Part shown: positions 1-64,000 of the stretch, piece after piece | Layout: each line of letters starts with the position of its first letter | Position numbering within the stretch: position 1 is the stretch's first letter | NCBI RefSeq assembly: GCF_023660105.1 | Contig: NZ_JAMHGA010000028.1 | Coordinates: forward strand, 62,001 to 126,000 | Reading direction: 5' to 3' | Source: Desulfovibrio aminophilus | Lineage (GTDB): Bacteria > Desulfobacterota > Desulfovibrionia > Desulfovibrionales > Desulfovibrionaceae | DNA: 64,000 nucleotides | Program-made: the position numbers and the translations under genes | The notes under the pieces: model-generated | Databases searched by the model: none | Told to the model about the DNA's origin: nothing | Seen by the model: only the letters and a program-made list of their open reading frames with translations

Positions 1-76
1 CGACAGCGGCAGATTTGCAATGAAATTGCAAAGTTGCCGGAGACTGCCTGTTCTTTTTGAGGCGAAGATGTAACGC

Positions 77-104
77 TTGACAAAAAGGTGATTTTCGATA
101 TTAT
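77..104 (+). promoter_or_regulatory. Sigma-70 promoter of the DUF262/HNH gene
   Basis: TTGACA at 77-82 and TATTAT at 99-104 are separated by 16 bases, close to the vegetative consensus. The expected start lies near 111, about 50 bases before the coding region. The whole stretch is AT-rich like the gene it serves, so promoter and gene were probably acquired together. Bases 1-76 hold no gene that I can recognise. Confidence 0.6.
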
Positions 105-159
105 TTTGTTAATATATTTTTCTACTCCGCCACAATCTAACGCATAGGAAAGGAATAAA

Positions 160-1494
160 ATGGACGACAGCATAGAGTTAGATACTGAACAAATTGATGA
201 CGCCGTTGATGCCATGGATGAAGGCGAATTAAACGCAGACTCTCCATTTAAAAAAGTAATCCTTGATAAAGCTGATAGAAGTCTTTCAGAATTACATAGA
301 TGGTATAAATCTGGAAGGATAATTATTGATCCTGAATGGCAAAGAAATTATGTGTGGGATCTATCTAGAGCTTCAAAGCTTATAGAATCTTTTTTATTAG
401 ATATCCCAGTTCCAGTTATATATTTAGCGAAAACAGATTCTGGCAGATATGAAGTAATCGATGGGTTGCAAAGGCTTACTTCTGTTTTTAATTTTTTTGA
501 CAATAAATATAAGCTACAAAAGCTTGATCTTATTCGCGAGCATAAAGGAAAAACATTTAATAAACTCCCAACAGAAGTGCAAAATAAGCTTGAAGATTCA
601 ATTTTGCGTTCATTTGAGCTCTCTGATAGCAATGGCGATATACATTTTATCGTTTTTGAACGCTTAAATACAGGTGGAATCAAGCTTAATGACATGGAAA
701 TAAGAAATTGTTTATATCGTGGATCACTCAATTCACTTATTAAAGATCTAGCAAAAAATGAAAACTTCATAAAGGCTGTTAGCCAAAAAAACTTTGAAAA
801 AAGGATGCAAGACAGAGCCCTCATTTTAAGGTTTTTGGCATTTTATGAGCGGACGCATATGAAATGCACGTATGGGTTAAAGAGATTCCTAAATGAATTT
901 CTGGATACATATAGAGATGCAAGCGAACAAAAAATTGATGAATATCACAAGGTTTTCGATAGATGCATGAAAGCTTGCATGACAGTATTTGGTGAAAATG
1001 CATTTCGATTGAAGAGTGATATTGCCAAACCTGGTAAATATAGCGCCGGAGAATGGGCCTCAAGGCCAAATGCCGCGATATTTCAGGCTATTGCGACATC
1101 ATTCTGCTCATACGATTTAGGACAAATAACTCAAAAATCTGATTGTATTTATGAGGGATATTTAGATTTAATTAATTCAGATCCTGTCTGGGTTGACAGA
1201 GTAAGACGCGCAACAGGTGAGTCAACAAGATTAAAATATGTTTTTGATGCTTGGCTAAAAAGATTGGAAGAAATTATGTCTGAAAGTCAACCGCAAGATT
1301 CAAAAAGAATATTCTCGCGACAACTTAAAAAAGAAATGTTTGATAGTAATCCGACTTGTAAATTATGTGGCAATAAAATTTCTCTCATCGATGATGCCGT
1401 GATAGATCATGATGACAGATATTGGCTAGGAGGAAAAACAATACCAGAAAATGCAAACCTAGCCCACCGAATATGCAACCTTAAGAAGGGATGA
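160..1494 (+). CDS. DUF262 (GmrSD-like) protein with C-terminal HNH nuclease
   Basis: The N-terminal 250 residues look like DUF262, the ParB/sulfiredoxin-like fold of GmrS-type modification-dependent restriction enzymes. The fold's DGQQR signature appears here as DGLQR near residue 100. An all-helical middle follows. The last 45 residues form an HNH finger: a CxxC pair (CKLC), the IDHDDR segment, GG, and a terminal NLAHRICN. Such proteins cut modified DNA or act in phage defence; this one is likely cytoplasmic. The start has an AGGAAAGG ribosome site. Codon use is strongly AT-rich, unlike the neighbours, which indicates horizontal transfer. It stands alone and is closed by a bidirectional terminator. 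Family assignment is good; substrate and function are inferred. Confidence 0.8.
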   Translation: MDDSIELDTEQIDDAVDAMDEGELNADSPFKKVILDKADRSLSELHRWYKSGRIIIDPEWQRNYVWDLSRASKLIESFLLDIPVPVIYLAKTDSGRYEVIDGLQRLTSVFNFFDNKYKLQKLDLIREHKGKTFNKLPTEVQNKLEDSILRSFELSDSNGDIHFIVFERLNTGGIKLNDMEIRNCLYRGSLNSLIKDLAKNENFIKAVSQKNFEKRMQDRALILRFLAFYERTHMKCTYGLKRFLNEFLDTYRDASEQKIDEYHKVFDRCMKACMTVFGENAFRLKSDIAKPGKYSAGEWASRPNAAIFQAIATSFCSYDLGQITQKSDCIYEGYLDLINSDPVWVDRVRRATGESTRLKYVFDAWLKRLEEIMSESQPQDSKRIFSRQLKKEMFDSNPTCKLCGNKISLIDDAVIDHDDRYWLGGKTIPENANLAHRICNLKKG

Positions 1495-1503
1495 TCATTA
1501 AGT

Positions 1504-1543
1504 AAAACGAGAGCCGGAGGCTTGCGCCCCCGGCTCTCGTTTT
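1504..1543. terminator. Bidirectional terminator
   Basis: A perfect 14-bp stem (1504-1517 with 1530-1543) with a 12-base loop has AAAA on one flank and TTTT on the other. It can therefore end both the AT-rich gene on the left and the efflux operon arriving from the right. Confidence 0.85.
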
Positions 1544-1570
1544 GCCTTTCTATAACCGGGCGAAGCCCGC
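1544..1570. repeat. Dispersed TTC/GAA hairpin repeat, half copy
   Basis: GCCTTTCTATAA followed by the hairpin CGGGC-GAA-GCCCG is one half of the repeat family described under 12803-12911. It abuts the stop codon of the RND gene. Confidence 0.7.
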
Positions 1571-4500
1571 CTAATCCACCACCTTCAAGTCGAACGCGGC
1601 AATCGCATACAGCGTCGGCACCATGAGCAGGGTCGTCATGGTGGCGATCAGCAGGCCGCCGATCTGGGCGTAGCACAGCGGTTCCCAGAGCGGGCCGCCG
1701 TGCCAGGAGAGCGGGAACAGGGCCGTCACGGTCGCGCCCACGGTGATGAGCACGGGCCGCAGGCGCATGACGCCCGCGTCGATGAGGGCCATGCGCAGGT
1801 CGTCGCCCTCGGCCCGGCGCTCCTCGATGAAGTCGAAGAGCACGATGATGTGGCTGACGATGACGCCGATGAGGCTCACGATGCCCAGGTAGGCCATGAA
1901 CCCGAAGGGCGAGTAGGTGGCGTAGAGCACCGCGAAGGCCCCGGACATGCCGTAGGGGATGGCCGCGAAGACGATCAGCGGCTTGACCGCGTTCTTGAAC
2001 TGCATGAGCAGGGCCAGGTAGATGGCCGCCACGGAGATGAGCAGCACCAGGGTCATCTCGCCGAAGCCCTTGACCTGCTCGTACTGCTCGCCGCCCACCT
2101 CGAGCCGGAAGCCCGGGGGCAGCTCCTTCTCGAACTGGGGCAGGATCGGGTTGATGTGGGCCATGACCTGCGAGGCCAGGGCCCCCTGCTGCGGGAAGCA
2201 GGCCGGGATGATGCAGCGGAACTGGTTGCGCCGGAAGATCTTCTCCGACTCCATGCCGTATTCCAGGCGCGAGATCTGATGCAGGGGCACGCGCGAGCCC
2301 GTGGCCTCGGAGGTCACGTAGACGCTCTGCACGTCCTCGATGCCCGCGCGCTCCTCCATGCGCAGCCGCGCCTTGATCGGAATGGTCAGGCGTCCCTCGC
2401 GCAGGGTGGTGACCTCGAAGCCGTTCATGGCCGCCGCCGAGGACTGGGCCACGTCCATGTTCGTGACCCCGGCCATGTTGGCCTTGTCCGAGTCGATGTC
2501 CAGGCGCACGCGGAAGATCTCCGCGCCCCAGTTGTCCTGGATGCGCTCGCCGTAGGGCGCGGCGCGCAGCAGGGTCTTGAGCTTCTCGGCGTTCTGGCGC
2601 AGGGCGCGCATGTCCTCGCCGTAGATGCGGATCTGCACCGGGATGCCGATGGGCGAACCGGTCTCCAGCTTGCGGGTGTCCACCCGGGCCCCGACGATCT
2701 TGGCCGAGAGGGCCTCCTGCAACGGCGGGATGAGCCCGCCGGTGTAGTGGTTGTCCTTCACCTCCACCAGCACCTGGGCGTAGTTCGGCTGGGACAGCTC
2801 GGGCGAGACCGAGAACCAGAAGCGCGGCCCGCCGCCGCCCACGAAGCTCGTCACCGAGGTGAGCACGTCCGCGGGCTTGCCCGGCTTGCCGATGGTCTTG
2901 CCGTACTCCGCGGCCGTCTGGCGCACCACGGCCTCCACTTGGCGGGTGACCTGGTCCGTGGCGCTCACGGGCGCGTCCTCCGGCAGCCAGACGTCCAGGT
3001 AGAAGAGGTAGGACAGGTCGTTGGGGAAGTACTGCGGATTGAGCCGGCTCTGCATCCAGAAGCCCGAGACCACGATGACCAGGGACGCGGCCAGGGTCTT
3101 CCAGCGGTGGTCGATGCAGAAGCTCACCAGCCTGCTGTAGTACTTGAAGAAGCCCCGGGAGCGCATCTCCTCCATGCTGACGGCCTCGTTCTTGCCGGGG
3201 CGCAGCAGGGAGCGGCCGATGAGCGGGATGAAGGTCATGGAGACGATGCGCGAGGCGATCAGGGCGCAGGTGACCACGATGGGCAGGGAGTACAGGAAGC
3301 GGCCCTTGTCGCCCTCCAGCATGAGGTACGGCAGGTAGGCCACGATGTTCGTCACCGTGGCGTACATGATGGCCTTGGCCAGCTTCACCGGCCCGAGCCA
3401 AGCCGCCACGTCCGGCGGCCTGCCCGCCCGCAGCTCGTGCTTGATGGCGTCGTTGGCCACCACGGGGTCGTCCACCAGGAGCCCCAGGGCGATGATGAGC
3501 GCGGCCAGGGAGACCTGCTGGAGGTCGATGCCCACGAGATGCATCATGCCGAAGGTCATGGCCAGGGTGATGGGGATGGACATGGCCATGAGCAGGGCCG
3601 AGCGCCATTCGCGGAAGCCGATGAAGGCCACGATGACCACCAGGGCGATGGCCTCGTAGATGCTGTCCATGAACAGGTCGATCTTCTCCACCACCTGCCG
3701 GGGCTGGTCCGAGGTCCGGGCCAGGATCAGGTCGTCGGGCAGGCGGGCCTTGAGCCCGGCCAGCACGCCGTCCACCTGCTCGGAGAAGTCCGCGATCTGT
3801 TCGCCCGAACGCATGTTGATGGCCAGGGTGATGGCCCGGCAGCGCTGCCACTCGCCCTTGGGGTCGCGCCAGACGTGGTAGTTCAGGTTGGTCTTGGGGT
3901 TCTCGTAGTCCCGGTTGATGTCCACGATGTCGCGCAGGTAGACCGGCGCGCCGTTCTTGCTCACCGTGATGACCGCCGAGGCCAGCTCGGACGCGTTCTT
4001 GAACTCGCCCGAGGGATTGATGAGCAGGTTCTTGCCCTGGGCCTCGATGATGCCGCCGGGCAGGGCGATGTTGCGCGCGGCCAGGATGTTCTGGAGATCC
4101 CAGGGGTTCAGGCCGTAGGCCGCCAGGCGCGGCTGGGAATACTCCAGGTAGACCGTCTCGTTGACCACGCCCCAGCGGGAGATCTTGCTCACGATGGGCA
4201 GGGTCAGCAGGGTGCGCTGGATGGTCTCGGTGAAGTCCTCCAGCTGCTTGTAGGTGTAGCGGTTGCCGGCCACGGCGCCGAGCTTGGCCCGGGTCTCGGC
4301 CGGATCGTGGACCAGGGCCGGGAACCACATGTCCGGGCTGAACTCCGAGGCCCGCAGGCGGTTGTTGGCGAAGACCCGCAGGTTGTTCAGCACCTCGGCG
4401 TCGGAGAGCCTGGTCCGCATGTCGAACACGGCCAGCCAGGGACCGGCGCTCACCCGCACGTCCTCGGCCAGCCCCTGGGCGAGCAGGTATTCGCGCAGCA

Positions 4501-5128
4501 GTTCGGCCTTGCGCCGGATCAGGGACAGGGCGCTCGTCTCGGGATAGACCACCACCACGCTCAGGCGCGGGTCCTGGGCGTCGCCGCGCAGCTCGCGGAT
4601 GGTCTTCTCGGCGTCCCGGGCGCGCAGGTCCACCTCCACCTCGCTCACCGGCGGCGAGGCCACGGTGAGCATGAGGGTGGCGGTGTCGCCGAAGTCCTTG
4701 ATGAACTGCACCGGCCCCGCGCCCTCGGGCAGCCCGGCGATGGCCATGAGCTTGTTGTTGATGTCGTCGAAGGTCTCGCCGGTGGAGTCCAGGTCGTCCT
4801 GGAGCTTGACCTTGACCACGGACAGGCCCGTGCGGGTGGTGGCCTCGATGCGGTCCACCTCGTCGTTGGCCGAGATGGCCTGCTCGATCTTGCGGGTCAC
4901 GAGCTGCTCGACCTTCTCCGAGGGGATGCCCGGCCAGGGACAGAGGGCCACGGCCTCGCGCACCGGGATGTCCGGGTCCTTGCGCTGGGGCATGTGCAGA
5001 TAGCCGTAGACGCCCCAGAGCATCACCGCGGCCAGGAGCACCCAGGAGATGTGCCGATTCTCGACGAAATAGCGGGCCGTGTTGTGCGAGGCCAGAAGTT
5101 TGGCCTCGTCGCGGGGTTCGTGGCTCAT
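1571..5128 (-). CDS. RND efflux transporter, AcrB/HAE family
   Basis: A 1185-residue inner-membrane proton-drug antiporter that pumps substrates through a periplasmic adaptor and an outer-membrane channel. One membrane helix lies near residues 29-47, followed by a large periplasmic porter region, a central membrane block around residues 380-600, a second periplasmic region and a C-terminal membrane block. The membrane segment reading LIIALGLLVDDPVVANDAI carries the paired acidic residues of the proton relay in helix 4. It is longer than AcrB (about 1050 residues). It lies 7 bases downstream of its adaptor gene. No outer-membrane factor is adjacent; the NodT-type protein at 19.7-21.2 kb is one possible partner. 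The substrate cannot be predicted. Confidence 0.93.
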   Translation of the reverse strand: MSHEPRDEAKLLASHNTARYFVENRHISWVLLAAVMLWGVYGYLHMPQRKDPDIPVREAVALCPWPGIPSEKVEQLVTRKIEQAISANDEVDRIEATTRTGLSVVKVKLQDDLDSTGETFDDINNKLMAIAGLPEGAGPVQFIKDFGDTATLMLTVASPPVSEVEVDLRARDAEKTIRELRGDAQDPRLSVVVVYPETSALSLIRRKAELLREYLLAQGLAEDVRVSAGPWLAVFDMRTRLSDAEVLNNLRVFANNRLRASEFSPDMWFPALVHDPAETRAKLGAVAGNRYTYKQLEDFTETIQRTLLTLPIVSKISRWGVVNETVYLEYSQPRLAAYGLNPWDLQNILAARNIALPGGIIEAQGKNLLINPSGEFKNASELASAVITVSKNGAPVYLRDIVDINRDYENPKTNLNYHVWRDPKGEWQRCRAITLAINMRSGEQIADFSEQVDGVLAGLKARLPDDLILARTSDQPRQVVEKIDLFMDSIYEAIALVVIVAFIGFREWRSALLMAMSIPITLAMTFGMMHLVGIDLQQVSLAALIIALGLLVDDPVVANDAIKHELRAGRPPDVAAWLGPVKLAKAIMYATVTNIVAYLPYLMLEGDKGRFLYSLPIVVTCALIASRIVSMTFIPLIGRSLLRPGKNEAVSMEEMRSRGFFKYYSRLVSFCIDHRWKTLAASLVIVVSGFWMQSRLNPQYFPNDLSYLFYLDVWLPEDAPVSATDQVTRQVEAVVRQTAAEYGKTIGKPGKPADVLTSVTSFVGGGGPRFWFSVSPELSQPNYAQVLVEVKDNHYTGGLIPPLQEALSAKIVGARVDTRKLETGSPIGIPVQIRIYGEDMRALRQNAEKLKTLLRAAPYGERIQDNWGAEIFRVRLDIDSDKANMAGVTNMDVAQSSAAAMNGFEVTTLREGRLTIPIKARLRMEERAGIEDVQSVYVTSEATGSRVPLHQISRLEYGMESEKIFRRNQFRCIIPACFPQQGALASQVMAHINPILPQFEKELPPGFRLEVGGEQYEQVKGFGEMTLVLLISVAAIYLALLMQFKNAVKPLIVFAAIPYGMSGAFAVLYATYSPFGFMAYLGIVSLIGVIVSHIIVLFDFIEERRAEGDDLRMALIDAGVMRLRPVLITVGATVTALFPLSWHGGPLWEPLCYAQIGGLLIATMTTLLMVPTLYAIAAFDLKVVD

Positions 5129-5135
5129 GTCGGCC

Positions 5136-6287
5136 TCACGGGATGATGTTCACGGTCTGGCCCTCGAAGACCTGGCTGGCCCCGGAGACGACCACCCGCT
5201 CACCGGCGGCGACGCCCTCGGTGATGGCCACGGCGTCGCCCTTGACCGCGCCGAGCTGGACCTTGCGGCCCGTGACGATGGGCTTGCCGTCCTTCTCGCT
5301 CACCAGCCAGACCATGTAGCCGTCGGCCCCGTCCGGGGGACGGACCACGGCCGAGAGCGGCACGACCATGCCCGCCGGGGCGGCGCTCTTGCCGTCGCCC
5401 AGCGTCACCTGGGCGATCATGCCCTCCTTGAGTTCGAAGCCCGGGTTCTGGACCTCCACGTCCACGTTGAAGACCCGGCTCTTGGCGTCGGCCGAGGGCG
5501 AAACCGAGAGCACCGTGCCCTGGAAGCTCTTGTTGCCCAGGGCCTCCACGGTCACGCTCAGGGAGTCGCCGGCCTTGACCAGGGAGAGCGCCGTGTCCGG
5601 CACGCCGAACTGCGCCTTCACCGAGGAGAGGTCCGAGAGCACGAAGGCCAGGGTTCCGGCCTTGACCAGGGTGCCCAGCTCCACCTGGCGCTTGACCACG
5701 AAGCAGTCCATCGGGGACTTGAGTTCCGTGTCGCCGAGCTGGATGTCCGCCGACTCCAGGGCCGAGCGGGTCTGCTCCACCTTGGACTTGGCCACGGAGA
5801 GCATCTCGGTGGCCCGGTCGAATTCGCTCTGGGAGATGTAGCCGCCCTTCACCAGCTCGGCGGCCCGCTGGTAGTCGAGCTGGGCCTGGCGCATCTGGGC
5901 CTGGGCCTCGCCCAGGACGCCGCGGGCCTGGCTGGACTGGGCCACGTAGTCGCTGACCCGCACCCGGGCCAGCAGGGCCCCGGCCTTGACCATGTCGCCG
6001 GGCTGCACGTCGCGGAGCTTGCCGTCCGGGCCGGGAACCTGGAGGATGGCCTCCACGTAGCCGCCGACCTTGAAGGCCATCTCCACCTGGGCCCGGGGCA
6101 CGAAGCTGGCGGAATACTTGAACCCGGAGGTCATGCTTCCGGGCTGCGCGGCCAGCACCCGCACCGGGGTCGGCGGCGGCGCGTCGGACTTGCCGCGATC
6201 GCAGGCCAGGGACAGGAAAGCGGCCAGGAAGGCCGCCGCGAAGGACATCATCCCGAGGGAACCGAACCGGACGCCGTGGACTTTCAT
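5136..6287 (-). CDS. RND periplasmic adaptor (HlyD/AcrA family) lipoprotein
   Basis: A 383-residue membrane fusion protein that bridges the RND pump and an outer-membrane channel. The N-terminus has a hydrophobic signal ending in the lipobox LSLAC, so it is probably lipid-anchored. A lipoyl-like half follows, then a coiled coil (roughly residues 105-185), the second lipoyl half and beta-barrel domains. The reading frame stays open upstream into the next gene, but the start at 6287 is supported by a GAGGTG ribosome site and places the signal peptide at the N-terminus. It is first in the two-gene efflux operon. Confidence 0.9.
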   Translation of the reverse strand: MKVHGVRFGSLGMMSFAAAFLAAFLSLACDRGKSDAPPPTPVRVLAAQPGSMTSGFKYSASFVPRAQVEMAFKVGGYVEAILQVPGPDGKLRDVQPGDMVKAGALLARVRVSDYVAQSSQARGVLGEAQAQMRQAQLDYQRAAELVKGGYISQSEFDRATEMLSVAKSKVEQTRSALESADIQLGDTELKSPMDCFVVKRQVELGTLVKAGTLAFVLSDLSSVKAQFGVPDTALSLVKAGDSLSVTVEALGNKSFQGTVLSVSPSADAKSRVFNVDVEVQNPGFELKEGMIAQVTLGDGKSAAPAGMVVPLSAVVRPPDGADGYMVWLVSEKDGKPIVTGRKVQLGAVKGDAVAITEGVAAGERVVVSGASQVFEGQTVNIIP

Positions 6288-6394
6288 GGCACACCTCACG
6301 AGGGGGGATCCGTCTCTTTCGTCCAGCCTTACACCAGTGCGCCCAGGAAACGCAATTTCTAATTTGTTTTCAGAGGGTAAAGGTCGCGAACCGG

Positions 6395-8137
6395 CTACTG
6401 CCGCTGTTCCTGGGAACCGTCGGGCATGCCCCGGCGGCGGCGGAAGCGCATGTAGGAGGCCTGCTCGCGCACGGTCTCCACGTTCTCGCAGAACAGCTCC
6501 ACCAGGTCGGGGTCCAGCCGCCCGCCCCGGGCCTCGTCGCGCAGGATGCCCAGGGCCGCCTGGCTGGAGGAGGCGGGCTTGTAGTGCCGCTCCTGGGTGA
6601 TGGCGTCGTAGATGTCCACGATGGCCAGCAGGCGGCTCTGGAAGAGGATGTCCTCGCCGCGCGCGCCGTCGGGATAGCCCGAGCCGTCGAGGCGCTCGTG
6701 GTGCTGGCGCACGATGGTCCGCAGATTGGACAGGCCGTTCTTGAACGGGATGTGCTGGAGGATGCGGTGGCTCTCGGCCGGGTGGCGCTCGATCTCGCGG
6801 CGTTCCTCCGGGGTCAGGTTGCCGTAGGACAGAAGCAGGCAGCGCTGCTCGTCCTCGCGCAAGAGCGGGACGTGGCGGCCCTCCACGTTCCAGGCCGTGC
6901 CCGCAAGGACGCGCACGAACTCCAGGTCCTCCTGGCTGGGCGTCACCGTGGCGTTGATGCTCCGCAGCCGCTCGAAGGCCGAGCGCCAGGGATAGTCCGC
7001 GCACTGGCCGAAGAGTTCCAGCCGCAGCCCGATGATCTCCAGGAGCTTTTCCGGCAGGCGGGTGTCCTTGGTCAGGACCTCCTCCTTGATGCCGATCTTG
7101 CCGATGTCGTGGAGGATGCCCGCGTAGTAGACCTCGTTGATCTCGTCCTCGGAGAAGGTCACGTGCGGGAAGCGGGTCTCGTCGGCGTCCACCACCTGGG
7201 CGAAGGCCGCCGCCAGGCTGGCCACGCGCTCGGAGTGTCCGGCCGTGAACGGGTCGCGAGCGTCGATTGCCTCGGCCAGGGCCTGGAGCAGGGCCTCCAT
7301 GAGCACCTGGATGCCCTCGAAATTCTGGGCGTTGCTCACCGCGATCCCGGCCACCGAGGCCAGGGTGGAGAGGTGCTTCAGGTGCGCGGCCCGGAACGGC
7401 CCGGTCTCGCGCGCGGCGAGCACGAGCACGCCCACCAGGCGCACCGGCGAGATGATCGGCAGCACGAGCATGGCCCGGACCCCGGCGGCCTCCCCGGCCC
7501 AGCGGGAATCATGGGAGAGGTCGTTGACGATCTCGCCCCGGCCGCTCTCGACCACCTCCCGGAACAGGCGGCTGCCGGGCACGCCGCCCAGGGTCGCGGA
7601 CGGCGCGCCGAAGCACCCGGCCGAGGCGAACGAACCTCCGGACTCCAGGAAGACGCAGCCCAGGTCCGCGGGCACCGCGCCCTCCCGGCACTCCTCCAGC
7701 AGGGCCTGGGTGGTGTCGCGCAGGCGGAGGGTGTTGTTCAGGGCGAAGACCGAGCGGTGCAGCAGGGCCAGCTCGCGGTATTTCTGCAGGGTCTCGTCGG
7801 CGATGGCCCGGCGGGCGGCCTCGGCCTCGGAGGCGGCGTGCAGCGAGAAGGCCAGGAAATCCAGGATGCGCCGCCAAGCCAGGCGATCCCCGCTCGGCCG
7901 CGCGGCCAGTCCGTCCAGGCAGAGCGTCAGGCAGGCCTGCTCGCCCTCCAGGAACAGGGGCACGGAGAGGTTGTCCGGGCAGGTGGGGCTGTAGTGCTCC
8001 AGCGCGCTTCCGGCGGCCGCCTCGGCCCCGGAGCCGAGAATCACATACAGGGCCGCGCCGGGCGGCAGGAGCGACAGGGAACGATCGAGGAAATCACGCA
8101 GGAATTCGACCGGAAGGTGCCGCTTGAGCCGGGACAT
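6395..8137 (-). CDS. GAF and HD-GYP domain protein, probable cyclic-di-GMP phosphodiesterase
   Basis: A 580-residue cytoplasmic signalling protein. A GAF-like sensor (about residues 130-270) is followed by an HD-GYP domain with the hallmark segments GHSERV, ILHDIGKIGI and HHERLDGSGYP. The metal-binding HD pair and the GYP triplet are both present, so hydrolysis of cyclic-di-GMP is expected. An insertion of roughly 100 residues separates the HD motif from the HHE-GYP part, longer than usual. It follows a single-domain response regulator by 13 bases, so the two probably form an operon and a phosphorelay output. A low-complexity tail ends the protein. Confidence 0.9.
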   Translation of the reverse strand: MSRLKRHLPVEFLRDFLDRSLSLLPPGAALYVILGSGAEAAAGSALEHYSPTCPDNLSVPLFLEGEQACLTLCLDGLAARPSGDRLAWRRILDFLAFSLHAASEAEAARRAIADETLQKYRELALLHRSVFALNNTLRLRDTTQALLEECREGAVPADLGCVFLESGGSFASAGCFGAPSATLGGVPGSRLFREVVESGRGEIVNDLSHDSRWAGEAAGVRAMLVLPIISPVRLVGVLVLAARETGPFRAAHLKHLSTLASVAGIAVSNAQNFEGIQVLMEALLQALAEAIDARDPFTAGHSERVASLAAAFAQVVDADETRFPHVTFSEDEINEVYYAGILHDIGKIGIKEEVLTKDTRLPEKLLEIIGLRLELFGQCADYPWRSAFERLRSINATVTPSQEDLEFVRVLAGTAWNVEGRHVPLLREDEQRCLLLSYGNLTPEERREIERHPAESHRILQHIPFKNGLSNLRTIVRQHHERLDGSGYPDGARGEDILFQSRLLAIVDIYDAITQERHYKPASSSQAALGILRDEARGGRLDPDLVELFCENVETVREQASYMRFRRRRGMPDGSQEQRQ

Positions 8138-8150
8138 GAACGCTCCGGCG

Positions 8151-8537
8151 TCAGACGGGCAGGCCCAGGATGTCCCGGGCGGCGTCCACCACCTCGTCGG
8201 GATCGAAGGGCTTGGTCATGTATTGGCCCGCGCCGGACTCCAGGCCCTGGCGGCGGTCGGTTTCCTGGCCCTTGGCCGTGAGCAGGATGATGCGCACTCC
8301 CTTGAGTTCCGGGTCGCGGGTCACGGCCTCGCAGACCTCGTAGCCGTTCATGCGCGGCATCATGATGTCCAGGAAGACCAGGTCCGGGCGCTCCCGGCGG
8401 ATGGCCTCCAGGCCCTCGATGCCGTTGGAGGCGGTGAGGATGGTTACGTCGTGGGCGTCTTCCAGGTCTTCCAGGGCCTGGACCAGGAGCATGCGGATAT
8501 GGACCTCGTCGTCCACGATGAGAATCTTCCCGGACAT
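8151..8537 (-). CDS. Single-domain response regulator (CheY-like)
   Basis: A 128-residue receiver domain with the acidic pair D9-D10, the phosphoacceptor D57 in FLDIMMP, the conserved LLTAKG threonine and a TKPF lysine. The start at 8537 is chosen because GGGAGTGG lies just upstream and the receiver fold begins at once; in-frame extension upstream adds nothing conserved. It has no output domain and probably passes phosphate to a partner, with the downstream HD-GYP protein and the divergent hybrid kinase as natural candidates. Confidence 0.9.
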   Translation of the reverse strand: MSGKILIVDDEVHIRMLLVQALEDLEDAHDVTILTASNGIEGLEAIRRERPDLVFLDIMMPRMNGYEVCEAVTRDPELKGVRIILLTAKGQETDRRQGLESGAGQYMTKPFDPDEVVDAARDILGLPV

Positions 8538-8702
8538 GCACCACTCCCGCGAGCGAACAATTGCTCTTCCTTTGACACAATCTCCGGCCACAGACAAGGG
8601 TTTGCGGTTCAACGGCCTTCAAATTCAATAAAAACCATGCTAGAAGAAGGGCCCGACCGCCTTTCCAGGGCCGACGGCATTCCATCAGGGGGGACTCACC
8701 GC

Positions 8703-10001
8703 ATGCGAGGATCGGGCACTTCCCGGGGACGGACCCCGCGCCTCGCCGCGCTTCTCGGCCTGGCCCTCTGCCTGGCCCTGGCCGCGCTTCCGGCCCTGGC
8801 CGCCGACGACATCCTCCTGGGCGTCAACTACCCCCTCACCGGCCCCTACTCCGTGGAGGGCCTGGACCAGATCCGGGCCGCGCGCCTGGCCGTGGACGAG
8901 ATCAACGCCCAGGGCGGCATCCTCGGCCGCCGCGTGGAGCTGGTGCCCCGCGACTCGGCCTCGGACGTGCTCCAGACCCGGCTCAATGTCCGCGACCTGC
9001 TGGACGAGGGCTGCCGGATGATCTTCGGCGGCTCCTCCAGCGCCGTGGCCATCGAGGCCGCCCGGCTCTGCGCCGAGGCCGGGGCGCCCTTCTTCGGCAC
9101 CCTGACCTATTCCACGGCCTTCGGCGTGGAGAACGGCCGGCGCATGGCCTTCCGCGAGTGCCCGGACGCCCGGATGACGGCCGGGGTCCTGGGCCCCTGG
9201 CTCAACGCCCGCTTCGCCGGAAAGAAGTATTTCTACATCACCGCCGACTACACCTGGGGCTGGTCCGCCGAGGCGACCCTGCGCCGGGCCACCGGCACCC
9301 TGGACCTGGAGGCCAACCCCGGCCTGCTCACGCCCCTGGGGGCCACGGACTACACCGCCGAGCTGGAGCAGGCCCGCGACGCCCAGCCCGCCGTGCTCGT
9401 GCTGGCCCTGTTCGGCAAGGACATGGCCTACGCCCTGGAGAAGGCCGTGGAAATGGGCCTGCCGCGCTTCTGCCAGATCGTGGTCCCGAACCTGACCCTG
9501 GGCATGGCCGAGCGCGCCGGGGCCGTGGCCATGCACGGGGTCGTGGGCGCCACGCCCTGGACCTGGAAGGCCCCCGCCCTGCTCGGCCAGACGCGCGGCC
9601 AGGCCTTCGTGGACGAGTTCGTGCGGCGCTACCGCCGCTACCCGAGCACCTCCGGGGCCAGCGCCTACACCATCGTCTATGAATACAAGGCCGCGGCCGA
9701 GGCCGCCAAGTCCCTGGAGCCCGCCGACGTGGTCCGGGCCCTGGAAGGACGCACCTTCCGGCTGCTCAAGGACGACCAGACCTGGCGCGCCCTGGACCAC
9801 CAGAACGTCCAGACCGTGTTCCTCGTGCGCGGCAACCCGCCGGAAAAGGTCCTGGCCGACCCCCTGCGCCTGGACTACTTCGAAATCCTGGAGGCCCGCA
9901 CCGGGCCCGAGATCGTCATGGGCGAGGAGGAGTGGCGGGAACTGCGCAAGGAGAGCGGGCTGCCCCCGCGCCTGGAGCGCCTGGAGGGCGACCAGCCGTG
10001 A
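8703..10001 (+). CDS. Periplasmic branched-chain amino-acid-type binding protein (Peripla_BP_6)
   Basis: A 432-residue type I periplasmic binding protein. A signal peptide (RGRTPRLAALLG followed by a hydrophobic run ending in ALAA) precedes the mature start near residue 35. The typical LLGVNYPLTGPYS opening and the INAQGGILGR segment of LivJ-type proteins follow. There are no permease or ATPase genes nearby. Instead its stop codon overlaps the GTG start of a membrane hybrid kinase, which suggests it presents a ligand to the kinase rather than feeding a transporter, as TorT does for TorS. The start at 8703 follows a G-rich stretch; an ATG at 8638 is possible but would bury the signal peptide. 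Confidence 0.85.
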   Translation: MRGSGTSRGRTPRLAALLGLALCLALAALPALAADDILLGVNYPLTGPYSVEGLDQIRAARLAVDEINAQGGILGRRVELVPRDSASDVLQTRLNVRDLLDEGCRMIFGGSSSAVAIEAARLCAEAGAPFFGTLTYSTAFGVENGRRMAFRECPDARMTAGVLGPWLNARFAGKKYFYITADYTWGWSAEATLRRATGTLDLEANPGLLTPLGATDYTAELEQARDAQPAVLVLALFGKDMAYALEKAVEMGLPRFCQIVVPNLTLGMAERAGAVAMHGVVGATPWTWKAPALLGQTRGQAFVDEFVRRYRRYPSTSGASAYTIVYEYKAAAEAAKSLEPADVVRALEGRTFRLLKDDQTWRALDHQNVQTVFLVRGNPPEKVLADPLRLDYFEILEARTGPEIVMGEEEWRELRKESGLPPRLERLEGDQP

Positions 10002-12802
10002 AGCACCCCGACCGGAACCGCTTCCTGCCCCTGCCCCAGAGCACCTTCTGGCGCTTCCTGTTCATCAGCTCGGTGATCGCCGTGGTCACGGCCGCGGCGG
10101 CCATGGGCGTGGCCTGGATGCTCGGCCGGACCATCGTGCACGAAATCCAGGAAGAGGGCAGTCTGGCCGTGCTGCGCAGCGCCGTGGACCTGGTGGGCCG
10201 CACGCGCATCGCGGACGAGCAGATGCGGGCCTTCTACATGGACCAGCGCCGCGAGGCCCTGCGCAGCACCAACGACTACACCGTGAACATGCTCCAGACC
10301 TACGAACGCCAGATCCGCCTCCAGGGCCGCAAGCCCGAGGAGGCCCGGGCCACGGCCCTGGCCCGCCTGGGCGAGGTCTCGGCCGGACTGGACCACCCCG
10401 TGTTCATCATCGGCGCGGACCGTCTCCTGCTCGTCCACCCCAACCCGGAGTTCGTGGGCCGCGACAGCCGGGAGTTCCGCGACAGCCAGGGCCGCCCGCT
10501 GTTCGAGGAGACCCTGGAGGCCGCCCGCCGCGCCCGGCCCGGCCAGTCCGTGTTCGGCCTCTACCCCTGGGTCAACCCCAAGACCCTGCGCCTGGAGCTC
10601 AAGCTCCTGGCCGCGCGCCACTTCCAGCCCTGGGACCTGACCGTCTGCGCGGACATGTTCATGGGCGACGTGGAGCAGGACCTGGCCCCCCGGCGGCTGG
10701 CCAACCTGGGCGAACTCCAGGCCCGCATCCGCGAAATCATGGTGGCCAAGACCGGCTACATGTTCGTCATGGACCAGAACGGAACCATGATCGCCCATCC
10801 CGTGCTCACCGGCCAGAACATCTTCAATCTCAAGGACAGCGACGGCCACAACATGGGCGATCTCGTGCGCAAGGCCGCCGAGCGGCCCTTCGGCAGGAAC
10901 AGCTTCCGCTACTCCTGGGAGCGGCCCGACGACCGGGGCGACTTCTCCAACGAGAAGATCGCCTGGTGCATCCGCGAGCCCACCACCGGCTGGTACGTGG
11001 CCGCCACGGCCTACGTGAAGGACATGGAGGCCGAGCTGCCGCGCCTGGCCCTGTCCATCTTCCTGCCCTCCCTGGGGGCCATCCTCGTCCTGGCCGGAGC
11101 CCTGGCCCTGCTCTTCCGCAACCTCATCCGCCCGGTGCGCGACCTCATCGCCGTGTGCCAGGCCGTGAGCCGGGGCGAGCTGGAGGTCATGGCCCCGGAG
11201 GACTCCCCGGGCGAGATGGGCTTCCTGTCCCGGCACTTCAACTTCATGATCCGCAGGCTGCGCGGCCTGCGCAAGAAGGAGGAGCGCCGCCGCCTGGATC
11301 TGGAGGCCCTGAACCGCGAGCTGGAAAAGGTCGTGGACGTGCGCACCCGGGCCCTCAAGCGCAAGGCCCAGAACCTGGAGGAGGCCAACCGGAGCCTGAA
11401 GGAGCTGGACACCATGAAGTCCGCCTTCCTCTCCTCGGTCTCCCACGAACTGCGCACCCCGCTCACCTCGGTGCTCGGTTTCGCCAAGCTCATCAGCCGC
11501 GACTTCGCCAACCACTTCCAGTCCCTGGCCGGGAACGAGGACAAGCTCGTGCGCCGGGCCCGGCGCATCCTGGACAACCTGGAGATCATCCGCTCCGAGG
11601 GCGAACGCCTGACCCGGCTCATCAACGACGTGCTCGACCTGAACAAGATCGAGTCCGGCCGCGTGGACTGGCGCGACGCGGACATCCTCGTGGAGGCCGT
11701 GGTGGAGCGGGCAGCGGCCGCCGTGCGGGGACAGTTCGCGGAGAAGCCGGAGCTGGAGCTGAAGGTGGAGGTGGAGCCCGGCCTGCCGCCCATGCACCTG
11801 GACTTCGACCGCATGGTCCAGGTCTTCCTCAACCTCCTGCACAACGCGGCCAAGTTCACCCGCGAGGGTTCCGTGACCGTGCGCGTGTTCCGCTCGGGCG
11901 AGATGCTGCGCGCCGAGGTCCAGGACACCGGCGTGGGCGTGCCCGAGGCCGACCGCGAACGCATCTTCGACAAGTTCCATCAGGTCCGCCTGAGCGACAC
12001 CCTGCGCGAGAAGCCCCAGGGCACGGGCCTGGGCCTGGCCATCTGCCGCCAGATCGTGGAGCGCTACGGCGGGACCATCCGCGTGGAGTCCGAGGTGGGC
12101 CGGGGCAGCACGTTCATCATCGAGATGCCCCTGACGCCCGAGCCCCGCGAGGCCCAGCCCGAGGCCGCCGCCCCGCCCGAGCCCAGGCCGCGCTCGGACA
12201 AGGCCCTCGTGCTCGTGGCCGACGACGAGCCCTCGGTGAACGCCTTCCTGACCCAGCTCCTGGAGTCCCAGGACCTGGAGGTGGTTCAGGCCTTCGACGG
12301 CGAGTCGGCGGTGAAGAAGGCCGGGGCCTACCAGCCCGACCTCGTGATCATGGACATCATGATGCCCGGCATGGACGGCCGCACGGCCATCGCCCTGCTG
12401 CGCCGCGACCCGCGCACCGCGGGCATTCCCGTGATGGTGGTCTCGGCCCTGCCGGACCTCTCGGACATGGGCGGCGACGCGGCCCTGAAAAAGCCCGTGG
12501 ACGAGGCCGCCTTCATCGAGGCCGTGAACTGCCTGCTCAACCGGGGACGCGGCGAACGGCCCGTGCTGGCCCTGCGCCGCAACGGCGAGACCGTGCCCGG
12601 CCCCTTCTTCGCCCTCTGCCCGGCCGAGAGCATCCTGCACTGCGACGAAACCGAGATGTGGCGGCGCATCGAGGCGGGCTTCACGGGCACCATCCTCCTG
12701 CCGCCCTGGGCCGTGGAACAGCTGGACATGCAGCGCCTGGTCACGCTCCCGGGCATCCACCTGCTCATCATCCCCCCGTCGTCCTCTTCCGGGGATTCAT
12801 AG
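9998..12802 (+). CDS. Membrane hybrid sensor histidine kinase with receiver domain
   Basis: A 934-residue protein beginning with GTG inside the stop codon of the binding-protein gene. A membrane helix (about residues 13-40) precedes a periplasmic Cache-like sensor of about 300 residues. A second helix (near 352-372), a HAMP linker and a coiled coil follow. The HisKA domain carries H483 in SHELRTP, followed by an ATPase domain and a receiver domain with D786 in IMDIMMPGMDG. About 80 further residues (ending in LLIIPPSSSS) form an extra C-terminal segment that I do not recognise. No DNA-binding output is present, so phosphate must pass on, possibly to the divergent response regulator at 8151-8537. 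Confidence 0.9.
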   Translation: MKHPDRNRFLPLPQSTFWRFLFISSVIAVVTAAAAMGVAWMLGRTIVHEIQEEGSLAVLRSAVDLVGRTRIADEQMRAFYMDQRREALRSTNDYTVNMLQTYERQIRLQGRKPEEARATALARLGEVSAGLDHPVFIIGADRLLLVHPNPEFVGRDSREFRDSQGRPLFEETLEAARRARPGQSVFGLYPWVNPKTLRLELKLLAARHFQPWDLTVCADMFMGDVEQDLAPRRLANLGELQARIREIMVAKTGYMFVMDQNGTMIAHPVLTGQNIFNLKDSDGHNMGDLVRKAAERPFGRNSFRYSWERPDDRGDFSNEKIAWCIREPTTGWYVAATAYVKDMEAELPRLALSIFLPSLGAILVLAGALALLFRNLIRPVRDLIAVCQAVSRGELEVMAPEDSPGEMGFLSRHFNFMIRRLRGLRKKEERRRLDLEALNRELEKVVDVRTRALKRKAQNLEEANRSLKELDTMKSAFLSSVSHELRTPLTSVLGFAKLISRDFANHFQSLAGNEDKLVRRARRILDNLEIIRSEGERLTRLINDVLDLNKIESGRVDWRDADILVEAVVERAAAAVRGQFAEKPELELKVEVEPGLPPMHLDFDRMVQVFLNLLHNAAKFTREGSVTVRVFRSGEMLRAEVQDTGVGVPEADRERIFDKFHQVRLSDTLREKPQGTGLGLAICRQIVERYGGTIRVESEVGRGSTFIIEMPLTPEPREAQPEAAAPPEPRPRSDKALVLVADDEPSVNAFLTQLLESQDLEVVQAFDGESAVKKAGAYQPDLVIMDIMMPGMDGRTAIALLRRDPRTAGIPVMVVSALPDLSDMGGDAALKKPVDEAAFIEAVNCLLNRGRGERPVLALRRNGETVPGPFFALCPAESILHCDETEMWRRIEAGFTGTILLPPWAVEQLDMQRLVTLPGIHLLIIPPSSSSGDS

Positions 12803-12911
12803 CCCACTTCGGCCCCCTTCGGGGGGGGCCTTCGGCCCTTTCCAGAAAGGCAGAAAGACGAAAGCCTCTTCCGCCTTTCTATGAACCGGCGAAGCCGGCG
12901 GCGAAGCCGGA
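12803..12911. repeat. Dispersed palindromic repeat, full copy between convergent genes
   Basis: This copy shows the architecture of the family. GC-rich hairpins with TTC loops (for example GGGCC-TTC-GGCCC) are followed by CCAGAAAGGCAGAAAGACGA, a C/T-rich middle, CCGCCTTTCTATGA, and hairpins with GAA loops (CCGGC-GAA-GCCGG). The outer and inner parts are inverted copies, so the unit is an imperfect palindrome. It supplies the stop codon and the tail GFAAGFAGS of the phosphomannomutase on the minus strand. Confidence 0.8.
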
Positions 12912-14270
12912 TATGGGGGGTTCCATGAGGTGGCGGATTTCGGCCAGGGCCTGTTCGTCCTCGCCCTCGAAGCGCAGGACCAGGGCGGCCTGGGTGTTGG
13001 AGGCCCGCACGAGGCCCCAGGCCCGGGGCAGGGTCAGGCGCACGCCGTCGGTGTCGTCCAGTCGCCAGCCGTTGCGCTCGGCCAGGTCGCGGAAGTGGGC
13101 CAGGGCCTTGTCCACCACCTGGAACTTGATCTCCTCGGGACAGTCCACGCGCAGTTCCGGGGTGTTGGCCGTGCGCGGCCAGCCCAGGAGGCGGGACAGG
13201 GGCGTGCCGGGATTCTCGTCCAGGACCTCCACCAGGCGCAGGGCCGCGTAGGAGGCGTCGTCGAAGCCGAAGAAGCGGTCGGAAAAGAACATGTGGCCGC
13301 TCATCTCCCCGGCCAGGGCCGCGCCGGTCTCGATGAGCTTGGCCTTCATGAGCGAGTGGCCGGTGGCGGCCATGACCGGCACGCCGCCGTGCTCCTCGAT
13401 GTCCCGGAAGAGCAGGTGGGAGCATTTCACGTCGCCGATGACGATCTGGCCGGGCCGCCGCCGGAGCAGGCCGCGGGCGTAGAGGGCCAGGACCTGGTCC
13501 CCGAACATGAGCCGTCCGGTCTCGTCCACGGCGCCGATGCGGTCGCCGTCGCCGTCCAGGCCCACGCCCAGGTCCGCGCCGGACTCGCGGACCAGGTCCG
13601 AGAGCTGCCGGACGTTCTGCTCCACCACGGGGTCGGGGTGGTGGTTGGGAAAACCGCCGTCGGGCTCGCAGAACAGGCGGATCACCTCGCAGCCCACGCG
13701 TTCCAGGAGGTCGGCGGTGATCTCCCCGGCCGCGCCGTTGCCGCCGTCCACCACGACCTTGATGGGCCGGGACACGCGGAGCTGGGAGGACAGCTCGTCC
13801 AGATAGGAGGGGATCACGTCATGGCGCGAGACCAGGCCCGGCCGTTCGGCCCGGACGAAATCGCGGGCGGCCATGAGGTCGCGCAGGGCGGCGACGCCCT
13901 CGCCGTGCAGGGTGCTGGCCCCGCACCAGATCTTGAAGCCGTTGTACTCCGGCGGATTGTGGCTGGCCGTGACCATGACCCCGGCCTCCAGGCCGAAGTG
14001 CTTCACCGCGTAGTAGAGCACCGGGGTGGAGACCAGGCCCAGGGTGATCACGTCCACCCCGGCGGAGGCCAGGCCCAGGCAGAGGCGGTCGAGATATTCG
14101 GGCGAGGTGGCGCGGCAGTCGTGCCCGGCCACGGCCCGGGTCAGGCCCCGGCGGACGAAGAGCGTGCCGCAGGCGCGGCCCAGGTCCTCGGCGAAGTCGG
14201 GGTCCAGGTCGCGGTCCACCAGTCCCCGGATGTCGTAGGCGCGGAACACGCCGGGATTGAGTGCGATCAT
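12879..14270 (-). CDS. algC: Phosphomannomutase/phosphoglucomutase
   Basis: A 463-residue alpha-D-phosphohexomutase that interconverts hexose 1- and 6-phosphates for LPS, exopolysaccharide or nucleotide-sugar synthesis in the cytoplasm. All four catalytic loops are visible: the phosphoserine S103 in TASHNPPEY, the metal loop GLDGDGDRIG, the sugar loop GEMSGHMFF, and a C-terminal phosphate-binding domain. The N-terminus FRAYDIRG is characteristic. The gene faces the hybrid kinase across a shared repeat, which supplies its last nine residues and stop codon. The choice between AlgC and ManB naming is conventional; activity on both sugars is likely. Confidence 0.92.
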   Translation of the reverse strand: MIALNPGVFRAYDIRGLVDRDLDPDFAEDLGRACGTLFVRRGLTRAVAGHDCRATSPEYLDRLCLGLASAGVDVITLGLVSTPVLYYAVKHFGLEAGVMVTASHNPPEYNGFKIWCGASTLHGEGVAALRDLMAARDFVRAERPGLVSRHDVIPSYLDELSSQLRVSRPIKVVVDGGNGAAGEITADLLERVGCEVIRLFCEPDGGFPNHHPDPVVEQNVRQLSDLVRESGADLGVGLDGDGDRIGAVDETGRLMFGDQVLALYARGLLRRRPGQIVIGDVKCSHLLFRDIEEHGGVPVMAATGHSLMKAKLIETGAALAGEMSGHMFFSDRFFGFDDASYAALRLVEVLDENPGTPLSRLLGWPRTANTPELRVDCPEEIKFQVVDKALAHFRDLAERNGWRLDDTDGVRLTLPRAWGLVRASNTQAALVLRFEGEDEQALAEIRHLMEPPISGFAAGFAGS

Positions 14271-14314
14271 GGGTGCGGATTCCTTGGTTTCGGAGACGGC
14301 CGGAACGACTTTTC

Positions 14315-14344
14315 TTGACCTGGACCGCCATCCGTGGCTAGCAT
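14315..14344 (+). promoter_or_regulatory. Sigma-70 promoter of hflKC
   Basis: TTGACC (14315-14320) and TAGCAT (14339-14344) are 18 bases apart. The predicted start (about 14351) is only a few bases before the hflK ATG at 14354, and no ribosome site is visible, so the message may be nearly leaderless. Confidence 0.55.
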
Positions 14345-14353
14345 GGGCGCATT

Positions 14354-15436
14354 ATGAGCTGGGATTGGGAAAAACTGCAAGAGCAACAGCGGCGCCAGCG
14401 CGGCGGCGGCCCCGTGGGCCCCGAGCTGGGAAACATCACCGACAAACTGAAGCAGTTCAAGGGCTTCCGCCTCCCGGGCGCGCGCGTTCTGGCGCTCGTG
14501 GTGCTGGGCCTTTGGCTCTTGTCCGGCATCTACATCGTGGAGCCGGACGAGGTGGGCGTGGTCACGCGCTTCGGGGCCTTCGACCGGGTGAGCGGCCCCG
14601 GGCCGCACTACCACATCCCGTTCCCGGTGGAGAGCGCGCAGACGCCGAAGACCACGCGCATCCGCAGGCTGGAGTTCGGCTTCCGCAGCATCGGCCGCCA
14701 GGGCGACTCCCAGATGGCGACCCGGCCGGTGCCCGAGGAATCGCTCATGCTCACCGGGGACGAGAACATCGTGGACGTGCAGTTCACGGTGCAGTTCCTG
14801 GTCAAGGACGCCGTGGCCTACCTGTTCAACGTGGCCGACCCCGAGGGCGCGGTGAAGGGCGCGGCCGAGGCGGCCATGCGCGAGGTCATGGGCAAGAGCA
14901 AGATCGACGCGGCGCTCACCTCGGGCAAGGAAGAGATCCAGATCCAGACCCGGGAGCTCATGCAGGAGATCCTGGACCGCTATGACGCGGGCATCAAGGT
15001 GGTGGCCGCGCAGCTGCAATACGTGCATCCCCCGGCCGAGGTCATCGAGGCCTTCAAGGACGTGGCCAGCGCCCGCGAGGACAAGAGCCGCTTCATCAAC
15101 GAGGCCGACGCCTACCGCAACGACATCCTGCCCAAGGCCAGGGGCCAGGCCGCGGTCATCGTGAACCAGGCCGAGGCCTACCGCGAAAGCGTGACCCGCA
15201 CCTCCCAGGGCGAGGCCTCGCGCTTCCTGGCCGTGCTCGCCGAATACAACAAGGCCAAGGACGTGACGCGCCAGCGCCTGTACCTGGAGACCATGGAGCG
15301 CGTGCTCGGGAATCCGGCCACGGAAAAGCTCGTGCTCACGGACAAGGCCCTGGAGAAGACCGTTCCCTATCTGCCCCTGCCCGCCCTTACGCCGGTCAGG
15401 CCCGCGCCCGCCCCGGAAGGAGGCAAGAAGCAGTGA
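14354..15436 (+). CDS. hflK: FtsH protease modulator HflK
   Basis: A 360-residue SPFH/band-7 protein. A Gln/Arg-rich cytoplasmic N-terminus precedes one membrane helix (about residues 42-60, ending GIYIVEPDEVGVV). The SPFH domain faces the periplasm, and a long helical region contains the EAYRESV-type repeats. With HflC it surrounds FtsH and limits its access to membrane substrates. It ends by overlapping the GTG of hflC by four bases, so the two are translated together. Length is slightly below E. coli HflK (419). Confidence 0.93.
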   Translation: MSWDWEKLQEQQRRQRGGGPVGPELGNITDKLKQFKGFRLPGARVLALVVLGLWLLSGIYIVEPDEVGVVTRFGAFDRVSGPGPHYHIPFPVESAQTPKTTRIRRLEFGFRSIGRQGDSQMATRPVPEESLMLTGDENIVDVQFTVQFLVKDAVAYLFNVADPEGAVKGAAEAAMREVMGKSKIDAALTSGKEEIQIQTRELMQEILDRYDAGIKVVAAQLQYVHPPAEVIEAFKDVASAREDKSRFINEADAYRNDILPKARGQAAVIVNQAEAYRESVTRTSQGEASRFLAVLAEYNKAKDVTRQRLYLETMERVLGNPATEKLVLTDKALEKTVPYLPLPALTPVRPAPAPEGGKKQ

Positions 15437-16281
15437 GCAACAAACAGATCGCCCTGGTGGCCGGAGCGGTGCTCCTGTTCCTGGTCCTGACCCAGACCGC
15501 CTTCGTGGTGCATCAGACCGAGACGGCCATCGTGGTCCAGCTCGGCAAGCCCGTGTCCGCCGCGCTCAAGCCCGGCCTGCACTTCAAGCTGCCCCTGGTG
15601 CAGAGCGTGACCTTCTTCGACGCCCGCGTGCTGGACTATGACGCCAAGCGCGCTGAAATCCTCACCGAGGACAAGAAGGCCATGGTGGTGGACCACTACA
15701 CCAAGTGGCGCATCACGGATCCGTTGTTGTTCTACCAGACCGTGCGCACCGAGGCCGGAGCCCAGGCGCGGCTGGACGACATCACCTACGCCGCGCTGCG
15801 CGAGGCCCTGGGCCGCCACACGCTCATCGAGGTGGTCTCCGAGAAGCGCACCGAGATCATGGACCAGGTGGTCAAGCAGTCCCAGGAACTGCTTTCGCCC
15901 TACGGCATCCTGGTGGTGGACGTGCGCATCAAGCGCACGGACCTGCCGCCGGAGAACGAGCGGGCCATCTTCGGCCGCATGCAGGCCGAGCGCGAGCGCC
16001 AGGCCAAGCAGTACCGCTCCGAGGGCCAGGAGGAGGCCGCCAAGATCAAGGCCCAGGCCGACAAGGAGCGGACCGTGATCCTGGCCGAGGCCGAGCGCCA
16101 GGCCTCCACCATCCGGGGCGCGGGCGACGCCCAGGCCACCCGGACCTATGCCGAGGCCTACGGCCAGTCGCCGGAATTCTACGCCTTCAAGCGCAGCCTG
16201 GAGGCCTACGAGTCCTCGCTCAAGGACAACACGCGCCTGGTCCTGACGCCGGGCAGCCCCTTCCTGCGCTACTTCCAGTAG
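15433..16281 (+). CDS. hflC: FtsH protease modulator HflC
   Basis: A 282-residue SPFH protein with an N-terminal membrane helix (residues 5-22), the VVHQTETAIVVQLGKP opening of the family, and a C-terminal helix with FYAFKRSLEAYE, conserved in HflC. It starts with GTG inside the hflK stop codon. Together with HflK it forms the periplasmic cage around FtsH. Confidence 0.93.
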   Translation: MSNKQIALVAGAVLLFLVLTQTAFVVHQTETAIVVQLGKPVSAALKPGLHFKLPLVQSVTFFDARVLDYDAKRAEILTEDKKAMVVDHYTKWRITDPLLFYQTVRTEAGAQARLDDITYAALREALGRHTLIEVVSEKRTEIMDQVVKQSQELLSPYGILVVDVRIKRTDLPPENERAIFGRMQAERERQAKQYRSEGQEEAAKIKAQADKERTVILAEAERQASTIRGAGDAQATRTYAEAYGQSPEFYAFKRSLEAYESSLKDNTRLVLTPGSPFLRYFQ

Positions 16282-16452
16282 CCATTTCCACAGTTTTTTC
16301 CGATCCGTCGCCCGGGGTTTTATTTTTTTCGTGAATTAAGCGGGCGCTCACTTCTCAATTCAAAAATCTGCTATATTCTTTCGCATGGGACCGGCCCGAT
16401 CGAGGCGCGCCGCCGGTTTCCGAATGCTTTTCTTGACATTCGCACGGGGTCT

Positions 16453-16463
16453 GTCTACTAGAC
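16453..16463. promoter_or_regulatory. Candidate operator overlapping the -10 region
   Basis: GTCTA-C-TAGAC is an 11-base inverted repeat positioned 14 bases after TTGACA (16433-16438), where a -10 element is expected. A repressor bound here would block that promoter. It is short and could be chance. Confidence 0.35.
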
Positions 16464-16659
16464 CTCTATTTTCATCAAGGAGAACACGGGACAGATAAAA
16501 GTATAGGATTGATAAAGCGGCGCGAGGGGTAAAAAGTGAAGGGATTTGCCGATTCGTCGCCGCCACTTTGCTGGGAATCAACAGAGGGGGACGCTTCATG
16601 CCAACGAAACAACGGAACAGGACCAACACGATCGGACTATAAGTAGACGCATATAACTA

Positions 16660-16673
16660 CACAACTAGTTGTG
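16660..16673. promoter_or_regulatory. Candidate operator palindrome
   Basis: CACAACTAGTTGTG is a perfect 14-base palindrome 34 bases before the start of the CI-like repressor gene. It lies just after a possible -10 element (TATAAG at 16638-16643), a classic position for autorepression. Confidence 0.5.
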
Positions 16674-16706
16674 ATCCAGTATTTACGACCTGATAAGGGA
16701 GCGCAT

Positions 16707-17426
16707 ATGCCCAAGAATAAGAAGAAGTGCGACGAAAACCTCGAACGCTGGTTCAACGAGGTTCTCGAGCGCATCAAGAAGGCCACCGGGGCGCGGACCC
16801 AGGTGCAGCTGGCGGAGGTCCTGGACGTCCGGCAGTCGAGCATCTCGGACGCCAAGCGCCGCTGCTCGGTGCCCGCCGACTGGTTCCTCAAGCTCTTCCG
16901 CAGCCACGGCCTCTCGCCGGACTGGCTGGCCCAGGGCACGGAGCCGGTCTACCTGAACCCCAACCGCGGCAAGGTGGCCGCCGACGCGCTGCTGCGTGAA
17001 GCTCCCGCGCCCTACGGCAAGCCCCACTCCCGCAGCCGCGTGGTGCCGGTCTGTTCCATGGCCGCGCCCAAGAACGGCGGTCCCGCCTGGGAGCCGCTGC
17101 CCGTGGACGACTTGGCCATCCCCGAGAGCTTCCACCGCGACAGCCTGGTGGTGGTCAAGATGGACTCCACCGGCATGGAGCCGATCATCTGCCGGGGCTC
17201 CTTCGTGGGCATCGACACGGCCCAGAAGCAGTGCCCGGACGGCGACTTCACCGCCGTCTACTTCCCCAAGCAGGGACTCCTCGTCCGCCGCGTCTACTTC
17301 CAGAACGGCGAGTACGTCCTGCGCGCGGAGAAGGACTATTCCGACATCGTCATCCCCGCCGAGGAGATGAAGGACCGCATCGTGGGCCGTGTGACCTGGG
17401 TGCTCCAGAACATCACCCCGATGTAG
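16707..17426 (+). CDS. CI-like repressor with degenerate S24 peptidase domain
   Basis: A 239-residue protein with an N-terminal helix-turn-helix of the phage CI type (VQLAEVLDVRQSSISDAKRR, about residues 32-51). The C-terminal half resembles the LexA/CI S24 domain. The start at 16707 follows AAGGGAG at a good distance; an upstream in-frame start lacks one. In S24 proteins the catalytic serine lies in a GDSM motif and a lysine follows about 40 residues later. Here the motif reads STGMEP and the lysine position reads LLVRRV, so both catalytic residues seem absent and self-cleavage is unlikely. No other phage genes are nearby. It probably acts as a stand-alone transcriptional regulator. Confidence 0.8.
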   Translation: MPKNKKKCDENLERWFNEVLERIKKATGARTQVQLAEVLDVRQSSISDAKRRCSVPADWFLKLFRSHGLSPDWLAQGTEPVYLNPNRGKVAADALLREAPAPYGKPHSRSRVVPVCSMAAPKNGGPAWEPLPVDDLAIPESFHRDSLVVVKMDSTGMEPIICRGSFVGIDTAQKQCPDGDFTAVYFPKQGLLVRRVYFQNGEYVLRAEKDYSDIVIPAEEMKDRIVGRVTWVLQNITPM

Positions 17427-17452
17427 GTCCGCCGCTGTTTCCCAGCAGCCGC

Positions 17453-17485
17453 AAGGCCCGGACGCCAAGCGTTCGGGCCTTTTTT
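17453..17485 (+). terminator. Rho-independent terminator of the CI-like gene
   Basis: AAGGCCCG (17453-17460) pairs with CGGGCCTT (17474-17481) across a 13-base loop and runs into a T tract. Confidence 0.85.
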
Positions 17486-17500
17486 CCGCCCTCCGCCCGC

Positions 17501-17529
17501 TTGACGCGAGGTTTCCCAGGACCTACGCT
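17501..17529 (+). promoter_or_regulatory. Sigma-70 promoter of panB
   Basis: TTGACG (17501-17506) and TACGCT (17524-17529) are separated by exactly 17 bases and lie 36 bases before the panB start. Confidence 0.55.
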
Positions 17530-17564
17530 TCGAATCCGGCCTTCAGGCCGAAGGAGAACGTCAC

Positions 17565-18398
17565 ATGTCCAAGCAACTCACCGCCCCGGACATCCAGGCC
17601 CTCAAGGGCCGCCGCAAGATCGTGGCCGTCACGGCCTACGACTATCCCACGGGCTGCATCGCGGACGCCGCCGAGCCGGACGTCGTGCTCGTGGGCGACT
17701 CCCTGGGCATGGTCGTCATGGGCCTGCCCGACACCCTGTCCGTGACCATGGAGGACATGCTCCACCACTGCCGCTGCGCCGCGCGCGGCGTCAGCCACGC
17801 CCTGCTGGTGGGCGACCTGCCCTTCCTCTCCTACCAGGCGGGCGTGGAGCAGGCCGTGCTGAACGCCGGACGCTTCCTCAAGGAAGGCGACGCCCGGGCC
17901 GTGAAGCTGGAGGGCGGCCGGGCCGTGCTGCCCCAGGTGCGGGCCATCGTGGCCGCGGGCATCCCGGTCATGGGCCACATCGGACTCACGCCCCAGCACA
18001 TCGCCGGGTTCGGCGGGTTCAAGGCCCAGGGCAAGACCGCCGAAGCCGCGCGCATCCTCTTGGAGGACGCCCGGGCCCTGGCCGACGCGGGCTGCTTCGC
18101 CCTGACCCTGGAGGCCGTGCCCCGCGAGGTGGCCCGGCTCGTCACCGAGGCCGTGGCCATTCCGACCATCGGCATCGGTGCGGGGCCGGACACCGACGGC
18201 CAGGTCCTGGTCTTCCACGACCTGCTCGGCCTGTTCGACCGCTTCGTGCCCAAGTTCGTGAAGCAGTACGCCCAGCTCTTCGGACCGGCGGTGGAGGCCG
18301 TGCGGACCTACGCCGAGGAGGTGCGCCAGGGGACCTTCCCGGGCCCCGAGCACACCACTCCCATGGACTCCAAGGAACTGGAACGGCTCACGGACTGA
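17565..18398 (+). CDS. panB: 3-methyl-2-oxobutanoate hydroxymethyltransferase
   Basis: A 277-residue TIM-barrel enzyme that transfers a hydroxymethyl group from methylene-tetrahydrofolate to ketoisovalerate, giving ketopantoate for pantothenate and coenzyme A. The family segments VAVTAYDYPTG, LVGDSLGMVV, GHIGLTPQ, KLEGG and IPTIGIGAG are all present, including the metal-binding aspartates. Length matches the family. The ribosome site is AAGGAG. The next gene begins only 10 bases downstream and is probably cotranscribed. Confidence 0.96.
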   Translation: MSKQLTAPDIQALKGRRKIVAVTAYDYPTGCIADAAEPDVVLVGDSLGMVVMGLPDTLSVTMEDMLHHCRCAARGVSHALLVGDLPFLSYQAGVEQAVLNAGRFLKEGDARAVKLEGGRAVLPQVRAIVAAGIPVMGHIGLTPQHIAGFGGFKAQGKTAEAARILLEDARALADAGCFALTLEAVPREVARLVTEAVAIPTIGIGAGPDTDGQVLVFHDLLGLFDRFVPKFVKQYAQLFGPAVEAVRTYAEEVRQGTFPGPEHTTPMDSKELERLTD

Positions 18399-18408
18399 CC
18401 CGCCGCGC

Positions 18409-19365
18409 ATGGAACTGAACGCGCACGTGCTCTGGAACGGGCTGGCCTGGCCCCTCGTCCGCCTCTGCTTCGCGGTGAGCGTGGGCCTGTTCGTGGGCAA
18501 CCTCATTGAGTCCCTGAACTGGACCCGGGCCGTGGCCAAGGTGGCCGCGCCGCTCATCCGCCTGGCCCGGCTCCAGGACATCTCCGGGGCCAGCTTCAGC
18601 ATGGCCTTCTTCTCCGGCGCGGCGGCCAACTCCATGCTGGCCGAGGCCTACGAGCAGGGCAAGATGACCGACCGGGAGGTCATCCTCTCCAACCTCTTCA
18701 ACAGCCTGCCCACCAACTTCCTGCACCTGCCCACGGTGCTGGCCCTGGCCGTGCCCTTCCTGCGCGAGGCGGCCTTCGTCTACGTGGGCCTGACCGTGCT
18801 CTCGGCGCTCATCCGCACGGCGGTCATCGTGGGCTGGGGGCGCTTCACCCTGCCGCCCCTGCCCGAGGGCTGCGTGGTCTGCCTGCTCAACGACGGCGGC
18901 TTCAAGGGGCTGGGCCCGGCCCTGCGCAAGACCTGGGAGCGCTTCAAGAAGCGCCTGCCCCGGCTCCTCTTCATCACCGTGCCGGTCTACACCCTGTTCT
19001 TCTTCCTCAAGCGCTGGGGCGTGTTCGACATGGTGGAGTCGGCCATGAGCCACAGCCTGCTGCTCGCCTGGCTGCCGCCCGAGGCCGTTGGCGTGGTGGC
19101 CTTCCAGCTGGCCGCCGAAACCACCGCGGGCTTCGCCGCGGCCGGAGCCCTGCTCACCACCGGCGCGCTGAGCGTCAAGGAGATGGTCCTGGCGCTCCTG
19201 GTGGGGGCCATCCTCTCCACGCCCATGCGCGCGGTGCGCCACCAGTTCCCCTACTACGCCGGGATATTCAAGACCCGCCTGGCCGTGCGCCTCATCCTGC
19301 ACAACCAGGCCCTGCGCGCCGCGACCCTGGCCCTGGTGGCCGCGCTCTACGCCCTCCTGGGTTGA
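18409..19365 (+). CDS. Nucleoside-recognition (Gate) domain membrane protein
   Basis: A 318-residue inner-membrane protein with about eight hydrophobic segments arranged as two Gate-like repeats. It resembles the nucleoside-recognition family related to SpmA/SpmB and FeoB membrane parts. Conserved features include NSLPTNFLHLPT near residue 100 and AAETTAGFAAAGALL near residue 240. Proteins of this type are common in sulfate reducers but no substrate is established, and 'nucleoside recognition' is only a domain name. It sits 10 bases after panB without an obvious functional link. Confidence 0.75.
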   Translation: MELNAHVLWNGLAWPLVRLCFAVSVGLFVGNLIESLNWTRAVAKVAAPLIRLARLQDISGASFSMAFFSGAAANSMLAEAYEQGKMTDREVILSNLFNSLPTNFLHLPTVLALAVPFLREAAFVYVGLTVLSALIRTAVIVGWGRFTLPPLPEGCVVCLLNDGGFKGLGPALRKTWERFKKRLPRLLFITVPVYTLFFFLKRWGVFDMVESAMSHSLLLAWLPPEAVGVVAFQLAAETTAGFAAAGALLTTGALSVKEMVLALLVGAILSTPMRAVRHQFPYYAGIFKTRLAVRLILHNQALRAATLALVAALYALLG

Positions 19366-19398
19366 CGCCTCCCCGGACGTGCACCCGCGCGGATCGCC

Positions 19399-19447
19399 CT
19401 GCACATATGTGCAGATATTGGTGCAATAGTTGTGCAACCCATTGCAC
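19399..19447 (+). promoter_or_regulatory. Cluster of GTGCA/TGCAC palindromes, putative enhancer-binding site
   Basis: CTGCACATATGTGCAG (19399-19414) is a perfect 16-base palindrome. A direct GTGCAA follows (19421-19426), then an inverted pair GTGCAA-N4-TTGCAC (19432-19447). The cluster lies 80-130 bases upstream of a sigma-54 promoter, the usual place for an enhancer-binding activator. The same half-site occurs upstream of the sigma-54 promoter at 35.9 kb. Confidence 0.6.
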
Positions 19448-19513
19448 GAACCGTCCACCCTCCTCCGCCGCAATAATTTGTGAAATCCAATGATTCAAGC
19501 AAGAAGCATACTT

Positions 19514-19529
19514 TGGCACGGGGTTCGCA
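19514..19529 (+). promoter_or_regulatory. Sigma-54 promoter
   Basis: TTGGCACGGGGTTCGCA matches the -24/-12 consensus. The GG at 19515-19516 and GC at 19527-19528 are separated by exactly 10 bases, and TGGCACG is the consensus -24 element. Transcription should begin near 19540. Confidence 0.7.
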
Positions 19530-19539
19530 TTTCTTCGAA

Positions 19540-19635
19540 TCGTACAGCACAGCGAGCCTCACCCAGTCACACGTTTCCTTCCCAAACTCCTCTCTCTCCG
19601 TAAGAAGGGGGCCCCAAAAGGGCCCCCTTCTTATT
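19540..19635 (+). ncRNA. Putative sigma-54-dependent small RNA
   Basis: Between the sigma-54 promoter and a very strong terminator lie about 95 bases with no open frame of note. The 5' half is followed by a long unpaired-looking C/U-rich stretch (19577-19600) containing CTCCTCTCTCTCC, complementary to purine-rich Shine-Dalgarno sequences. The 3' end is a 14-bp GC-rich hairpin. This is the layout of a trans-acting regulatory RNA. It lies between two convergent genes, so it is not a leader. The prediction is from sequence only; the alternative is that the hairpin simply ends the upstream panB operon. Confidence 0.5.
19601..19633. terminator. Strong 14-bp hairpin terminator
   Basis: A perfect 14-bp stem (19601-19614 with 19620-19633) has the loop CAAAA. 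The stem ends in TTCTTA followed by TTTG on the plus strand. It can end the small RNA and possibly the efflux operon coming from the other side. Confidence 0.8.
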
Positions 19636-19662
19636 TGTGCAACCAACCCGCGCAGGACCGGG

Positions 19663-21165
19663 TCAGGGGCCGGGAGCGGCCGCCGCTTCCGCCCGGGGGG
19701 CGGGGCGGGGGCCGACGGCCGCGCCGTCCTCGGCCTGGGCCGCGGACTCGGCGGCCCAGCCGCCCCCCAGGGCCTTGTAGAGCGCCACCAGGGCGGTGAG
19801 CTGGTCGGCCCGGCACTGGTCCAGGCTGTCCTGGACGGCGTAGAGCGTGTCCTGGGCCGAGAGCACGTCCAGGAAATTCACCAGGCCCTTGGCGTAGCGT
19901 TCGCGGGCCAGGGACACGCTCTCTTCGGCCGCGCGCTCGGCCTCGGTCAGGGAGACCCGGCGGGCGCTCTGGGCGGAGGAAGAGGCCAGGGCGTTCTCCA
20001 CATCCTCCAGAGCGGTCAGGAAGGCCGCCCGGTAGGCGGCCAGGGCCTCGTCGTAGGCGGCGCGCTTCTGTTCGACGGCGGCCAGGGTCGAGCCGCCGGA
20101 GAAGATCGGCAGCGTGACGCCCGGCACGATGGACCAGTAGCGACTGGCGCTGCTCACGAGGGTCTTGCTCCCCGCGCTCTGCAGGCCCAGGCCCAGGGTC
20201 AGGTCGAAGCTCGGATAGAGGTCGGCCGTGGCCACGCCGATCTCGGCCGAGGCCGCCGCCAGCCTGCGCTCGGAGGCGCGCAGGTCCGGCCGCCGGGCGA
20301 GCAGTTGCGCGGGCAGGCCGGTAGCGAGCAGGGCCTCGCCCGGTTCGGGCAGGGGCCGGACCGGGGCCAGCTCGGCCGTGAGCGTTCCCGGGGCCTGACC
20401 CAGGAGGATGGCCAGGCGGTGCATGGCCTGCTTGACCGCGGACTCCAGGCTGGGGATGTCGGCCTCGGTGGCGGCCCGCTGGGACTCGGCCCGGGCCACG
20501 TCCAGCCAGCTCACCAGCCCGGCCCGCCAGCGCGCCCGGGTGACGTCCACGGTCTGGCGCTGGGCCTCCAGGTTGGCCCTGGCGATGGCCAGGCGGCTCT
20601 GGGACGAGCGCAGGCCGATGTAGGAGTCGGCCACGTCGCCCAGGAGCGTGAGCAGGGCGTTGTGCAGATCCTCCCGTCCGGCCTCCAGGGAGGCCTGGGC
20701 CGACTCCACGTTCCGCCGCGCGCGGCCGAAGAGGTCCAGCTCCCAGGAGGCGTCGAACCCGGCCTGGGAGAGCGTGCTCGTCTTGCCGCTGGAATAGGAC
20801 GCGCCCTCCACGGCGTTCCTGCTCTCCTTGCTGCGGGTGATCGCGCCCGAGCCCTCCAGCGTGGGCCACAGGCCGCCGCGGGCGCCCCGCAGGGCCGCCC
20901 GGGCCTGGACCACGCGCGCCCGGGCCTGCTCCAGGTCCAGGTTGGCGCGCGCGGCCCGCTCCATGAGGCTGTCCAGGACCGGGTCGCCGAAGCCCCTCCA
21001 CCAGGCGGCCATTTCCAGGTTCGGGGCCTCGGCCGTGGCCGTGGCCGCCTCGCTGAACGTCCCGGGGGCCTCGATCACGGGCCGGGCGTAATCCGGGCCC
21101 ACGGCCGCGCAGCCCGCGCAGGCCAGGGCCAGGAGCAGGCCCGCCAGACAGCGCCGGGGACTCAC
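19663..21165 (-). CDS. TolC-family outer-membrane efflux lipoprotein (NodT type)
   Basis: A 500-residue outer-membrane channel. The N-terminal signal ends in a lipobox (LACAGC), and the mature part opens with VGPDYARP, typical of NodT/OprM-like factors. Two long helical repeats (roughly residues 60-250 and 270-460) with alternating heptads form the tunnel barrel. It is the last gene of a four-gene operon (permease, ATPase, adaptor, channel) and starts with GTG inside the adaptor's stop codon. It probably serves this ABC exporter and could also serve the RND pump at 1.6-6.3 kb. Confidence 0.92.
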   Translation of the reverse strand: MSPRRCLAGLLLALACAGCAAVGPDYARPVIEAPGTFSEAATATAEAPNLEMAAWWRGFGDPVLDSLMERAARANLDLEQARARVVQARAALRGARGGLWPTLEGSGAITRSKESRNAVEGASYSSGKTSTLSQAGFDASWELDLFGRARRNVESAQASLEAGREDLHNALLTLLGDVADSYIGLRSSQSRLAIARANLEAQRQTVDVTRARWRAGLVSWLDVARAESQRAATEADIPSLESAVKQAMHRLAILLGQAPGTLTAELAPVRPLPEPGEALLATGLPAQLLARRPDLRASERRLAAASAEIGVATADLYPSFDLTLGLGLQSAGSKTLVSSASRYWSIVPGVTLPIFSGGSTLAAVEQKRAAYDEALAAYRAAFLTALEDVENALASSSAQSARRVSLTEAERAAEESVSLARERYAKGLVNFLDVLSAQDTLYAVQDSLDQCRADQLTALVALYKALGGGWAAESAAQAEDGAAVGPRPAPRAEAAAAPGP

Positions 21166-22226
21166 CCGCCCGCTCCCGCCGGAGTCCCGGCCCCGGCCGC
21201 GCCTCCCGCCGGGAGTTCCGTTCCTCCGGCCGAGGCCGGAACGGATTCGACGGCCGTGGCGTTGGCCTCGGCCTGCATGGAGGAGACGATGGGCCGGGCC
21301 TCGATGAAGGCGTCCACCTGCTGCCCCACGTAGGCCGCTGGCAGGTCCGCGCGGCGGAAGGCGTAGACCACCTGGAGCACGCGGGTGTCCACCTGCTCGG
21401 TGCTGCTGCCGGAGAGCTGGGTCTTGGGCCGCACGTAGGGTTCGGTACGCACGTAGTCCAGGAAGACCTTGAAGTCGCGGTTGCCGCGCAGGAAGGCCAC
21501 GGCCCGGGCCCCGGGCTCGAAGCGCCAGGCGTCGTTCTCGTCGATGTCCACGCGCACGTGCAGGGTGTCCATGTCGCCCAGGCGCAGGAGCGGGGTGTCC
21601 AGGACCCCGGCGGCGGCGTATTCGCCGGGCCGCACGTTGACCTGCAGGATCTCGCCGTCGATGGGCGCGCGCACGCCGAGCAGGTCCAGGGCCGTGCGCG
21701 CGGCGGCCAGGTCGGCCTCGGCCACGGCCACGTCGGCCTGGGCGCTCTTCACCTTGGCCCGGTAGAGGTACATGGCGTTGCGCCGCTTCTCCAGGTCGTC
21801 CAGGCTCACAGCCCTGGGGTCGGTGACGGTGCTCACGAGCCGGTACTGGGTCTCGTAGTCCCGGCAGCTCGCCTCGGCCTCCTCCAGGGAGGCCCGGGCC
21901 TTGGCCAGGGCGGCCTGCTTCTGGGCCAACTCGGCCCGCCGGTCGCGGTCGTCGATCTCGAACAGGAGGTCCCCGGCGGCCACCCGCCGGCCCACCTTCA
22001 CGGCCACGGCGCGGACCACGCCGCCCACGGGCGTGCCCACGGCGATGTTGTCCGAACTGGCCTCCACGATGCCCGAGCCGCCGACATAGGCGGCGAACGG
22101 CGCGCGCGAGGGCTGGGCCACGGGCTGGGCCGGAGGCGTGACGCGCTGGGAGCGCAGGGCCACGGACACGGCCAGGGCCAGCCCGCCGAGGGCCAGGAGG
22201 GGCAGGATCTTGTTGCGCAGGGTCAT
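21162..22226 (-). CDS. HlyD/MacA/DevB-like membrane fusion protein
   Basis: A 354-residue periplasmic adaptor with one N-terminal membrane anchor (residues 8-24). The lipoyl half-motif VGRRVAAGDLLFEIDDRD, a coiled coil (residues 90-165), and the second lipoyl half near GEILQVNVRPGEY follow. It joins the FtsX-type ABC transporter upstream to the TolC-like protein downstream. Its start overlaps the ATPase stop codon by four bases. A Gly/Ala/Pro-rich tail ends the protein. Confidence 0.9.
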   Translation of the reverse strand: MTLRNKILPLLALGGLALAVSVALRSQRVTPPAQPVAQPSRAPFAAYVGGSGIVEASSDNIAVGTPVGGVVRAVAVKVGRRVAAGDLLFEIDDRDRRAELAQKQAALAKARASLEEAEASCRDYETQYRLVSTVTDPRAVSLDDLEKRRNAMYLYRAKVKSAQADVAVAEADLAAARTALDLLGVRAPIDGEILQVNVRPGEYAAAGVLDTPLLRLGDMDTLHVRVDIDENDAWRFEPGARAVAFLRGNRDFKVFLDYVRTEPYVRPKTQLSGSSTEQVDTRVLQVVYAFRRADLPAAYVGQQVDAFIEARPIVSSMQAEANATAVESVPASAGGTELPAGGAAGAGTPAGAGG

Positions 22227-22939
22227 GCGGTGTTCCTCGCGGCGGCCGTCTCGATGCGCTCGATGCGGCCGTCGTCCATGTGCGCGATGCGGTCGGCGCA
22301 GCCGAAAATGCGCGCGTCGTGGGTCACGATGATGAGCGTCCGGCCGTTGCCCGTGGCCAGGGAGCGCAGGGTCTCCATGACCTGCATGCCGGTCCGGTGG
22401 TCCAGGGCGCTGGTGGGCTCGTCGCAGACCGCCAGGCGGGGATCGTGGACCAGGGCCCGGGCCACGGCCACGCGCTGCTGCTGGCCGCCGGAGAGCTGGG
22501 CGGGCAGGGAGCGGACCCGGTCCCCCAGGCCCACCTGGCCCAGGGCCTCGGCGGCCCGGGCCTCGGCCTCCCCGCGGCGCTTCCCGAGGATGAGCAGCGG
22601 GATGGAGACGTTCTCCAGGGCGCTCAGGCTGGGAATGAGGTTGAAGGCCTGGAACACGAAGCCGATGTTCCGGCCCCGGAAGGCCACCCGCTCGCGGCCG
22701 GACAATTCGCGCGGGTCCTGGCCGAAGAGTTCGCAGAGCCCCTCGTCGCGGTCGAGAATCCCGGCCACCACGGAGATGAGCGTGGTCTTGCCGCAGCCCG
22801 AGGGGCCCACGAGCATGAGCAGTTCGCCGGGGGCCGCCTCGAGGTCCACCCCGCGCAAGGCGAACACCCGGTTCTCCTTCGATCCGTAGGACTTGGTCAG
22901 GCCCGCGCAGCGCACGGCCCAGGGCGTGGAGCTGGTCAC
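22223..22939 (-). CDS. ABC exporter ATPase (MacB/LolD/DevA type)
   Basis: A 238-residue nucleotide-binding protein. Walker A GPSGCGKTT, the Q-loop region, the signature LSGGQQQRVAVARAL, Walker B LAVCDEPTSALD and the switch histidine in VTHDARIF are all intact. It powers the adjacent FtsX-type permease, whose gene ends two bases before this one starts. Confidence 0.93.
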   Translation of the reverse strand: MTSSTPWAVRCAGLTKSYGSKENRVFALRGVDLEAAPGELLMLVGPSGCGKTTLISVVAGILDRDEGLCELFGQDPRELSGRERVAFRGRNIGFVFQAFNLIPSLSALENVSIPLLILGKRRGEAEARAAEALGQVGLGDRVRSLPAQLSGGQQQRVAVARALVHDPRLAVCDEPTSALDHRTGMQVMETLRSLATGNGRTLIIVTHDARIFGCADRIAHMDDGRIERIETAAARNTA

Positions 22940-22941
22940 GG

Positions 22942-24105
22942 TCAGCCCTTGAAGACCACGGCGGGTTCGAGGCGGAGCACCTTGCGGATGCTCACCAGGG
23001 CGGCGGCCAGGACGATGAGCAGCACCGCCCCGCCGCTGCCCAGCAGGAGCTGCCAGGAGAGGTCCATGGACGGGCCGTTGCCGCCCTTCATCCCGGCCGC
23101 GAAGGCCGCCGTCAGGCCGGAGCCCAGGCCGAAGCCGATGAGCCCCACGCTGAGGGCCTGGAGCAGGATCATGAGCACGAGCATGCGGCTGCCCGCGCCC
23201 ATGGCCTTGAACACGCCGAAGTGGCGCAGGTTGTCCAGGGTGAAGTTGTAGAAGATCTGGCCCGTGACCGCCGCGCCGATGACGAAGCCGACCAGGACCA
23301 CGAAGCCGAAATTGATGAGCACGTTGGTGTTCTTGATCATGTACGAGAGGGACTTCTCCTTGAACTCCGAGGCGGTGCAGGCCAGCAGCCCGGTCTGGGC
23401 CTCGATCCGCCGGGCAACCAGGGCCGGGTCCTCCCCGGGCTTGGCCTGGGCCAGGACGAAGGCCAGGTTCTTGCGCTCGGTGAGCGCGAAGGACTTGGCC
23501 CGGTTGTAGGTGGTGTAGATGGTCGGGTGGCCCATGAACGCGGGCGTGGCCTTGGCGATGCCCACCACCACGGCCCGGTGGTCGTTGATCTCCAGGATGT
23601 CGCCGACCCGGACCGGCAAGGGCCGTCCGCCGGGGGTGGACGGCGGACGCGCCAGGCGGCCCGTGGCCCCGGCCTCGTCCACGATGATGGCCTCGGGCCG
23701 GCGCAGGTCCTCCAGGCGGCCCTGGACCATGACCGCCGGGCCGCCGATGAGCGTGGCGTCGTCCAGTCCGAGGAGGGTGCAGGCCACGCTCTCGCCGGTG
23801 TCCAGGCGGACCTTCTGGGAGCCCTTGTAGAGCGGCACGGCCCAGTCCACCCCGGCCACGCCGCGCACGCGGTAGAGCTGGGTGTCCTGCATGTTGCGGG
23901 CGTCGTCCACGTGCTTCACCTGCGGGTCCATGACCCAGATTCCGGGCAGGGACACGTCGGTGATGAAGCTGTAGGTGTGGGCCAGCATGGACAGGAGCAT
24001 GCCCGGCTGCTGGATCATGATGACCGAGGCCAGGGCGATGCCGGTGATGATTCCCGCGTACTTGCCGCAGTCCCCCAAAAGCATTTTCCAGGCAATGCGA
24101 AACAT
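22942..24105 (-). CDS. FtsX-like ABC permease (DevC/MacB type)
   Basis: A 387-residue inner-membrane protein with one helix near residues 15-35, a large periplasmic MacB-like domain (about 40-250), and three helices near 262-290, 310-335 and 350-378. This is the FtsX/DevC topology without a fused ATPase. It is first in the operon permease-ATPase-adaptor-channel, which together would form a MacAB-TolC-like tripartite exporter of a lipid, glycolipid, peptide or drug. The 116 bases upstream show no clear promoter. Confidence 0.88.
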   Translation of the reverse strand: MFRIAWKMLLGDCGKYAGIITGIALASVIMIQQPGMLLSMLAHTYSFITDVSLPGIWVMDPQVKHVDDARNMQDTQLYRVRGVAGVDWAVPLYKGSQKVRLDTGESVACTLLGLDDATLIGGPAVMVQGRLEDLRRPEAIIVDEAGATGRLARPPSTPGGRPLPVRVGDILEINDHRAVVVGIAKATPAFMGHPTIYTTYNRAKSFALTERKNLAFVLAQAKPGEDPALVARRIEAQTGLLACTASEFKEKSLSYMIKNTNVLINFGFVVLVGFVIGAAVTGQIFYNFTLDNLRHFGVFKAMGAGSRMLVLMILLQALSVGLIGFGLGSGLTAAFAAGMKGGNGPSMDLSWQLLLGSGGAVLLIVLAAALVSIRKVLRLEPAVVFKG

Positions 24106-24221
24106 GTGGCCGCCGTCCTCCTTGACCGTGACCGGACGGGGGGAGAGACGGCGGCCGGGGGGGCGGCGTTACAGGCGAAGCGGCAACCTACTGGAAGAAA
24201 AGTTTTTTCTTGTGCCCCGGA

Positions 24222-24743
24222 TCAGCCCGCGTCGCGGGCCGCGTCCCCGGACTCCGCCGGGGTCCAGGCCCCGCCCAGGCGTTCGATCTCGCGCAGCAGG
24301 AGCCGGGCCAGGTCCGGCAGGCGGCGGGCCACCACGGGCGTCAGTTCCAGGCCCACGCCGTCCATGTCCTGGGGCTCCACGCCCAGGACCACCACTTCCG
24401 GCAGCGCGCCGAGCACCTCGCAATAGGTCAGGGTGTCCAGGAGGTCGGCCTGGTGCGGGGACTTGCCCGGATCGATGCGCAGGGTCAGGTCCGCGCCCGT
24501 GAGCCGGTAGATGGAGCCGGGCTCCCCGCCGCCGAGCACGGCGTCGGCCACCACCAGGGCGTCGGCCTCCATGATCGGGCCCATGAGGAGCATGCCCTGG
24601 GTGCCGCCGTCCAGGAGCGTCACGTTCTCCGAGAAGCCGTAGTCCCGCTCCAGCAGCTCCACGGCGTGCACGCCCACGCCCTCGTCCCGGCGCAGGATGT
24701 TGCCCACGCCCAGCACCAGAATGCGATTGTTTCTGTTCTCCAT
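24222..24743 (-). CDS. Hydrogenase-type maturation protease (HyaD/HynC family)
   Basis: A 173-residue peptidase M52 homologue. It opens with ILVLGVGNILRRDEGVG, which includes the nickel-sensing glutamate. The second acidic ligand lies in VVADAVLGGGEPG and a histidine ligand in the SPHQADLLDTL segment. These enzymes clip the C-terminal tail of the large subunit of NiFe hydrogenase. No hydrogenase genes lie nearby. The start at 24743 (ATG, MENRN) begins just before the conserved fold; the open frame continues upstream without conserved content. The ribosome site is weak. Confidence 0.85.
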   Translation of the reverse strand: MENRNNRILVLGVGNILRRDEGVGVHAVELLERDYGFSENVTLLDGGTQGMLLMGPIMEADALVVADAVLGGGEPGSIYRLTGADLTLRIDPGKSPHQADLLDTLTYCEVLGALPEVVVLGVEPQDMDGVGLELTPVVARRLPDLARLLLREIERLGGAWTPAESGDAARDAG

Positions 24744-24990
24744 GCGCAGTTGCAGTATACGATTTTCAATTTCGTAGCAATAATGGCGACCAGCTCCCGC
24801 GCGAACCGACCGGTTTTCCGATGTCTCCCCAACCGGCTTCAAGATTTTTTCTAGATTTTTTCCGCGCTGCTTCCCAGTGGCCGTGCGAGCCAGGAACCGA
24901 GCCGCTCAGAGGGCTTTTCCCCAGCTTCTTTGTTAATAATTAATCTTATTATTTCAGACTATTAATGCATAAGATAAGAATCAATCTCAG

Positions 24991-25019
24991 TTGACAAAAA
25001 CACCCTGCCCTTCCATACT
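24991..25019 (+). promoter_or_regulatory. Sigma-70 promoter of the riboswitch-nrdDG transcript
   Basis: TTGACA (24991-24996) and CATACT (25014-25019) are 17 bases apart, in an AT-rich stretch. Transcription would start near 25026, immediately before the riboswitch. Confidence 0.65.
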
Positions 25020-25027
25020 GCGGCCGA

Positions 25028-25208
25028 ATCGGTGCCCGGACGACCTCCGGGTGAAAAGGGAACCCGGCGGAAATCCGGGACTGCCCCGCAGCGGTGAACG
25101 GGAACAAGCCCCCGCTCGAAGGACACTGGCCCCGGCCGGGAAGTCCGGGGAGGAGGAATGCGGCGAAAGGCCGAAGCGCCCGTGAGTCCGAAGACCTGCC
25201 GGTTCCCG
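25028..25208 (+). promoter_or_regulatory. Cobalamin (AdoCbl) riboswitch
   Basis: The conserved order of the B12 element is present: GGTGCC near 25031, GGGAA near 25059, AAATCCGGGACTGCCCCGCA (25070 to about 25090), the CACTGG segment near 25125, and GAAGACCTGCCGG at the 3' end. About 170 bases then separate it from the nrdD start. It should switch off the anaerobic reductase when adenosylcobalamin is plentiful, presumably because a B12-dependent class II reductase encoded elsewhere then suffices. An in-frame extension of nrdD through this element is not coding. Confidence 0.92.
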
Positions 25209-25378
25209 TCCGCGCCCGGCGCGGACGGCGCGGCGCGACGGCCCGAGGGCGGCCGGCGGCGGACGGATCGCCTTCGGCGTCCCCCTTCCGTTGCCCCTTC
25301 GACCTCCCGGCCGGGACCGGCCCGCCGCCCGATACGCAAGGCATCCCCATCGCACGCAACAACCTGGAGCTGTACGCC

Positions 25379-27568
25379 ATGCCTCAATCCGCCGAAAATC
25401 TCGTCACCGACCTGCCCAGCCTGGAGGCCGTCCGCGCCGCCGGACTCGTGCCCCTGCGCCCCGTCACCCCGCCCACCCACGTCCGCAAGCGCAACGGCTC
25501 GGTGATTCCCTTCAACGCCGAGAAGATCGTCTCGGCCATCCGCCGCGCGGGCGCGGCCACCGGCGACTTCGCCGAGGACGAGGCCCGGCTGCTCACCGCC
25601 CAGGTGGTCAAGGTCCTCTCCCACCGCTACGCGGGCGGCACCCCGGACATCGAACGCATCCAGGACGCCGTGGAGCAGGCCCTCATCTCGGCCAACCATT
25701 TCCGGACCATGCGGTCGTACAGCGTCTACCGCGAACAGCGGGCCAAGCTGCGCCAGGACCAGAAGACCGTGGTGGACGTGGCCGCCTCGGTGAACGAATA
25801 CCTCGACCGCCAGGACTGGCGGGTGAACGCCAACGCCAACCAGGGCTATTCCCTGGGCGGGCTCATCCTGAACGTCTCCGGCAAGGTCACGGCCAACTAC
25901 TGGCTGAACCACGTCTATCCGCCCGAGGTGGGCCGGGCCCACCGCGAGGGCGACCTGCACATCCACGACCTGGACATGCTCTCCGGCTACTGCGCGGGCT
26001 GGTCCCTGCGCACCCTGCTCAACGAGGGACTCAACGGCGTGCCCGGCAAGGTCGAGGCCACCGCGCCCAAGCACCTCTCCAGCGCCGTGGGCCAGATCGT
26101 CAACTTCCTCGGCACGCTCCAGAACGAGTGGGCCGGGGCCCAGGCCTTCAGCTCCTTCGACACCTACATGGCCCCCTTCCTGCGCAAGGACAAGCTGCCC
26201 TACGACGACGTGCTCCAGTGCATCCAGGAGCTGATCTACAACCTGAACGTGCCCTCGCGCTGGGGCACCCAGACCCCGTTCACCAACCTGACCTTCGACT
26301 GGACCTGCCCGGACGACCTCAAGGACCAGCACCCGGTCATCGGCGGCAAGGAGATGCCCTTCACCTACGGCGAGCTCCAGCCCGAGATGGACATGATCAA
26401 CCGGGCCTACATCGAGGTCATGACCGCGGGCGACGCCAAGGGCCGGGTCTTCACCTTCCCCATCCCGACCTACAACATCACCAAGGACTTCCCCTGGGAC
26501 GGTCCCAACGTGGACCTGCTCTTCGAGATGACCGCCAAGTACGGCCTGCCGTACTTCCAGAACTTCGTGAACTCCGACCTGGAGCCGAACATGGTCCGCT
26601 CCATGTGCTGCCGCCTCCAGCTCGACCTGCGCGAGCTGCTCAAGCGCGGCAACGGCCTGTTCGGCAGCGCCGAGCAGACCGGCTCCCTGGGCGTGGTCAC
26701 GATCAACTGCGCGCGCCTGGGCTACCTGCACAGGGGCGACCGCGTGGGCCTCTACGCCGCCCTGGACGCCCTCCTGGAGACCTCCCGCGTGAGCCTGGAG
26801 ATCAAGCGCAAGGAGATCCAGCGCCGCATGGACGCCGGGCTCTTCCCCTACACCAAGCGCTACCTCGGCTCCCTGCGCAACCACTTCTCCACCATCGGAC
26901 TCAACGGCGTGAACGAGATGATCCGCAACTTCACCGGCGGCGCCGAGGACATCACCAGCGAGGCGGGCTACGAGATGGCCGTGCGCTTCCTGGACCACGT
27001 GCGGGAGCGGATCACCGCCTTCCAGGAGGAGACCGGGCACCTCTTCAACCTGGAGGCCACCCCGGCCGAGGGCACCACCTACCGCTTCGCCAAGGAGGAC
27101 CGCCGCCGCTACCCGGACATCCTCCAGGCCGGGACCGATGACCAGCCCTACTACACCAACTCCAGCCAGCTGCCCGTGGGCTTCACCGACGACCCCTTCG
27201 AGGCCCTGGCCCGCCAGGAGACGCTCCAGCGCAAGTACACCGGCGGCACGGTGCTGCACCTCTACATGGGCGAGCGGGTCTCCAGCGCGGCGGCCTGCAA
27301 GGCCCTGGTGCGCAAGTCCCTGTCGCGCTTCGCCCTGCCCTACATCACCATCACGCCGACCTTCTCCATCTGCCCGTCCCACGGCTACCTGGACGGCGAG
27401 CACCAGACCTGCCCCACCTGCGCCGAGGTTGGGACCGAGCAGCCCTGCGAGATCTGGACCCGGGTCATGGGCTACTACCGACCCCGCTCGGCCTTCAACA
27501 TCGGCAAGAAGGGCGAGTACGACGAGCGGGTCTGCTTCAACGAGCCCGCCCACGAGGCCCTGGCGTGA
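25379..27568 (+). CDS. nrdD: Anaerobic (class III) ribonucleoside-triphosphate reductase
   Basis: A 729-residue glycyl-radical enzyme that reduces ribonucleotides to deoxyribonucleotides without oxygen. An N-terminal ATP-cone (HVRKRNGSVIPFNAEKIV, about residues 35-120) gives allosteric control. The large barrel follows, then a C-terminal zinc site (CPSHGYLDG then CPTC) and the glycyl-radical loop RVMGYYRP near residue 702. The start at 25379 follows GGAG and leaves the riboswitch untranslated. The stop codon overlaps the GTG of nrdG. Confidence 0.95.
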   Translation: MPQSAENLVTDLPSLEAVRAAGLVPLRPVTPPTHVRKRNGSVIPFNAEKIVSAIRRAGAATGDFAEDEARLLTAQVVKVLSHRYAGGTPDIERIQDAVEQALISANHFRTMRSYSVYREQRAKLRQDQKTVVDVAASVNEYLDRQDWRVNANANQGYSLGGLILNVSGKVTANYWLNHVYPPEVGRAHREGDLHIHDLDMLSGYCAGWSLRTLLNEGLNGVPGKVEATAPKHLSSAVGQIVNFLGTLQNEWAGAQAFSSFDTYMAPFLRKDKLPYDDVLQCIQELIYNLNVPSRWGTQTPFTNLTFDWTCPDDLKDQHPVIGGKEMPFTYGELQPEMDMINRAYIEVMTAGDAKGRVFTFPIPTYNITKDFPWDGPNVDLLFEMTAKYGLPYFQNFVNSDLEPNMVRSMCCRLQLDLRELLKRGNGLFGSAEQTGSLGVVTINCARLGYLHRGDRVGLYAALDALLETSRVSLEIKRKEIQRRMDAGLFPYTKRYLGSLRNHFSTIGLNGVNEMIRNFTGGAEDITSEAGYEMAVRFLDHVRERITAFQEETGHLFNLEATPAEGTTYRFAKEDRRRYPDILQAGTDDQPYYTNSSQLPVGFTDDPFEALARQETLQRKYTGGTVLHLYMGERVSSAAACKALVRKSLSRFALPYITITPTFSICPSHGYLDGEHQTCPTCAEVGTEQPCEIWTRVMGYYRPRSAFNIGKKGEYDERVCFNEPAHEALA

Positions 27569-28287
27569 GCCCCGCCCCGGCGGCCGCGCTGACGGTGGCC
27601 GGGGTCACGCCGCTCAGCAGCGTGGACTATCCCGGCGGCGTGCTCGCCGCCGTGGTCTTCCTGCGCGGCTGTTCCTGGCGCTGCCCCTACTGCCAGAACG
27701 CGGGCCTGCGCGACGCGGGTCTGCGCGACCCCGGCGACACGACCTGGGCCGAGGTGACCGACTGGCTGAAAACCCGGCGCGGGTTGCTGGACGCGGTGGT
27801 CTTCACCGGCGGCGAGCCCCTGCTCTGGCCCGGCCTGGAGCAGGCGGCCCGCGCCGCGCGGGCGCTGGGCTTCAAGGTCGGCCTGCACACCTCGGGCATG
27901 GCCCCGGCGGCCCTGGAGCGCGTCCTGCCCCTGCTCGACTGGGTGGGGCTGGACCTGAAGGCCCCGCGCGCGGCCTATGCCCGCGTCACGGGCCAGGACG
28001 GCAGCGCGGACGCGGCCTGGAAGGGCCTCGGCCTGCTGCGCCGGAGCCCGGTGGCCCTGGAACTGCGCACCACCTGGCACCCGGACGTGCTCTCGGAAGA
28101 CGAACTCCTGGACCTGGCCCGCGAACTGGCGGCCCTGGAGACCGGCGACTGGGTCATCCAGGCCTTCCAGCCGCAGGGCTGCGAGGACGAGGCCCTGGCG
28201 GCCCCGGGCCGGGTGCGGCTGCCGGAGGGGCTGCTGGACCGCCTGCGGGGGGTGCTGCCGGGGTTCACGGTCGGGGTGAGGGAGTAA
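27565..28287 (+). CDS. nrdG: Anaerobic ribonucleotide reductase activating protein
   Basis: A 240-residue radical SAM enzyme that generates the glycyl radical on NrdD. The iron-sulfur motif is CSWRCPYC, followed by the FTGGEPLLWP glycine-rich SAM segment. It begins with GTG within the nrdD stop codon, so both are produced together under the same riboswitch. It is of the longer NrdG2-like type rather than the 154-residue E. coli form. Confidence 0.93.
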   Translation: MSPAPAAALTVAGVTPLSSVDYPGGVLAAVVFLRGCSWRCPYCQNAGLRDAGLRDPGDTTWAEVTDWLKTRRGLLDAVVFTGGEPLLWPGLEQAARAARALGFKVGLHTSGMAPAALERVLPLLDWVGLDLKAPRAAYARVTGQDGSADAAWKGLGLLRRSPVALELRTTWHPDVLSEDELLDLARELAALETGDWVIQAFQPQGCEDEALAAPGRVRLPEGLLDRLRGVLPGFTVGVRE

Positions 28288-28315
28288 TTTCGGCCGACAG
28301 ATGGAGGCTTCACCA

Positions 28316-29188
28316 ATGGATGTAGACCTCGACTTTCGCGCCGACTTCAAAGATTATTTGCTCGCTCAATTCACCAAGCAAGGATATCAAATACCCCAAG
28401 AGAAACCATTGCAGGAAATTGCCTATCTTTATTTCAATTTTCAAAGGCGAAGTATCCCCCTTTGTCCGCGTGCCATCCTCGAATCTTCGGAATTCCACTG
28501 CCCCAGTGAACATGCGGTGGGGTATCTGGCTTTGAAAGAAAAACTAATCACGGGTCAGAATGCAAATCCTTACCTAAGCAAACGGTTGCGAGATGTACAC
28601 TATAACGATCCGCTGTTAAACGATTGGGGCATTCACCATTTCCACCTTGGAACTGATCTAGACCAATCTGGGTTTGTAGAGAGAACAAAGAAACTCCTTT
28701 TTGCATTTGTAACGAACCATAAAGTTTATTGTATAAATATATACGATCATTTGTCGTGGTGCAACAAAGATATTATGAATGTTTTATATAATAATTGGCC
28801 TGATTTATTTGAGCATAAAATAATAAAAGGGATCTCGCCTAGTGTTTTTGACGACGATGAATACATATCAACATTCAGAAAAAGCGGAATAATGTCACCA
28901 ATACGCTTTGGAAACAGCATGTATGCTCCGCTAGGGGGAGGGCTCACAACGGCAAAGACATCAGTGCGCGCGACATTGTACGCCAATAGATATATCAGTG
29001 TGATTAAAAATTTTGAAAAATTTATTAAGGATAACATTGATTATATTAGTAATAAAATACTAGAATCTGGACTTACTCTATCCGCACCACTAAAATTTGT
29101 TCTCTATATTAACCATATTGGCTTTTTTGCACATGAACTTGGATCGAATGTCGCTTTCAGACTCTGCAACCATGAGGACATCAAGTAA
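28316..29188 (+). CDS. AT-rich orphan protein of unknown function
   Basis: A 290-residue protein that I do not recognise. It has no signal peptide or membrane helix. A segment with LNDWGIHHFHLGT near residue 105 carries clustered histidines that could bind metal or form an active site. The N-terminal half is mixed, the C-terminal half mostly helical with many Asn, Ile and Lys residues. The start at 28316 is set by GGAGG eight bases upstream; an in-frame ATG at 28301 overlaps that site. The gene is much richer in AT than nrdG upstream and dsrP downstream, and is followed by its own terminator, so it is likely acquired. The sequence suggests a stand-alone accessory or defence gene, but that is inference. 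Confidence 0.75.
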   Translation: MDVDLDFRADFKDYLLAQFTKQGYQIPQEKPLQEIAYLYFNFQRRSIPLCPRAILESSEFHCPSEHAVGYLALKEKLITGQNANPYLSKRLRDVHYNDPLLNDWGIHHFHLGTDLDQSGFVERTKKLLFAFVTNHKVYCINIYDHLSWCNKDIMNVLYNNWPDLFEHKIIKGISPSVFDDDEYISTFRKSGIMSPIRFGNSMYAPLGGGLTTAKTSVRATLYANRYISVIKNFEKFIKDNIDYISNKILESGLTLSAPLKFVLYINHIGFFAHELGSNVAFRLCNHEDIK

Positions 29189-29238
29189 CGCAATATGTCT
29201 TTGCGATATAAGTTGCCTCTAATTTCATGCCGCAACGA

Positions 29239-29270
29239 AAAAGGCCCGCTCCTCTCGGAGCGGGCCTTTT
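29239..29270. terminator. Bidirectional terminator between the orphan gene and dsrP
   Basis: AAAAGGCCCGCTCC (29239-29252) and its complement (29257-29270) form a 14-bp stem with a TCTC loop. It is flanked by A and T runs and so works for the two convergent transcripts. Confidence 0.9.
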
Positions 29271-29296
29271 CATTTCAGGCGTCGGGGTCGGGGCGG

Positions 29297-30523
29297 CTAG
29301 GCGGCCTCGGCCTCGCCGGCGCACTTGCAGCCGTCCTCGGAGGAGCAGCCGCAGGGCAGCTTCTGGGCCACGCCCATCTCGGCCTTCACGTCCGTGGCGA
29401 TCTTGAACAGGATCGTGACCACGAGCGCGCCGGTGGCGTAGACCATGAGCGAGACCATCAGCTCCGGGCCGGTGGGCCAGTAGGGCGAGATCTGCTCGAA
29501 GGGGTTGGGGTTGAAGCCGCCGATCAACAGGCCCAGGCCCTTGTCGATCCAGGTGGCGACCACCAGGATGGCCAGGGAGAACGGCAGCAGCTTGTGGTTG
29601 TCGCGCAGCTGCGGCGGAACGAGCAGCGCCAGGCTGGCCACCGCCAGGATCGCGAAGGTCCACATCCAGGGCACCAGCTCGGTGTGTCCATGCGCGCCCA
29701 CGAAGAGATAGGCGATGGAGTGCATGTGGCCCGGGATGTTGGAGTAGAAGGCCGTGAACACTTCCAGCAGGAAGAAGAAGATGTTCACGCACATGGCGTA
29801 GGTGATGATCTTGGCCAGGGTCTTGATGCCGTCCTTGGGCATCTTGAAGGTGGTGACCCGCTCCGTGATGAGCATGACCAGCATGAGGATCGCCGGTCCG
29901 GAGCAGAAGGCCGAGGCCAGGAAGCGGGCGGCCAGGATGGCGGTGAGCCAGTAGTGGCGGCCCGGAAGGCCCTGGTACAGGAAGGCCGTCACCGTGTGGA
30001 TCGAGAAGGCCCAGATGATGGAGACGTAGACCACGGGCTTGAGCCACGAGGGATGGGGCAGACGCAGGCGGTCGGTCTCCAGGCTGACCCAGCCGGCCAC
30101 GATGTTCAGGAGCAGGTAGCCGTTGAGCACGACCATGTCCCAGAACAGGATGGAGTTCGGCGTGGGGTGCAGGAGCACGTTCAGCATGCGCTGCGGCTGG
30201 CCGATGTCCACCACGATGAAGCCCAGGCACATGACCACGGCGCCGATGGCCATGAACTCGCCGAAGATCACCATGTGCTTGAATTTCTTGTAGTGGTGGA
30301 AGTAGTACGGCAGCACGATCATGACGCCCGAGGCGGCGAGGCCGACGAGGTAGGTGAACTGGGCGATGTAGAATCCCCAGGACACGTCGCGGCTCATGCC
30401 GGTGATCTTCAGGCCGTTGACCAACTGATAGATGTAGGCCGTGCCGCAACCGGCGATGATCACCAGCAGCAGCGCCAGCCAGCCGTAGTATCTGGGGCTC
30501 CCCTTGAGTGCACGTTCGAGCAT
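29297..30523 (-). CDS. dsrP: Sulfite-reduction complex membrane subunit DsrP (NrfD-like)
   Basis: A 408-residue integral membrane protein with about ten helices, of the NrfD/HybB family. It passes electrons between the quinone pool and the periplasmic partners DsrJ and DsrO in the DsrMKJOP complex. The C-terminus ends in a Cys-rich tail (LPCGCSSEDGCKC). It is the last gene of the operon, 16 bases after dsrO, and ends at a strong terminator. Confidence 0.93.
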   Translation of the reverse strand: MLERALKGSPRYYGWLALLLVIIAGCGTAYIYQLVNGLKITGMSRDVSWGFYIAQFTYLVGLAASGVMIVLPYYFHHYKKFKHMVIFGEFMAIGAVVMCLGFIVVDIGQPQRMLNVLLHPTPNSILFWDMVVLNGYLLLNIVAGWVSLETDRLRLPHPSWLKPVVYVSIIWAFSIHTVTAFLYQGLPGRHYWLTAILAARFLASAFCSGPAILMLVMLITERVTTFKMPKDGIKTLAKIITYAMCVNIFFFLLEVFTAFYSNIPGHMHSIAYLFVGAHGHTELVPWMWTFAILAVASLALLVPPQLRDNHKLLPFSLAILVVATWIDKGLGLLIGGFNPNPFEQISPYWPTGPELMVSLMVYATGALVVTILFKIATDVKAEMGVAQKLPCGCSSEDGCKCAGEAEAA

Positions 30524-30539
30524 GGTTGGTCCCCCTACC

Positions 30540-31313
30540 CTAAATGATGTAGTACACGCTCGGCTCGGTGCCGAGGGACGGTTTGCGGCGGATGGTGTAG
30601 TTCTCCCGGAGCGCCTTGCGGGCCGGGGAGTTCTCGTCGGACAGGTCGCCGAAGTGGACGGCCCCGTTCGAGGCCTCGACGCAGGCGGGCAGCTTGCCCA
30701 CTTCCAGGCGCTCGACGCAGAACGTGCACTTCTCGACCACGCCGCGCATGCGCGTGGGGTATTCCTTGTTCAGCTTCGTCAGGTCCAGGTGCTCCCTGGG
30801 CTCGCCGAAGTTGAAGCTGCGCGCGCCGAAGGGGCAGCCCGCCATGCAGTAGCGGCAGCCGATGCAGCGGTGGTAGTCCATGGTCACGATGCCGTCGGGC
30901 CGCTTGAAGGTGGCCTTGGTGGGGCAGACCCGGACGCAGGGCGGGTTCTCGCAGTGGTTGCACAGAAGCATGACGCGCCGGTGCTCCACCTCGGGGCTCT
31001 GATACTTGTTGGGGAAGTCCGGGAAGGCTTCCTCCATGGAGGCGGACCAGAGCCACTTCACGTTCTGCTTGTTCGGCACGTCGGGCACGTTGTGCAGGGC
31101 GTGGCAGGCCGCGGCCAGGGGAGCGATGGCCTCGTCCGTGTTCAGCTTGCGGGTGTCGATGACCATGGCCCACTGCGTGGCGTGCAGGGTCTCCTTGTTG
31201 GGCTTGACCGGAGAGCCGCCGCCCGAGGAGGCGAGCACGCCGGAGGCGCCAGCGCACAGCCCCACCGCGGTCAGACCCGCGAACTTGAGGAAGTGTCTTC
31301 TGCTCTGGTTCAT
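30540..31313 (-). CDS. dsrO: Periplasmic ferredoxin-like subunit DsrO
   Basis: A 257-residue protein exported by the Tat system: the N-terminus MNQSRRHFLKFAGL carries the twin-arginine motif, followed by a hydrophobic stretch. Several Cys clusters for 4Fe-4S centres are visible, including CNHCENPPCVRVCP and CIGCRYCMAGCP. The start at 31313 overlaps the dsrJ stop codon (ATGA); reading further upstream in this frame would remove the Tat signal from the N-terminus. It works with DsrP and DsrJ on the periplasmic face. Confidence 0.94.
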   Translation of the reverse strand: MNQSRRHFLKFAGLTAVGLCAGASGVLASSGGGSPVKPNKETLHATQWAMVIDTRKLNTDEAIAPLAAACHALHNVPDVPNKQNVKWLWSASMEEAFPDFPNKYQSPEVEHRRVMLLCNHCENPPCVRVCPTKATFKRPDGIVTMDYHRCIGCRYCMAGCPFGARSFNFGEPREHLDLTKLNKEYPTRMRGVVEKCTFCVERLEVGKLPACVEASNGAVHFGDLSDENSPARKALRENYTIRRKPSLGTEPSVYYII

Positions 31314-31699
31314 TTCTTCAACCCCTCCGGCTGAGTATGGCAGTCCCAGCAGTAGGGGGAGACCGCCTGATCGTTGTGGCACTTGTCGCAGAACTCGGCC
31401 TTGTTGTCGTGGCACTTCATGCAGGTGTTCTGCAGGCTGATGGTGAATTCCTTGCCCTTGGCGTTCACGTAGGTGCGCTTGCCGTCACGCAGGGCCCAGT
31501 CGCGCCACTGGTTGAGCAGCTCCATGTGCTCCTTGCGCATGAACTCCTTGGACTCGATGCATTCCTTTTCCTTGGCCGGCAGCTTCACCTGGGGCTGGGT
31601 GTAGGCCTTGACGCCGGCGTTGAACCAGAGGGGGATGGTGACCAGGCCCAGGAAGACGACCAGGCCGGCCAGGATGCTCCCGCCGTTGTACAGTTTCAT
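31310..31699 (-). CDS. dsrJ: Triheme cytochrome c subunit DsrJ
   Basis: A 129-residue periplasmic cytochrome with an uncleaved signal/anchor (residues 8-28) and three heme c sites (CMKCH, CDKCH, CWDCH). It links the periplasmic side to the membrane subunits DsrM and DsrP. It begins one base after the dsrK stop and overlaps dsrO by four bases. Confidence 0.95.
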   Translation of the reverse strand: MKLYNGGSILAGLVVFLGLVTIPLWFNAGVKAYTQPQVKLPAKEKECIESKEFMRKEHMELLNQWRDWALRDGKRTYVNAKGKEFTISLQNTCMKCHDNKAEFCDKCHNDQAVSPYCWDCHTQPEGLKK

Positions 31700-33346
31700 T
31701 TATTCCTCCTCCTGGGCAAACAGTTCCTCGAATTCCTCCTGGCGGAGGTTCATGGTCCGCTCGCTCTCGCCGTCCAGGATGAGGGCGTTGGCCACCATCT
31801 CATGCAGGCCGGAGATGCGCACGCCCGGGGCCCAGTAGTCGGCCAGGGGGATCAGGGTGGCGCGGTCGATGGCGCAGACGCAGGCCATGGTGTTCACCCC
31901 GTGCTTCTCCTGCACGTAGCGCAGCGCGTTGCCTCTCGGCAGGCCGCCGCGCAGGCGGATTTCCATGATCTCGTCGGTGTTCAGGCCCGAACCGCCCGCG
32001 CAGCAGAAGGTCTGCTCGCGGATGGTGTTCTCGGGCATCTCGTAGAAGTGGTTGCAGACGTTCTTCAGCACGTAGCGGGGCTCGTCCAGCATGCCCATGG
32101 CCCGGGCCGGGTTGCAGGAGTCGTGGAAGGTGGCCCGGATGTAGTCGTTGCGCGTCTTGTCCAGGTTCAGCTTGCCGTGCTTGATGAGGTCGGCGGTGAA
32201 CTCGGCGATGTGCACCATCTTGGTCTGCTTGGCGTTGTTGAACACCGTGCCGGTGATCGGGTTCACCGGGGTGCGCATCTGGGGGCCCTGCAGGTAGCCG
32301 TTCATGGTGTCCATGTACTGGTTGATCACGCGCCACATGTGGCCGCACTCGCCGCCGAGGATCCACTTGGCGCCCAGGCGGTTGGCCTCGGCGTACATCT
32401 TGGCGTTGAGCTTCTTCATCATGTCGGCGCTGGTGAACAGGCCGAAGTTGCCGCCCTCGGAGGCGTACGTGCTCATGGTGAAGTCGAGCCCGATGGCGTC
32501 GAAGAGCATCAGGTAGCCCATGAAGGTGTAGATGCCCGGGTCGGCGAACACGTCGCCCGAGGGGGTGATGAAGATGACCTCATGACCCTTCTCGTTCAGC
32601 GGGCACTTCACGCGCTTGCCGGTGATGGTCTCGATGTCGTCGAGCATGAAGTCGACGATGTCCTTGAAGGCGTGGGGCTGGATGCCGAGGTGGTTGCCGG
32701 TGCGGTTGCAGTTGGCCACCGGCTCCATGATCCAGTTGATGTTGATGCCGCAAAGGTGCAGGAGCTCGCGGGCCATCATGGTCACTTCCGCCGTGTCGAT
32801 GCCGTAGGGGCAGAAGAGCGAGCAGCGGCGGCACTCGGTGCACTGATAGAAGTAGAGGAACCACTCCTTGAGCACGTCCTCTTCCATGACCCGGGCGCCG
32901 GTGAGCTTGCCGAGGATCTTGCCCGCCAGGGTGAAGTCCTTGCGGTAGACCGAGCGCATCAGCTCCGCGCGCAGCACGGGCATGTTCTTCGGGTCGCCGG
33001 AGCCGATGAAGAAGTGGCACTTGTCGGCGCAGGCGCCGCAGCGCACGCAGACGTCCATGAAGACCTTCAGGGAGCGGTACTTGTTCAGGCGCTCCTTGAA
33101 GCCCTCGTGGACGATCTCCTTCCAGTTGGAGGGCAGCTTCCAGTCCACGTCGCCGGGGCTCCATTCGCGCGGATTGGCGAAGTTGCCCGGCATCTCGTGC
33201 ATGAGATACTCGATCTTCTCGGGCTTGCCCGGGTAGGCCCAGCGGCCATCGGCGAAGTTGTTGGGCGTGGACATCCAGTCCGTGCGCGGCGGCGTGTAGT
33301 CGATGCTCTGCAACAACTCAATCGGTTTCTTGGAGAACTTGGCCAT
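31700..33346 (-). CDS. dsrK: HdrD-like catalytic subunit DsrK
   Basis: A 548-residue cytoplasmic iron-sulfur protein of the heterodisulfide-reductase D family. Two ferredoxin-type clusters (CVRCGACADKC and CTECRRCSLFCP) are followed by two cysteine-rich CCG-type domains, one with ECGHMWR and one with TFCCAGGSGLN, which hold the special catalytic cluster. It is thought to reduce the DsrC trisulfide produced by sulfite reductase, using menaquinol electrons delivered by DsrM. Confidence 0.96.
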   Translation of the reverse strand: MAKFSKKPIELLQSIDYTPPRTDWMSTPNNFADGRWAYPGKPEKIEYLMHEMPGNFANPREWSPGDVDWKLPSNWKEIVHEGFKERLNKYRSLKVFMDVCVRCGACADKCHFFIGSGDPKNMPVLRAELMRSVYRKDFTLAGKILGKLTGARVMEEDVLKEWFLYFYQCTECRRCSLFCPYGIDTAEVTMMARELLHLCGININWIMEPVANCNRTGNHLGIQPHAFKDIVDFMLDDIETITGKRVKCPLNEKGHEVIFITPSGDVFADPGIYTFMGYLMLFDAIGLDFTMSTYASEGGNFGLFTSADMMKKLNAKMYAEANRLGAKWILGGECGHMWRVINQYMDTMNGYLQGPQMRTPVNPITGTVFNNAKQTKMVHIAEFTADLIKHGKLNLDKTRNDYIRATFHDSCNPARAMGMLDEPRYVLKNVCNHFYEMPENTIREQTFCCAGGSGLNTDEIMEIRLRGGLPRGNALRYVQEKHGVNTMACVCAIDRATLIPLADYWAPGVRISGLHEMVANALILDGESERTMNLRQEEFEELFAQEEE

Positions 33347-33378
33347 ATCGTTTCTCTCTCCAGGTGCTGTGTTGAGCT

Positions 33379-34413
33379 TTAAGCCTTGGCCTCTTCCTCG
33401 GCGCCCTCGGGCAGCTTCTCCAGGGGCAGTCCGGCCTCGTACATGGGCTCGCGGAAGTCGTCCTCGTAGTGCTCGTAGCTGTGCGGCATGATCCCCTTGT
33501 CGTTCCAGGGATTCTCATGGTGCTTCATGCGCGTGTCGTTGGGCAGGTTGCGCGTGGGCGAGAGGAAGACGCCGCCCAGGTGCATGAGCTTGGAGAAGGG
33601 GAAGTACGCCAGCAGCACGCTCACCAGGAAGAGGTGGACGAAGAAGCTGTTGTCGATGCCCGCCGGGACCTTGAACTGGAACTGCAGCGCGCTGACCACC
33701 AGCTCCTTGATGGCCATGACGTCCACCTTGGCGAAGTAGCGCATGTAGATGCCGGAGAGCGAGATGCCCAGGAGCAGGAACAGCGGGAAGAAGTCGTTGA
33801 CCAGGGAGATGTAGCGGATCTTCGCGTCGGCCAGGCGGCGGCCCAGGAGGAAGAGCAGGCCGACCAGGATCAGCACGTCGGACATGTACATCCGGGGCAC
33901 GCCGATCTGCATGATGCCGTCGCCGAACTCCAGCCACTCGATGGGCATGGGCACGCTGGCCAGAAAGAGGCGCATGTGCCGGGCCACGATGATGAAGAAG
34001 GAGTAGTGGAAGAAGATCGCGAACAGCCACAGCCATTTGGCCGAGGCGTAGGCCACCACGTTGTTCTTCACGTCCAGCTTCAGGGACGTGTTGCGGAACA
34101 GCGAGCGGAAGCAGAGCACCTCCAGGAGCATGCGCATGAACGTCTGCGGGCCCGTGGAGGGGTTGTCCCACTTGTTCTGCTTGAACAGCGTGGGGTCATA
34201 GGGTTCCTGCTGGCCGCCGGTGGTGGGGATGCGGAACGGCACCGGGCGTCGGGCCCAGCCATACACCTTGCAGACGAACCCCGCCACGAAGACGAGGAGC
34301 GCCGTCGAGGGGATGCAAATGCCGAAGAAGACGTTCAGCTTTGCCGCCCCGACCCCGATCAACGGGATCAGCACCAAGGCAAAGACGAAAACCAGCGAGT
34401 ACAATGCATTCAT
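33379..34413 (-). CDS. dsrM: Membrane cytochrome b subunit DsrM (NarI-like)
   Basis: A 344-residue membrane protein with about six helices; the central five resemble the diheme cytochrome b subunit NarI, with histidines in the helices. It takes electrons from menaquinol and feeds DsrK. The start is backed by a GGGAG ribosome site. It follows the RsbRD-type gene by 47 bases and precedes dsrK by 32. Confidence 0.94.
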   Translation of the reverse strand: MNALYSLVFVFALVLIPLIGVGAAKLNVFFGICIPSTALLVFVAGFVCKVYGWARRPVPFRIPTTGGQQEPYDPTLFKQNKWDNPSTGPQTFMRMLLEVLCFRSLFRNTSLKLDVKNNVVAYASAKWLWLFAIFFHYSFFIIVARHMRLFLASVPMPIEWLEFGDGIMQIGVPRMYMSDVLILVGLLFLLGRRLADAKIRYISLVNDFFPLFLLLGISLSGIYMRYFAKVDVMAIKELVVSALQFQFKVPAGIDNSFFVHLFLVSVLLAYFPFSKLMHLGGVFLSPTRNLPNDTRMKHHENPWNDKGIMPHSYEHYEDDFREPMYEAGLPLEKLPEGAEEEAKA

Positions 34414-34460
34414 CTCCCGTCACCTCGTTTGAGTGTTCGGCCCGCCCCGGGGCCCGCCAC

Positions 34461-35018
34461 TTATGCCTTGCCGGCCTCTTCGGCCGAAACGTCCAGCACC
34501 AGACCGGCCTTGCGCATGATGTTGCGGTGCGCGAGCTTGATCTCCTTCACCCGCAGCTCGTAGATCTGCTGCCGGTCCCGGAAGTAGACGTCGAAGGCCA
34601 GCAGGGCCATGTTGTCCACCCGGGTCTCGAAGGCCAGAAGCTCGGCCAGCCGCCCCTGGTCCGACAGATCGTCGGCCAGGGCCTCGCGCAGGGCCTTCTT
34701 CAACAGGAAAACGAAGCTCAAGGCCACCGACGGCGCGAAATCCTGCACCGCCCTGATCTTCACCAGGCCATTCAGCGCGGCGCAGAGGGCGTCGGCGTCC
34801 TCCCAGGACAGGAGCAGGGAGAAGACCTCGCCCGCGGTGGAGCGGATGGCCTGGCCCACCGGGTTCTCGAACAGGTCCCGGTTGGCCTTCCAGACCTTCT
34901 GGGTCTCCGCCGGATAGGTGCCGAAAATAAGCTCCACCCAGCGGTCCACCAGCGGCTCCTCCAGAGCGGCCAGCTGCTCCAGGAGGGGCAAACGCCGTTG
35001 ATCCTCGGTCCGTGCCAT
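34461..35018 (-). CDS. RsbRD N-terminal-like protein heading the dsr operon
   Basis: A 185-residue all-helical cytoplasmic protein. Its pattern (LVDRWVELIFGTYPAET, then FENPVGQAIRSTAGEVF) matches the RsbRD N-terminal domain, a globin-like sensory fold found in stressosome proteins and some kinases. There is no kinase or STAS domain. It is the first gene of the dsrMKJOP transcript; a homologue in this position is common in Desulfovibrio. It may sense a signal linked to sulfite reduction, but no function is established. The ribosome site is weak. Confidence 0.8.
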   Translation of the reverse strand: MARTEDQRRLPLLEQLAALEEPLVDRWVELIFGTYPAETQKVWKANRDLFENPVGQAIRSTAGEVFSLLLSWEDADALCAALNGLVKIRAVQDFAPSVALSFVFLLKKALREALADDLSDQGRLAELLAFETRVDNMALLAFDVYFRDRQQIYELRVKEIKLAHRNIMRKAGLVLDVSAEEAGKA

Positions 35019-35092
35019 ATCGCGCCACAGCGGCCGCGCCGCCCGGGGGGGCGCGCGTCCGCGTCGTCAGTATGTTCGTGTCTGTCGGAGGT

Positions 35093-35108
35093 CGTGAAAT
35101 CTCTCACG
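35093..35108 (-). promoter_or_regulatory. CRP/FNR- or Rex-type operator in the dsr leader
   Basis: CGTGA-N6-TCACG is a perfect inverted repeat with the GTGA-N6-TCAC spacing of CRP/FNR family sites (for example HcpR) and also close to the Rex box. It is centred about 15 bases after the predicted transcription start, a position suited to repression. Confidence 0.55.
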
Positions 35109-35121
35109 TTTAAACACCGCC

Positions 35122-35150
35122 CTTATTTCAGACCAAGGGCAAAAGGTCAA
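35122..35150 (-). promoter_or_regulatory. Sigma-70 promoter of the dsr operon
   Basis: On the minus strand TTGACC (35150-35145) and AATAAG (35127-35122) are 17 bases apart, with TGA just before the -10 element. Transcription would begin near 35115, leaving a leader of about 97 bases. The rest of 35019-35326 shows no gene. Confidence 0.6.
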
Positions 35151-35326
35151 TCCGTTTTCCGGGATTTCCCGACGCGGCGAGAGGGATTCCGATCCGCGCG
35201 GGCGCTTTTCCCTCAAGCCCTGAAACGGCGGCCTCCGGCCGGACGTCCCTGGGACGTGAACATCATTCGTCAACCCTGGGCGCGAATCCCCAGACGGCCG
35301 CATCGCGGTCACGGAGGACCATCGAC

Positions 35327-35740
35327 ATGCGTGTTTCCCCCCACTTCTTCTGGAGCTCCATCCTCGTCCTTTCCCTGGTCACGGGCCTGTCGGCCCTGGG
35401 CCTCGCCTGGGACGGCAAGCCGGGCCCAGGCCCCGGCGACGGCCCGGCCCGACTCGATCCGGGCAAACAGGCCCTGCTCGACAAGCTCCTGGAGGAACAC
35501 CGCAAGACCGTGCAACCCCTGCTCGACCAGCTCTTCGTCAAGGAGCACGAACTCAGGGCCCTGGAGCGCCGGTCCAAGGCCGACCTCCCGGCCGTGCGCG
35601 CCGCGGCCGAGGAGATCGTGAGCCTGCGCGGGCAGGTTTTCGAGCAGGATGAGGCCTTCCGGGCCAAGGTCCTGAAAGAGACCGGGCTGCGCCTGCCCCC
35701 GCCCCCGCCGTGCGGACGGCTTGCTCCCGAGCCCATCTGA
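35327..35740 (+). CDS. ZraP/Spy-like periplasmic protein, first paralogue
   Basis: A 137-residue exported protein with an N-terminal signal (residues 8-28) and a helical core (LLEEHRKTVQPLLDQLFVKEHELRALE, quoted in parts: LLEEHRKTVQPL then LFVKEHELRALE) that closely parallels the second paralogue at 35990. ZraP/Spy/CnrX-type proteins are zinc-binding or chaperone-like periplasmic sensors. The C-terminus ends in a proline run and one cysteine rather than the Gly/His/Tyr tail of its neighbour. The GGAGG ribosome site supports the start. It is divergent from the dsr operon. Confidence 0.75.
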   Translation: MRVSPHFFWSSILVLSLVTGLSALGLAWDGKPGPGPGDGPARLDPGKQALLDKLLEEHRKTVQPLLDQLFVKEHELRALERRSKADLPAVRAAAEEIVSLRGQVFEQDEAFRAKVLKETGLRLPPPPPCGRLAPEPI

Positions 35741-35850
35741 TCCCCCGGCGGGAGGGTCCGGCCCTCCCGCCCCCTTCTCCCGCCTCCGCCGCGCCCCCGT
35801 CGCCCGTCCCCGCCCACGCCCGCGCAATGTGCAGGATGTTGCATGGATTC

Positions 35851-35870
35851 ATGTGCTGTTTATTGCACAT
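35851..35870 (+). promoter_or_regulatory. Putative enhancer-binding site
   Basis: ATGTGC-N8-GCACAT is a perfect inverted repeat about 75 bases upstream of the sigma-54 -12 element. Another partial site (AATGTGCA then TTGCATG) lies at 35825-35844. The half-sites match those at 19399-19447. Confidence 0.55.
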
Positions 35871-35921
35871 CGCGATCCGCGGATGCCGCATTTATACATT
35901 GATATTATTCCCTTTTCATCG

Positions 35922-35939
35922 TTGGCACGGCCTATGCTT
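35922..35939 (+). promoter_or_regulatory. Sigma-54 promoter of the ZraP-like gene cluster
   Basis: TTGGCACGGCCTATGCTT fits the -24/-12 consensus: GG at 35924-35925 and GC at 35936-35937 are 10 bases apart. The start would be near 35949, 40 bases before the gene. In enterobacteria zraP is also driven by sigma-54 and the activator ZraR. Confidence 0.75.
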
Positions 35940-35989
35940 CATCCCGAACAAAACAAAGGCCGCGCCCCGCGGCCAAGGAGGATTTCACG

Positions 35990-36487
35990 ATGACCAAGAC
36001 CGCCACCCGTTCCGCCTGGTACCTGGGACTGGCCCTGAGCATGGTGCTCGGACTCGCCGCCGCTTCCTACGCCTTCGGAGGCTACGGTCACGGCATGGGC
36101 CCCGGCTACGGCATGATGAACGACTACGCCCAGCTCACCCCGGAGAAGCGCGCCGCCGTGGACAAGCTTTTCGCCGAGCACCGCAAGGCCGTGCAGCCCC
36201 TGCGCGACGAGCTGTTCATCAAGCAGGCCGAGCTGGACGCCGTGGAGCGCCAGCAGAACCCGGACCTGAACGCCGTGCGCACCCTGGCCAAGGACATCAC
36301 CGTGCTGCGCGGCAAGCTGGCCGACCAGCGTGACGCCTTCCGGGCCAAGGTCGAAAAGGAGACCGGCATCGAGATGGGTCCCGGCCGCGGCTACGGCATG
36401 GGTTACGGCCACGGCTACGGCCACGACGGCTACGGCATGGGCTACGGCCGCGGCATGGGTTCCGGCGGCGGCTGCGGCCGCTGGTAG
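35990..36487 (+). CDS. zraP: ZraP/Spy-like zinc-resistance-associated periplasmic protein
   Basis: A 165-residue exported protein. The signal peptide (residues 8-28) is followed by GGYGHGMGPGYGMM, a helical core with KLFAEHRKAVQPLRDELF, and a tail of about 35 residues rich in Gly, Tyr and His (GYGMGYGHGYGHDGYG) ending GGGCGRW. ZraP-type proteins bind zinc and act as periplasmic chaperones, lowering envelope stress. An AAGGAGG ribosome site precedes it. It heads a cluster with a DUF2318 protein and an FtsX-type ABC system and is the first gene after the sigma-54 promoter. Confidence 0.85.
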   Translation: MTKTATRSAWYLGLALSMVLGLAAASYAFGGYGHGMGPGYGMMNDYAQLTPEKRAAVDKLFAEHRKAVQPLRDELFIKQAELDAVERQQNPDLNAVRTLAKDITVLRGKLADQRDAFRAKVEKETGIEMGPGRGYGMGYGHGYGHDGYGMGYGRGMGSGGGCGRW

Positions 36488-36566
36488 GCCCCACGATTCC
36501 CGGGACGGAGGCCGGGCGCGCTCCCGGCCCTCCGTCCCCTTCCCCCCTCGCCCCTGGAGACCTCCG

Positions 36567-37025
36567 ATGACCAAGCGCTTCCTCTTCCGCCTCGCCGTGC
36601 TGATGCTCATCCTCGGCATGGCCGGCGTGGCCCACGCCTTCTTCGGCATGTTCGACCGGGGCCCGCGCATGCTCCAGCCCGACAAGGGCGTGGTGCGCCT
36701 GTCCCTGGACCAGTTCCGCGACGGCCAGGCCCATCGCTACGCCCTGGACGTGGCCGGCAAGACCGTGCCCTTCTTCGTGATCCAGAGCCGCGACGGCGTG
36801 GCCCGGGCCGCCTTCGACGCCTGCGACGTCTGCTGGGCCGAGCGCAAGGGCTACTCCCAGGACGGCGACTTCATGGTCTGCGACAACTGCGGCCAGCGCT
36901 TCCACACCTCGCGCATCAACGAGGTCAAGGGCGGCTGCAACCCCGCTCCCCTGGAGCGGACCGTGGACGGCGGCGACCTGGTCATCCGGGTCGCGGACAT
37001 CGCGGCCGGAGCCCGCTACTTCTAG
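36567..37025 (+). CDS. Exported DUF2318 Fe-S/metal-binding-like protein
   Basis: A 152-residue protein with a signal peptide (residues 5-24). The mature domain carries paired cysteines (CDVCW and CDNCGQRFH) and a further cysteine (GGCNPAPL), the pattern of DUF2318. Fused or adjacent DUF2318 proteins occur with FTR1-type and FtsX-type metal transport systems; the order DUF2318-permease-ATPase here recalls the Campylobacter Cj1660-Cj1663 iron-uptake region. The start at 36567 puts the signal peptide first; the frame stays open upstream within zraP. It lies eight bases before the permease gene. Confidence 0.8.
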   Translation: MTKRFLFRLAVLMLILGMAGVAHAFFGMFDRGPRMLQPDKGVVRLSLDQFRDGQAHRYALDVAGKTVPFFVIQSRDGVARAAFDACDVCWAERKGYSQDGDFMVCDNCGQRFHTSRINEVKGGCNPAPLERTVDGGDLVIRVADIAAGARYF

Positions 37026-37032
37026 GCCGCCC

Positions 37033-38208
37033 ATGAACCTCTGCACCATCCCGCTGCGCAACCTGCGCCGCAAGCCGTTCAAGAACCTGCTCCTGGCCCT
37101 GGTCCTGACCCTGGGCGTGGCCGCCATCACGGCCCTGTCCGGCGTCTCCCGGGTGGTCGGCGAGAGCCTGGAAAAGAAGCTCACGGCCTACGGCGCGAAC
37201 ATCCTCGTGACCCCGCGCTCGGAAAAACTCACCGTGAGCTACGGCGGCCTGGCCCTGGGCGACATGCTCTACGGCCTGGAATACCTGGACGAGGCCGCCG
37301 CCCAAAAGGCCATCGACGGCATCGCCCTGCGCAGGAACGTGAGCGTGGTCGCGCCCAAGCTCGTGGTCCCGGCTGAGTCCGGCGGCACGGCCCTGGCCGT
37401 GGTCGGCGTGCGCTTCGACCGCGAGCGCCTGCTCAAGGGCTACTGGAGCCTGGCCGGAACCTGGCCCGCCTCGGACTCCCAGGTCCTGCTCGGCTCCCGC
37501 GCCGCCGCCCGCCTGGGCGGAGCCGCCGGGCCCCTGGCCCCGGGCCACGCGCTGCGCATCTCCGGCCGCGACCTGACCGTGTCCGGCGTGCTGGCCGAAA
37601 CCGGCGGCGACGACGACAACGCGGCCTTCGCCACCCTGCCCCTGGCCCAGTCCCTGGCCAAGATGCCGGGCAAGGCCAATCTCCTGGAGGTCGCCGCGCT
37701 CTGCGCCGGGTGCCCCATCGAGGACATCGTGGCCCAGCTCGCCGCCGCCCTGCCCCACACCGAGGTCAAGGCCCTGCGCCAGGTGGTGGAGCAGCGCATG
37801 TACTCCGTGCATTTCGTGAAGAACCTGGCCCTGGCGGTGAGCCTGGTGATCCTGCTCACGGCCTGCGCCATGGTGGCCGCCAGCATGCTCTCCTCGGTGA
37901 ACGAGCGCGTGCGCGAGATCGGCCTGCTGCGCTCCCTGGGCTTCTCCCGTGGGGCGGTGTTCTCCCTGTTCAGCTTCGAGGCCCTGGTCCTGGGCCTGGC
38001 CTCGGGCCTGGCGGGCCACCTGCTCGGCTTCTCGGCCACCGGGCCGATCCTGGCCGCGCTGCACGCCGAGGGCGGGACCCCCGTCTTCAGCCTCGCGGCC
38101 CTGGCCCTGACCGCCGGGTCCATCTCCCTGGTGAGCATGCTCTCATCCCTGTTCCCGGCCTGGCAGGCGTCGCGCGTGGACCCCTCCCAGGCCCTGGTTT
38201 CCCTCTAG
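37033..38208 (+). CDS. FtsX-like ABC permease
   Basis: A 391-residue membrane protein with one helix near residues 17-38, a large extracytoplasmic MacB-like domain, and three C-terminal helices (about 268-290, 312-338, 352-376). It forms an ABC system with the ATPase that begins 12 bases downstream. Placed after a DUF2318 protein and ZraP, it probably moves a metal or metal-stress-related substrate, but the direction is uncertain because FtsX-type systems can also be mechanical transducers. Confidence 0.87.
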   Translation: MNLCTIPLRNLRRKPFKNLLLALVLTLGVAAITALSGVSRVVGESLEKKLTAYGANILVTPRSEKLTVSYGGLALGDMLYGLEYLDEAAAQKAIDGIALRRNVSVVAPKLVVPAESGGTALAVVGVRFDRERLLKGYWSLAGTWPASDSQVLLGSRAAARLGGAAGPLAPGHALRISGRDLTVSGVLAETGGDDDNAAFATLPLAQSLAKMPGKANLLEVAALCAGCPIEDIVAQLAAALPHTEVKALRQVVEQRMYSVHFVKNLALAVSLVILLTACAMVAASMLSSVNERVREIGLLRSLGFSRGAVFSLFSFEALVLGLASGLAGHLLGFSATGPILAALHAEGGTPVFSLAALALTAGSISLVSMLSSLFPAWQASRVDPSQALVSL

Positions 38209-38220
38209 GAGGTCCGTTCC

Positions 38221-38901
<681 letters not shown>

Positions 38902-38993
38902 GAAAGAGGACGGCGGGGCTGTTCCGCCTCCCTGAACACCGGGCCGCGTCCCCGGCCGCGACAGAATCTCCTCTCCACCTCCCCTCCGTAACC

Positions 38994-39022
38994 GGGGGCC
39001 GCATCCGTCCGATGCGGCCCCC
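38994..39022. repeat. Inverted repeat of 12-bp arms
   Basis: GGGGGCCGCATC (38994-39005) pairs with GATGCGGCCCCC (39011-39022) across five bases. There is no T tract, so it may be a structured 3' end rather than a classical terminator of the ABC operon. Confidence 0.5.
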
Positions 39023-39102
39023 GCCGGCTTCGCCGGTTCATAAGAAGACGGAGAGGGGCGACAAAAGAGCCTCCTTGCCTTTCTACAACCCGGCGAAGCC
39101 GG
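39023..39102. repeat. Dispersed palindromic repeat, full copy
   Basis: GCCGGCTTCGCCGG, TTCATAAGAAGACGGAGAGG, a variable middle, TGCCTTTCTACAA and CCGGC-GAA-GCCGG form a complete unit. It directly abuts the operator of the MarR gene. Confidence 0.8.
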
Positions 39103-39120
39103 TTGACAACTGGTTGTCGA
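39103..39120. promoter_or_regulatory. MarR-type operator overlapping the -35 element
   Basis: TTGACAACTGGTTGTCGA contains GACAAC-TG-GTTGTC, an inverted repeat of the MarR type, and includes TTGACA (39103-39108). It is 19 bases before the regulator gene, so autorepression is likely. Confidence 0.65.
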
Positions 39121-39138
39121 TGAGGCAGCGTCGGGGCC

Positions 39139-39609
39139 ATGAAACCGGCGGCATCCCTCACCCCGCTGTCGCGGCTGACCCTGCTGGTCTTCCGGGCGCA
39201 GCAGGCCATCACCCGCGACGGCGACCGGCTGGCCGCGCCCTGGGGCGTCACGGCCGCGCAATGGAAGGCGCTCGGTGCGGTGAGCCTGGCCGAAGGTTCC
39301 GCCACGGCGGCGGCAGTGGGGCGGCGCATGGGCATGAGCCGCCAGGCCGCGGCCAAGCAGACCCGGATCCTGGCGGAGCGCGGCCTGCTGGAGCGCCGGG
39401 AGAACCCGGCGGACGCCCGGGCCCCGGTCTATTCCCTGACTCCGCTGGGCCGGGCGACCCTGGAGGAGATCGGCGCGGCCTGGGCCCGGCGCGGCAAAAC
39501 CCTGGCCAAGGGCCTGGACGACGCGTGCCTGGACGAGGCCTGCGGGGTGCTGAAGGGCCTGCTGGACCGGCTGGAAGGGCCGCCGGGCCCGCCCACGGGC
39601 TGGACCTGA
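39139..39609 (+). CDS. MarR family transcriptional regulator
   Basis: A 156-residue winged-helix repressor. The recognition-helix region reads VGRRMGMSRQAAAKQTRIL (about residues 60-78) and the wing RRENPADARAPVYSLT. It probably binds the palindrome in front of its own gene and could also control the following DUF169 gene 56 bases downstream. The ligand is unknown. Confidence 0.9.
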   Translation: MKPAASLTPLSRLTLLVFRAQQAITRDGDRLAAPWGVTAAQWKALGAVSLAEGSATAAAVGRRMGMSRQAAAKQTRILAERGLLERRENPADARAPVYSLTPLGRATLEEIGAAWARRGKTLAKGLDDACLDEACGVLKGLLDRLEGPPGPPTGWT

Positions 39610-39665
39610 GGCCCTCCCGGCGCGGCGGACGCCGAACAGTCCTTGAACCCTTTGAGGAGGAGGCC

Positions 39666-40517
39666 ATGAACGACCTGCGCGAACGGCTCGACGGACTGCT
39701 GGAGGCCCTGGGCAAGGCCGAGGAGCCCGTCGGCGTGTTCTACTCCGACCGCGAACCGGCCCTGGGCTTCGCGCCCAAGCCCGGCCCGCCCATCTCCGCC
39801 GAACTGGAGCAAAGCGGGGCCATCGACTTCCGGGCCGTGTTCGAAAATTTCTCCTGCGTGCTCGGCAACATCTGGATGGCCCGCAAGAAGGGCATGCCCG
39901 CCTGGCTCACGGCCGAGCGCTACGGCTGCCCCGGGGCCTCGTTCCACTGCGGCTTCCACGCGCCCCAGCTGGAATTCATCGCCCGCTACGTGTCCACGGG
40001 CGCGCCCCAGGCCGCCCCGGGCGAACGCTACCTGCCCTCGCCCGAGGCCGTGCGCGGCTACTTCGCGGCCCTCTCGCCCCGGCCCGCCCCGGCCCGGGCC
40101 TGCGTATTCAAGCCCCTGTCCCTGCTGGAGCCCGGCGAGCAGCCGGAGGTGGTCGTCTTCTTCGCCCGGGGCGAAGCGCTCGGCGGGCTCTGCCAGCTGG
40201 CCTGCTTCGCCAGCGGCGACGTGGAGGCCGTGGCCATGCCCTTCGGCGCGGGCTGCGCCAGCATCCTGGCCTGGCCCCTGCGCTACCTGGAGCAGGGCCG
40301 GGAGCGGGCCGTGGTCGGCGGCCAAGACCCCTCCTGCCGCAAGTTCCTCAAGGTGGACGAGCTGACCTTCGCCGCGCCCTGGTCCCTGTTCGAGAAGATG
40401 CTCGCGGCCTGGCCGGACTCCTTCCTGGCGCACCACTCCTGGGAGGACCCGCGCAAGAAGGCCCTGCGCAGCCGCCGGACCTGGGGCGAGGACGGCGCGG
40501 AGGCCGGGCGGGCCTGA
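39666..40517 (+). CDS. DUF169 family protein
   Basis: A 283-residue cytoplasmic protein of the DUF169 family (COG2043), common in anaerobic bacteria and archaea and of unknown biochemical role. Conserved features include EPVGVFY at the N-terminus, FENFSCVLGNIW near residue 60, CPGASFHCGF, and CASILAWPL late in the protein, with several cysteines that could bind metal. A strong GGAGGAGG site fixes the start at 39666 although the frame is open far upstream. Confidence 0.82.
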   Translation: MNDLRERLDGLLEALGKAEEPVGVFYSDREPALGFAPKPGPPISAELEQSGAIDFRAVFENFSCVLGNIWMARKKGMPAWLTAERYGCPGASFHCGFHAPQLEFIARYVSTGAPQAAPGERYLPSPEAVRGYFAALSPRPAPARACVFKPLSLLEPGEQPEVVVFFARGEALGGLCQLACFASGDVEAVAMPFGAGCASILAWPLRYLEQGRERAVVGGQDPSCRKFLKVDELTFAAPWSLFEKMLAAWPDSFLAHHSWEDPRKKALRSRRTWGEDGAEAGRA

Positions 40518-40527
40518 TCCGGGCCGT

Positions 40528-40556
40528 TTGACACCCCGCCCCGGATGGCGGATAAA
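40528..40556 (+). promoter_or_regulatory. Sigma-70 promoter of the lemA operon
   Basis: TTGACA (40528-40533) and GATAAA (40551-40556) are 17 bases apart; the start of lemA is 24 bases further. Confidence 0.6.
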
Positions 40557-40579
40557 AGGCCCGGAACCGTGGAGGGGCC

Positions 40580-41137
40580 ATGACCATCCTGTACATCCTG
40601 CTGGGCGCTTCAGGCCTGGTGCTGCTCTGGCTCGTGCTGGTCTACAACCGGCTCGTGCGCGGCCGGAACATGGTCCGCGAGGCCTGGAGCGGCATCGACG
40701 TGCAGCTCAAGCGCCGCGCGGACCTCATCCCCAACCTGGTGGAGACGGTCAAGGGCTACGCGGCCCACGAAAAGGAAGCCCTGACCCGGGTCACGGAACT
40801 GCGCGCCAAGAGCCTCTCCGGCGGCGGCGCGGCCGAGCAGGGCCGCGTGCAGGCCGAGCTGGGCCGGGCCCTCACCGGGCTCTTCGCCGTGGCCGAGGCC
40901 TACCCCGAGCTCAAGGCCGACGCCTCCTTCCGCCAACTCCAGGGCGACCTGACCAACCTCGAGGAGCAGGTCCAGCTGGCCCGGCGCTACTACAACGGCG
41001 CGGCCCGCGACATGAACATCGCCGTGGAGTCCTTCCCCAACAACCTCGTGGCCGGGGCCTTCGGCTTCCAAACCGTGGAGTACTTCGAGCTGGAGGACGC
41101 GGCCGACCGCGCGGTCCCGGACGTGTCCTTCAAGTAG
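40580..41137 (+). CDS. LemA family protein
   Basis: A 185-residue protein with one N-terminal membrane helix (residues 2-22) and a helical bundle. The family signature NRLVRGRNMVREAWSGIDVQ and the later RRYYNGAARDMN are present. LemA proteins are anchored in the inner membrane with no established activity. It is paired, seven bases apart, with the DUF2207 protein, an arrangement conserved in many bacteria. Confidence 0.93.
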   Translation: MTILYILLGASGLVLLWLVLVYNRLVRGRNMVREAWSGIDVQLKRRADLIPNLVETVKGYAAHEKEALTRVTELRAKSLSGGGAAEQGRVQAELGRALTGLFAVAEAYPELKADASFRQLQGDLTNLEEQVQLARRYYNGAARDMNIAVESFPNNLVAGAFGFQTVEYFELEDAADRAVPDVSFK

Positions 41138-41144
41138 GCCCCCC

Positions 41145-43049
41145 ATGCGGCGCGGCCTGTTCCTCTCCCTCGCCGCCCTGGCGGCCCTCTTCCTGTCGCT
41201 TCTCCAGGCGCTCCCGGCCCAGGCCGAGGAGGCCATCCTCTCCTTCGAGAGCCGCGTCCGCGTGCTGGAGAACGGCTCCCTGGACGTGACCGAGACCCTG
41301 CGCGTGCGCGCCGAGGGCGAGCGCATCCGCCACGGGATCTACCGCGACTTTCCCACGGACTACGCCGGTCCCCGGGGCCGGGTGGCGCGGGTGGGCTTCG
41401 CGCTCAAGTCCGTCGAGCGCGACGGACGGCCCGAGCCCTGGCATGAGGAGCGCATCCCCGGCGGCCGCCGCGTGTACCTCGGCTCCAAGGATTCCCTGGT
41501 GAAGCGCGGCGCGCACGTCTGGGTGCTGCGCTACGCCACGGACCGCCAGATCGGATTCTTCAAGGACTACGACGAGATATACTGGAACGCCACGGGCAAC
41601 GGCTGGCTCTTCCCGATCCTCTCGGCCCGGGCCGTGGTGGAGCCGCCCGCCGGGGCCAGGATTCTCGACGCCCAGGCCTACACCGGGCCCGAGGGCTCCA
41701 CGGAACAGGACGCCCGCGTGGGCATCGAGCCCGGCCGGGCGGTCTTCGAGGCCGGCCGCGTCCTGGCCCCGGGCGAGGGCCTGACCGTGACCACGGCCTG
41801 GCCCAAGGGCTTCGTCACCGAGCCCACGGCCAAGGAGCGCGCCCGCGACATGCTGGCCGCCGACGCCCCGGCCGTCGCGGCCCTGGCCGGATTCATCGCG
41901 GTGCTCATCTACTACGTCCTGGCCTGGCGCATGGTCGGCCGCGACCCGGCCAAGGGCCCCATCGCGCCCCTGTTCGAACCTCCGGCCGGGCTCTCCCCGG
42001 CCGCCTGCCGCGTGCTCTGGCGCATGGGCTGCGACCGCGCCTGCCTGGCGGTCACGGTGCTTTCCCTGGCCGCGAAAAAGGCCCTGAGCATCAACGGCCC
42101 GGCCCCCTGGTCCCTGGTCCGCGCCCCCGGCGCGCCCGCCGACCTGCCCCCCGAGGAACGCGCCGTGCTCGACCGGCTCTTCCTGAGCGGGCCCGGCCCC
42201 CTGGCCTTGGGCAGCCAGAACGCGGACGTGCGCGGGGCCGAGGCCGCCCTGCGCTCCCAGCTCTCGCGCGTCTCCGCCCGCCTGGGGTTCCGCGAGAACC
42301 GGGGCTGGCTCCTGCCCGGCCTGGGCCTGACCCTGGCCACCCTCGGCGTGGTGATCCTCTGTCTGCCCGGCGGCGAGGAGCGCATCCAGGCCGGATTCCT
42401 GGCCCTCTGGCTGGGCGGCTGGACCGCCGCGGTCTGGATGCTCACCCTGCGCGTACGCGACGGTTTCCGGGCGGGCTTCCTCAAGGGCCTGCCCCTGCTG
42501 GTCTTCGCCCTGCCCTTCTGGGGCGGCGAACTCTTCGGCTTCACGGTCCTGGCCGCCGCCACCGGGCTTCCGGCAGCCGTGCTCTTCCTGGCCGCCGTCT
42601 GCCTGAACGTGCTCTTCGCCCACCTGCTCAAGGCCCCCAGCGTGGCGGGCCGCAAGCTCATGGACGGCATCGAGGGCTTCCGGCTCTTCCTCTCCGTGGC
42701 CGAGCAGCACCGTCTGGAGGTTCTCAATCCCCCGGACCTGACCCCGGAAGTCTTCGAAAAGTACCTGCCCCACGCCCTGGCCCTGGACGTGGAGAACGAG
42801 TGGGCCGAGCGTTTCGCCAACCGCCTGCGCGCCGCCGGGCAGGATCCGGCCGACTACTCGCCCACCTGGGCCGGAAGCCACTGGCGCGGCGGACCCGGCG
42901 GGCTCTCCCGCGACCTGTCCTCCTCCCTGGGCCCGGCCCTCTCGGCCTCGGCCGCGTCGCGCGGCTCGGCCCCGGGATCGCGCTCCGGCTCCTTCGGCGG
43001 CGGCCATTCCGGCGGCGGTGGCGGCGGTGGCGGTGGCGGCGGCTGGTGA
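41145..43049 (+). CDS. DUF2207 membrane protein with Gly-rich tail
   Basis: A 634-residue protein: signal peptide (residues 1-28), an extracytoplasmic DUF2207 domain (about 30-240, beginning ILSFESRVRVLENGSLDVTE), a membrane helix near 250, a cytoplasmic stretch, several helices around 390-500, and a tail of Ser/Gly ending in a run of eleven glycines and tryptophan. This tail type (GGGHSGGGGGGGGGGGW) is typical of the family, often a YgcG-like feature. The stop codon overlaps the first hairpin of a repeat. Confidence 0.88.
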   Translation: MRRGLFLSLAALAALFLSLLQALPAQAEEAILSFESRVRVLENGSLDVTETLRVRAEGERIRHGIYRDFPTDYAGPRGRVARVGFALKSVERDGRPEPWHEERIPGGRRVYLGSKDSLVKRGAHVWVLRYATDRQIGFFKDYDEIYWNATGNGWLFPILSARAVVEPPAGARILDAQAYTGPEGSTEQDARVGIEPGRAVFEAGRVLAPGEGLTVTTAWPKGFVTEPTAKERARDMLAADAPAVAALAGFIAVLIYYVLAWRMVGRDPAKGPIAPLFEPPAGLSPAACRVLWRMGCDRACLAVTVLSLAAKKALSINGPAPWSLVRAPGAPADLPPEERAVLDRLFLSGPGPLALGSQNADVRGAEAALRSQLSRVSARLGFRENRGWLLPGLGLTLATLGVVILCLPGGEERIQAGFLALWLGGWTAAVWMLTLRVRDGFRAGFLKGLPLLVFALPFWGGELFGFTVLAAATGLPAAVLFLAAVCLNVLFAHLLKAPSVAGRKLMDGIEGFRLFLSVAEQHRLEVLNPPDLTPEVFEKYLPHALALDVENEWAERFANRLRAAGQDPADYSPTWAGSHWRGGPGGLSRDLSSSLGPALSASAASRGSAPGSRSGSFGGGHSGGGGGGGGGGGW

Positions 43050-43210
43050 GCCTTCGGCTCATTATAGAAAGACGAAAAGACGCTGTTCCTCTCCGGCCGT
43101 TCCATAATCCCCCGAAGGGGGGGCCTTCGGCCCTCATCAGAAAGGCGGAACGGCGCTGTTCCTCTTCGGCCGCCCTTCTCCCCCGCCTTTCCATGATCCC
43201 CCGAAGGGGG
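43048..43210. repeat. Two tandem copies of the dispersed palindromic repeat
   Basis: The first copy runs from GAGCC-TTC-GGCTC (43048-43060) through ATTATAGAAAGACGAAAAGA to CCCCC-GAA-GGGGG (43109-43121). The second starts at GGGCC-TTC-GGCCC (43121-43133), continues with CAGAAAGGCGGAACGG and ends at CCCCC-GAA-GGGGG (43198-43210). They fill most of the gap between two genes. Confidence 0.85.
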
Positions 43211-43271
43211 TTGCCCGGGAGATTGGCGATGGGGTACCATGGCGGGTGAAAATCCGTCCGAGGAGGAGCCC

Positions 43272-44204
43272 ATGCCCAGCGTCGTCCGCCCCAGGCCCGA
43301 GGACCTGTCCCGCTGTCTCGACTGGCCGTCCGAAGTCGTGGAAACCGCTCTCGGCCCCGTGGAATACGCGGTCCGTGGCGACGGGCCGCCCCTGCTCTCG
43401 ATCCACGGCGGCCCCGGCGGCTTCGACCAGGGCCTGCTCCTGGGCGAACCGTTCCGGGTCAACGGATTCCGTGTCATCGCCCCGTCCAGGCCGGGCTATC
43501 TCCGCACCCCGCTGGCCTCGGGCCCCTCGCCCGAGGAACAGGCCGATCTCCTGGCGGCCCTGCTGGACGCCCTGGGCATCGAGCGGGCCGCCGTGCTGGG
43601 GGCCTCCGCCGGCGGTCCAGCCGCCTATCTCCTGGCCGCCCGCCATCCCGGCCGTGCGGCCGCGCTCCTGGCCGTGGACGCCGTCTCCCGCACCTACACG
43701 CTCAACGTCTCGCCCTTGGAGCAAAAACTCTTCGTGACCACCGCCGGGCTCCGGCTGATGCTCTTCCTCACCGAGCACTTCCCCAAGACCGCCCTGACCG
43801 GGCTGCTCCAGACCGAAAGCACCCTGGACCCCGAGGCCCTCAAGCGCCGGGTTGCCGAGGTGCTCGACGATCCCCTGAAGCGGACCTTCTTCGTCCAGAT
43901 GGTCCACTCCTTCGCGGACCGCTTCGCCGAACGCAAACCCGGGGTGATGAACGACCTGGAACGCTTCGCGGCCCTCGGCGACCTGGCGCTCTCCAGCGTG
44001 GCCTGTCCGGCCCTGATCCTGCACGGGGACCACGACAACGACGTGCCGCCGGACCACGCCGCCTACGCCGCCGGGCAGATCCCCGGCGCGCGGCTCGTGC
44101 TCATCGAACAGGCCTCGCACCTGGGATTCTGGCTGGCGAAAAAGGCCGACTCGGTCCGGGAAACGGCCATCCGCTGGCTTCAAGGGGCCTTCGGCCCTCT
44201 GTAG
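43272..44204 (+). CDS. Alpha/beta hydrolase
   Basis: A 310-residue cytoplasmic hydrolase. The oxyanion region IHGGPGGFDQG (about residue 42), nucleophile elbow GASAGGPAAY (Ser near 108), acid GDHDNDVP and histidine ASHLGFW are all present. The substrate is unknown. The start at 43272 follows AGGAGG. The last residues (GAFGPL) and the TAG stop come from a dispersed repeat. Confidence 0.88.
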   Translation: MPSVVRPRPEDLSRCLDWPSEVVETALGPVEYAVRGDGPPLLSIHGGPGGFDQGLLLGEPFRVNGFRVIAPSRPGYLRTPLASGPSPEEQADLLAALLDALGIERAAVLGASAGGPAAYLLAARHPGRAAALLAVDAVSRTYTLNVSPLEQKLFVTTAGLRLMLFLTEHFPKTALTGLLQTESTLDPEALKRRVAEVLDDPLKRTFFVQMVHSFADRFAERKPGVMNDLERFAALGDLALSSVACPALILHGDHDNDVPPDHAAYAAGQIPGARLVLIEQASHLGFWLAKKADSVRETAIRWLQGAFGPL

Positions 44205-44258
44205 AAAGACGGAAAGGCGCTGTCCCTCCCCCGCCTTTCTATAAACCGGCGAAGCCGG
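44185..44258. repeat. Dispersed palindromic repeat, full copy ending two convergent genes
   Basis: GGGCC-TTC-GGCCC, CTGTAGAAAGACGGAAAGG, CCCGCCTTTCTATAA and CCGGC-GAA-GCCGG form a full unit. It supplies the TAG stop of the hydrolase on the plus strand and the TAG stop plus PGFAGL tail of the radical SAM protein on the minus strand. Confidence 0.85.
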
Positions 44259-45189
44259 GGCGGGAGTAGAAGACCTGGCCGTCGGACTCGATCGCGTCCA
44301 GCTCGCGTTCGCGGACCATGCGTTCCAGGGCCTTGCGCACCACGCCCGGGTCCGCGCCCAGGGCCCCGGCCAGCTGGGCCAGGGTCTGCGGCCGGCGGGC
44401 CAGGCTGGCGGCCAGCGCCTCGCGCAGCCGTTCCTCGGTGAGCCGCGCCGAGGCCGTGGCCGTGGCGCCCGGGCCGGAAGGCGCGGCCTGCGCCCCCAGG
44501 GCCTTGCGCCAGAGCCCCAGGGTGTGGCTGTCCACGGCCTCGGCCGAATCCAGGGTGCCTGGCCGGGTCAGGGTCACCACGTCCACCCGCTCGGGCTTCA
44601 GCTCCGCGCAGTAGTCCCGCAGCAGGTCGAGGTTCCGGCCGGAGTCGTTGTAGCCCTTGACCAGGAGCACCTCCAGGCAGAGGCGGCCGGGGAACTCCCG
44701 GCGCAGGTCCAGGATGCCCCGGGCGATCTCGGCCAGGCGCAGGGACTTGTGCGGCCGGTTCACGGCCTGGAACTCCTCCTCCACCAGGCTGTCCAGGGAG
44801 GGCAGGATCATGTCCGCCGCGCAGAGTTCACGGCGCACCAGCGGATCGGACAGCAGGGTCGCGTTGGTCAGCACGGCCACGGGCACGCCGGGCAGGATGC
44901 TCCGGCAGCCCGCGATGATCTCGGCCAAGCCGGAGTTGAGCGTGGGCTCGCCCGAGCCGCCGAGCGTGACCACGTCGGGGTCGTCGAAGCCCTCGGCCTT
45001 CCAGGAGCGGAGCTCGGCCAGGATGTCGCGAGGCGCGGCCCAGGGCTTGCGCTCGCGGGTGCGGATGGTGGTGGGGCCGACCTCGCAGTAGACGCAGTCC
45101 ATGGAGCAGACCTTGGCGCCCAGGAGGTCCAGGCCCAGCGAGCGGCCCAGGCGGCCGGAAAGAACGGGACCGAAGACGTAGCGGTACAT
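44239..45189 (-). CDS. Radical SAM protein with C-terminal winged helix
   Basis: A 316-residue cytoplasmic enzyme. The iron-sulfur motif CSMDCVYCEVG is preceded by LGLDLLGAKV, and the SAM-binding GGSGEPTLN follows. This is the type annotated as a wybutosine-related/COG0731 radical SAM protein. The last 70 residues form a DNA-binding-like winged helix (TLAQLAGALGADPGVVRKAL). The start at 45189 is the first ATG after a GGAG-like site. It is divergent from trmI with 42 bases between. The reaction is not known. Confidence 0.85.
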   Translation of the reverse strand: MYRYVFGPVLSGRLGRSLGLDLLGAKVCSMDCVYCEVGPTTIRTRERKPWAAPRDILAELRSWKAEGFDDPDVVTLGGSGEPTLNSGLAEIIAGCRSILPGVPVAVLTNATLLSDPLVRRELCAADMILPSLDSLVEEEFQAVNRPHKSLRLAEIARGILDLRREFPGRLCLEVLLVKGYNDSGRNLDLLRDYCAELKPERVDVVTLTRPGTLDSAEAVDSHTLGLWRKALGAQAAPSGPGATATASARLTEERLREALAASLARRPQTLAQLAGALGADPGVVRKALERMVRERELDAIESDGQVFYSRPGFAGL

Positions 45190-45231
45190 GGCGGGCTTGA
45201 CTCCAGAGGGCCGTGCCGGTAGGCAGGGCGC

Positions 45232-46128
45232 ATGATTCAATCTGGACAACTGGTAATCCTCATCAGCCCCAAGGGCAAGCGCTACATGCACAAGCTCGTC
45301 CCGGGCAACGAGGTGCACACCCAGGACGGCAAGCTCCTCCTGGACGACGTGGCCGAGGCAGGATTCGGCGGGCACGCCCGCACCCATCTGGGCAAGCCGT
45401 ACCTCGTGCTCAAGCCCACGGTCTACGACCTCATCAAGGGGGTCAAGCGCCAGACCCAGATCATGTACCCCAAGGAGATCGGGTACGTGCTCCTCAAGCT
45501 GGGCATCGGGCCGGGAAGCACGGTCATCGAGTCCGGCACGGGTTCGGCGGGCCTGACCCTGGCCCTGGCGTGGTTCGTGGGCGACACGGGCAAGGTCTAC
45601 ACCTACGAGCGCCGCGAGGACTTCTTCAAGCTGGCCATGAAGAACCTCGACCGCGTGGGGCTTCTCCACCGCGTGGAGCAGGTCAACCAGGACATCGAGA
45701 ACGGCTTCAAGCACACCGGCGCGGACGCCCTGTTCCTGGACGTGCGCGAGCCCTGGCTCTACCTCCAGCACATCCCCAAGGCCGTGCTGCCCGGGGCCAT
45801 GTGCGGCTTCCTCCTGCCGACCACGAATCAGGTCTCCGACCTGCTGCGCGGCCTGGACGAGGGCCCCTTCGTGGAGACCGAGGTGCTGGAGATCCTGGTG
45901 CGGCGCTACAAGCCCGTGGCCGACCGCCTGCGGCCCGACGACCGCATGGTGGCCCACACCGGCTTCCTCATCTTCACCCGCTACATGGAGAAGCCCGAGC
46001 CCCTGCCCCTGCCCGAGACCGACGCCTCGGAAACCGACCCCACGGAAGTGGACCCGGACGAGGAACCCCTCGACCTGCGCGAGGACGAGGGCTGCGGCTG
46101 CGAGGACGAGGCTTCGCCTCATTCATAG
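45232..46128 (+). CDS. trmI: tRNA (adenine-58-N1)-methyltransferase
   Basis: A 298-residue SAM-dependent enzyme that methylates A58 in the T-loop of tRNA. An N-terminal beta domain is followed by a Rossmann fold with motif I VIESGTGSAGLTLALA and the YTYERREDFFKLA motif II. An acidic tail of about 30 residues (DPDEEPLDLREDEGCGCEDE) is unusual and its last part (EASPHS) with the stop codon comes from a repeat hairpin. Confidence 0.92.
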   Translation: MIQSGQLVILISPKGKRYMHKLVPGNEVHTQDGKLLLDDVAEAGFGGHARTHLGKPYLVLKPTVYDLIKGVKRQTQIMYPKEIGYVLLKLGIGPGSTVIESGTGSAGLTLALAWFVGDTGKVYTYERREDFFKLAMKNLDRVGLLHRVEQVNQDIENGFKHTGADALFLDVREPWLYLQHIPKAVLPGAMCGFLLPTTNQVSDLLRGLDEGPFVETEVLEILVRRYKPVADRLRPDDRMVAHTGFLIFTRYMEKPEPLPLPETDASETDPTEVDPDEEPLDLREDEGCGCEDEASPHS

Positions 46129-46130
46129 AA
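46108..46130. repeat. Dispersed hairpin repeat, half copy supplying the trmI stop
   Basis: GAGGC-TTC-GCCTC followed by ATTCATAGAA is the left half of a unit; its TAG is the stop of trmI. Confidence 0.75.
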
Positions 46131-46173
46131 AACCCGGGAGGGGCGCTCCCCCCGGCCCGAATCAGATCACGCC

Positions 46174-46204
46174 ACGGCGGCTCCGCGAGGGGCCGCCGTT
46201 TTTT
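46174..46204 (+). terminator. Terminator of trmI
   Basis: ACGGCGGC (46174-46181) pairs with GCCGCCGT (46192-46199) across ten bases, followed by a run of T. Confidence 0.88.
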
Positions 46205-46222
46205 GTGACCCGCTTTTTCTGA

Positions 46223-46701
46223 TTAACGCGAGTGCTTAGAGAACAGGGCGGCCATTTCGGCAGAGAGTCTTCGACGCAGAGGAATGAGTTCATTCAGAGG
46301 CGGGAGAATCTTGAGTCCGTATGTGCAATATCCAAATTGCCTATCACGATAATAAGGCGATAGTAATTCAATAACCTGTCTATCTTTATCTGAAAAATCA
46401 ATTTTACCCCACACATCCTGCTTGCTTGCAGTACAAAGTATCGCAATAAGATCATGACCAAGTTTTCGGCTTTTTAATTCTTTATGTTCAGTGCCAGTAT
46501 GCAATAAAAACGATTTTAATATCGATTCCAAGGGATGGCCTGCCAAATAATATTTACAAACAGGAGATCATTGTGCGGATCTTCTTGATCCAAAAGCAAT
46601 TCGCAGGTTTTTAAAAAATGATCGCCATATCGGAGAAAGCTTTGAGGAGTTGCCTTCTGGCTCAAGGCCATTTTTTGTGTCCGCGCACGCGCCTTCACCA
46701 T
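46223..46701 (-). pseudogene. Frameshifted AT-rich HEPN-like gene
   Basis: Two overlapping minus-strand frames look like one broken gene. The first begins at 46701 (ATG overlapping the corA stop) and ends at 46516 after LLFVNIIWQA. The second, without a proper start, picks up as GHPLESILKSFLLHTG and ends at 46223. Joined, they read FVNIIWQA-GHPLESILKSF, with a later KLGHDLIAIL, the pattern of HEPN-like helical proteins. Loss of one AGGC from an AGGCAGGC sequence would explain the break. Composition is AT-rich, unlike corA, so the insert is foreign. Intact it would be about 155 residues. Confidence 0.6.
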
Positions 46702-47771
46702 CAGAACCACTTTCTCCTGGCGAAGAACACGGCCATGCCCACGCCCACCACGGCCATGAGGACCAGGGAGGCGTAGTAGCCGTATTCCCAGTTCAGCTCG
46801 GGCATGTGCTTGAAGTTCATGCCGTAGACCCCGGCCAGGAAGGTCAGGGGGATGAAGATCGTGGCGATGCCGGTGAGGAACTTGATGATCCGGTTCATGC
46901 GCATGCCCGCCAGGGAGATGTGCAGGTCGAGCATGGCCGTGAGCAGGTCGTGCAGGGTCTTGACCTCGTCCACCACCTTGGCGGTGTGGTCCTTCACCTC
47001 GCGCAGATAGGCGCCGCAGGCCTCGTTGAATTCGCCCACGTCCTCGCTGGAGAGCTGGGCCAGGACCTCCTGCATGGGCCAGACCGCGTTGCGCAGGAAG
47101 AGAATCTCGCGCTTGAGCCGGTAGATCTCGTGCAGGGTGCTCTCGTCCGGGTTCTCGGCCAGCTCGTCCTCCAGCTCCTCGGCGTCGGCCGCGATCTTGC
47201 CGAGCGTCACCGAGACCCGGTCCATGATCGAGTCCAGCAGGGCGATGACGATGTAGCCCGGCCCGGAGGTGCGGATGCGGCCCCGGCCCCGGCGCAGGCG
47301 CTGGATGATGGGCTCGCAGATGTTCTGGGCGCTCTCCTGGAAGGTGAGCACGTAGTCCGGGCCCCAGACCACGCAGACCTGCTCTTCCAGAAGCTCGTAC
47401 TTCTCGGGCACGTAGTCCACGTTCTTGAGCACCAGGAAGACCCGCTCCCCGTCCCCCTCCAGCTCCTCGGCCTTGGGCCGCTGGGTGGTGTCCAGGATGT
47501 CCTCCAGGGTCAGGGGCGAGAGCCCGAACCACTCGCCCACCCGGCGCACCAGGTCCGGCTCGTGCACGCCCATGACGTTGATGAGCCGCACCCGGCCTTC
47601 CTCGGGCTCCGGCCGGGCCTCAAGCGGCTCGCAGCAGGCCTCGGTGACTTCCCCGGAGGTGAAGGACAGGTGGGACACCGTGGGGTGGAAGTCCCGGTCC
47701 TGGCCCACGTAGACCAGCAGGCCCGGGGACTGGCCCACGGATTCCGGCTTGCGGCGGTGGAATGCGCGCAT
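46701..47771 (-). CDS. corA: CorA-family magnesium/cobalt transporter
   Basis: A 356-residue inner-membrane channel. A cytoplasmic domain of about 290 residues precedes two C-terminal helices; the signature YGMNF sits at the end of the first. The first helix reads IATIFIPLTFLAGVYGMNF. The start at 47771 follows GGGAGGG; an earlier in-frame start is less likely. Its stop overlaps the start of the broken AT-rich gene. Confidence 0.94.
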   Translation of the reverse strand: MRAFHRRKPESVGQSPGLLVYVGQDRDFHPTVSHLSFTSGEVTEACCEPLEARPEPEEGRVRLINVMGVHEPDLVRRVGEWFGLSPLTLEDILDTTQRPKAEELEGDGERVFLVLKNVDYVPEKYELLEEQVCVVWGPDYVLTFQESAQNICEPIIQRLRRGRGRIRTSGPGYIVIALLDSIMDRVSVTLGKIAADAEELEDELAENPDESTLHEIYRLKREILFLRNAVWPMQEVLAQLSSEDVGEFNEACGAYLREVKDHTAKVVDEVKTLHDLLTAMLDLHISLAGMRMNRIIKFLTGIATIFIPLTFLAGVYGMNFKHMPELNWEYGYYASLVLMAVVGVGMAVFFARRKWF

Positions 47772-47818
47772 GGCGACCCTCCCGCCCCCCGCTGTCCCAC
47801 AAATCCTCCCCAAAGTGA

Positions 47819-47895
47819 AGGGGCTTCGCCCCGTTACGGAAGGGGCTTCACCCCATCACGGAAAGGCAGGCGGCTTCGCCGCATGATGAAAAAGG
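47819..47895. repeat. Dispersed hairpin repeats, degenerate cluster
   Basis: AGGGGCTTCGCCCCGTTACGG is followed by the similar AGGGGCTTCACCCCATCACGG, then AAAGGC and GGCGGC-TTC-GCCGC. These are three half-units in a row in the gap between corA and the next kinase gene. The remainder of 47896-48031 shows no feature. Confidence 0.65.
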
Positions 47896-48031
47896 AGGAG
47901 GCCCCGCCCGGCCATGAAGAGGCGCCCCCATCCTCCGCGTCGTCACCTGGAAATAATACTCCCCATCCTGAAAACGGCGTAGGAATGGGCGGAGGAACCG
48001 GGAAAAGCCCGGGAACCAAGGACCAGCAGCC

Positions 48032-50572
48032 ATGAACCTCGCCGAAGCCGCACTGCCGCTGATCCAGAACGTCGCCCTGCTTCTGGCCGCGGTGCTCGTC
48101 TTCGACCTTTTTCCGGTCCGGGGCCGCCCCCGCGACACCCCGCTTTCACGCGTGGCGCTGGGGACGATCCTGGGCGTGCTCACGATCATCATCATGCTCA
48201 CCCCCTGGCGGCTGAGCCCGGGTTTGGTCTTCGACACCCGCTCGGTGCTCGTGGGCATATCCGGCCTGTTCTTCGGTTCGCTCCCCACGGCGGTCTGCGT
48301 GGCGATGGCCTCGGCCTACCGGCTGTATCAGGGTGGGGTGGGAGCCTGGACCGGGGTTTCCGTCATCCTGGCCTCGGGCCTGATCGGCGTGGCCTGGCGC
48401 TACCGCCGGAAACGGCCGCTGCACGAGATCTCCTGGGCCGAACTGTACCGCTTCGGCCTGACCGTGCACGCGGCCATGCTCCTGCTCATGCTCACCCTGC
48501 CCTGGGACACGGCCCTGGCCGTGCTGCGCCGGATCAGCCTGCCCGTGATCCTGCTCTATCCCCTGGGCACGGCCCTGACCGGCGCGCTGCTGGCCCGGCG
48601 GCTGCGCAACGCCCGCGTGCGCGAGGAGTTGGAGGAGAGTGAAACCCTGTTCCGCAAGCTCTTCGAGGACCATGCGGCCGTGAAGATGCTCCTGGACCCG
48701 GAAACGGGCCGGATCATGGACGCCAACCGCGCGGCCGCGGAGTTCTACGGCTGGTCCAGGGAACAGCTGCAATCCATGCGCATCCAGGAGATCAACACGC
48801 TTCCGCCGGAAAAGGTGCGCGAGGAGATGGACAAGGCGGCCTCGGCCCGGCGGCTGCGCTTCGAGTTCCGCCACCGGCTGGCCGACGGCACGGAGCGGGA
48901 CGTGGAGGTCCTCAGCGGAGCCGTCGTGCACAAGGGTCGGCAACTCATCCACTCCATCGTCCACGACGTCTCGGACCGCAAACGGATGCAGGAGGCCCTG
49001 CGGGCCAGCGAAAGCTACCTGAAGAGCGTGCTGGATTCGAGCAACGACGGCATCCTCGTGGAGGACGCGGACACCGGCGCGCTCCTCGACGTGAACCGGG
49101 CCATGTGCGAGATGTACGGCTATTCCCGGGAGGACATCCTGGAGCTGTCCGTGGCGGACCTGAGCCAGGGCGAGCCGCCCTATTCCCAGGACGACGCCCT
49201 GGAACGGCTGCGCGCGGCCCGGACCGAGGGGCCGCAGACCTTCACCTGGCTGGCCAAAAGAAGCGACGGCGGCCTGTTCTGGGTCGAGGTGAGCATCCGC
49301 TACGCGGTCATCGGCGGGCAGGACCGCTTCGTGGTCATGGTGCGCGACATCACCAGCCGCAAGCGCGCCGAGGACGAACTGCGCCAGGCCAAGGAGGACG
49401 CCGAGGCCGCCAACCGGGCCAAGTCGGAATTCCTGGCCATCATGAGCCACGAAATCCGCACGCCCCTGAGCGGGGTCATGGGCATGCTCCAGCTCCTGCG
49501 CGAGCCCGGGCACGACGCCGAGCGGGACGAATGGCTGGCCGCCGCCCTGGAGGCCAGCCGCCACCTGCACCAGATCCTGAGCGACGTGCTGGACCTCTCC
49601 AGCGTGGAGTCCGGCAAGATGCAGCCGCGCCGCGCCCCGTTCCTCCTGAAATCCGTGATCGCGCCGGTGGCCGGGGCCCTGGCGGAGTCGGCCCGGGCCA
49701 AGGGCCTGGCGCTCTCCTCGGAGGTGGACCCGGCGCTCTCGCGGCCCTTCCTGGGCGACGCGGGCCGCCTGCGCCAGATCATCTTCAACCTGGTGGGCAA
49801 CGCCCTGAAATACACCGAGCGCGGGGAAATCCACATCGAGGCCTACCCCCTGCCGCTGGTCCCGGCCGGGGCCGACGCGGCCCTGCACCTTGTCATCCGG
49901 GATACGGGCATCGGCATCCCGGACGACAAGCTCAAGGCCGTGATCGAGCCCTTCACCCAGGTGGAGAACCCCTACACCCGGCGGCAGGGCGGCGCGGGGC
50001 TCGGGCTGAGCATCGTCAAGCGCCTCGTGACGGCCATGAACGGCTCGCTGACCATCTGCTCCGAGCCCGGGGTGGGCACGGAAGTGCACGTCACCCTGCC
50101 CCTGGCCTACGCGGCGGGCGATATGGCCGGGGAACAGGCCGGACAGGCCCCGGCCCTGCCGCCCCTGCGGCTGCTCCTGGTGGAGGACGAGCGGGTGAAC
50201 CGGCTGGCCGTGAGCCGCATGCTGGAGCGGGCGGGCCACTCCGTGACCGCCGTGGGCGACGGCCGGAGCGCCCTGGCCGAGCTGAAGGCCGGGGACGTGG
50301 ACGCGGTGCTCATGGACATCCAGATGCCGGACATGGACGGCCTCGCCGCCACCCGGGCCATCCGGTCCGACGCCTCGCTGGGCGACTCCGCGCGCGTGCC
50401 GGTCATCGCGCTCACGGCCCACGCCATGCCCGGGGACCGCGAACGCTTCCTGGCCGCCGGAATGGACGGCTACATCTCCAAGCCCGTGGAGAGCGAGGAA
50501 CTGGAGCGAGAACTGGGCCGCGTGCTCCGGGGGGCTTCGCCCGGTTTCGAAAACGCCGAAAAGGGCTCCTAG
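48032..50572 (+). CDS. Membrane hybrid histidine kinase with 5TM-LytS-like and two PAS domains
   Basis: An 846-residue sensor. The N-terminal 190 residues hold five or six helices resembling the LytS-type 5TM sensor. Two PAS domains follow (about 205-325 and 330-450), then HisKA with H473 in SHEIRTP, the ATPase domain, and a receiver domain with D762 in LMDIQMPDMDG. There is no DNA-binding output. Neighbouring genes give no clue to its signal. It converges with the RNA methyltransferase, sharing four bases at the 3' ends. Confidence 0.9.
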   Translation: MNLAEAALPLIQNVALLLAAVLVFDLFPVRGRPRDTPLSRVALGTILGVLTIIIMLTPWRLSPGLVFDTRSVLVGISGLFFGSLPTAVCVAMASAYRLYQGGVGAWTGVSVILASGLIGVAWRYRRKRPLHEISWAELYRFGLTVHAAMLLLMLTLPWDTALAVLRRISLPVILLYPLGTALTGALLARRLRNARVREELEESETLFRKLFEDHAAVKMLLDPETGRIMDANRAAAEFYGWSREQLQSMRIQEINTLPPEKVREEMDKAASARRLRFEFRHRLADGTERDVEVLSGAVVHKGRQLIHSIVHDVSDRKRMQEALRASESYLKSVLDSSNDGILVEDADTGALLDVNRAMCEMYGYSREDILELSVADLSQGEPPYSQDDALERLRAARTEGPQTFTWLAKRSDGGLFWVEVSIRYAVIGGQDRFVVMVRDITSRKRAEDELRQAKEDAEAANRAKSEFLAIMSHEIRTPLSGVMGMLQLLREPGHDAERDEWLAAALEASRHLHQILSDVLDLSSVESGKMQPRRAPFLLKSVIAPVAGALAESARAKGLALSSEVDPALSRPFLGDAGRLRQIIFNLVGNALKYTERGEIHIEAYPLPLVPAGADAALHLVIRDTGIGIPDDKLKAVIEPFTQVENPYTRRQGGAGLGLSIVKRLVTAMNGSLTICSEPGVGTEVHVTLPLAYAAGDMAGEQAGQAPALPPLRLLLVEDERVNRLAVSRMLERAGHSVTAVGDGRSALAELKAGDVDAVLMDIQMPDMDGLAATRAIRSDASLGDSARVPVIALTAHAMPGDRERFLAAGMDGYISKPVESEELERELGRVLRGASPGFENAEKGS

Positions 50573-51753
50573 CCGTCCCGCCGCTTCCGGCTCCCCTCAT
50601 ACAGCTCGTAGACCAGCAGACGGCACTCGATCTTGGCGTTCCAGAGCGGGATGCGGCGCGAGGGCTTGAGGCCCACGCACTTGGCCAGGTCCGGCTCGCC
50701 GCAGAGGATCGCGGCCCGGTATCCCCGGCAGCGCTGCTTGAGGAAGTCGCCCAGGGCCTTGTAGGTTTCCCTGAGCTTCGCGACCTCGCCCAGGCGCGCG
50801 CCGTATTCCGGGTTCACGATGACCAGCCCGGGTCCGGGCGGCGTCTCCTGGTCCCGGAAGTCGCACACCGCCCGGCCCACCAGGGCTCCGACCCCGGCCT
50901 GGGCCGCGTTGGTCGCCGCGGCGTTCATCTGGCCGGGATCGATGTCCGAGGCCAGGACGCGGCCGCCGGGCAGCGTGGAGCGGGCCCGGGTCAGGGCCGC
51001 GTCGCGCAGTTCCTCGAAGGCCTCCTCGTCCCAGCCCAGCAGGTGCATGGCCGCGAAGTTCTCGCGGCCGAGGCCCGGCGCGCGGTTCAGGGCCATGAGC
51101 GCGCCCTCGATGGCCAGGGTTCCCGCGCCGCACATGGGGCAGACGAGGTGCCCGCCCCGGGCCGCGATCTCCGGCCAACCGGCGGCCAGGAGCATCCCGG
51201 CGGCCAGGGTCTCCTGGAGCGGGGCCTTGCCGGGCATGGTGCGCCAGCCCCGGCGCGAGAGCGAGTCGCCGCCGGCGTCCAGGTAGACCGCCGCGTCGGT
51301 GCCCTGCCAGTACAAGAACACGCAGGCCCGGCTTTGGTCCGGGCCGGAATCCGGGCGGCGGCCCATGCGGGCCGCGATGCGGTCCACGATGGAGTCCTTG
51401 AGCCGGAGATTGGCGAAGCGCGAGTCGTTGACCGCCTCGGTGCGCACGGCCGAGGACACGGACACGTAGCCGTCGGCCGGGATCAGCTCCTCCCAGGGTA
51501 TCTTCCCGGCCTCCCGGTAGAGGTCGTCCGGCCCCTTGGCCCGGAACCGCGCCAGCTCATAGAGCGCCCGGTGGCCGGTGCGGACCTCCAGGCTCAGGCG
51601 CAGACAGTCCAGGAGCGTGCCCCGGGCCTCCACGCCCGACACCAGCTCCCGCACCCCCTCCAGCCCCAAGTCCCGCATTTCCCGGCCCAGAAACGGCGGC
51701 AGGCCCTTGGGACAGGTCACGAGGACGGTGGATTCTTCCTTCCAGGGATTCAT
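50569..51753 (-). CDS. THUMP-type 23S rRNA methyltransferase homologue (RlmL N-terminal type)
   Basis: A 394-residue protein with an N-terminal ferredoxin-like/THUMP region (about 50-160) and a Rossmann methyltransferase domain. Motif I reads CPMCGAGTLAIEGA, with CPMCG where most relatives have DPMCG. The catalytic motif that is usually NPPYG reads NPEYG. The length and order match the YcbY/RlmL N-terminal methyltransferase family acting on guanine N2. The altered motif may be lineage-typical or may change substrate. Final residues pass the end of the kinase gene. Confidence 0.85.
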   Translation of the reverse strand: MNPWKEESTVLVTCPKGLPPFLGREMRDLGLEGVRELVSGVEARGTLLDCLRLSLEVRTGHRALYELARFRAKGPDDLYREAGKIPWEELIPADGYVSVSSAVRTEAVNDSRFANLRLKDSIVDRIAARMGRRPDSGPDQSRACVFLYWQGTDAAVYLDAGGDSLSRRGWRTMPGKAPLQETLAAGMLLAAGWPEIAARGGHLVCPMCGAGTLAIEGALMALNRAPGLGRENFAAMHLLGWDEEAFEELRDAALTRARSTLPGGRVLASDIDPGQMNAAATNAAQAGVGALVGRAVCDFRDQETPPGPGLVIVNPEYGARLGEVAKLRETYKALGDFLKQRCRGYRAAILCGEPDLAKCVGLKPSRRIPLWNAKIECRLLVYELYEGSRKRRDG

Positions 51754-51807
51754 GCCTCTCTCTTCCCGCCTTTCCGTTCAATCCCGGGCCGAGCCCTGCC
51801 TTGCGCC

Positions 51808-52695
51808 CTAGGGCGCGCCGCGCAGAAACGCATCCGCCAGCCGCGCCAGTTCCCGCGGATCCTGGTGCATCATCCAGTGCCCGCCCTGGGGAACCAGCTC
51901 AAAGCGCGCGCCGGGAACCGCCGCGGCCTGGGCGCGCCCGTCCCGCGGCGGGCATACCCAGTCATCTGCGCCGACCAAGAACAGAGCCGGAACGCGCAGG
52001 CCCGGCAGGCGCGCGGCAACGCCGGGCCAAGAGCAAAGCGCCGCGTATTGCCGGGCGGCCATGCCCTCGGGAATCGCGGCGGGAGGCGGCATTGCGGCCC
52101 AGACCTCCGGGTGCGCCGCCGCCCACTGCCGCGGGAACAGCGCCTCCTTGAACTCCGCCGGGCTCATGGCGAACATGCGGTCCAGCATGGGCTTCACCCG
52201 CGCGCCGGAAAGCGGCGGCGCATACAGCACAAGCGCGCCCACCCTCTCCGGCCGGGCCAGGGCAAGCTCCAGGGCGATGCCGCCGCCCATGGACCAACCG
52301 AGCACGTCGGCCTTGGCGATGCCCAGGACGTCCAGCAGGCGCGCGGCGTCCGCCGCCATGGCGGGCATGTCCACGGGCGCTCCGGCGGGCAAATCCGCGG
52401 CCGCGCCCATGCCCCGGTTGTCCATGAGAATGACCCGGCGGCCGGAGTTCAGCCCGTGCACGAACTCCCTGTTCCAGCCCTCGGCGCTCATAGCGAAGCC
52501 GGTGACCAGCAGCAGCGGCCGGGCGGCGATGTGCTTCGGCGGCGCGGGCAGGTCGCGCCAGGCCAGGATGACGTCTCCCGCGCGCAGGGTGGAGGCGGCG
52601 GGCTTGGCCGGGGCGCAGGCCAGCAGAGCCAGCAGCAGGGCGGACAAAAGCCAGGGCAGCAATGGCGTGAAGCGCTGTCGCGGTGCGGGCATCAT
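51808..52695 (-). CDS. Lipoprotein-like alpha/beta hydrolase
   Basis: A 295-residue enzyme with an N-terminal lipoprotein-type signal (residues 11-26, ending LLALLAC). The hydrolase core shows LLLVTGFAMSAEGWN, MDNRGMG, nucleophile LGWSMGGGIALELAL, acid GADDWVCPP and histidine QGGHWMMHQDP. It is probably anchored to the periplasmic face of a membrane. The substrate is unknown. GGAGGAGAG precedes two adjacent ATG codons. Confidence 0.85.
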   Translation of the reverse strand: MMPAPRQRFTPLLPWLLSALLLALLACAPAKPAASTLRAGDVILAWRDLPAPPKHIAARPLLLVTGFAMSAEGWNREFVHGLNSGRRVILMDNRGMGAAADLPAGAPVDMPAMAADAARLLDVLGIAKADVLGWSMGGGIALELALARPERVGALVLYAPPLSGARVKPMLDRMFAMSPAEFKEALFPRQWAAAHPEVWAAMPPPAAIPEGMAARQYAALCSWPGVAARLPGLRVPALFLVGADDWVCPPRDGRAQAAAVPGARFELVPQGGHWMMHQDPRELARLADAFLRGAP

Positions 52696-52876
52696 CTCTC
52701 CTCCGCCCCTGCTGGGCGGCCGGGATATGGGTCAAGGCCTGGATTGCGCGCAGCCTATGCCGGATGCCCGTCCGCCGCAATGCATGCCGGCCCTTCACGG
52801 ATATTGCGCAAGCGGGAATTACATTCATTCCCCTGGCCGGGGTCCGGGGGCGGGCCCCCGGTTCCTCCCGTCCCGC

Positions 52877-54184
52877 CTAGGCCAGCGCCGACAGGTCGTA
52901 GTCGGTGCTCGACTCCACGCGGGCGCGGACGATGGCGCCGGGCCGCAAGGTCTTTTCCGGCGGGGCGGAGACGAAGGTCAGGCCGTCCACCTCCGGGGCC
53001 TGGAACCAGGCCCGGCCCCTGTAGAGCCCGGGCCACTCGGGGTGCGGGCCCTCGATGAGCACGTCCAGATCCTCGCCCACCCAGCCGCGCAGGTGCTCGG
53101 CGCTGATCCCGGCCTGGAGCTCCATGAGCGCGGCGCGGCGCTCCTCCTTGGCCCGGGCGCTCACCTGGGAGGACATGGCCGCGGCCGGGGTGCCCTCCTC
53201 GGCCTGGTAGGCGAACACGCCCAGGTGGGTGAAGCGGACCTCGGCCACGAAGTCCATGAGGGCGCGGAAGCGCTTCTCGGTCTCGCCGGGGTAGCCGACG
53301 ATGATCGAGGTGCGCAGGGCGGCCTCGGGAAAACGGGAGCGGATGCGCTCGACGACCAGCCGGGGGTCGGCGGCGAAGGGGCGGCCCATGTTCTTGAGCA
53401 CGTCCGGGTGGGCGTGCTGGAGGGGCACGTCGAAATAGGGCAGCAGGGGCGGCCCGGCCTGGCGCATGAAGTCCAGCACGGAGTTCGTCAGCCCGGCGGG
53501 GTAGAGATACATGAGCCGCAGACGGCGCAGGCCCGGCAGGGGCAGCAGGCGGGCCAGCAGCGGCGAAAGCCCGTTCCTGATCTCCAGGTCGCGGCCCCAG
53601 GCGGTCACGTCCTGGCCCACCACCACGAGCTCGGGCACGCCCTGGGCCAGCATGTCGCGGGCGTCGGCCTCGATCTCCTCCAGGTGGCGGCTCACGTGCG
53701 GGCCCCGGATGGAAGGGATGGTGCAGAAACGGCAGCGGTGGGAGCAGCCCTCGGAGACCTTGAGGTAGGCGTAGGCCGGGCCGGTGGAGAGGCGGCGGGC
53801 CGAGGGCTCGCGGAAGGCCCGGCGCGACAGGACTCGGGCCGCCAGCGCGGGCCACTGGTCCAGCTCGTGGGTGGAGAGCCAGAGGTCCACCTCGGGCAGT
53901 TCCGCGCCGAGTTCGCCGCCGTAGCGCGAGACGAGGCAGCCGGTGACGGCCAGCACGGGCCGGGGCGAGGCCTCGCGCACGGTCTCGGCCAGTTCCAGGA
54001 TGGTGGACACGGACTCCTCCACGGCCGGGCGGATGAAGCCGCAGGTGTTCACCAGGATGAGGTCCGCGTCGCGGGGGTCGTCCACGGCGGCCATGTCCGC
54101 GCCCAGGGCCCCGAGCATGCGCTCGGTGTCCACGCGGTTCTTGGGGCAGCCGAGGCTCACGGTATGCACGGTGATCGTCGTCAT
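52877..54184 (-). CDS. rimO: Ribosomal protein S12 methylthiotransferase
   Basis: A 435-residue radical SAM enzyme that adds a methylthio group to Asp88 of ribosomal protein S12. The N-terminal MTTase domain starts TVHTVSLGCPKNRVDTE and holds the auxiliary cluster cysteines (VNTCGFI, VTGCLV). The radical SAM motif CSHRCRFC and a C-terminal TRAM domain follow. The start at 54184 removes a non-conserved extension and has an AGGA element upstream. Confidence 0.95.
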   Translation of the reverse strand: MTTITVHTVSLGCPKNRVDTERMLGALGADMAAVDDPRDADLILVNTCGFIRPAVEESVSTILELAETVREASPRPVLAVTGCLVSRYGGELGAELPEVDLWLSTHELDQWPALAARVLSRRAFREPSARRLSTGPAYAYLKVSEGCSHRCRFCTIPSIRGPHVSRHLEEIEADARDMLAQGVPELVVVGQDVTAWGRDLEIRNGLSPLLARLLPLPGLRRLRLMYLYPAGLTNSVLDFMRQAGPPLLPYFDVPLQHAHPDVLKNMGRPFAADPRLVVERIRSRFPEAALRTSIIVGYPGETEKRFRALMDFVAEVRFTHLGVFAYQAEEGTPAAAMSSQVSARAKEERRAALMELQAGISAEHLRGWVGEDLDVLIEGPHPEWPGLYRGRAWFQAPEVDGLTFVSAPPEKTLRPGAIVRARVESSTDYDLSALA

Positions 54185-54222
54185 CGCGGCAGCATATCCT
54201 GCCCGGCTGCGGCGGTCCACCG

Positions 54223-54393
54223 CCCCCCTTCGGGGGGTTCATGGAAAGGCGAAGAGACTCCCTTCTCACCGTTTTCCGTAATGGGCCGAAGGCCCCTCGG
54301 CTTCGCCGGTTCATGGAAAGGCGGGAAGCTCCACCGTCCCGCTGCCGATCCACACTCCACCGCCTTTCCATGATCCACGGCGCAGCCGCGCGG
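54223..54393. repeat. Two copies of the dispersed palindromic repeat
   Basis: Copy one runs from CCCCCC-TTC-GGGGGG (54223-54237) through TTCATGGAAAGGCGAAGAGA to GGGCC-GAA-GGCCC (54283-54295). Copy two runs from CGGC-TTC-GCCG through GTTCATGGAAAGGCGGGAAG to CCGCCTTTCCATGATCCACGG. They fill the gap between the rimO start and the next kinase. Confidence 0.82.
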
Positions 54394-54449
54394 CTTGCCC
54401 TGGGATCGCGTCCGTGCCAATATGGTGTGTATTGCAAAAGAGGGAGCGC

Positions 54450-55946
54450 ATGATGGAACCCCGGGCGTTGGACGAGGGCAAGCGGTACAAGGTCGGCGTC
54501 ATCGGCAACAAGACGTCGCTCATGCCCTTTTGGGAACTGTTCGTGAGCCAGGGCAGCGGCCGGGTGCTGGCCGAGATGGGCCTGGTGGCGGCGGCCCTGC
54601 CCGGCGACGGCGTGCCGGGCGAGCCCTTCGGGCCGGGCATGAACCTGCCGGTGTACTCCGGGTTCCAGGCCATGCTCGCCGCCCACCCCGAGATCAACCT
54701 CGTGCTGGAGTCCACGGGCGACCAGGACATCCTGGCGATCCTGCGCCGCGAGCTGCCCGCCCAGGTGGCCCTGGTGGAGCGCGACGCGGCCGGGTTCTTC
54801 GTGCGCCTGCTGACCACCGAGCAGATGTGGGTGGCCTGCAAGGTGGACCTCATGCACACCCAGACCCTGCTCAAGTCCATCTCGGACCAGCTCTCGGACG
54901 AAATCTTCTTCCTCTCGCCCCAGGGCCACGTGCTGGACGTGAACGAGACGGTCTGCCGCCGCCTGAACAAGTGCAAGAAGGACTTCACGGGCAAGGCCTT
55001 CCGGGACATCTTCTTCGGCCCCCACTGCCCGCCGCCGGACATGCCCTGCGAGACGCCCTTCGACATCACCGCGCGCACGGGCGAGCCCTCGGAGGCCATC
55101 CAGACCGAGGTCGACGACACGGGCCGCATGCGCTACTACCGCATCTACACCTACCCCATCTTCGACGGCGGCACGCTGGTGAACGTGGTGGCCATGCGCC
55201 GCGACATCACCAAGCGCACCGAGATGGAGCAGCGTCTCCAGCAGTCGGAAAAGCTCGCCTCCATCGGCCAGCTCTCCACCTACATCGCCCACGAGATCCG
55301 CAACCCGCTCTTCGCCATCTCCGGCTTCGCCAACTCGCTCCTGCGCCAGGGCAACCAGGACCAGGCCTCGCGCGAAAAGCTCGGGATCATCCTGGAGGAG
55401 TCCAAGCGCCTGGACACCATCCTCAAGAGCATCATCAACTTCTCCCGCCCCACCGAGGGCCGCGAAACCGTCGTGGACCTGAACCAGGTGGTGGCCCAGA
55501 CCATCGAGATCATGCGCGGGGACTGCGAGCGCTCCGGGGCCATGATCACCTTCCAGCCCGCCGAAGGCCTGGCCCGGGCCAAGGCCGACCCGGAACTCAT
55601 CAAGCAGTGCCTCATCAACCTGCTCAAGAACGCCGTGGAGGCCATGCCCGACGGCGGCGACGTGGCCATCCGCACGGGCATGACCCGCGACCACGTGACC
55701 CTGGAGGTGCGCGACTCGGGCCAGGGCATCGCGCCCGAGCTTCGGGACAAGGTCTTCTCGCCCTTCTTCTCCACCAAGGGCAAGGGCTCGGGCCTGGGAC
55801 TGGCCATGATCCGCAAGATCATGGACGACATCGGCGGCAACGTGGACCTCCAGAGCAAGGAGGGCGAGGGCACGGCCGTGACCCTGCTCCTGCCCCCGGC
55901 CCTGGCCACCCAGCAGCAGGACGCCCCCCCCTTCGGGGGCCTATAG
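54450..55946 (+). CDS. Soluble PAS histidine kinase with Rossmann-like N-terminal domain
   Basis: A 498-residue cytoplasmic kinase without membrane segments. The first 120 residues (KRYKVGVIGNKTSLMPFW, later INLVLESTGDQDIL) look like a dinucleotide-binding Rossmann fold rather than a usual sensor. A PAS domain (about 150-250) contains three cysteines and may hold a cofactor. HisKA carries H281 in AHEIRNPLFAI, with an ATPase domain after it. The start at 54450 follows AGGGAG. The final residues PPFGGL and the stop TAG come from a dispersed repeat. Confidence 0.85.
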   Translation: MMEPRALDEGKRYKVGVIGNKTSLMPFWELFVSQGSGRVLAEMGLVAAALPGDGVPGEPFGPGMNLPVYSGFQAMLAAHPEINLVLESTGDQDILAILRRELPAQVALVERDAAGFFVRLLTTEQMWVACKVDLMHTQTLLKSISDQLSDEIFFLSPQGHVLDVNETVCRRLNKCKKDFTGKAFRDIFFGPHCPPPDMPCETPFDITARTGEPSEAIQTEVDDTGRMRYYRIYTYPIFDGGTLVNVVAMRRDITKRTEMEQRLQQSEKLASIGQLSTYIAHEIRNPLFAISGFANSLLRQGNQDQASREKLGIILEESKRLDTILKSIINFSRPTEGRETVVDLNQVVAQTIEIMRGDCERSGAMITFQPAEGLARAKADPELIKQCLINLLKNAVEAMPDGGDVAIRTGMTRDHVTLEVRDSGQGIAPELRDKVFSPFFSTKGKGSGLGLAMIRKIMDDIGGNVDLQSKEGEGTAVTLLLPPALATQQQDAPPFGGL

Positions 55947-56059
55947 AAACGCCAAGAGGCTCCCATCCCCCGTCTTTCTAAAACGGGGCGAAGCCCCCCT
56001 TCGGGGGTGTGCAGAAAGGCGAAAGCTTCTCCAGCCTTTCTGATACGGGCCGAAGGCCC
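55927..56059. repeat. Two copies of the dispersed palindromic repeat
   Basis: The first runs from CCCCC-TTC-GGGGG (55927-55939) through CTATAGAAACGCCAAGAGG and CGTCTTTCTAAAA to GGGGC-GAA-GCCCC (55985-55997). The second overlaps it, from CCCCC-TTC-GGGGG (55995-56007) through GCAGAAAGGCGAAAGC and CCAGCCTTTCTGATA to GGGCC-GAA-GGCCC (56047-56059). Confidence 0.85.
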
Positions 56060-56131
56060 TTGCCGCCGCCCGGGTCTTGTGGAATGGTTCCGCCACACAT
56101 CATCCCCAAGCCATTCCGTCGCGGAGGCACC

Positions 56132-56911
56132 ATGAGCGGCATCGTCAGCGCCACCTTTTTCAGCCCCACCCACACCAGCCGGACCATCGCCCGGACCCTG
56201 GCCGCCGAGCTGGCCCAAGGCCTCGGCAAGGCCGTGGAGGAGACGGACTGGACGCCCCCGGCCAAACGCGGCCACGCGCGCGCCCTGGGCCCGGACGACG
56301 TGCTCGTCCTGGCTTTTCCGGTCTACTCGGGCCGGATGCCGAAACTCCTGGAGGCGAGCATGGCCGGGCTCACCGGACAGGGAACCCCGGCCGTGGCGGC
56401 GGCGGTGTACGGCAACCGGGCCTATGAGGACGCCCTGGTGGAGGCCCGCGACATCCTGACCGCCAACGGCTTCGTGGTCACGGCGGGCGGCGCGTTCATC
56501 GGCGAGCACTCGTTCTCGCGCAAGGTGGCGGCGGGCCGCCCCGACGCCGGAGACCTGGCCCTGGCCCGGGACTTGGCCCAACGCGCGGCGGCCAAGATCG
56601 CGGCGGGCTCTCCGGCCGAGGTCGAGGTCAAGGGCGACCGGCCCTACCGGGACCGCTGGCCCGGCCTGGCAGTGAAGCCCAAGACCACGGACGACTGCAC
56701 CGAATGCATGACCTGCGTCGAGGGCTGCCCGGCGGGCATCATCCGGTTCGAGAACCCGCGCGAGGCGGGCGACGGCTGCCTGCGCTGCATGGCCTGCGTC
56801 AAGCACTGCCCCGTGGGGGCCAAGTACTTCGACGACGAAAAGCTCCTGGGCTTCGCCACCCTGCTGGAGACCAAGTTCATGGACCGCAAGGAGCCGGAAC
56901 TGTTCGTGTAG
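56132..56911 (+). CDS. EFR1-type flavodoxin-ferredoxin fusion
   Basis: A 259-residue redox protein. The N-terminal half is flavodoxin-like (SATFFSPTHTSRTIARTL for the FMN phosphate, and FPVYSGRMPK). The C-terminal part carries two 4Fe-4S motifs (CTECMTCVEGCP and CLRCMACVKHCP). Such EFR1-family proteins probably shuttle electrons in anaerobes; the partner is unknown. GGAGG fixes the start at 56132. Confidence 0.88.
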   Translation: MSGIVSATFFSPTHTSRTIARTLAAELAQGLGKAVEETDWTPPAKRGHARALGPDDVLVLAFPVYSGRMPKLLEASMAGLTGQGTPAVAAAVYGNRAYEDALVEARDILTANGFVVTAGGAFIGEHSFSRKVAAGRPDAGDLALARDLAQRAAAKIAAGSPAEVEVKGDRPYRDRWPGLAVKPKTTDDCTECMTCVEGCPAGIIRFENPREAGDGCLRCMACVKHCPVGAKYFDDEKLLGFATLLETKFMDRKEPELFV

Positions 56912-56935
56912 GGGGAAGGCGGAGAGCATGAAAGC

Positions 56936-56980
56936 CCAGGGGCTCCGCGCCCCTGGACCCGCGCCAGGGCTTCGCCCTGG
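56936..56980. repeat. Double hairpin of a second repeat type
   Basis: CCAGGGGC-TCCGC-GCCCCTGG (56936-56956) is followed after seven bases by CCAGGGC-TTC-GCCCTGG (56964-56980). The pair differs from the main family in lacking AGAAAGGC and resembles GC-rich twin hairpins seen between genes in other high-GC bacteria. Confidence 0.6.
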
Positions 56981-57105
56981 ACCATCCACCGTCGAGACCC
57001 CGGCCTGGCCGATAAAGGACTGGCGAAAAATCTACGTTCAAGGCATTCGCCCCCTCACGCCATTGCAATAGACGCTGAATATTGCAGCGCCGCACATCCA
57101 AAACG

Positions 57106-57152
57106 CCCGGTAAAACCGGGAGTTCAACCGGAAATCACCTTCCGGGGACAAC
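57106..57152 (+). promoter_or_regulatory. Structured leader with two hairpins before a small gene
   Basis: CCCGGT-AAA-ACCGGG (57106-57120) and CCGGAA-N6-TTCCGG (57128-57145) form two stems just before the ATG at 57153. The second stem shares two G residues with the only purine-rich ribosome-site candidate (GGGGA, 57144-57148), so folding could limit translation. Upstream, TGCAAT-N11-ATTGCA (57064-57086) is a further inverted repeat. Confidence 0.45.
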
Positions 57153-57404
57153 ATGAAATTGAAAATACTGCATATATCGCGCGGGAGCATTGAGTTAACG
57201 GACGGGACGAACGTTTTTATCGTAGGATGCGAGGGCTATCTCGCACGCGGAGAATCTCAAGCTGTTTTTGATATCTACACCAACAGCATAGTAAAGGCTG
57301 ATCAAAACAACGAGTTGCGGGCGACGGCCTCAGAGAAAGAGGATATCCTTCAATTCTTGAAGGAATATTTCAACGAAAAGAATATTCCGGTCGTCTGGAA
57401 CTGA
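57153..57404 (+). CDS. Small Imm74-like protein
   Basis: An 83-residue protein with a predicted beta-rich first half (KILHISRGSIELTDGTNVF) and a helical end (EKEDILQFLKEYFNEKNIPV). The pattern, ending in a helix then a short strand, resembles immunity protein family 74, which protects against contact-dependent or polymorphic toxins. No toxin gene is adjacent. Composition is more AT-rich than its neighbours, pointing to acquisition. The family match is by memory of the pattern only and is tentative; that it is a coding gene is fairly likely given the strict start, length and codon pattern. Confidence 0.6.
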   Translation: MKLKILHISRGSIELTDGTNVFIVGCEGYLARGESQAVFDIYTNSIVKADQNNELRATASEKEDILQFLKEYFNEKNIPVVWN

Positions 57405-57478
57405 GTTTCACCCCTCCCCGCGCGCGGGAACTGCGGCCTACAGCTGAGGAGGCTGTCGCTCTTTCTCCCGGGCATTTC

Positions 57479-58150
57479 TCAATCCGCCTTCGTGATGATC
57501 ACTTCCAGGATGTGTTCGAAGACCTCTTCCAGGTCCAGGTCGGTCGTGTCCACGATCAGGGCGTCGGGAGCGGGTTTGAGCGGGGCCTCGGCGCGGGTGC
57601 GGTCCTGGCGGTCGCGGGCCTCGATCTGGGCCGTGAGTTCGGCCAGGTCCGCCGGCCGGCCCAGTTCCTGGAGCTGAAGAAAGCGCCGCCGGGCGCGCTC
57701 GGCCGGGTCCGCGTCCAGGAAGAACTTGTGCCGCGCGGCCGGGAAGACCACGCTGCCCATGTCCCGGCCCTCGGCCACCAGGGACGTGCCCCGGGCCAGG
57801 TCCTGCTGGGCCTTCTTGAGAAAGGCGCGGACCACCGGCAGCTTGGCCACGTTGGAGGCCCACATGCCCACGTCCTCGGTGCGGATTTCCGGGCCCAGGG
57901 CGCGGCCGTCCACCGTGAGCCGGGTCTGCGCGCCCGCCCCTTCCAGTCCGAAGCGGAATTCCTCCAGCCGGGCGGCCAGCCGTTCCTCGGGCCAGTCCCA
58001 GGAGCCCTGGCCGAGCAGATAGCCCACGGCCCGGAACATGGCCCCGGTGTCCAGGTAGGCCAGGCCCAGGCGGCCCGCCAGCATCTTGGCCAGGGTGGAC
58101 TTGCCGACCCCGGCCGGGCCGTCCAGGGTGACGATGACCGGCTCAGCCAC
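57479..58150 (-). CDS. cmk: Cytidylate kinase
   Basis: A 223-residue enzyme that phosphorylates CMP and dCMP. The P-loop GPAGVGKSTLAKMLA, the YLDTGAMFRA substrate segment and VAEGRDMGSVVFP are as in the family. It overlaps the end of hisC by eight bases. Confidence 0.95.
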   Translation of the reverse strand: MAEPVIVTLDGPAGVGKSTLAKMLAGRLGLAYLDTGAMFRAVGYLLGQGSWDWPEERLAARLEEFRFGLEGAGAQTRLTVDGRALGPEIRTEDVGMWASNVAKLPVVRAFLKKAQQDLARGTSLVAEGRDMGSVVFPAARHKFFLDADPAERARRRFLQLQELGRPADLAELTAQIEARDRQDRTRAEAPLKPAPDALIVDTTDLDLEEVFEHILEVIITKAD

Positions 58151-59240
58151 GGAGCACCCCGGCCAGTTCGCGCAGGAAGAACGCGTTTTCCTCCTCCGTG
58201 CCCACGCTCACGCGGATGCGCTCCGGCAGGCCGAAGCTCGCCAGGGGCCGGACGATGACCCCGCGTTCCAGCAGGCCCTGGAAGACGTCCTTGGCCGGGC
58301 GCGGCGGGGTGAACATGAGGAAGTTGGCCTGGCTCGGGCCCACGGCGCAGCCCAGTTCCGCCAGCCCGGCCGTGAGCCGGTCGATGCCCGCGTGCACGGC
58401 CTCCAGGGTGGCGGCCAGAAAGACCTCGTCCGTGAGTGCGGCGATGCCCGCGGCCTCGTCGGCCACGCCGATGGTGAAGGGGATGCGCGCGCGGGTCATG
58501 GCCTGGGCCAGCCAGGGCGGCATGACCCCGAAGCCCAGGCGGAACCCGGCCAGGCCGTAGGCCTTGGAGAAGGTCCGCAGGGCGATGACGTTCTCGCGCT
58601 CCAGGGCCAGGGGCAGGGCGCCGTGCGCCTCCAGGGGCCGGGCGAAGTCCACGTAGGCCTCGTCCACGGCCAGGATCGTGTCCCCGGGCAGGCGGTCGGC
58701 CAGGGCGCGCAGCTCGTCCAGCCGGGCGGCGCGGCCCGTGGGGTTGTCCGGGCTGGTGACGAAGACCACGGCGGTCTTCTCGTCCGCGGCCTGGGCCAGG
58801 GCCTCCAGGGGCAGGGGCGCGTCCGGGTCGCGGGGAACCTCGCGGCACTCCAGGCCGCAGAGCTTGGCCGTGAGCCGGTACATGCTGAAGGCGTGGCTCC
58901 AGCAGATCACGTGGTCGCCGTCGCGGCCCACCACCCGCAGCAGGAGGTCGATCATCTCGTCCGAGCCGTGGCCGACCACCACGTTCTCCACCGGCGCGCC
59001 CAGGCGGGCGGCGATGGCCTCCACCAGGGCGGGGTTGTGGTTCTGCGGGTAGCGGAAGCCCAGGGCGGCGGCGCGTTCGGCGGCCTTGCGCGCCAGGGGC
59101 GAGACGCCCAGGGGGTTCTCGTTGCTGGCCAGCTTGACCACGCGGGTCAGGCCGTACTTGGCCTTGATCTCGTCGATGGACAGGCCGGGGACGTAGGGCT
59201 TGAAATCCTGGATGACCGGGCGGAGGCGGCGTGTGCTCAT
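58143..59240 (-). CDS. hisC: Histidinol-phosphate aminotransferase
   Basis: A 365-residue pyridoxal-phosphate enzyme of histidine biosynthesis. The cofactor lysine lies in RTFSKAYGLAGFRLGFG; KLASNENPLGVSP at the N-terminus and the SPDNPTG motif are typical. It precedes cmk in an overlapping pair. Confidence 0.94.
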   Translation of the reverse strand: MSTRRLRPVIQDFKPYVPGLSIDEIKAKYGLTRVVKLASNENPLGVSPLARKAAERAAALGFRYPQNHNPALVEAIAARLGAPVENVVVGHGSDEMIDLLLRVVGRDGDHVICWSHAFSMYRLTAKLCGLECREVPRDPDAPLPLEALAQAADEKTAVVFVTSPDNPTGRAARLDELRALADRLPGDTILAVDEAYVDFARPLEAHGALPLALERENVIALRTFSKAYGLAGFRLGFGVMPPWLAQAMTRARIPFTIGVADEAAGIAALTDEVFLAATLEAVHAGIDRLTAGLAELGCAVGPSQANFLMFTPPRPAKDVFQGLLERGVIVRPLASFGLPERIRVSVGTEEENAFFLRELAGVLRG

Positions 59241-59262
59241 GATGGTTCCGAGGTCGCGGACA

Positions 59263-59288
59263 AAGGGGACGGCCGAGGCCGTCCCCTT
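59263..59288. terminator. GC-rich hairpin between the stress-protein gene and hisC
   Basis: AAGGGGACGGCC (59263-59274) pairs with GGCCGTCCCCTT (59277-59288) across GA. It ends in TTT on the minus strand and may terminate the stress-protein message. Confidence 0.6.
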
Positions 59289-59319
59289 CCAGCGTCGCGC
59301 GCGTTGCGGGTAAAGCGGA

Positions 59320-59775
59320 TCAGGCGGCCGGGCCGAGCTTGGGCCGGATGGTCAGCACCGGGCACTTGGCCGACTTGACCACCTTCTCGGCCACGGAGCC
59401 GAAGAGGATGCGGTCGATGCCCCGGCGGCCGTGGGTGCCCATGACGATGCAGTCCACGCCATGCTCCTCGGCCAGGTTGAGCACTTCCTCGGCGGCGTAG
59501 CCGGTGACCACGCGGCCCTCGACGGAAACGCCCGCGAAGTTCTCGGCCAGGAAGGCGGACATGGTGGTGTCCGCGCCGGAGACGATCTCGCCCACGAAGT
59601 TCTCGATGGAGCTCGGCGGCACGTGGAAACCCACGTACTGGCTGAGCGAAGGGGCCACGTACAGGCAGATCACCGAGGCGTCCAGGGCCTTGGCCATGGT
59701 CTTGGCGTAGTCCGCGACCATCGGGCTGTGCTCGGAAAAGTCCACCGCGCAGAGAATCTTCTTGATGTTCGCCAT
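59320..59775 (-). CDS. Universal stress protein (UspA family)
   Basis: A 151-residue protein. It opens with KKILCAVDFSEHSPM and ends with the ATP-binding signature MGTHGRRGIDRILFGSVAEKVV then CPVLTI. It probably binds ATP and acts in stress physiology. The start at 59775 follows GAGGAGGAA; an in-frame extension upstream lacks conservation. Confidence 0.93.
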   Translation of the reverse strand: MANIKKILCAVDFSEHSPMVADYAKTMAKALDASVICLYVAPSLSQYVGFHVPPSSIENFVGEIVSGADTTMSAFLAENFAGVSVEGRVVTGYAAEEVLNLAEEHGVDCIVMGTHGRRGIDRILFGSVAEKVVKSAKCPVLTIRPKLGPAA

Positions 59776-59975
59776 TGCCGTTCCTCCTCTTCCGCCCGAG
59801 GCGGTTTGTGGCGCATTGTGAATGCTTTCTAAGACATGCATGACAGAAACGGCCCGGATAGACAAGACCCCCGGCCTGGGCTAGGCTTTTCGTCAGGCCC
59901 GGCGCGGCGGAAGAATCTGCCGCCCGGCGTCGAAAAAAAGAACGCGTTTCCAGATCGTTGCGAAAACGCCTCCGG

Positions 59976-59993
59976 TTGGCAGAGTCCTTGCAG
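59976..59993 (+). promoter_or_regulatory. Sigma-54 promoter
   Basis: TTGGCAGAGTCCTTGCAG matches the -24/-12 consensus (GG at 59978-59979, GC at 59990-59991, ten bases between), giving a start near 60003, 21 bases before the gene. Confidence 0.7.
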
Positions 59994-60023
59994 AAATGGC
60001 CGAAAACAGGATGAGGTGACACG

Positions 60024-60485
60024 ATGAAGATTCATCCTGACTCCATCGAGGGAGTCCGGCAGGTCGAACAGACCAAGCTGGACAAGGCCGCGCGCACCGC
60101 CGAGGGCTTCGCGGGCCTGCTCGACCAGGAGGTGTCCAAGACCTCGGGATCACAGGCGAAGCCTGCCGCCCCGATCTTGCCGCCCCTGGTCGGACGGGTC
60201 TTCGGGACCGAGGAGGTCGCGGCGACCGCGAAGGCCGGGGAGGGGCAGGGCGACGCCGCCGCCTCCCTGGACGGGCTCATGGACCGGTGGGAAAACTATG
60301 CCGCCGGTCTCGGGTCCGGGGGCAACCTGAAGCAGGCCGAGGCCGCGCTCCAGGACATCGAGGCCGAGACCGGCCGGGTCAAGGAAATGGCCCAGGACGA
60401 TCCGGGACTCAAGCCCATCGCGGACGAACTGGAGATCCTGGCCGCCACGGAAAGGGTCAAGTTCAACCGGGGGGACTACCTCTGA
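60024..60485 (+). CDS. Uncharacterised small helical protein under sigma-54 control
   Basis: A 153-residue cytoplasmic protein that I cannot name. The N-terminus MKIHPDSIEGVRQVEQ is followed by a Pro/Ala/Gly-rich linker (about 45-75) and a helical C-terminal half ending RVKFNRGDYL. The sigma-54 promoter directly upstream and the AGGTGAC ribosome region suggest regulated expression. In sulfate reducers sigma-54 drives flagellar and stress genes, so a motility-associated role is possible but unproved. Confidence 0.75.
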   Translation: MKIHPDSIEGVRQVEQTKLDKAARTAEGFAGLLDQEVSKTSGSQAKPAAPILPPLVGRVFGTEEVAATAKAGEGQGDAAASLDGLMDRWENYAAGLGSGGNLKQAEAALQDIEAETGRVKEMAQDDPGLKPIADELEILAATERVKFNRGDYL

Positions 60486-60700
60486 TCGTCAGAGGGAGGT
60501 CCCCCCTCCCTCCCCTCTCCACGCCTGAACCCGCCGTCATTCCTTGCCTCGGCCCCCTGCCCTGGGGGAACCGGGATCAGACTCGTTTTCGGGCCTGCAC
60601 TACGAAGAGGACCGAGATAGTGTCAAATCGCCCTCACGGCCTCTCCGGTAATTGAAATCCCATCTCTCCGGTGTTATCCGTCAGCAATCGAGGTGGGGAC

Positions 60701-61840
60701 GTGAGCTTCTATGAATTCTTCTCTGGCGGCGGCATGGCGCGGATCGGCCTTGGCCCTGATTGGCCGTGCCTGTTCGCCAACGACTTCGACCCCAACAAAG
60801 CGGCCGCATATCGCGCATTCTTCGGCCCCTCGCCGGAGTTGCGCGTCGGCGACGTGTGGCGCGTGGAGGCCTCGTCTCTTCCCGGCCATGCGGACTTGGC
60901 TTGGGCATCCTTCCCGTGCCAGGATCTTTCCCTGGCCGGCAACGGCATGGGACTCAAGGGCAAGCGCTCCGGCACGTTTTGGGCCTTCTGGCGGCTCATG
61001 CAGGGCTTACGGGCGGAAGGACGCGCCCCCAGAATCATCGTTCTTGAAAACGTCCGGGGGACCATCACATCCCACCAGGGCCGCGATTTCGCGACCATCT
61101 GCGAATCACTCGCCCAGGAGGGGTACAACTACGCCCCGATGTTGGTGGACGCCCATCTTTTCCTTCCCCAGAGCCGCCCCCGCCTCTTCGTGGTGGCCTT
61201 CGACTCCGACACTCTGCCGGACTCCAACTTGGTCGGCAACGGTCCCACGGCTCCCTGGCATCCCAACTCCTTCGCTTACGCCTATGACCGATTGACCACA
61301 CAAGCAAAATCCGCGTGGCTGTGGCTCGCTCCGCCCAAGCCCCTATTCAGGCCGGGCAAGCTCTCGGACCTGATCGAAGATGACCCCGGCGGCGTGAGAT
61401 GGCACACCGAGTTTGAAACCAAACGCATTCTGGACCTCATGTCGCCCCTGCACTTGGAAAAGGTGAAGAAGGCCAAAAAGGACGGCGGCAAGCGCGTGGG
61501 GACCGTCTACAAGCGGACTCGCCCACAGGATGACGGGACCAAGGTCCAACGGGCGGAGGTCCGCTTCGACGAAGTGGCCGGATGCCTCCGCACCCCCGCG
61601 GGAGGATCAAGCCGCCAGATCATCATGGTGGTGGAGGACAACAAGGTCCGCACCCGGCTCCTGTCTCCCCGCGAGGCCGCTCGGCTCATGGGCCTGCCCG
61701 AGGAATACCCATTGCCCGAACGATACAACGACGCCTATCACCTCATCGGCGACGGCGTGGCCGTGCCTGTGGTTTCCTGGCTGGCCCGCACCGTGATTGA
61801 ACCATCCCTGCGGCTGACGCCCCGTGAGGCGGCCGCCTGA
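60701..61840 (+). CDS. DNA (cytosine-5)-methyltransferase
   Basis: A 379-residue methylase of a type II restriction-modification system. Motif I FFSGGG lies at residues 6-11, motif IV is FPCQDLSLAG, motif VI LENVRG, motif VIII QSRPRLFVVA, motif IX SPREAARLMGLP and motif X GDGVAVPVV. The start is taken as GTG at 60701 after GAGGTGGGG; another GTG at 60671 would add ten residues. It is in a less GC-rich island with the nuclease and vsr. The recognition sequence cannot be read from the protein. Confidence 0.93.
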   Translation: MSFYEFFSGGGMARIGLGPDWPCLFANDFDPNKAAAYRAFFGPSPELRVGDVWRVEASSLPGHADLAWASFPCQDLSLAGNGMGLKGKRSGTFWAFWRLMQGLRAEGRAPRIIVLENVRGTITSHQGRDFATICESLAQEGYNYAPMLVDAHLFLPQSRPRLFVVAFDSDTLPDSNLVGNGPTAPWHPNSFAYAYDRLTTQAKSAWLWLAPPKPLFRPGKLSDLIEDDPGGVRWHTEFETKRILDLMSPLHLEKVKKAKKDGGKRVGTVYKRTRPQDDGTKVQRAEVRFDEVAGCLRTPAGGSSRQIIMVVEDNKVRTRLLSPREAARLMGLPEEYPLPERYNDAYHLIGDGVAVPVVSWLARTVIEPSLRLTPREAAA

Positions 61841-62724
61841 TGCCTCGGAAGAAAGCCAGCGCCACGGGGGACACCGTTCCCTGCATCCTGTCGGACGAAA
61901 TGGTGGACATGGTGGAGAAATACGCCGAGGCGCTCCGTAACGCCGCACCCACCATTGGTGATCACGGCCTCACTCCTGCCGAGTTCGAGCGTTCCGGCCT
62001 GTTCCGAAGCGCGATTGAAAGACTGCGGGGCCAACAGGCGGCCGTGACAAAAGAGAAGTACTCCTTCGTCGAGCGGGCGTTGGATCAGCTCCAAGCTGCG
62101 GGCCTGATCGCGAATCACAAGTTCACCGGGGCGGGAGACCGGCACGACTTTCACGTCTACATGCCGGACAAGCGGGTGTGCGTCTTCGAGGCGAAAGGCT
62201 GCCTGGACGGCAACAACACCACGATCTTCCAGCGCCCTCCCAATGCAGAGGAGTTCCTGATCTGGTCCCTCTGCCAGAACCAAGGGTCCGACCTCAGGGC
62301 CGGAGTCTGGTCAGGAACTCACACCCGCATCGGGGCAAAGATCATCGCGGAGAACGTCCACGTCGAAGCACTGATAGTCTGGGATGCGCTGTGCGGTGGT
62401 CCTGGGCGTCCCTGCCCCAAGATCGCGGAAGGGCGCGGCCTGAAGGTGAACGGCGTGATGATTCCGCCTCCGTGCATCTACCTCTTCCCTCGCACGATCC
62501 CCGATCCCCGAAATAACCCGAAGCCGCCCATGCCCAAGCTTTCCAACGTGGCCCTTGCCGCAGCCCTGCTCAAACACTTTTGCGGTGATGAACGGGACGT
62601 GACGGAAGTTCAGATTGAGGCCAGAATGAAAGGGGCCAGCGTCGAGCGCAGGACCACCCTGACCCGGTCTGGGCGCGTAGTGCGGCAATCTGGTTGGACC
62701 GAATTGAAGCGGGCCGCTAGGTGA
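61840..62724 (+). CDS. Putative type II restriction endonuclease (PD-(D/E)XK-like)
   Basis: A 294-residue protein starting at the last base of the methylase stop codon, so the two are translationally coupled. Near residue 107 the pattern DRHDFHVYMPDKRVCVFEAKG fits a PD-(D/E)XK active site (D, then EAK about 13 residues on; shown as DRHDFHVYMP then VCVFEAKG). I do not recognise a known specificity. Position between a C5 methylase and vsr makes restriction the most likely role. Confidence 0.7.
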   Translation: MPRKKASATGDTVPCILSDEMVDMVEKYAEALRNAAPTIGDHGLTPAEFERSGLFRSAIERLRGQQAAVTKEKYSFVERALDQLQAAGLIANHKFTGAGDRHDFHVYMPDKRVCVFEAKGCLDGNNTTIFQRPPNAEEFLIWSLCQNQGSDLRAGVWSGTHTRIGAKIIAENVHVEALIVWDALCGGPGRPCPKIAEGRGLKVNGVMIPPPCIYLFPRTIPDPRNNPKPPMPKLSNVALAAALLKHFCGDERDVTEVQIEARMKGASVERRTTLTRSGRVVRQSGWTELKRAAR

Positions 62725-63131
62725 CGACAGACGTCTTTGACACCCCCACCCGTAGCCGGGTCATGCGGGCGGTCAAAGGCAAAAACACCCGACCTGAACA
62801 GGCGGTCCGTTCCCTCCTCCATTCCCTGGGCTACAGGTTCCGCCTCCATCGACGAACCCTGCCCGGTTCCCCGGACATTGTTCTCCCTGGCCGCAAGGCC
62901 GTGATCTTCGTGCATGGATGCTTCTGGCATGGCCACGACTGCAAGCGTGGTGCCCGCACCCCCAAGGCCAACGCGGATTACTGGGTCGGAAAAATCGGGC
63001 GAAACATGGCCCGCGACGCCCGAGCACGGGCGGAGTTGGAGGCCCAAGGCTGGCGGGTTCTGGTAGTCTGGGAGTGCGAGATCAAAAATCCGGATGACCT
63101 AGCGGCCAAGCTCAGGGCCTTCCTCGAGTAA
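62721..63131 (+). CDS. vsr: Very short patch repair endonuclease
   Basis: A 136-residue nuclease that nicks T:G mismatches produced when methylated cytosines deaminate. The PSPD-like GSPDIVLPGRKAVIFVHG segment and FWHGHDC, with the zinc and catalytic residues, are clear. It starts with GTG overlapping the nuclease stop by four bases. Its presence supports internal-cytosine methylation by the adjacent methylase. Confidence 0.94.
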   Translation: MTTDVFDTPTRSRVMRAVKGKNTRPEQAVRSLLHSLGYRFRLHRRTLPGSPDIVLPGRKAVIFVHGCFWHGHDCKRGARTPKANADYWVGKIGRNMARDARARAELEAQGWRVLVVWECEIKNPDDLAAKLRAFLE

Positions 63132-63521
63132 CCACGGCTGGTTTCTGACGCAATCTGATCGCCCATCCCTTCCTGCATCCGGCTGCATTCCCCCCCATAG
63201 GGGGCGTCTCGGCCCTTGTGGAGCGATGCGTTGCGAACGCATCGCTCTTCCCTCCGACTGCGCCGATTCGCCATTTCCTCGAGCGTGGGTCAAGTGGCGG
63301 CGCCCTGCCCATGGCGCTGAGGTTAGGTCGCTCGGCAGTCTTCGGCATACGGATACGCTACGCCCATAAGGTACGCCTCCCGCCCCTACCCCCAGCCTCC
63401 CGAAAAGCGGCCCCTCTCCGTGTTCCATAAGGTTCTCCAGCGTCATGTTGACACCGCCTCTCAAAATGTCTAGAGTCATGTCAACACACTGACGAACGAA
63501 ACCACAATCAGGAGGGCGCTC
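63132..63521. other. Intergenic region between vsr and the recombinase
   Basis: A 390-base gap without a credible gene. It contains a perfect hairpin GAGCGATGCGTT-GCG-AACGCATCGCTC (63221-63247, 12-bp arms) that could end the vsr transcript, then a C-rich stretch, then the recombinase promoter. Confidence 0.55.
63446..63486 (+). promoter_or_regulatory. Recombinase promoter flanked by an inverted repeat
   Basis: TTGACA (63448-63453) and TAGAGT (63471-63476) are 17 bases apart. TGTTGACA (63446-63453) and TGTCAACA (63479-63486) are exact inverse copies, and the longer GTCATGTTGACAC and GTCATGTCAACAC are near-identical direct repeats 33 bases apart. This looks like an autoregulated promoter and may include recombinase binding sites. 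Confidence 0.55.
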
Positions 63522-64000
63522 ATGGCCGAAATCGGATACTGCCGGGTCAGCACCACGGACCAGAAAATGGACAGGCAGCTTGACAGGGTGAAGCTGGACA
63601 CGATGTTCGAGGAAAAGGCCGGAGCGGCCGACGCGGCCAGACCCCAGCTTCGAGCCTGCCTGGAGCACGCCCGCGAAGGGGACACCCTGCACGTCCACTC
63701 CATCGACCGGCTGGCCCGGAACCTTCAAGACCTCCTGACGCTGCTCCAGGCCTTCACCGGCAAGGGCGTGGCCGTCCGGCTCCACAAGGAGGGCCTGACC
63801 TTCACCGGCCAGGACACCCCCTTCCAGAAGCTCCACTTCCAAATCATCGGGGCCGTGGCCGAGTTCGAGCGGGCCATCGTCAAGGAGCGGCAGAGGGAGG
63901 GCATCGCCAAGGCCAAGGCCGAGGGCAGGCATCTGGGCCGGGAGAGGAAACTGGCCCCGGACATGGAGCGCGTGATCCGCGACAGGGCCACGTCAGGGGC
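63522..64000 (+). CDS. Serine recombinase (resolvase/invertase family), cut by the window edge
   Basis: The first 159 residues are visible. MAEIGYCRVSTTDQ carries the catalytic serine, IDRLARNLQDLL the conserved DRLAR motif, and IIGAVAEFERAIVKERQREG the long helix that leads to the DNA-binding end. An AGGAGGG ribosome site precedes the start. It belongs to the short resolvase/invertase type (about 185-200 residues), so only the helix-turn-helix is missing. It probably belongs to a plasmid-, phage- or integron-like element, possibly linked to the adjacent restriction island. Confidence 0.92.
   Translation, partial: MAEIGYCRVSTTDQKMDRQLDRVKLDTMFEEKAGAADAARPQLRACLEHAREGDTLHVHSIDRLARNLQDLLTLLQAFTGKGVAVRLHKEGLTFTGQDTPFQKLHFQIIGAVAEFERAIVKERQREGIAKAKAEGRHLGRERKLAPDMERVIRDRATSG

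Follow-up and report, generated by a model that had tools for sequence, protein, structure and literature searches.

A conserved small RNA predicted behind a sigma-54 promoter in Desulfovibrio aminophilus and its most likely place in a ZraSR-type stress regulon

Within a 64,000-nucleotide stretch of the Desulfovibrio aminophilus genome (hereafter the window), a small RNA of about 98 nt is predicted on the + strand (19540-19637), behind a sigma-54 promoter and a cluster of activator sites that also precede zraP genes of the same genome. In all likelihood it serves as the RNA arm of a regulon of the ZraSR type that answers envelope or metal stress. A more specific reading, in which the RNA is activated by ZraR, is induced together with ZraP proteins and acts by pairing with Shine-Dalgarno sequences, is in our judgment probable. 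The promoter, its sites, their conservation, the independence of the unit from its neighbors and the sites held in common with the zraP genes can be read from the DNA itself; from these we infer the transcription of the RNA, the role of ZraR as its activator and the anti-Shine-Dalgarno pairing.

An initial annotation of this DNA had described a near-consensus sigma-54 promoter with palindromes upstream of it, and both were recovered. The -24/-12 element TTGGCACGGGGTTCGCA (19513-19529, + strand) is an exact pattern match at 19514-19529, where its sequence, TGGCACGGGGTTCGCA, departs from TGGCACGNNNNTTGCW at one position. The palindromes prove to be TTGCAC/GTGCAA dyads that occupy 19397-19450 on the same strand (TGCACATATGTGCA, GGTGCAA and TTGTGCAACCCATTGCAC) and are probably sites of a ZraR-type response regulator; sequence reading and a repeat search place TGCACATATGTGCA at 19400-19413 and a GTGCAA-N4-TTGCAC dyad at about 19432-19447. 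Such half-sites are nowhere denser in the window than here (6 per 150 bp, compared with a mean of 0.08). A search of the entire window for sigma-54 promoters with at most one mismatch returned only this one, an exact match, where 1.08 were expected. Since the promoter match by itself lies within chance, the case is built on conservation and on shared sites.

The predicted start, at about 19540, is set 12 nt past the -12 element. None of the codons ATG, GTG, TTG and CTG occurs between it and a hairpin at 19601-19633. A single long open reading frame of the + strand crosses the locus (19480-21333); it opens ahead of the predicted start and runs antisense to a NodT-type efflux gene. The hairpin is the perfect 14-bp terminator that was originally described, with arms at 19601-19614 and 19620-19633 that are complementary at 14 of 14 positions (100%), followed by TTTG; a terminator search that demands a strict T-run passed over it. 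It sits between convergent genes and could act for both. Ahead of it on the + strand is the CU-rich stretch CACGTTTCCTTCCCAAACTCCTCTCTCTCC (19570-19599), predicted to be unpaired and a probable anti-Shine-Dalgarno pairing region; the previously reported CTCCTCTCTCTCC is present within it at 19587-19599. Structure prediction leaves nearly all of the RNA 5' of the terminator single-stranded. CTCC is not in excess in the window RNA (2 occurrences vs 1.8 in shuffled sequences), and its counts in the RNAs of some other lineages are moderately high against shuffles. No family in Rfam release 15 matches the locus, nor do the related loci of other genomes match any at the gathering level; the sole Rfam match in the window is a cobalamin riboswitch (25013-25217, + strand, 99.5 bits).

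The initial annotation had proposed to look for conservation of this region in related genomes, and in a comparison of the window with two congener species (G001 and G002) the promoter, including its GG and GC dinucleotides, the activator sites and the RNA body are all kept in both. Over the 56 bases that precede the hairpin (19545-19600), identity to the two congeners is 100% and 96%, compared with 89% and 82% for third codon positions in the gene upstream, 62% and 51% for the spacer between sites and promoter, and 57% and 41% for the DNA 3' of the RNA unit. The 4% difference in the RNA body is a 2-nt CT deletion in G002, the CU-rich stretch being otherwise invariant in the genus, and the pairing of the hairpin is retained in both congeners although the length of its stem varies. 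The G002 RNA carries a 1-nt insertion and this 2-nt deletion, neither a multiple of three, which together with the lack of start codons argues that the window RNA is non-coding; a coding function was rejected on these grounds. The gene 3' of the RNA is different in each of the three genomes, a NodT efflux gene in the window, a hydrogenase maturation protease gene in G001 and a PhoH-like gene in G002, so the unit is independent and not the leader of a neighbor. In the window an efflux cluster (19663-24105: NodT outer membrane factor, membrane fusion protein, ABC ATPase and permease) separates the RNA from the hydrogenase maturation protease gene; since that gene lies directly 3' of the RNA in G001, the cluster was either inserted or, in G001, lost. 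A covariance model of the window RNA has strong matches only in these three congeneric genomes. The conserved body, which lacks start codons, and the conserved hairpin predict a discrete non-coding transcript that would end at an intrinsic terminator.

The regulator is suggested by the company that these sites keep. The initial annotation had called the small RNA an orphan, but elsewhere in this genome matching sites and the same promoter type precede both an operon of the zraP-zraS-zraR type and a second zraP-like gene. This allows the regulator and the likely class of stimulus to be named. A genome-wide search for the site pair found ten matches in eight regions, and three of these regions have an exact TGGCACGN6GC sigma-54 promoter, which stands before the small RNA in the first, before the zraP-like gene at 35990 in the second and before the operon in the third. 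The second of these, also on the + strand, combines a set of activator sites at 35822-35874 (genome-wide site search and half-site scan), a sigma-54 promoter at 35922-35938 and a predicted co-regulated gene for a ZraP-like periplasmic protein of the Metal_resist type at 35990-36487 (PF13801, 64 bits; NCBIfam ZraP, 57.5 bits with a cut-off of 200); the arrangement is the same in G001 (L204). The surrounding cluster (35327-38901) holds two ZraP-like Metal_resist genes, an FtrD-like gene, an FtsX/MacB-type permease gene and an ABC ATPase gene, and of the two ZraP-like genes only the second has ZraR-type sites and a sigma-54 promoter. The operon, on contig C43, has the order zraP-zraS-zraR: a further ZraP-like protein comes first, then a sensor kinase of the membrane, then a response regulator of the sigma-54 type, with Pfam and NCBIfam matches to Metal_resist/ZraP, kinase and sigma-54 response regulator models. 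ZraS is the best NCBIfam match of the kinase (238 bits, below the equivalog cut-off of 479); the regulator scores 410 bits with NCBIfam ZraR, whose cut-off is 760, and higher with AtoC. That ZraR would activate the small RNA is deduced from the apparent autoregulation of this operon.

The same arrangement extends well beyond the genus. Of 13 genomes with a ZraP match, 12 combine a sigma-54 promoter with three or more half-sites at the best match; these 12 come from three genera and the single exception from a fourth. A ZraS homologue lies 3' of zraP in 11 of the 14 loci tested. The pattern of site, spacer and promoter occurs in 74 of 149 family genomes, as opposed to 1 of 149 for a reversed control pattern; spacings of 42-72 bp were productive and those of 1-30 bp gave no match. 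Many of the genes behind it encode proteins that are ZraP-like, that are secreted and rich in glycine, or that are small and membrane-bound. The regulon is therefore recognizable, and the small RNA would be a member by virtue of its sites. Among the individual cases are membrane proteins of about 92 residues, SHOCT-type in appearance, behind ZraR-type sites some 8-12 kb from zraP in Pseudodesulfovibrio (L248, L249, L251), and, in G002, a ZraR-type site and promoter before a small secreted, cytochrome c3-like protein with a haem-like CAGCHH motif (L252/L218). In one Pseudodesulfovibrio genome (G155) an RNA-type locus is present and no ZraP match was found.

Counterparts of the RNA locus itself occur in other Desulfovibrionaceae 3' of the "Gate" gene (nucleoside recognition), the orthologue of the upstream gene. 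There a strong sigma-54 promoter and at least three half-sites were found at seven loci of Pseudodesulfovibrio and also in genus g22, Salidesulfovibrio and one further MAG; over 100 other flanks were examined, and all of them lack this combination. In two genomes of Pseudodesulfovibrio the unit is doubled (L133 in G006, L140 in G055), the copies lying about 450-540 bp apart, and each of these tandem units includes an RNA with CCUCC and a short open frame, as paralogous stress RNAs might (cf. Qrr). An RNA model built from Pseudodesulfovibrio matches 8 of the 149 family genomes, all of that genus, and some matches are not adjacent to the Gate gene, the unit having moved there. The RNA bodies of separate genera give no full-length alignment, and in 6 of 10 Pseudodesulfovibrio transcripts the 3' tail is a weak match to the window model (E 0.0002 to 0.08). 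What the different genera have in common is the motif CUCCU/CCCUCCUC, the complement of AGGAG. ZraR-type sites with a sigma-54 promoter were also seen in genus g46 (L221-L227), G003 (L220) and G149 (L262), ahead of stretches that look CU-rich, structured and non-coding and whose sequences do not clearly resemble that of the window RNA.

The ten Pseudodesulfovibrio-type copies have a more elaborate architecture. Two covarying hairpins (pairing in 98.5% of cells and 13 double changes, a level that no shuffle out of 500 attained) flank nine consecutive invariant columns, TCCCTCCTC; TCCCUCCUC is likewise invariant, and in the 3' part, ahead of the terminator, ACCTCC and CCCTCCTC are conserved. A frame of about 60-68 codons is open in all ten, with indels that are mostly in-frame, and hence the transcript may have a dual function. 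The changes in this frame are 474 non-synonymous vs 192 synonymous, and substitutions in the hairpin region are not enriched at third positions, which indicates that constraint on the RNA is dominant; the CCCUCCUC motifs are invariant even at synonymous positions. The predicted product (L134, L135, L140, L244-L247) is a small protein, about 60-68 residues long and hydrophobic near its N-terminus (MHDAATFTLIILTAALLRRSLL...), whose frame overlaps the covarying hairpins; Pfam gives no significant match for any of these proteins.

How the RNA might act is suggested by its motif and by its cellular context. The 3' end of 16S rRNA is CACCUCCUU. A search for Hfq (PF17209) in the host genome, which is 99.99% complete, gave no match, with E. 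coli and other controls positive. Motifs complementary to the Shine-Dalgarno sequence and the lack of a detectable Hfq make Hfq-independent pairing with ribosome sites the best-supported mechanism, and an anti-Shine-Dalgarno action of the CU-rich stretch in trans is plausible. Of the regulated trans-acting RNA that was originally proposed, conservation and shared activator sites give good support to a sigma-54-activated, independently transcribed non-coding RNA; the suggested comparison with ribosome sites, run in three congeners with AGAGGAGTT-ATG, identified no conserved target, there being no convincing gene start common to two genomes. Only one place recurs in all three, and it was rejected because its ATG seems to lie inside a coding stretch.

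Two alternatives deny that there is a regulatory RNA. The promoter might have arisen by chance before a terminator that marks the 3' end shared with the upstream gene, and a match within chance expectation and a hairpin that could serve two convergent genes would both allow this. We nonetheless reject it as extremely improbable, because the bases before the hairpin are nearly unchanged in the congeners while the spacer and downstream flank fall to 41-62%, and because promoter and sites recur at the equivalent place in other genera and in none of the more than 100 other flanks. That the product is instead a micro-protein, with the RNA merely its message, would agree with the frame kept open in all ten Pseudodesulfovibrio-type copies; it is nevertheless very unlikely given the window genus, with its missing start codons and frame-breaking indels, and given the excess of non-synonymous changes and the absence of third-position bias in Pseudodesulfovibrio itself.

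The remaining alternatives accept the RNA and dispute its action or its activator. Some small RNAs function by titration, CrcZ of Hfq and GlmY of RapZ, and a ZraR-controlled decoy whose CU-rich strand titrates a protein or another RNA, leaving ribosome sites unblocked, would be consistent with a stretch that is invariant and predicted to be open and with the failure of the seed-plus-ATG search to yield a conserved target. We regard it as unlikely, however, since the genome has no detectable Hfq and since the motif that persists across genera complements AGGAG and is so strictly held in Pseudodesulfovibrio. Activation by some other enhancer-binding protein, for example a counterpart of DVU1419, has candidates in the 33 strong PF00158 matches of the genome and precedents in D. 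vulgaris, where DVU1419, DVU0653, DVU0679 and DVU2359 each have a non-coding RNA target (PMC4641369). This too is quite improbable: the sites of the small RNA also precede zraP-zraS-zraR in its own genome and the best zraP match in nearly all genomes compared, and TTGCACA/TGTGCAA is almost absent (one single site) within 1.5 kb on each side of the enhancer-binding-protein domains scanned, 30 of the 33.

A ZraR-activated RNA would probably belong to a kind already known, the sigma-54-driven small RNA under two-component control, of which the ZraR-type member is apparently unreported. Qrr, GlmY/GlmZ, CrcZ and NrsZ are sigma-54 small RNAs switched on by two-component regulators; these are gammaproteobacterial, whereas the window RNA has no Rfam match and its genome no detectable Hfq. 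The enterobacterial ZraPSR system places a sigma-54 response regulator, a sensor kinase and periplasmic ZraP under one autoregulated control, and the regulon proposed here is alike in gene set and single control but would add a non-coding RNA. The CcsR RNAs, whose motif is CCUCCUCCC, resemble the Pseudodesulfovibrio loci in their CCUCC motifs and in pairing a small frame (about 65 codons in the latter) with RNA. They differ from the window RNA in being alphaproteobacterial, in their RpoHI/RpoHII promoter and in the accompanying DUF1127 protein, for which the window genus has no frame and the Pseudodesulfovibrio proteins no significant Pfam match. In Rhodobacter the CcsR RNAs and CcaF1 form the CIN1 locus, in which a transcript from a stress promoter joins a small protein gene to RNA units (PMC10253847).

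Closer to the window, D. vulgaris has four sigma-54 non-coding RNAs, with DVU0653, DVU0679, DVU1419 and DVU2359 as regulators, the target of DVU0679 in strain Hildenborough being Dv_sRNA2 (PMC4641369, PMC3333781). D. vulgaris belongs to the same order as the window species, and by their description its RNAs likewise stand behind a sigma-54 promoter and enhancer-binding-protein sites. The envelope-stress regulator DVU3381, ZraR-like and by regulon content a putative counterpart, was assigned only DVU3382-DVU3381 and DVU3384, and no non-coding RNA, whereas the window regulon would have one; DVU1419 is also classed under envelope stress, and the figure legend for its three-gene operon names HK and Hpt and no ZraP gene (PMC4641369, PMC3333781). 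In the portions of open-licence papers available to us, we found no small RNA linked to ZraR or ZraSR.

The sequence of events that we propose would begin with a ZraS-like kinase that senses envelope or metal stress. A ZraR-type regulator, most likely that of the C43 operon itself, would then bind the TTGCAC/GTGCAA sites, and sigma-54 RNA polymerase would transcribe the non-coding RNA, so that periplasmic ZraP-type proteins and the small RNA were induced together. With its open CU-rich 5' part and its terminator hairpin, the RNA, in a bacterium with no detectable Hfq, would probably pair through CUCCUCUCUCUCC with purine-rich Shine-Dalgarno regions and lower the translation of a set of mRNAs. 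The lowering of translation is proposed by analogy with the small RNAs of other envelope stress responses. In the sigma-E and Cpx systems, for example, small RNAs halt the synthesis of envelope proteins while chaperones are induced.

A broader view, which we offer tentatively, is that the Zra regulon of the Desulfovibrionaceae has a fast-evolving RNA arm in which only the displayed anti-Shine-Dalgarno motif is constant, its form depending on the lineage and its function being that of a broad, Hfq-free translational brake. Its forms might then be, and this is equally speculative, a bare RNA of about 98 nt in the window genus, a longer multi-motif RNA, and the dual-function transcript of Pseudodesulfovibrio; the last could conceivably unite a small membrane protein with structured CCCUCCUC elements, sometimes in tandem copies. 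So far as could be found, ZraSR has had no RNA arm on record. A sulfate reducer's sigma-54 promoter that would otherwise lack an explanation thereby gets an assignment, and, with a named regulator, its sites and a conserved RNA in a genome with no detectable Hfq, the question of an Hfq-free trans-acting RNA becomes directly testable. Since the small RNA and the ZraP genes have the same promoter type and sites, and since the CU-rich stretch is conserved, this stress system probably has an RNA arm that had gone unreported.
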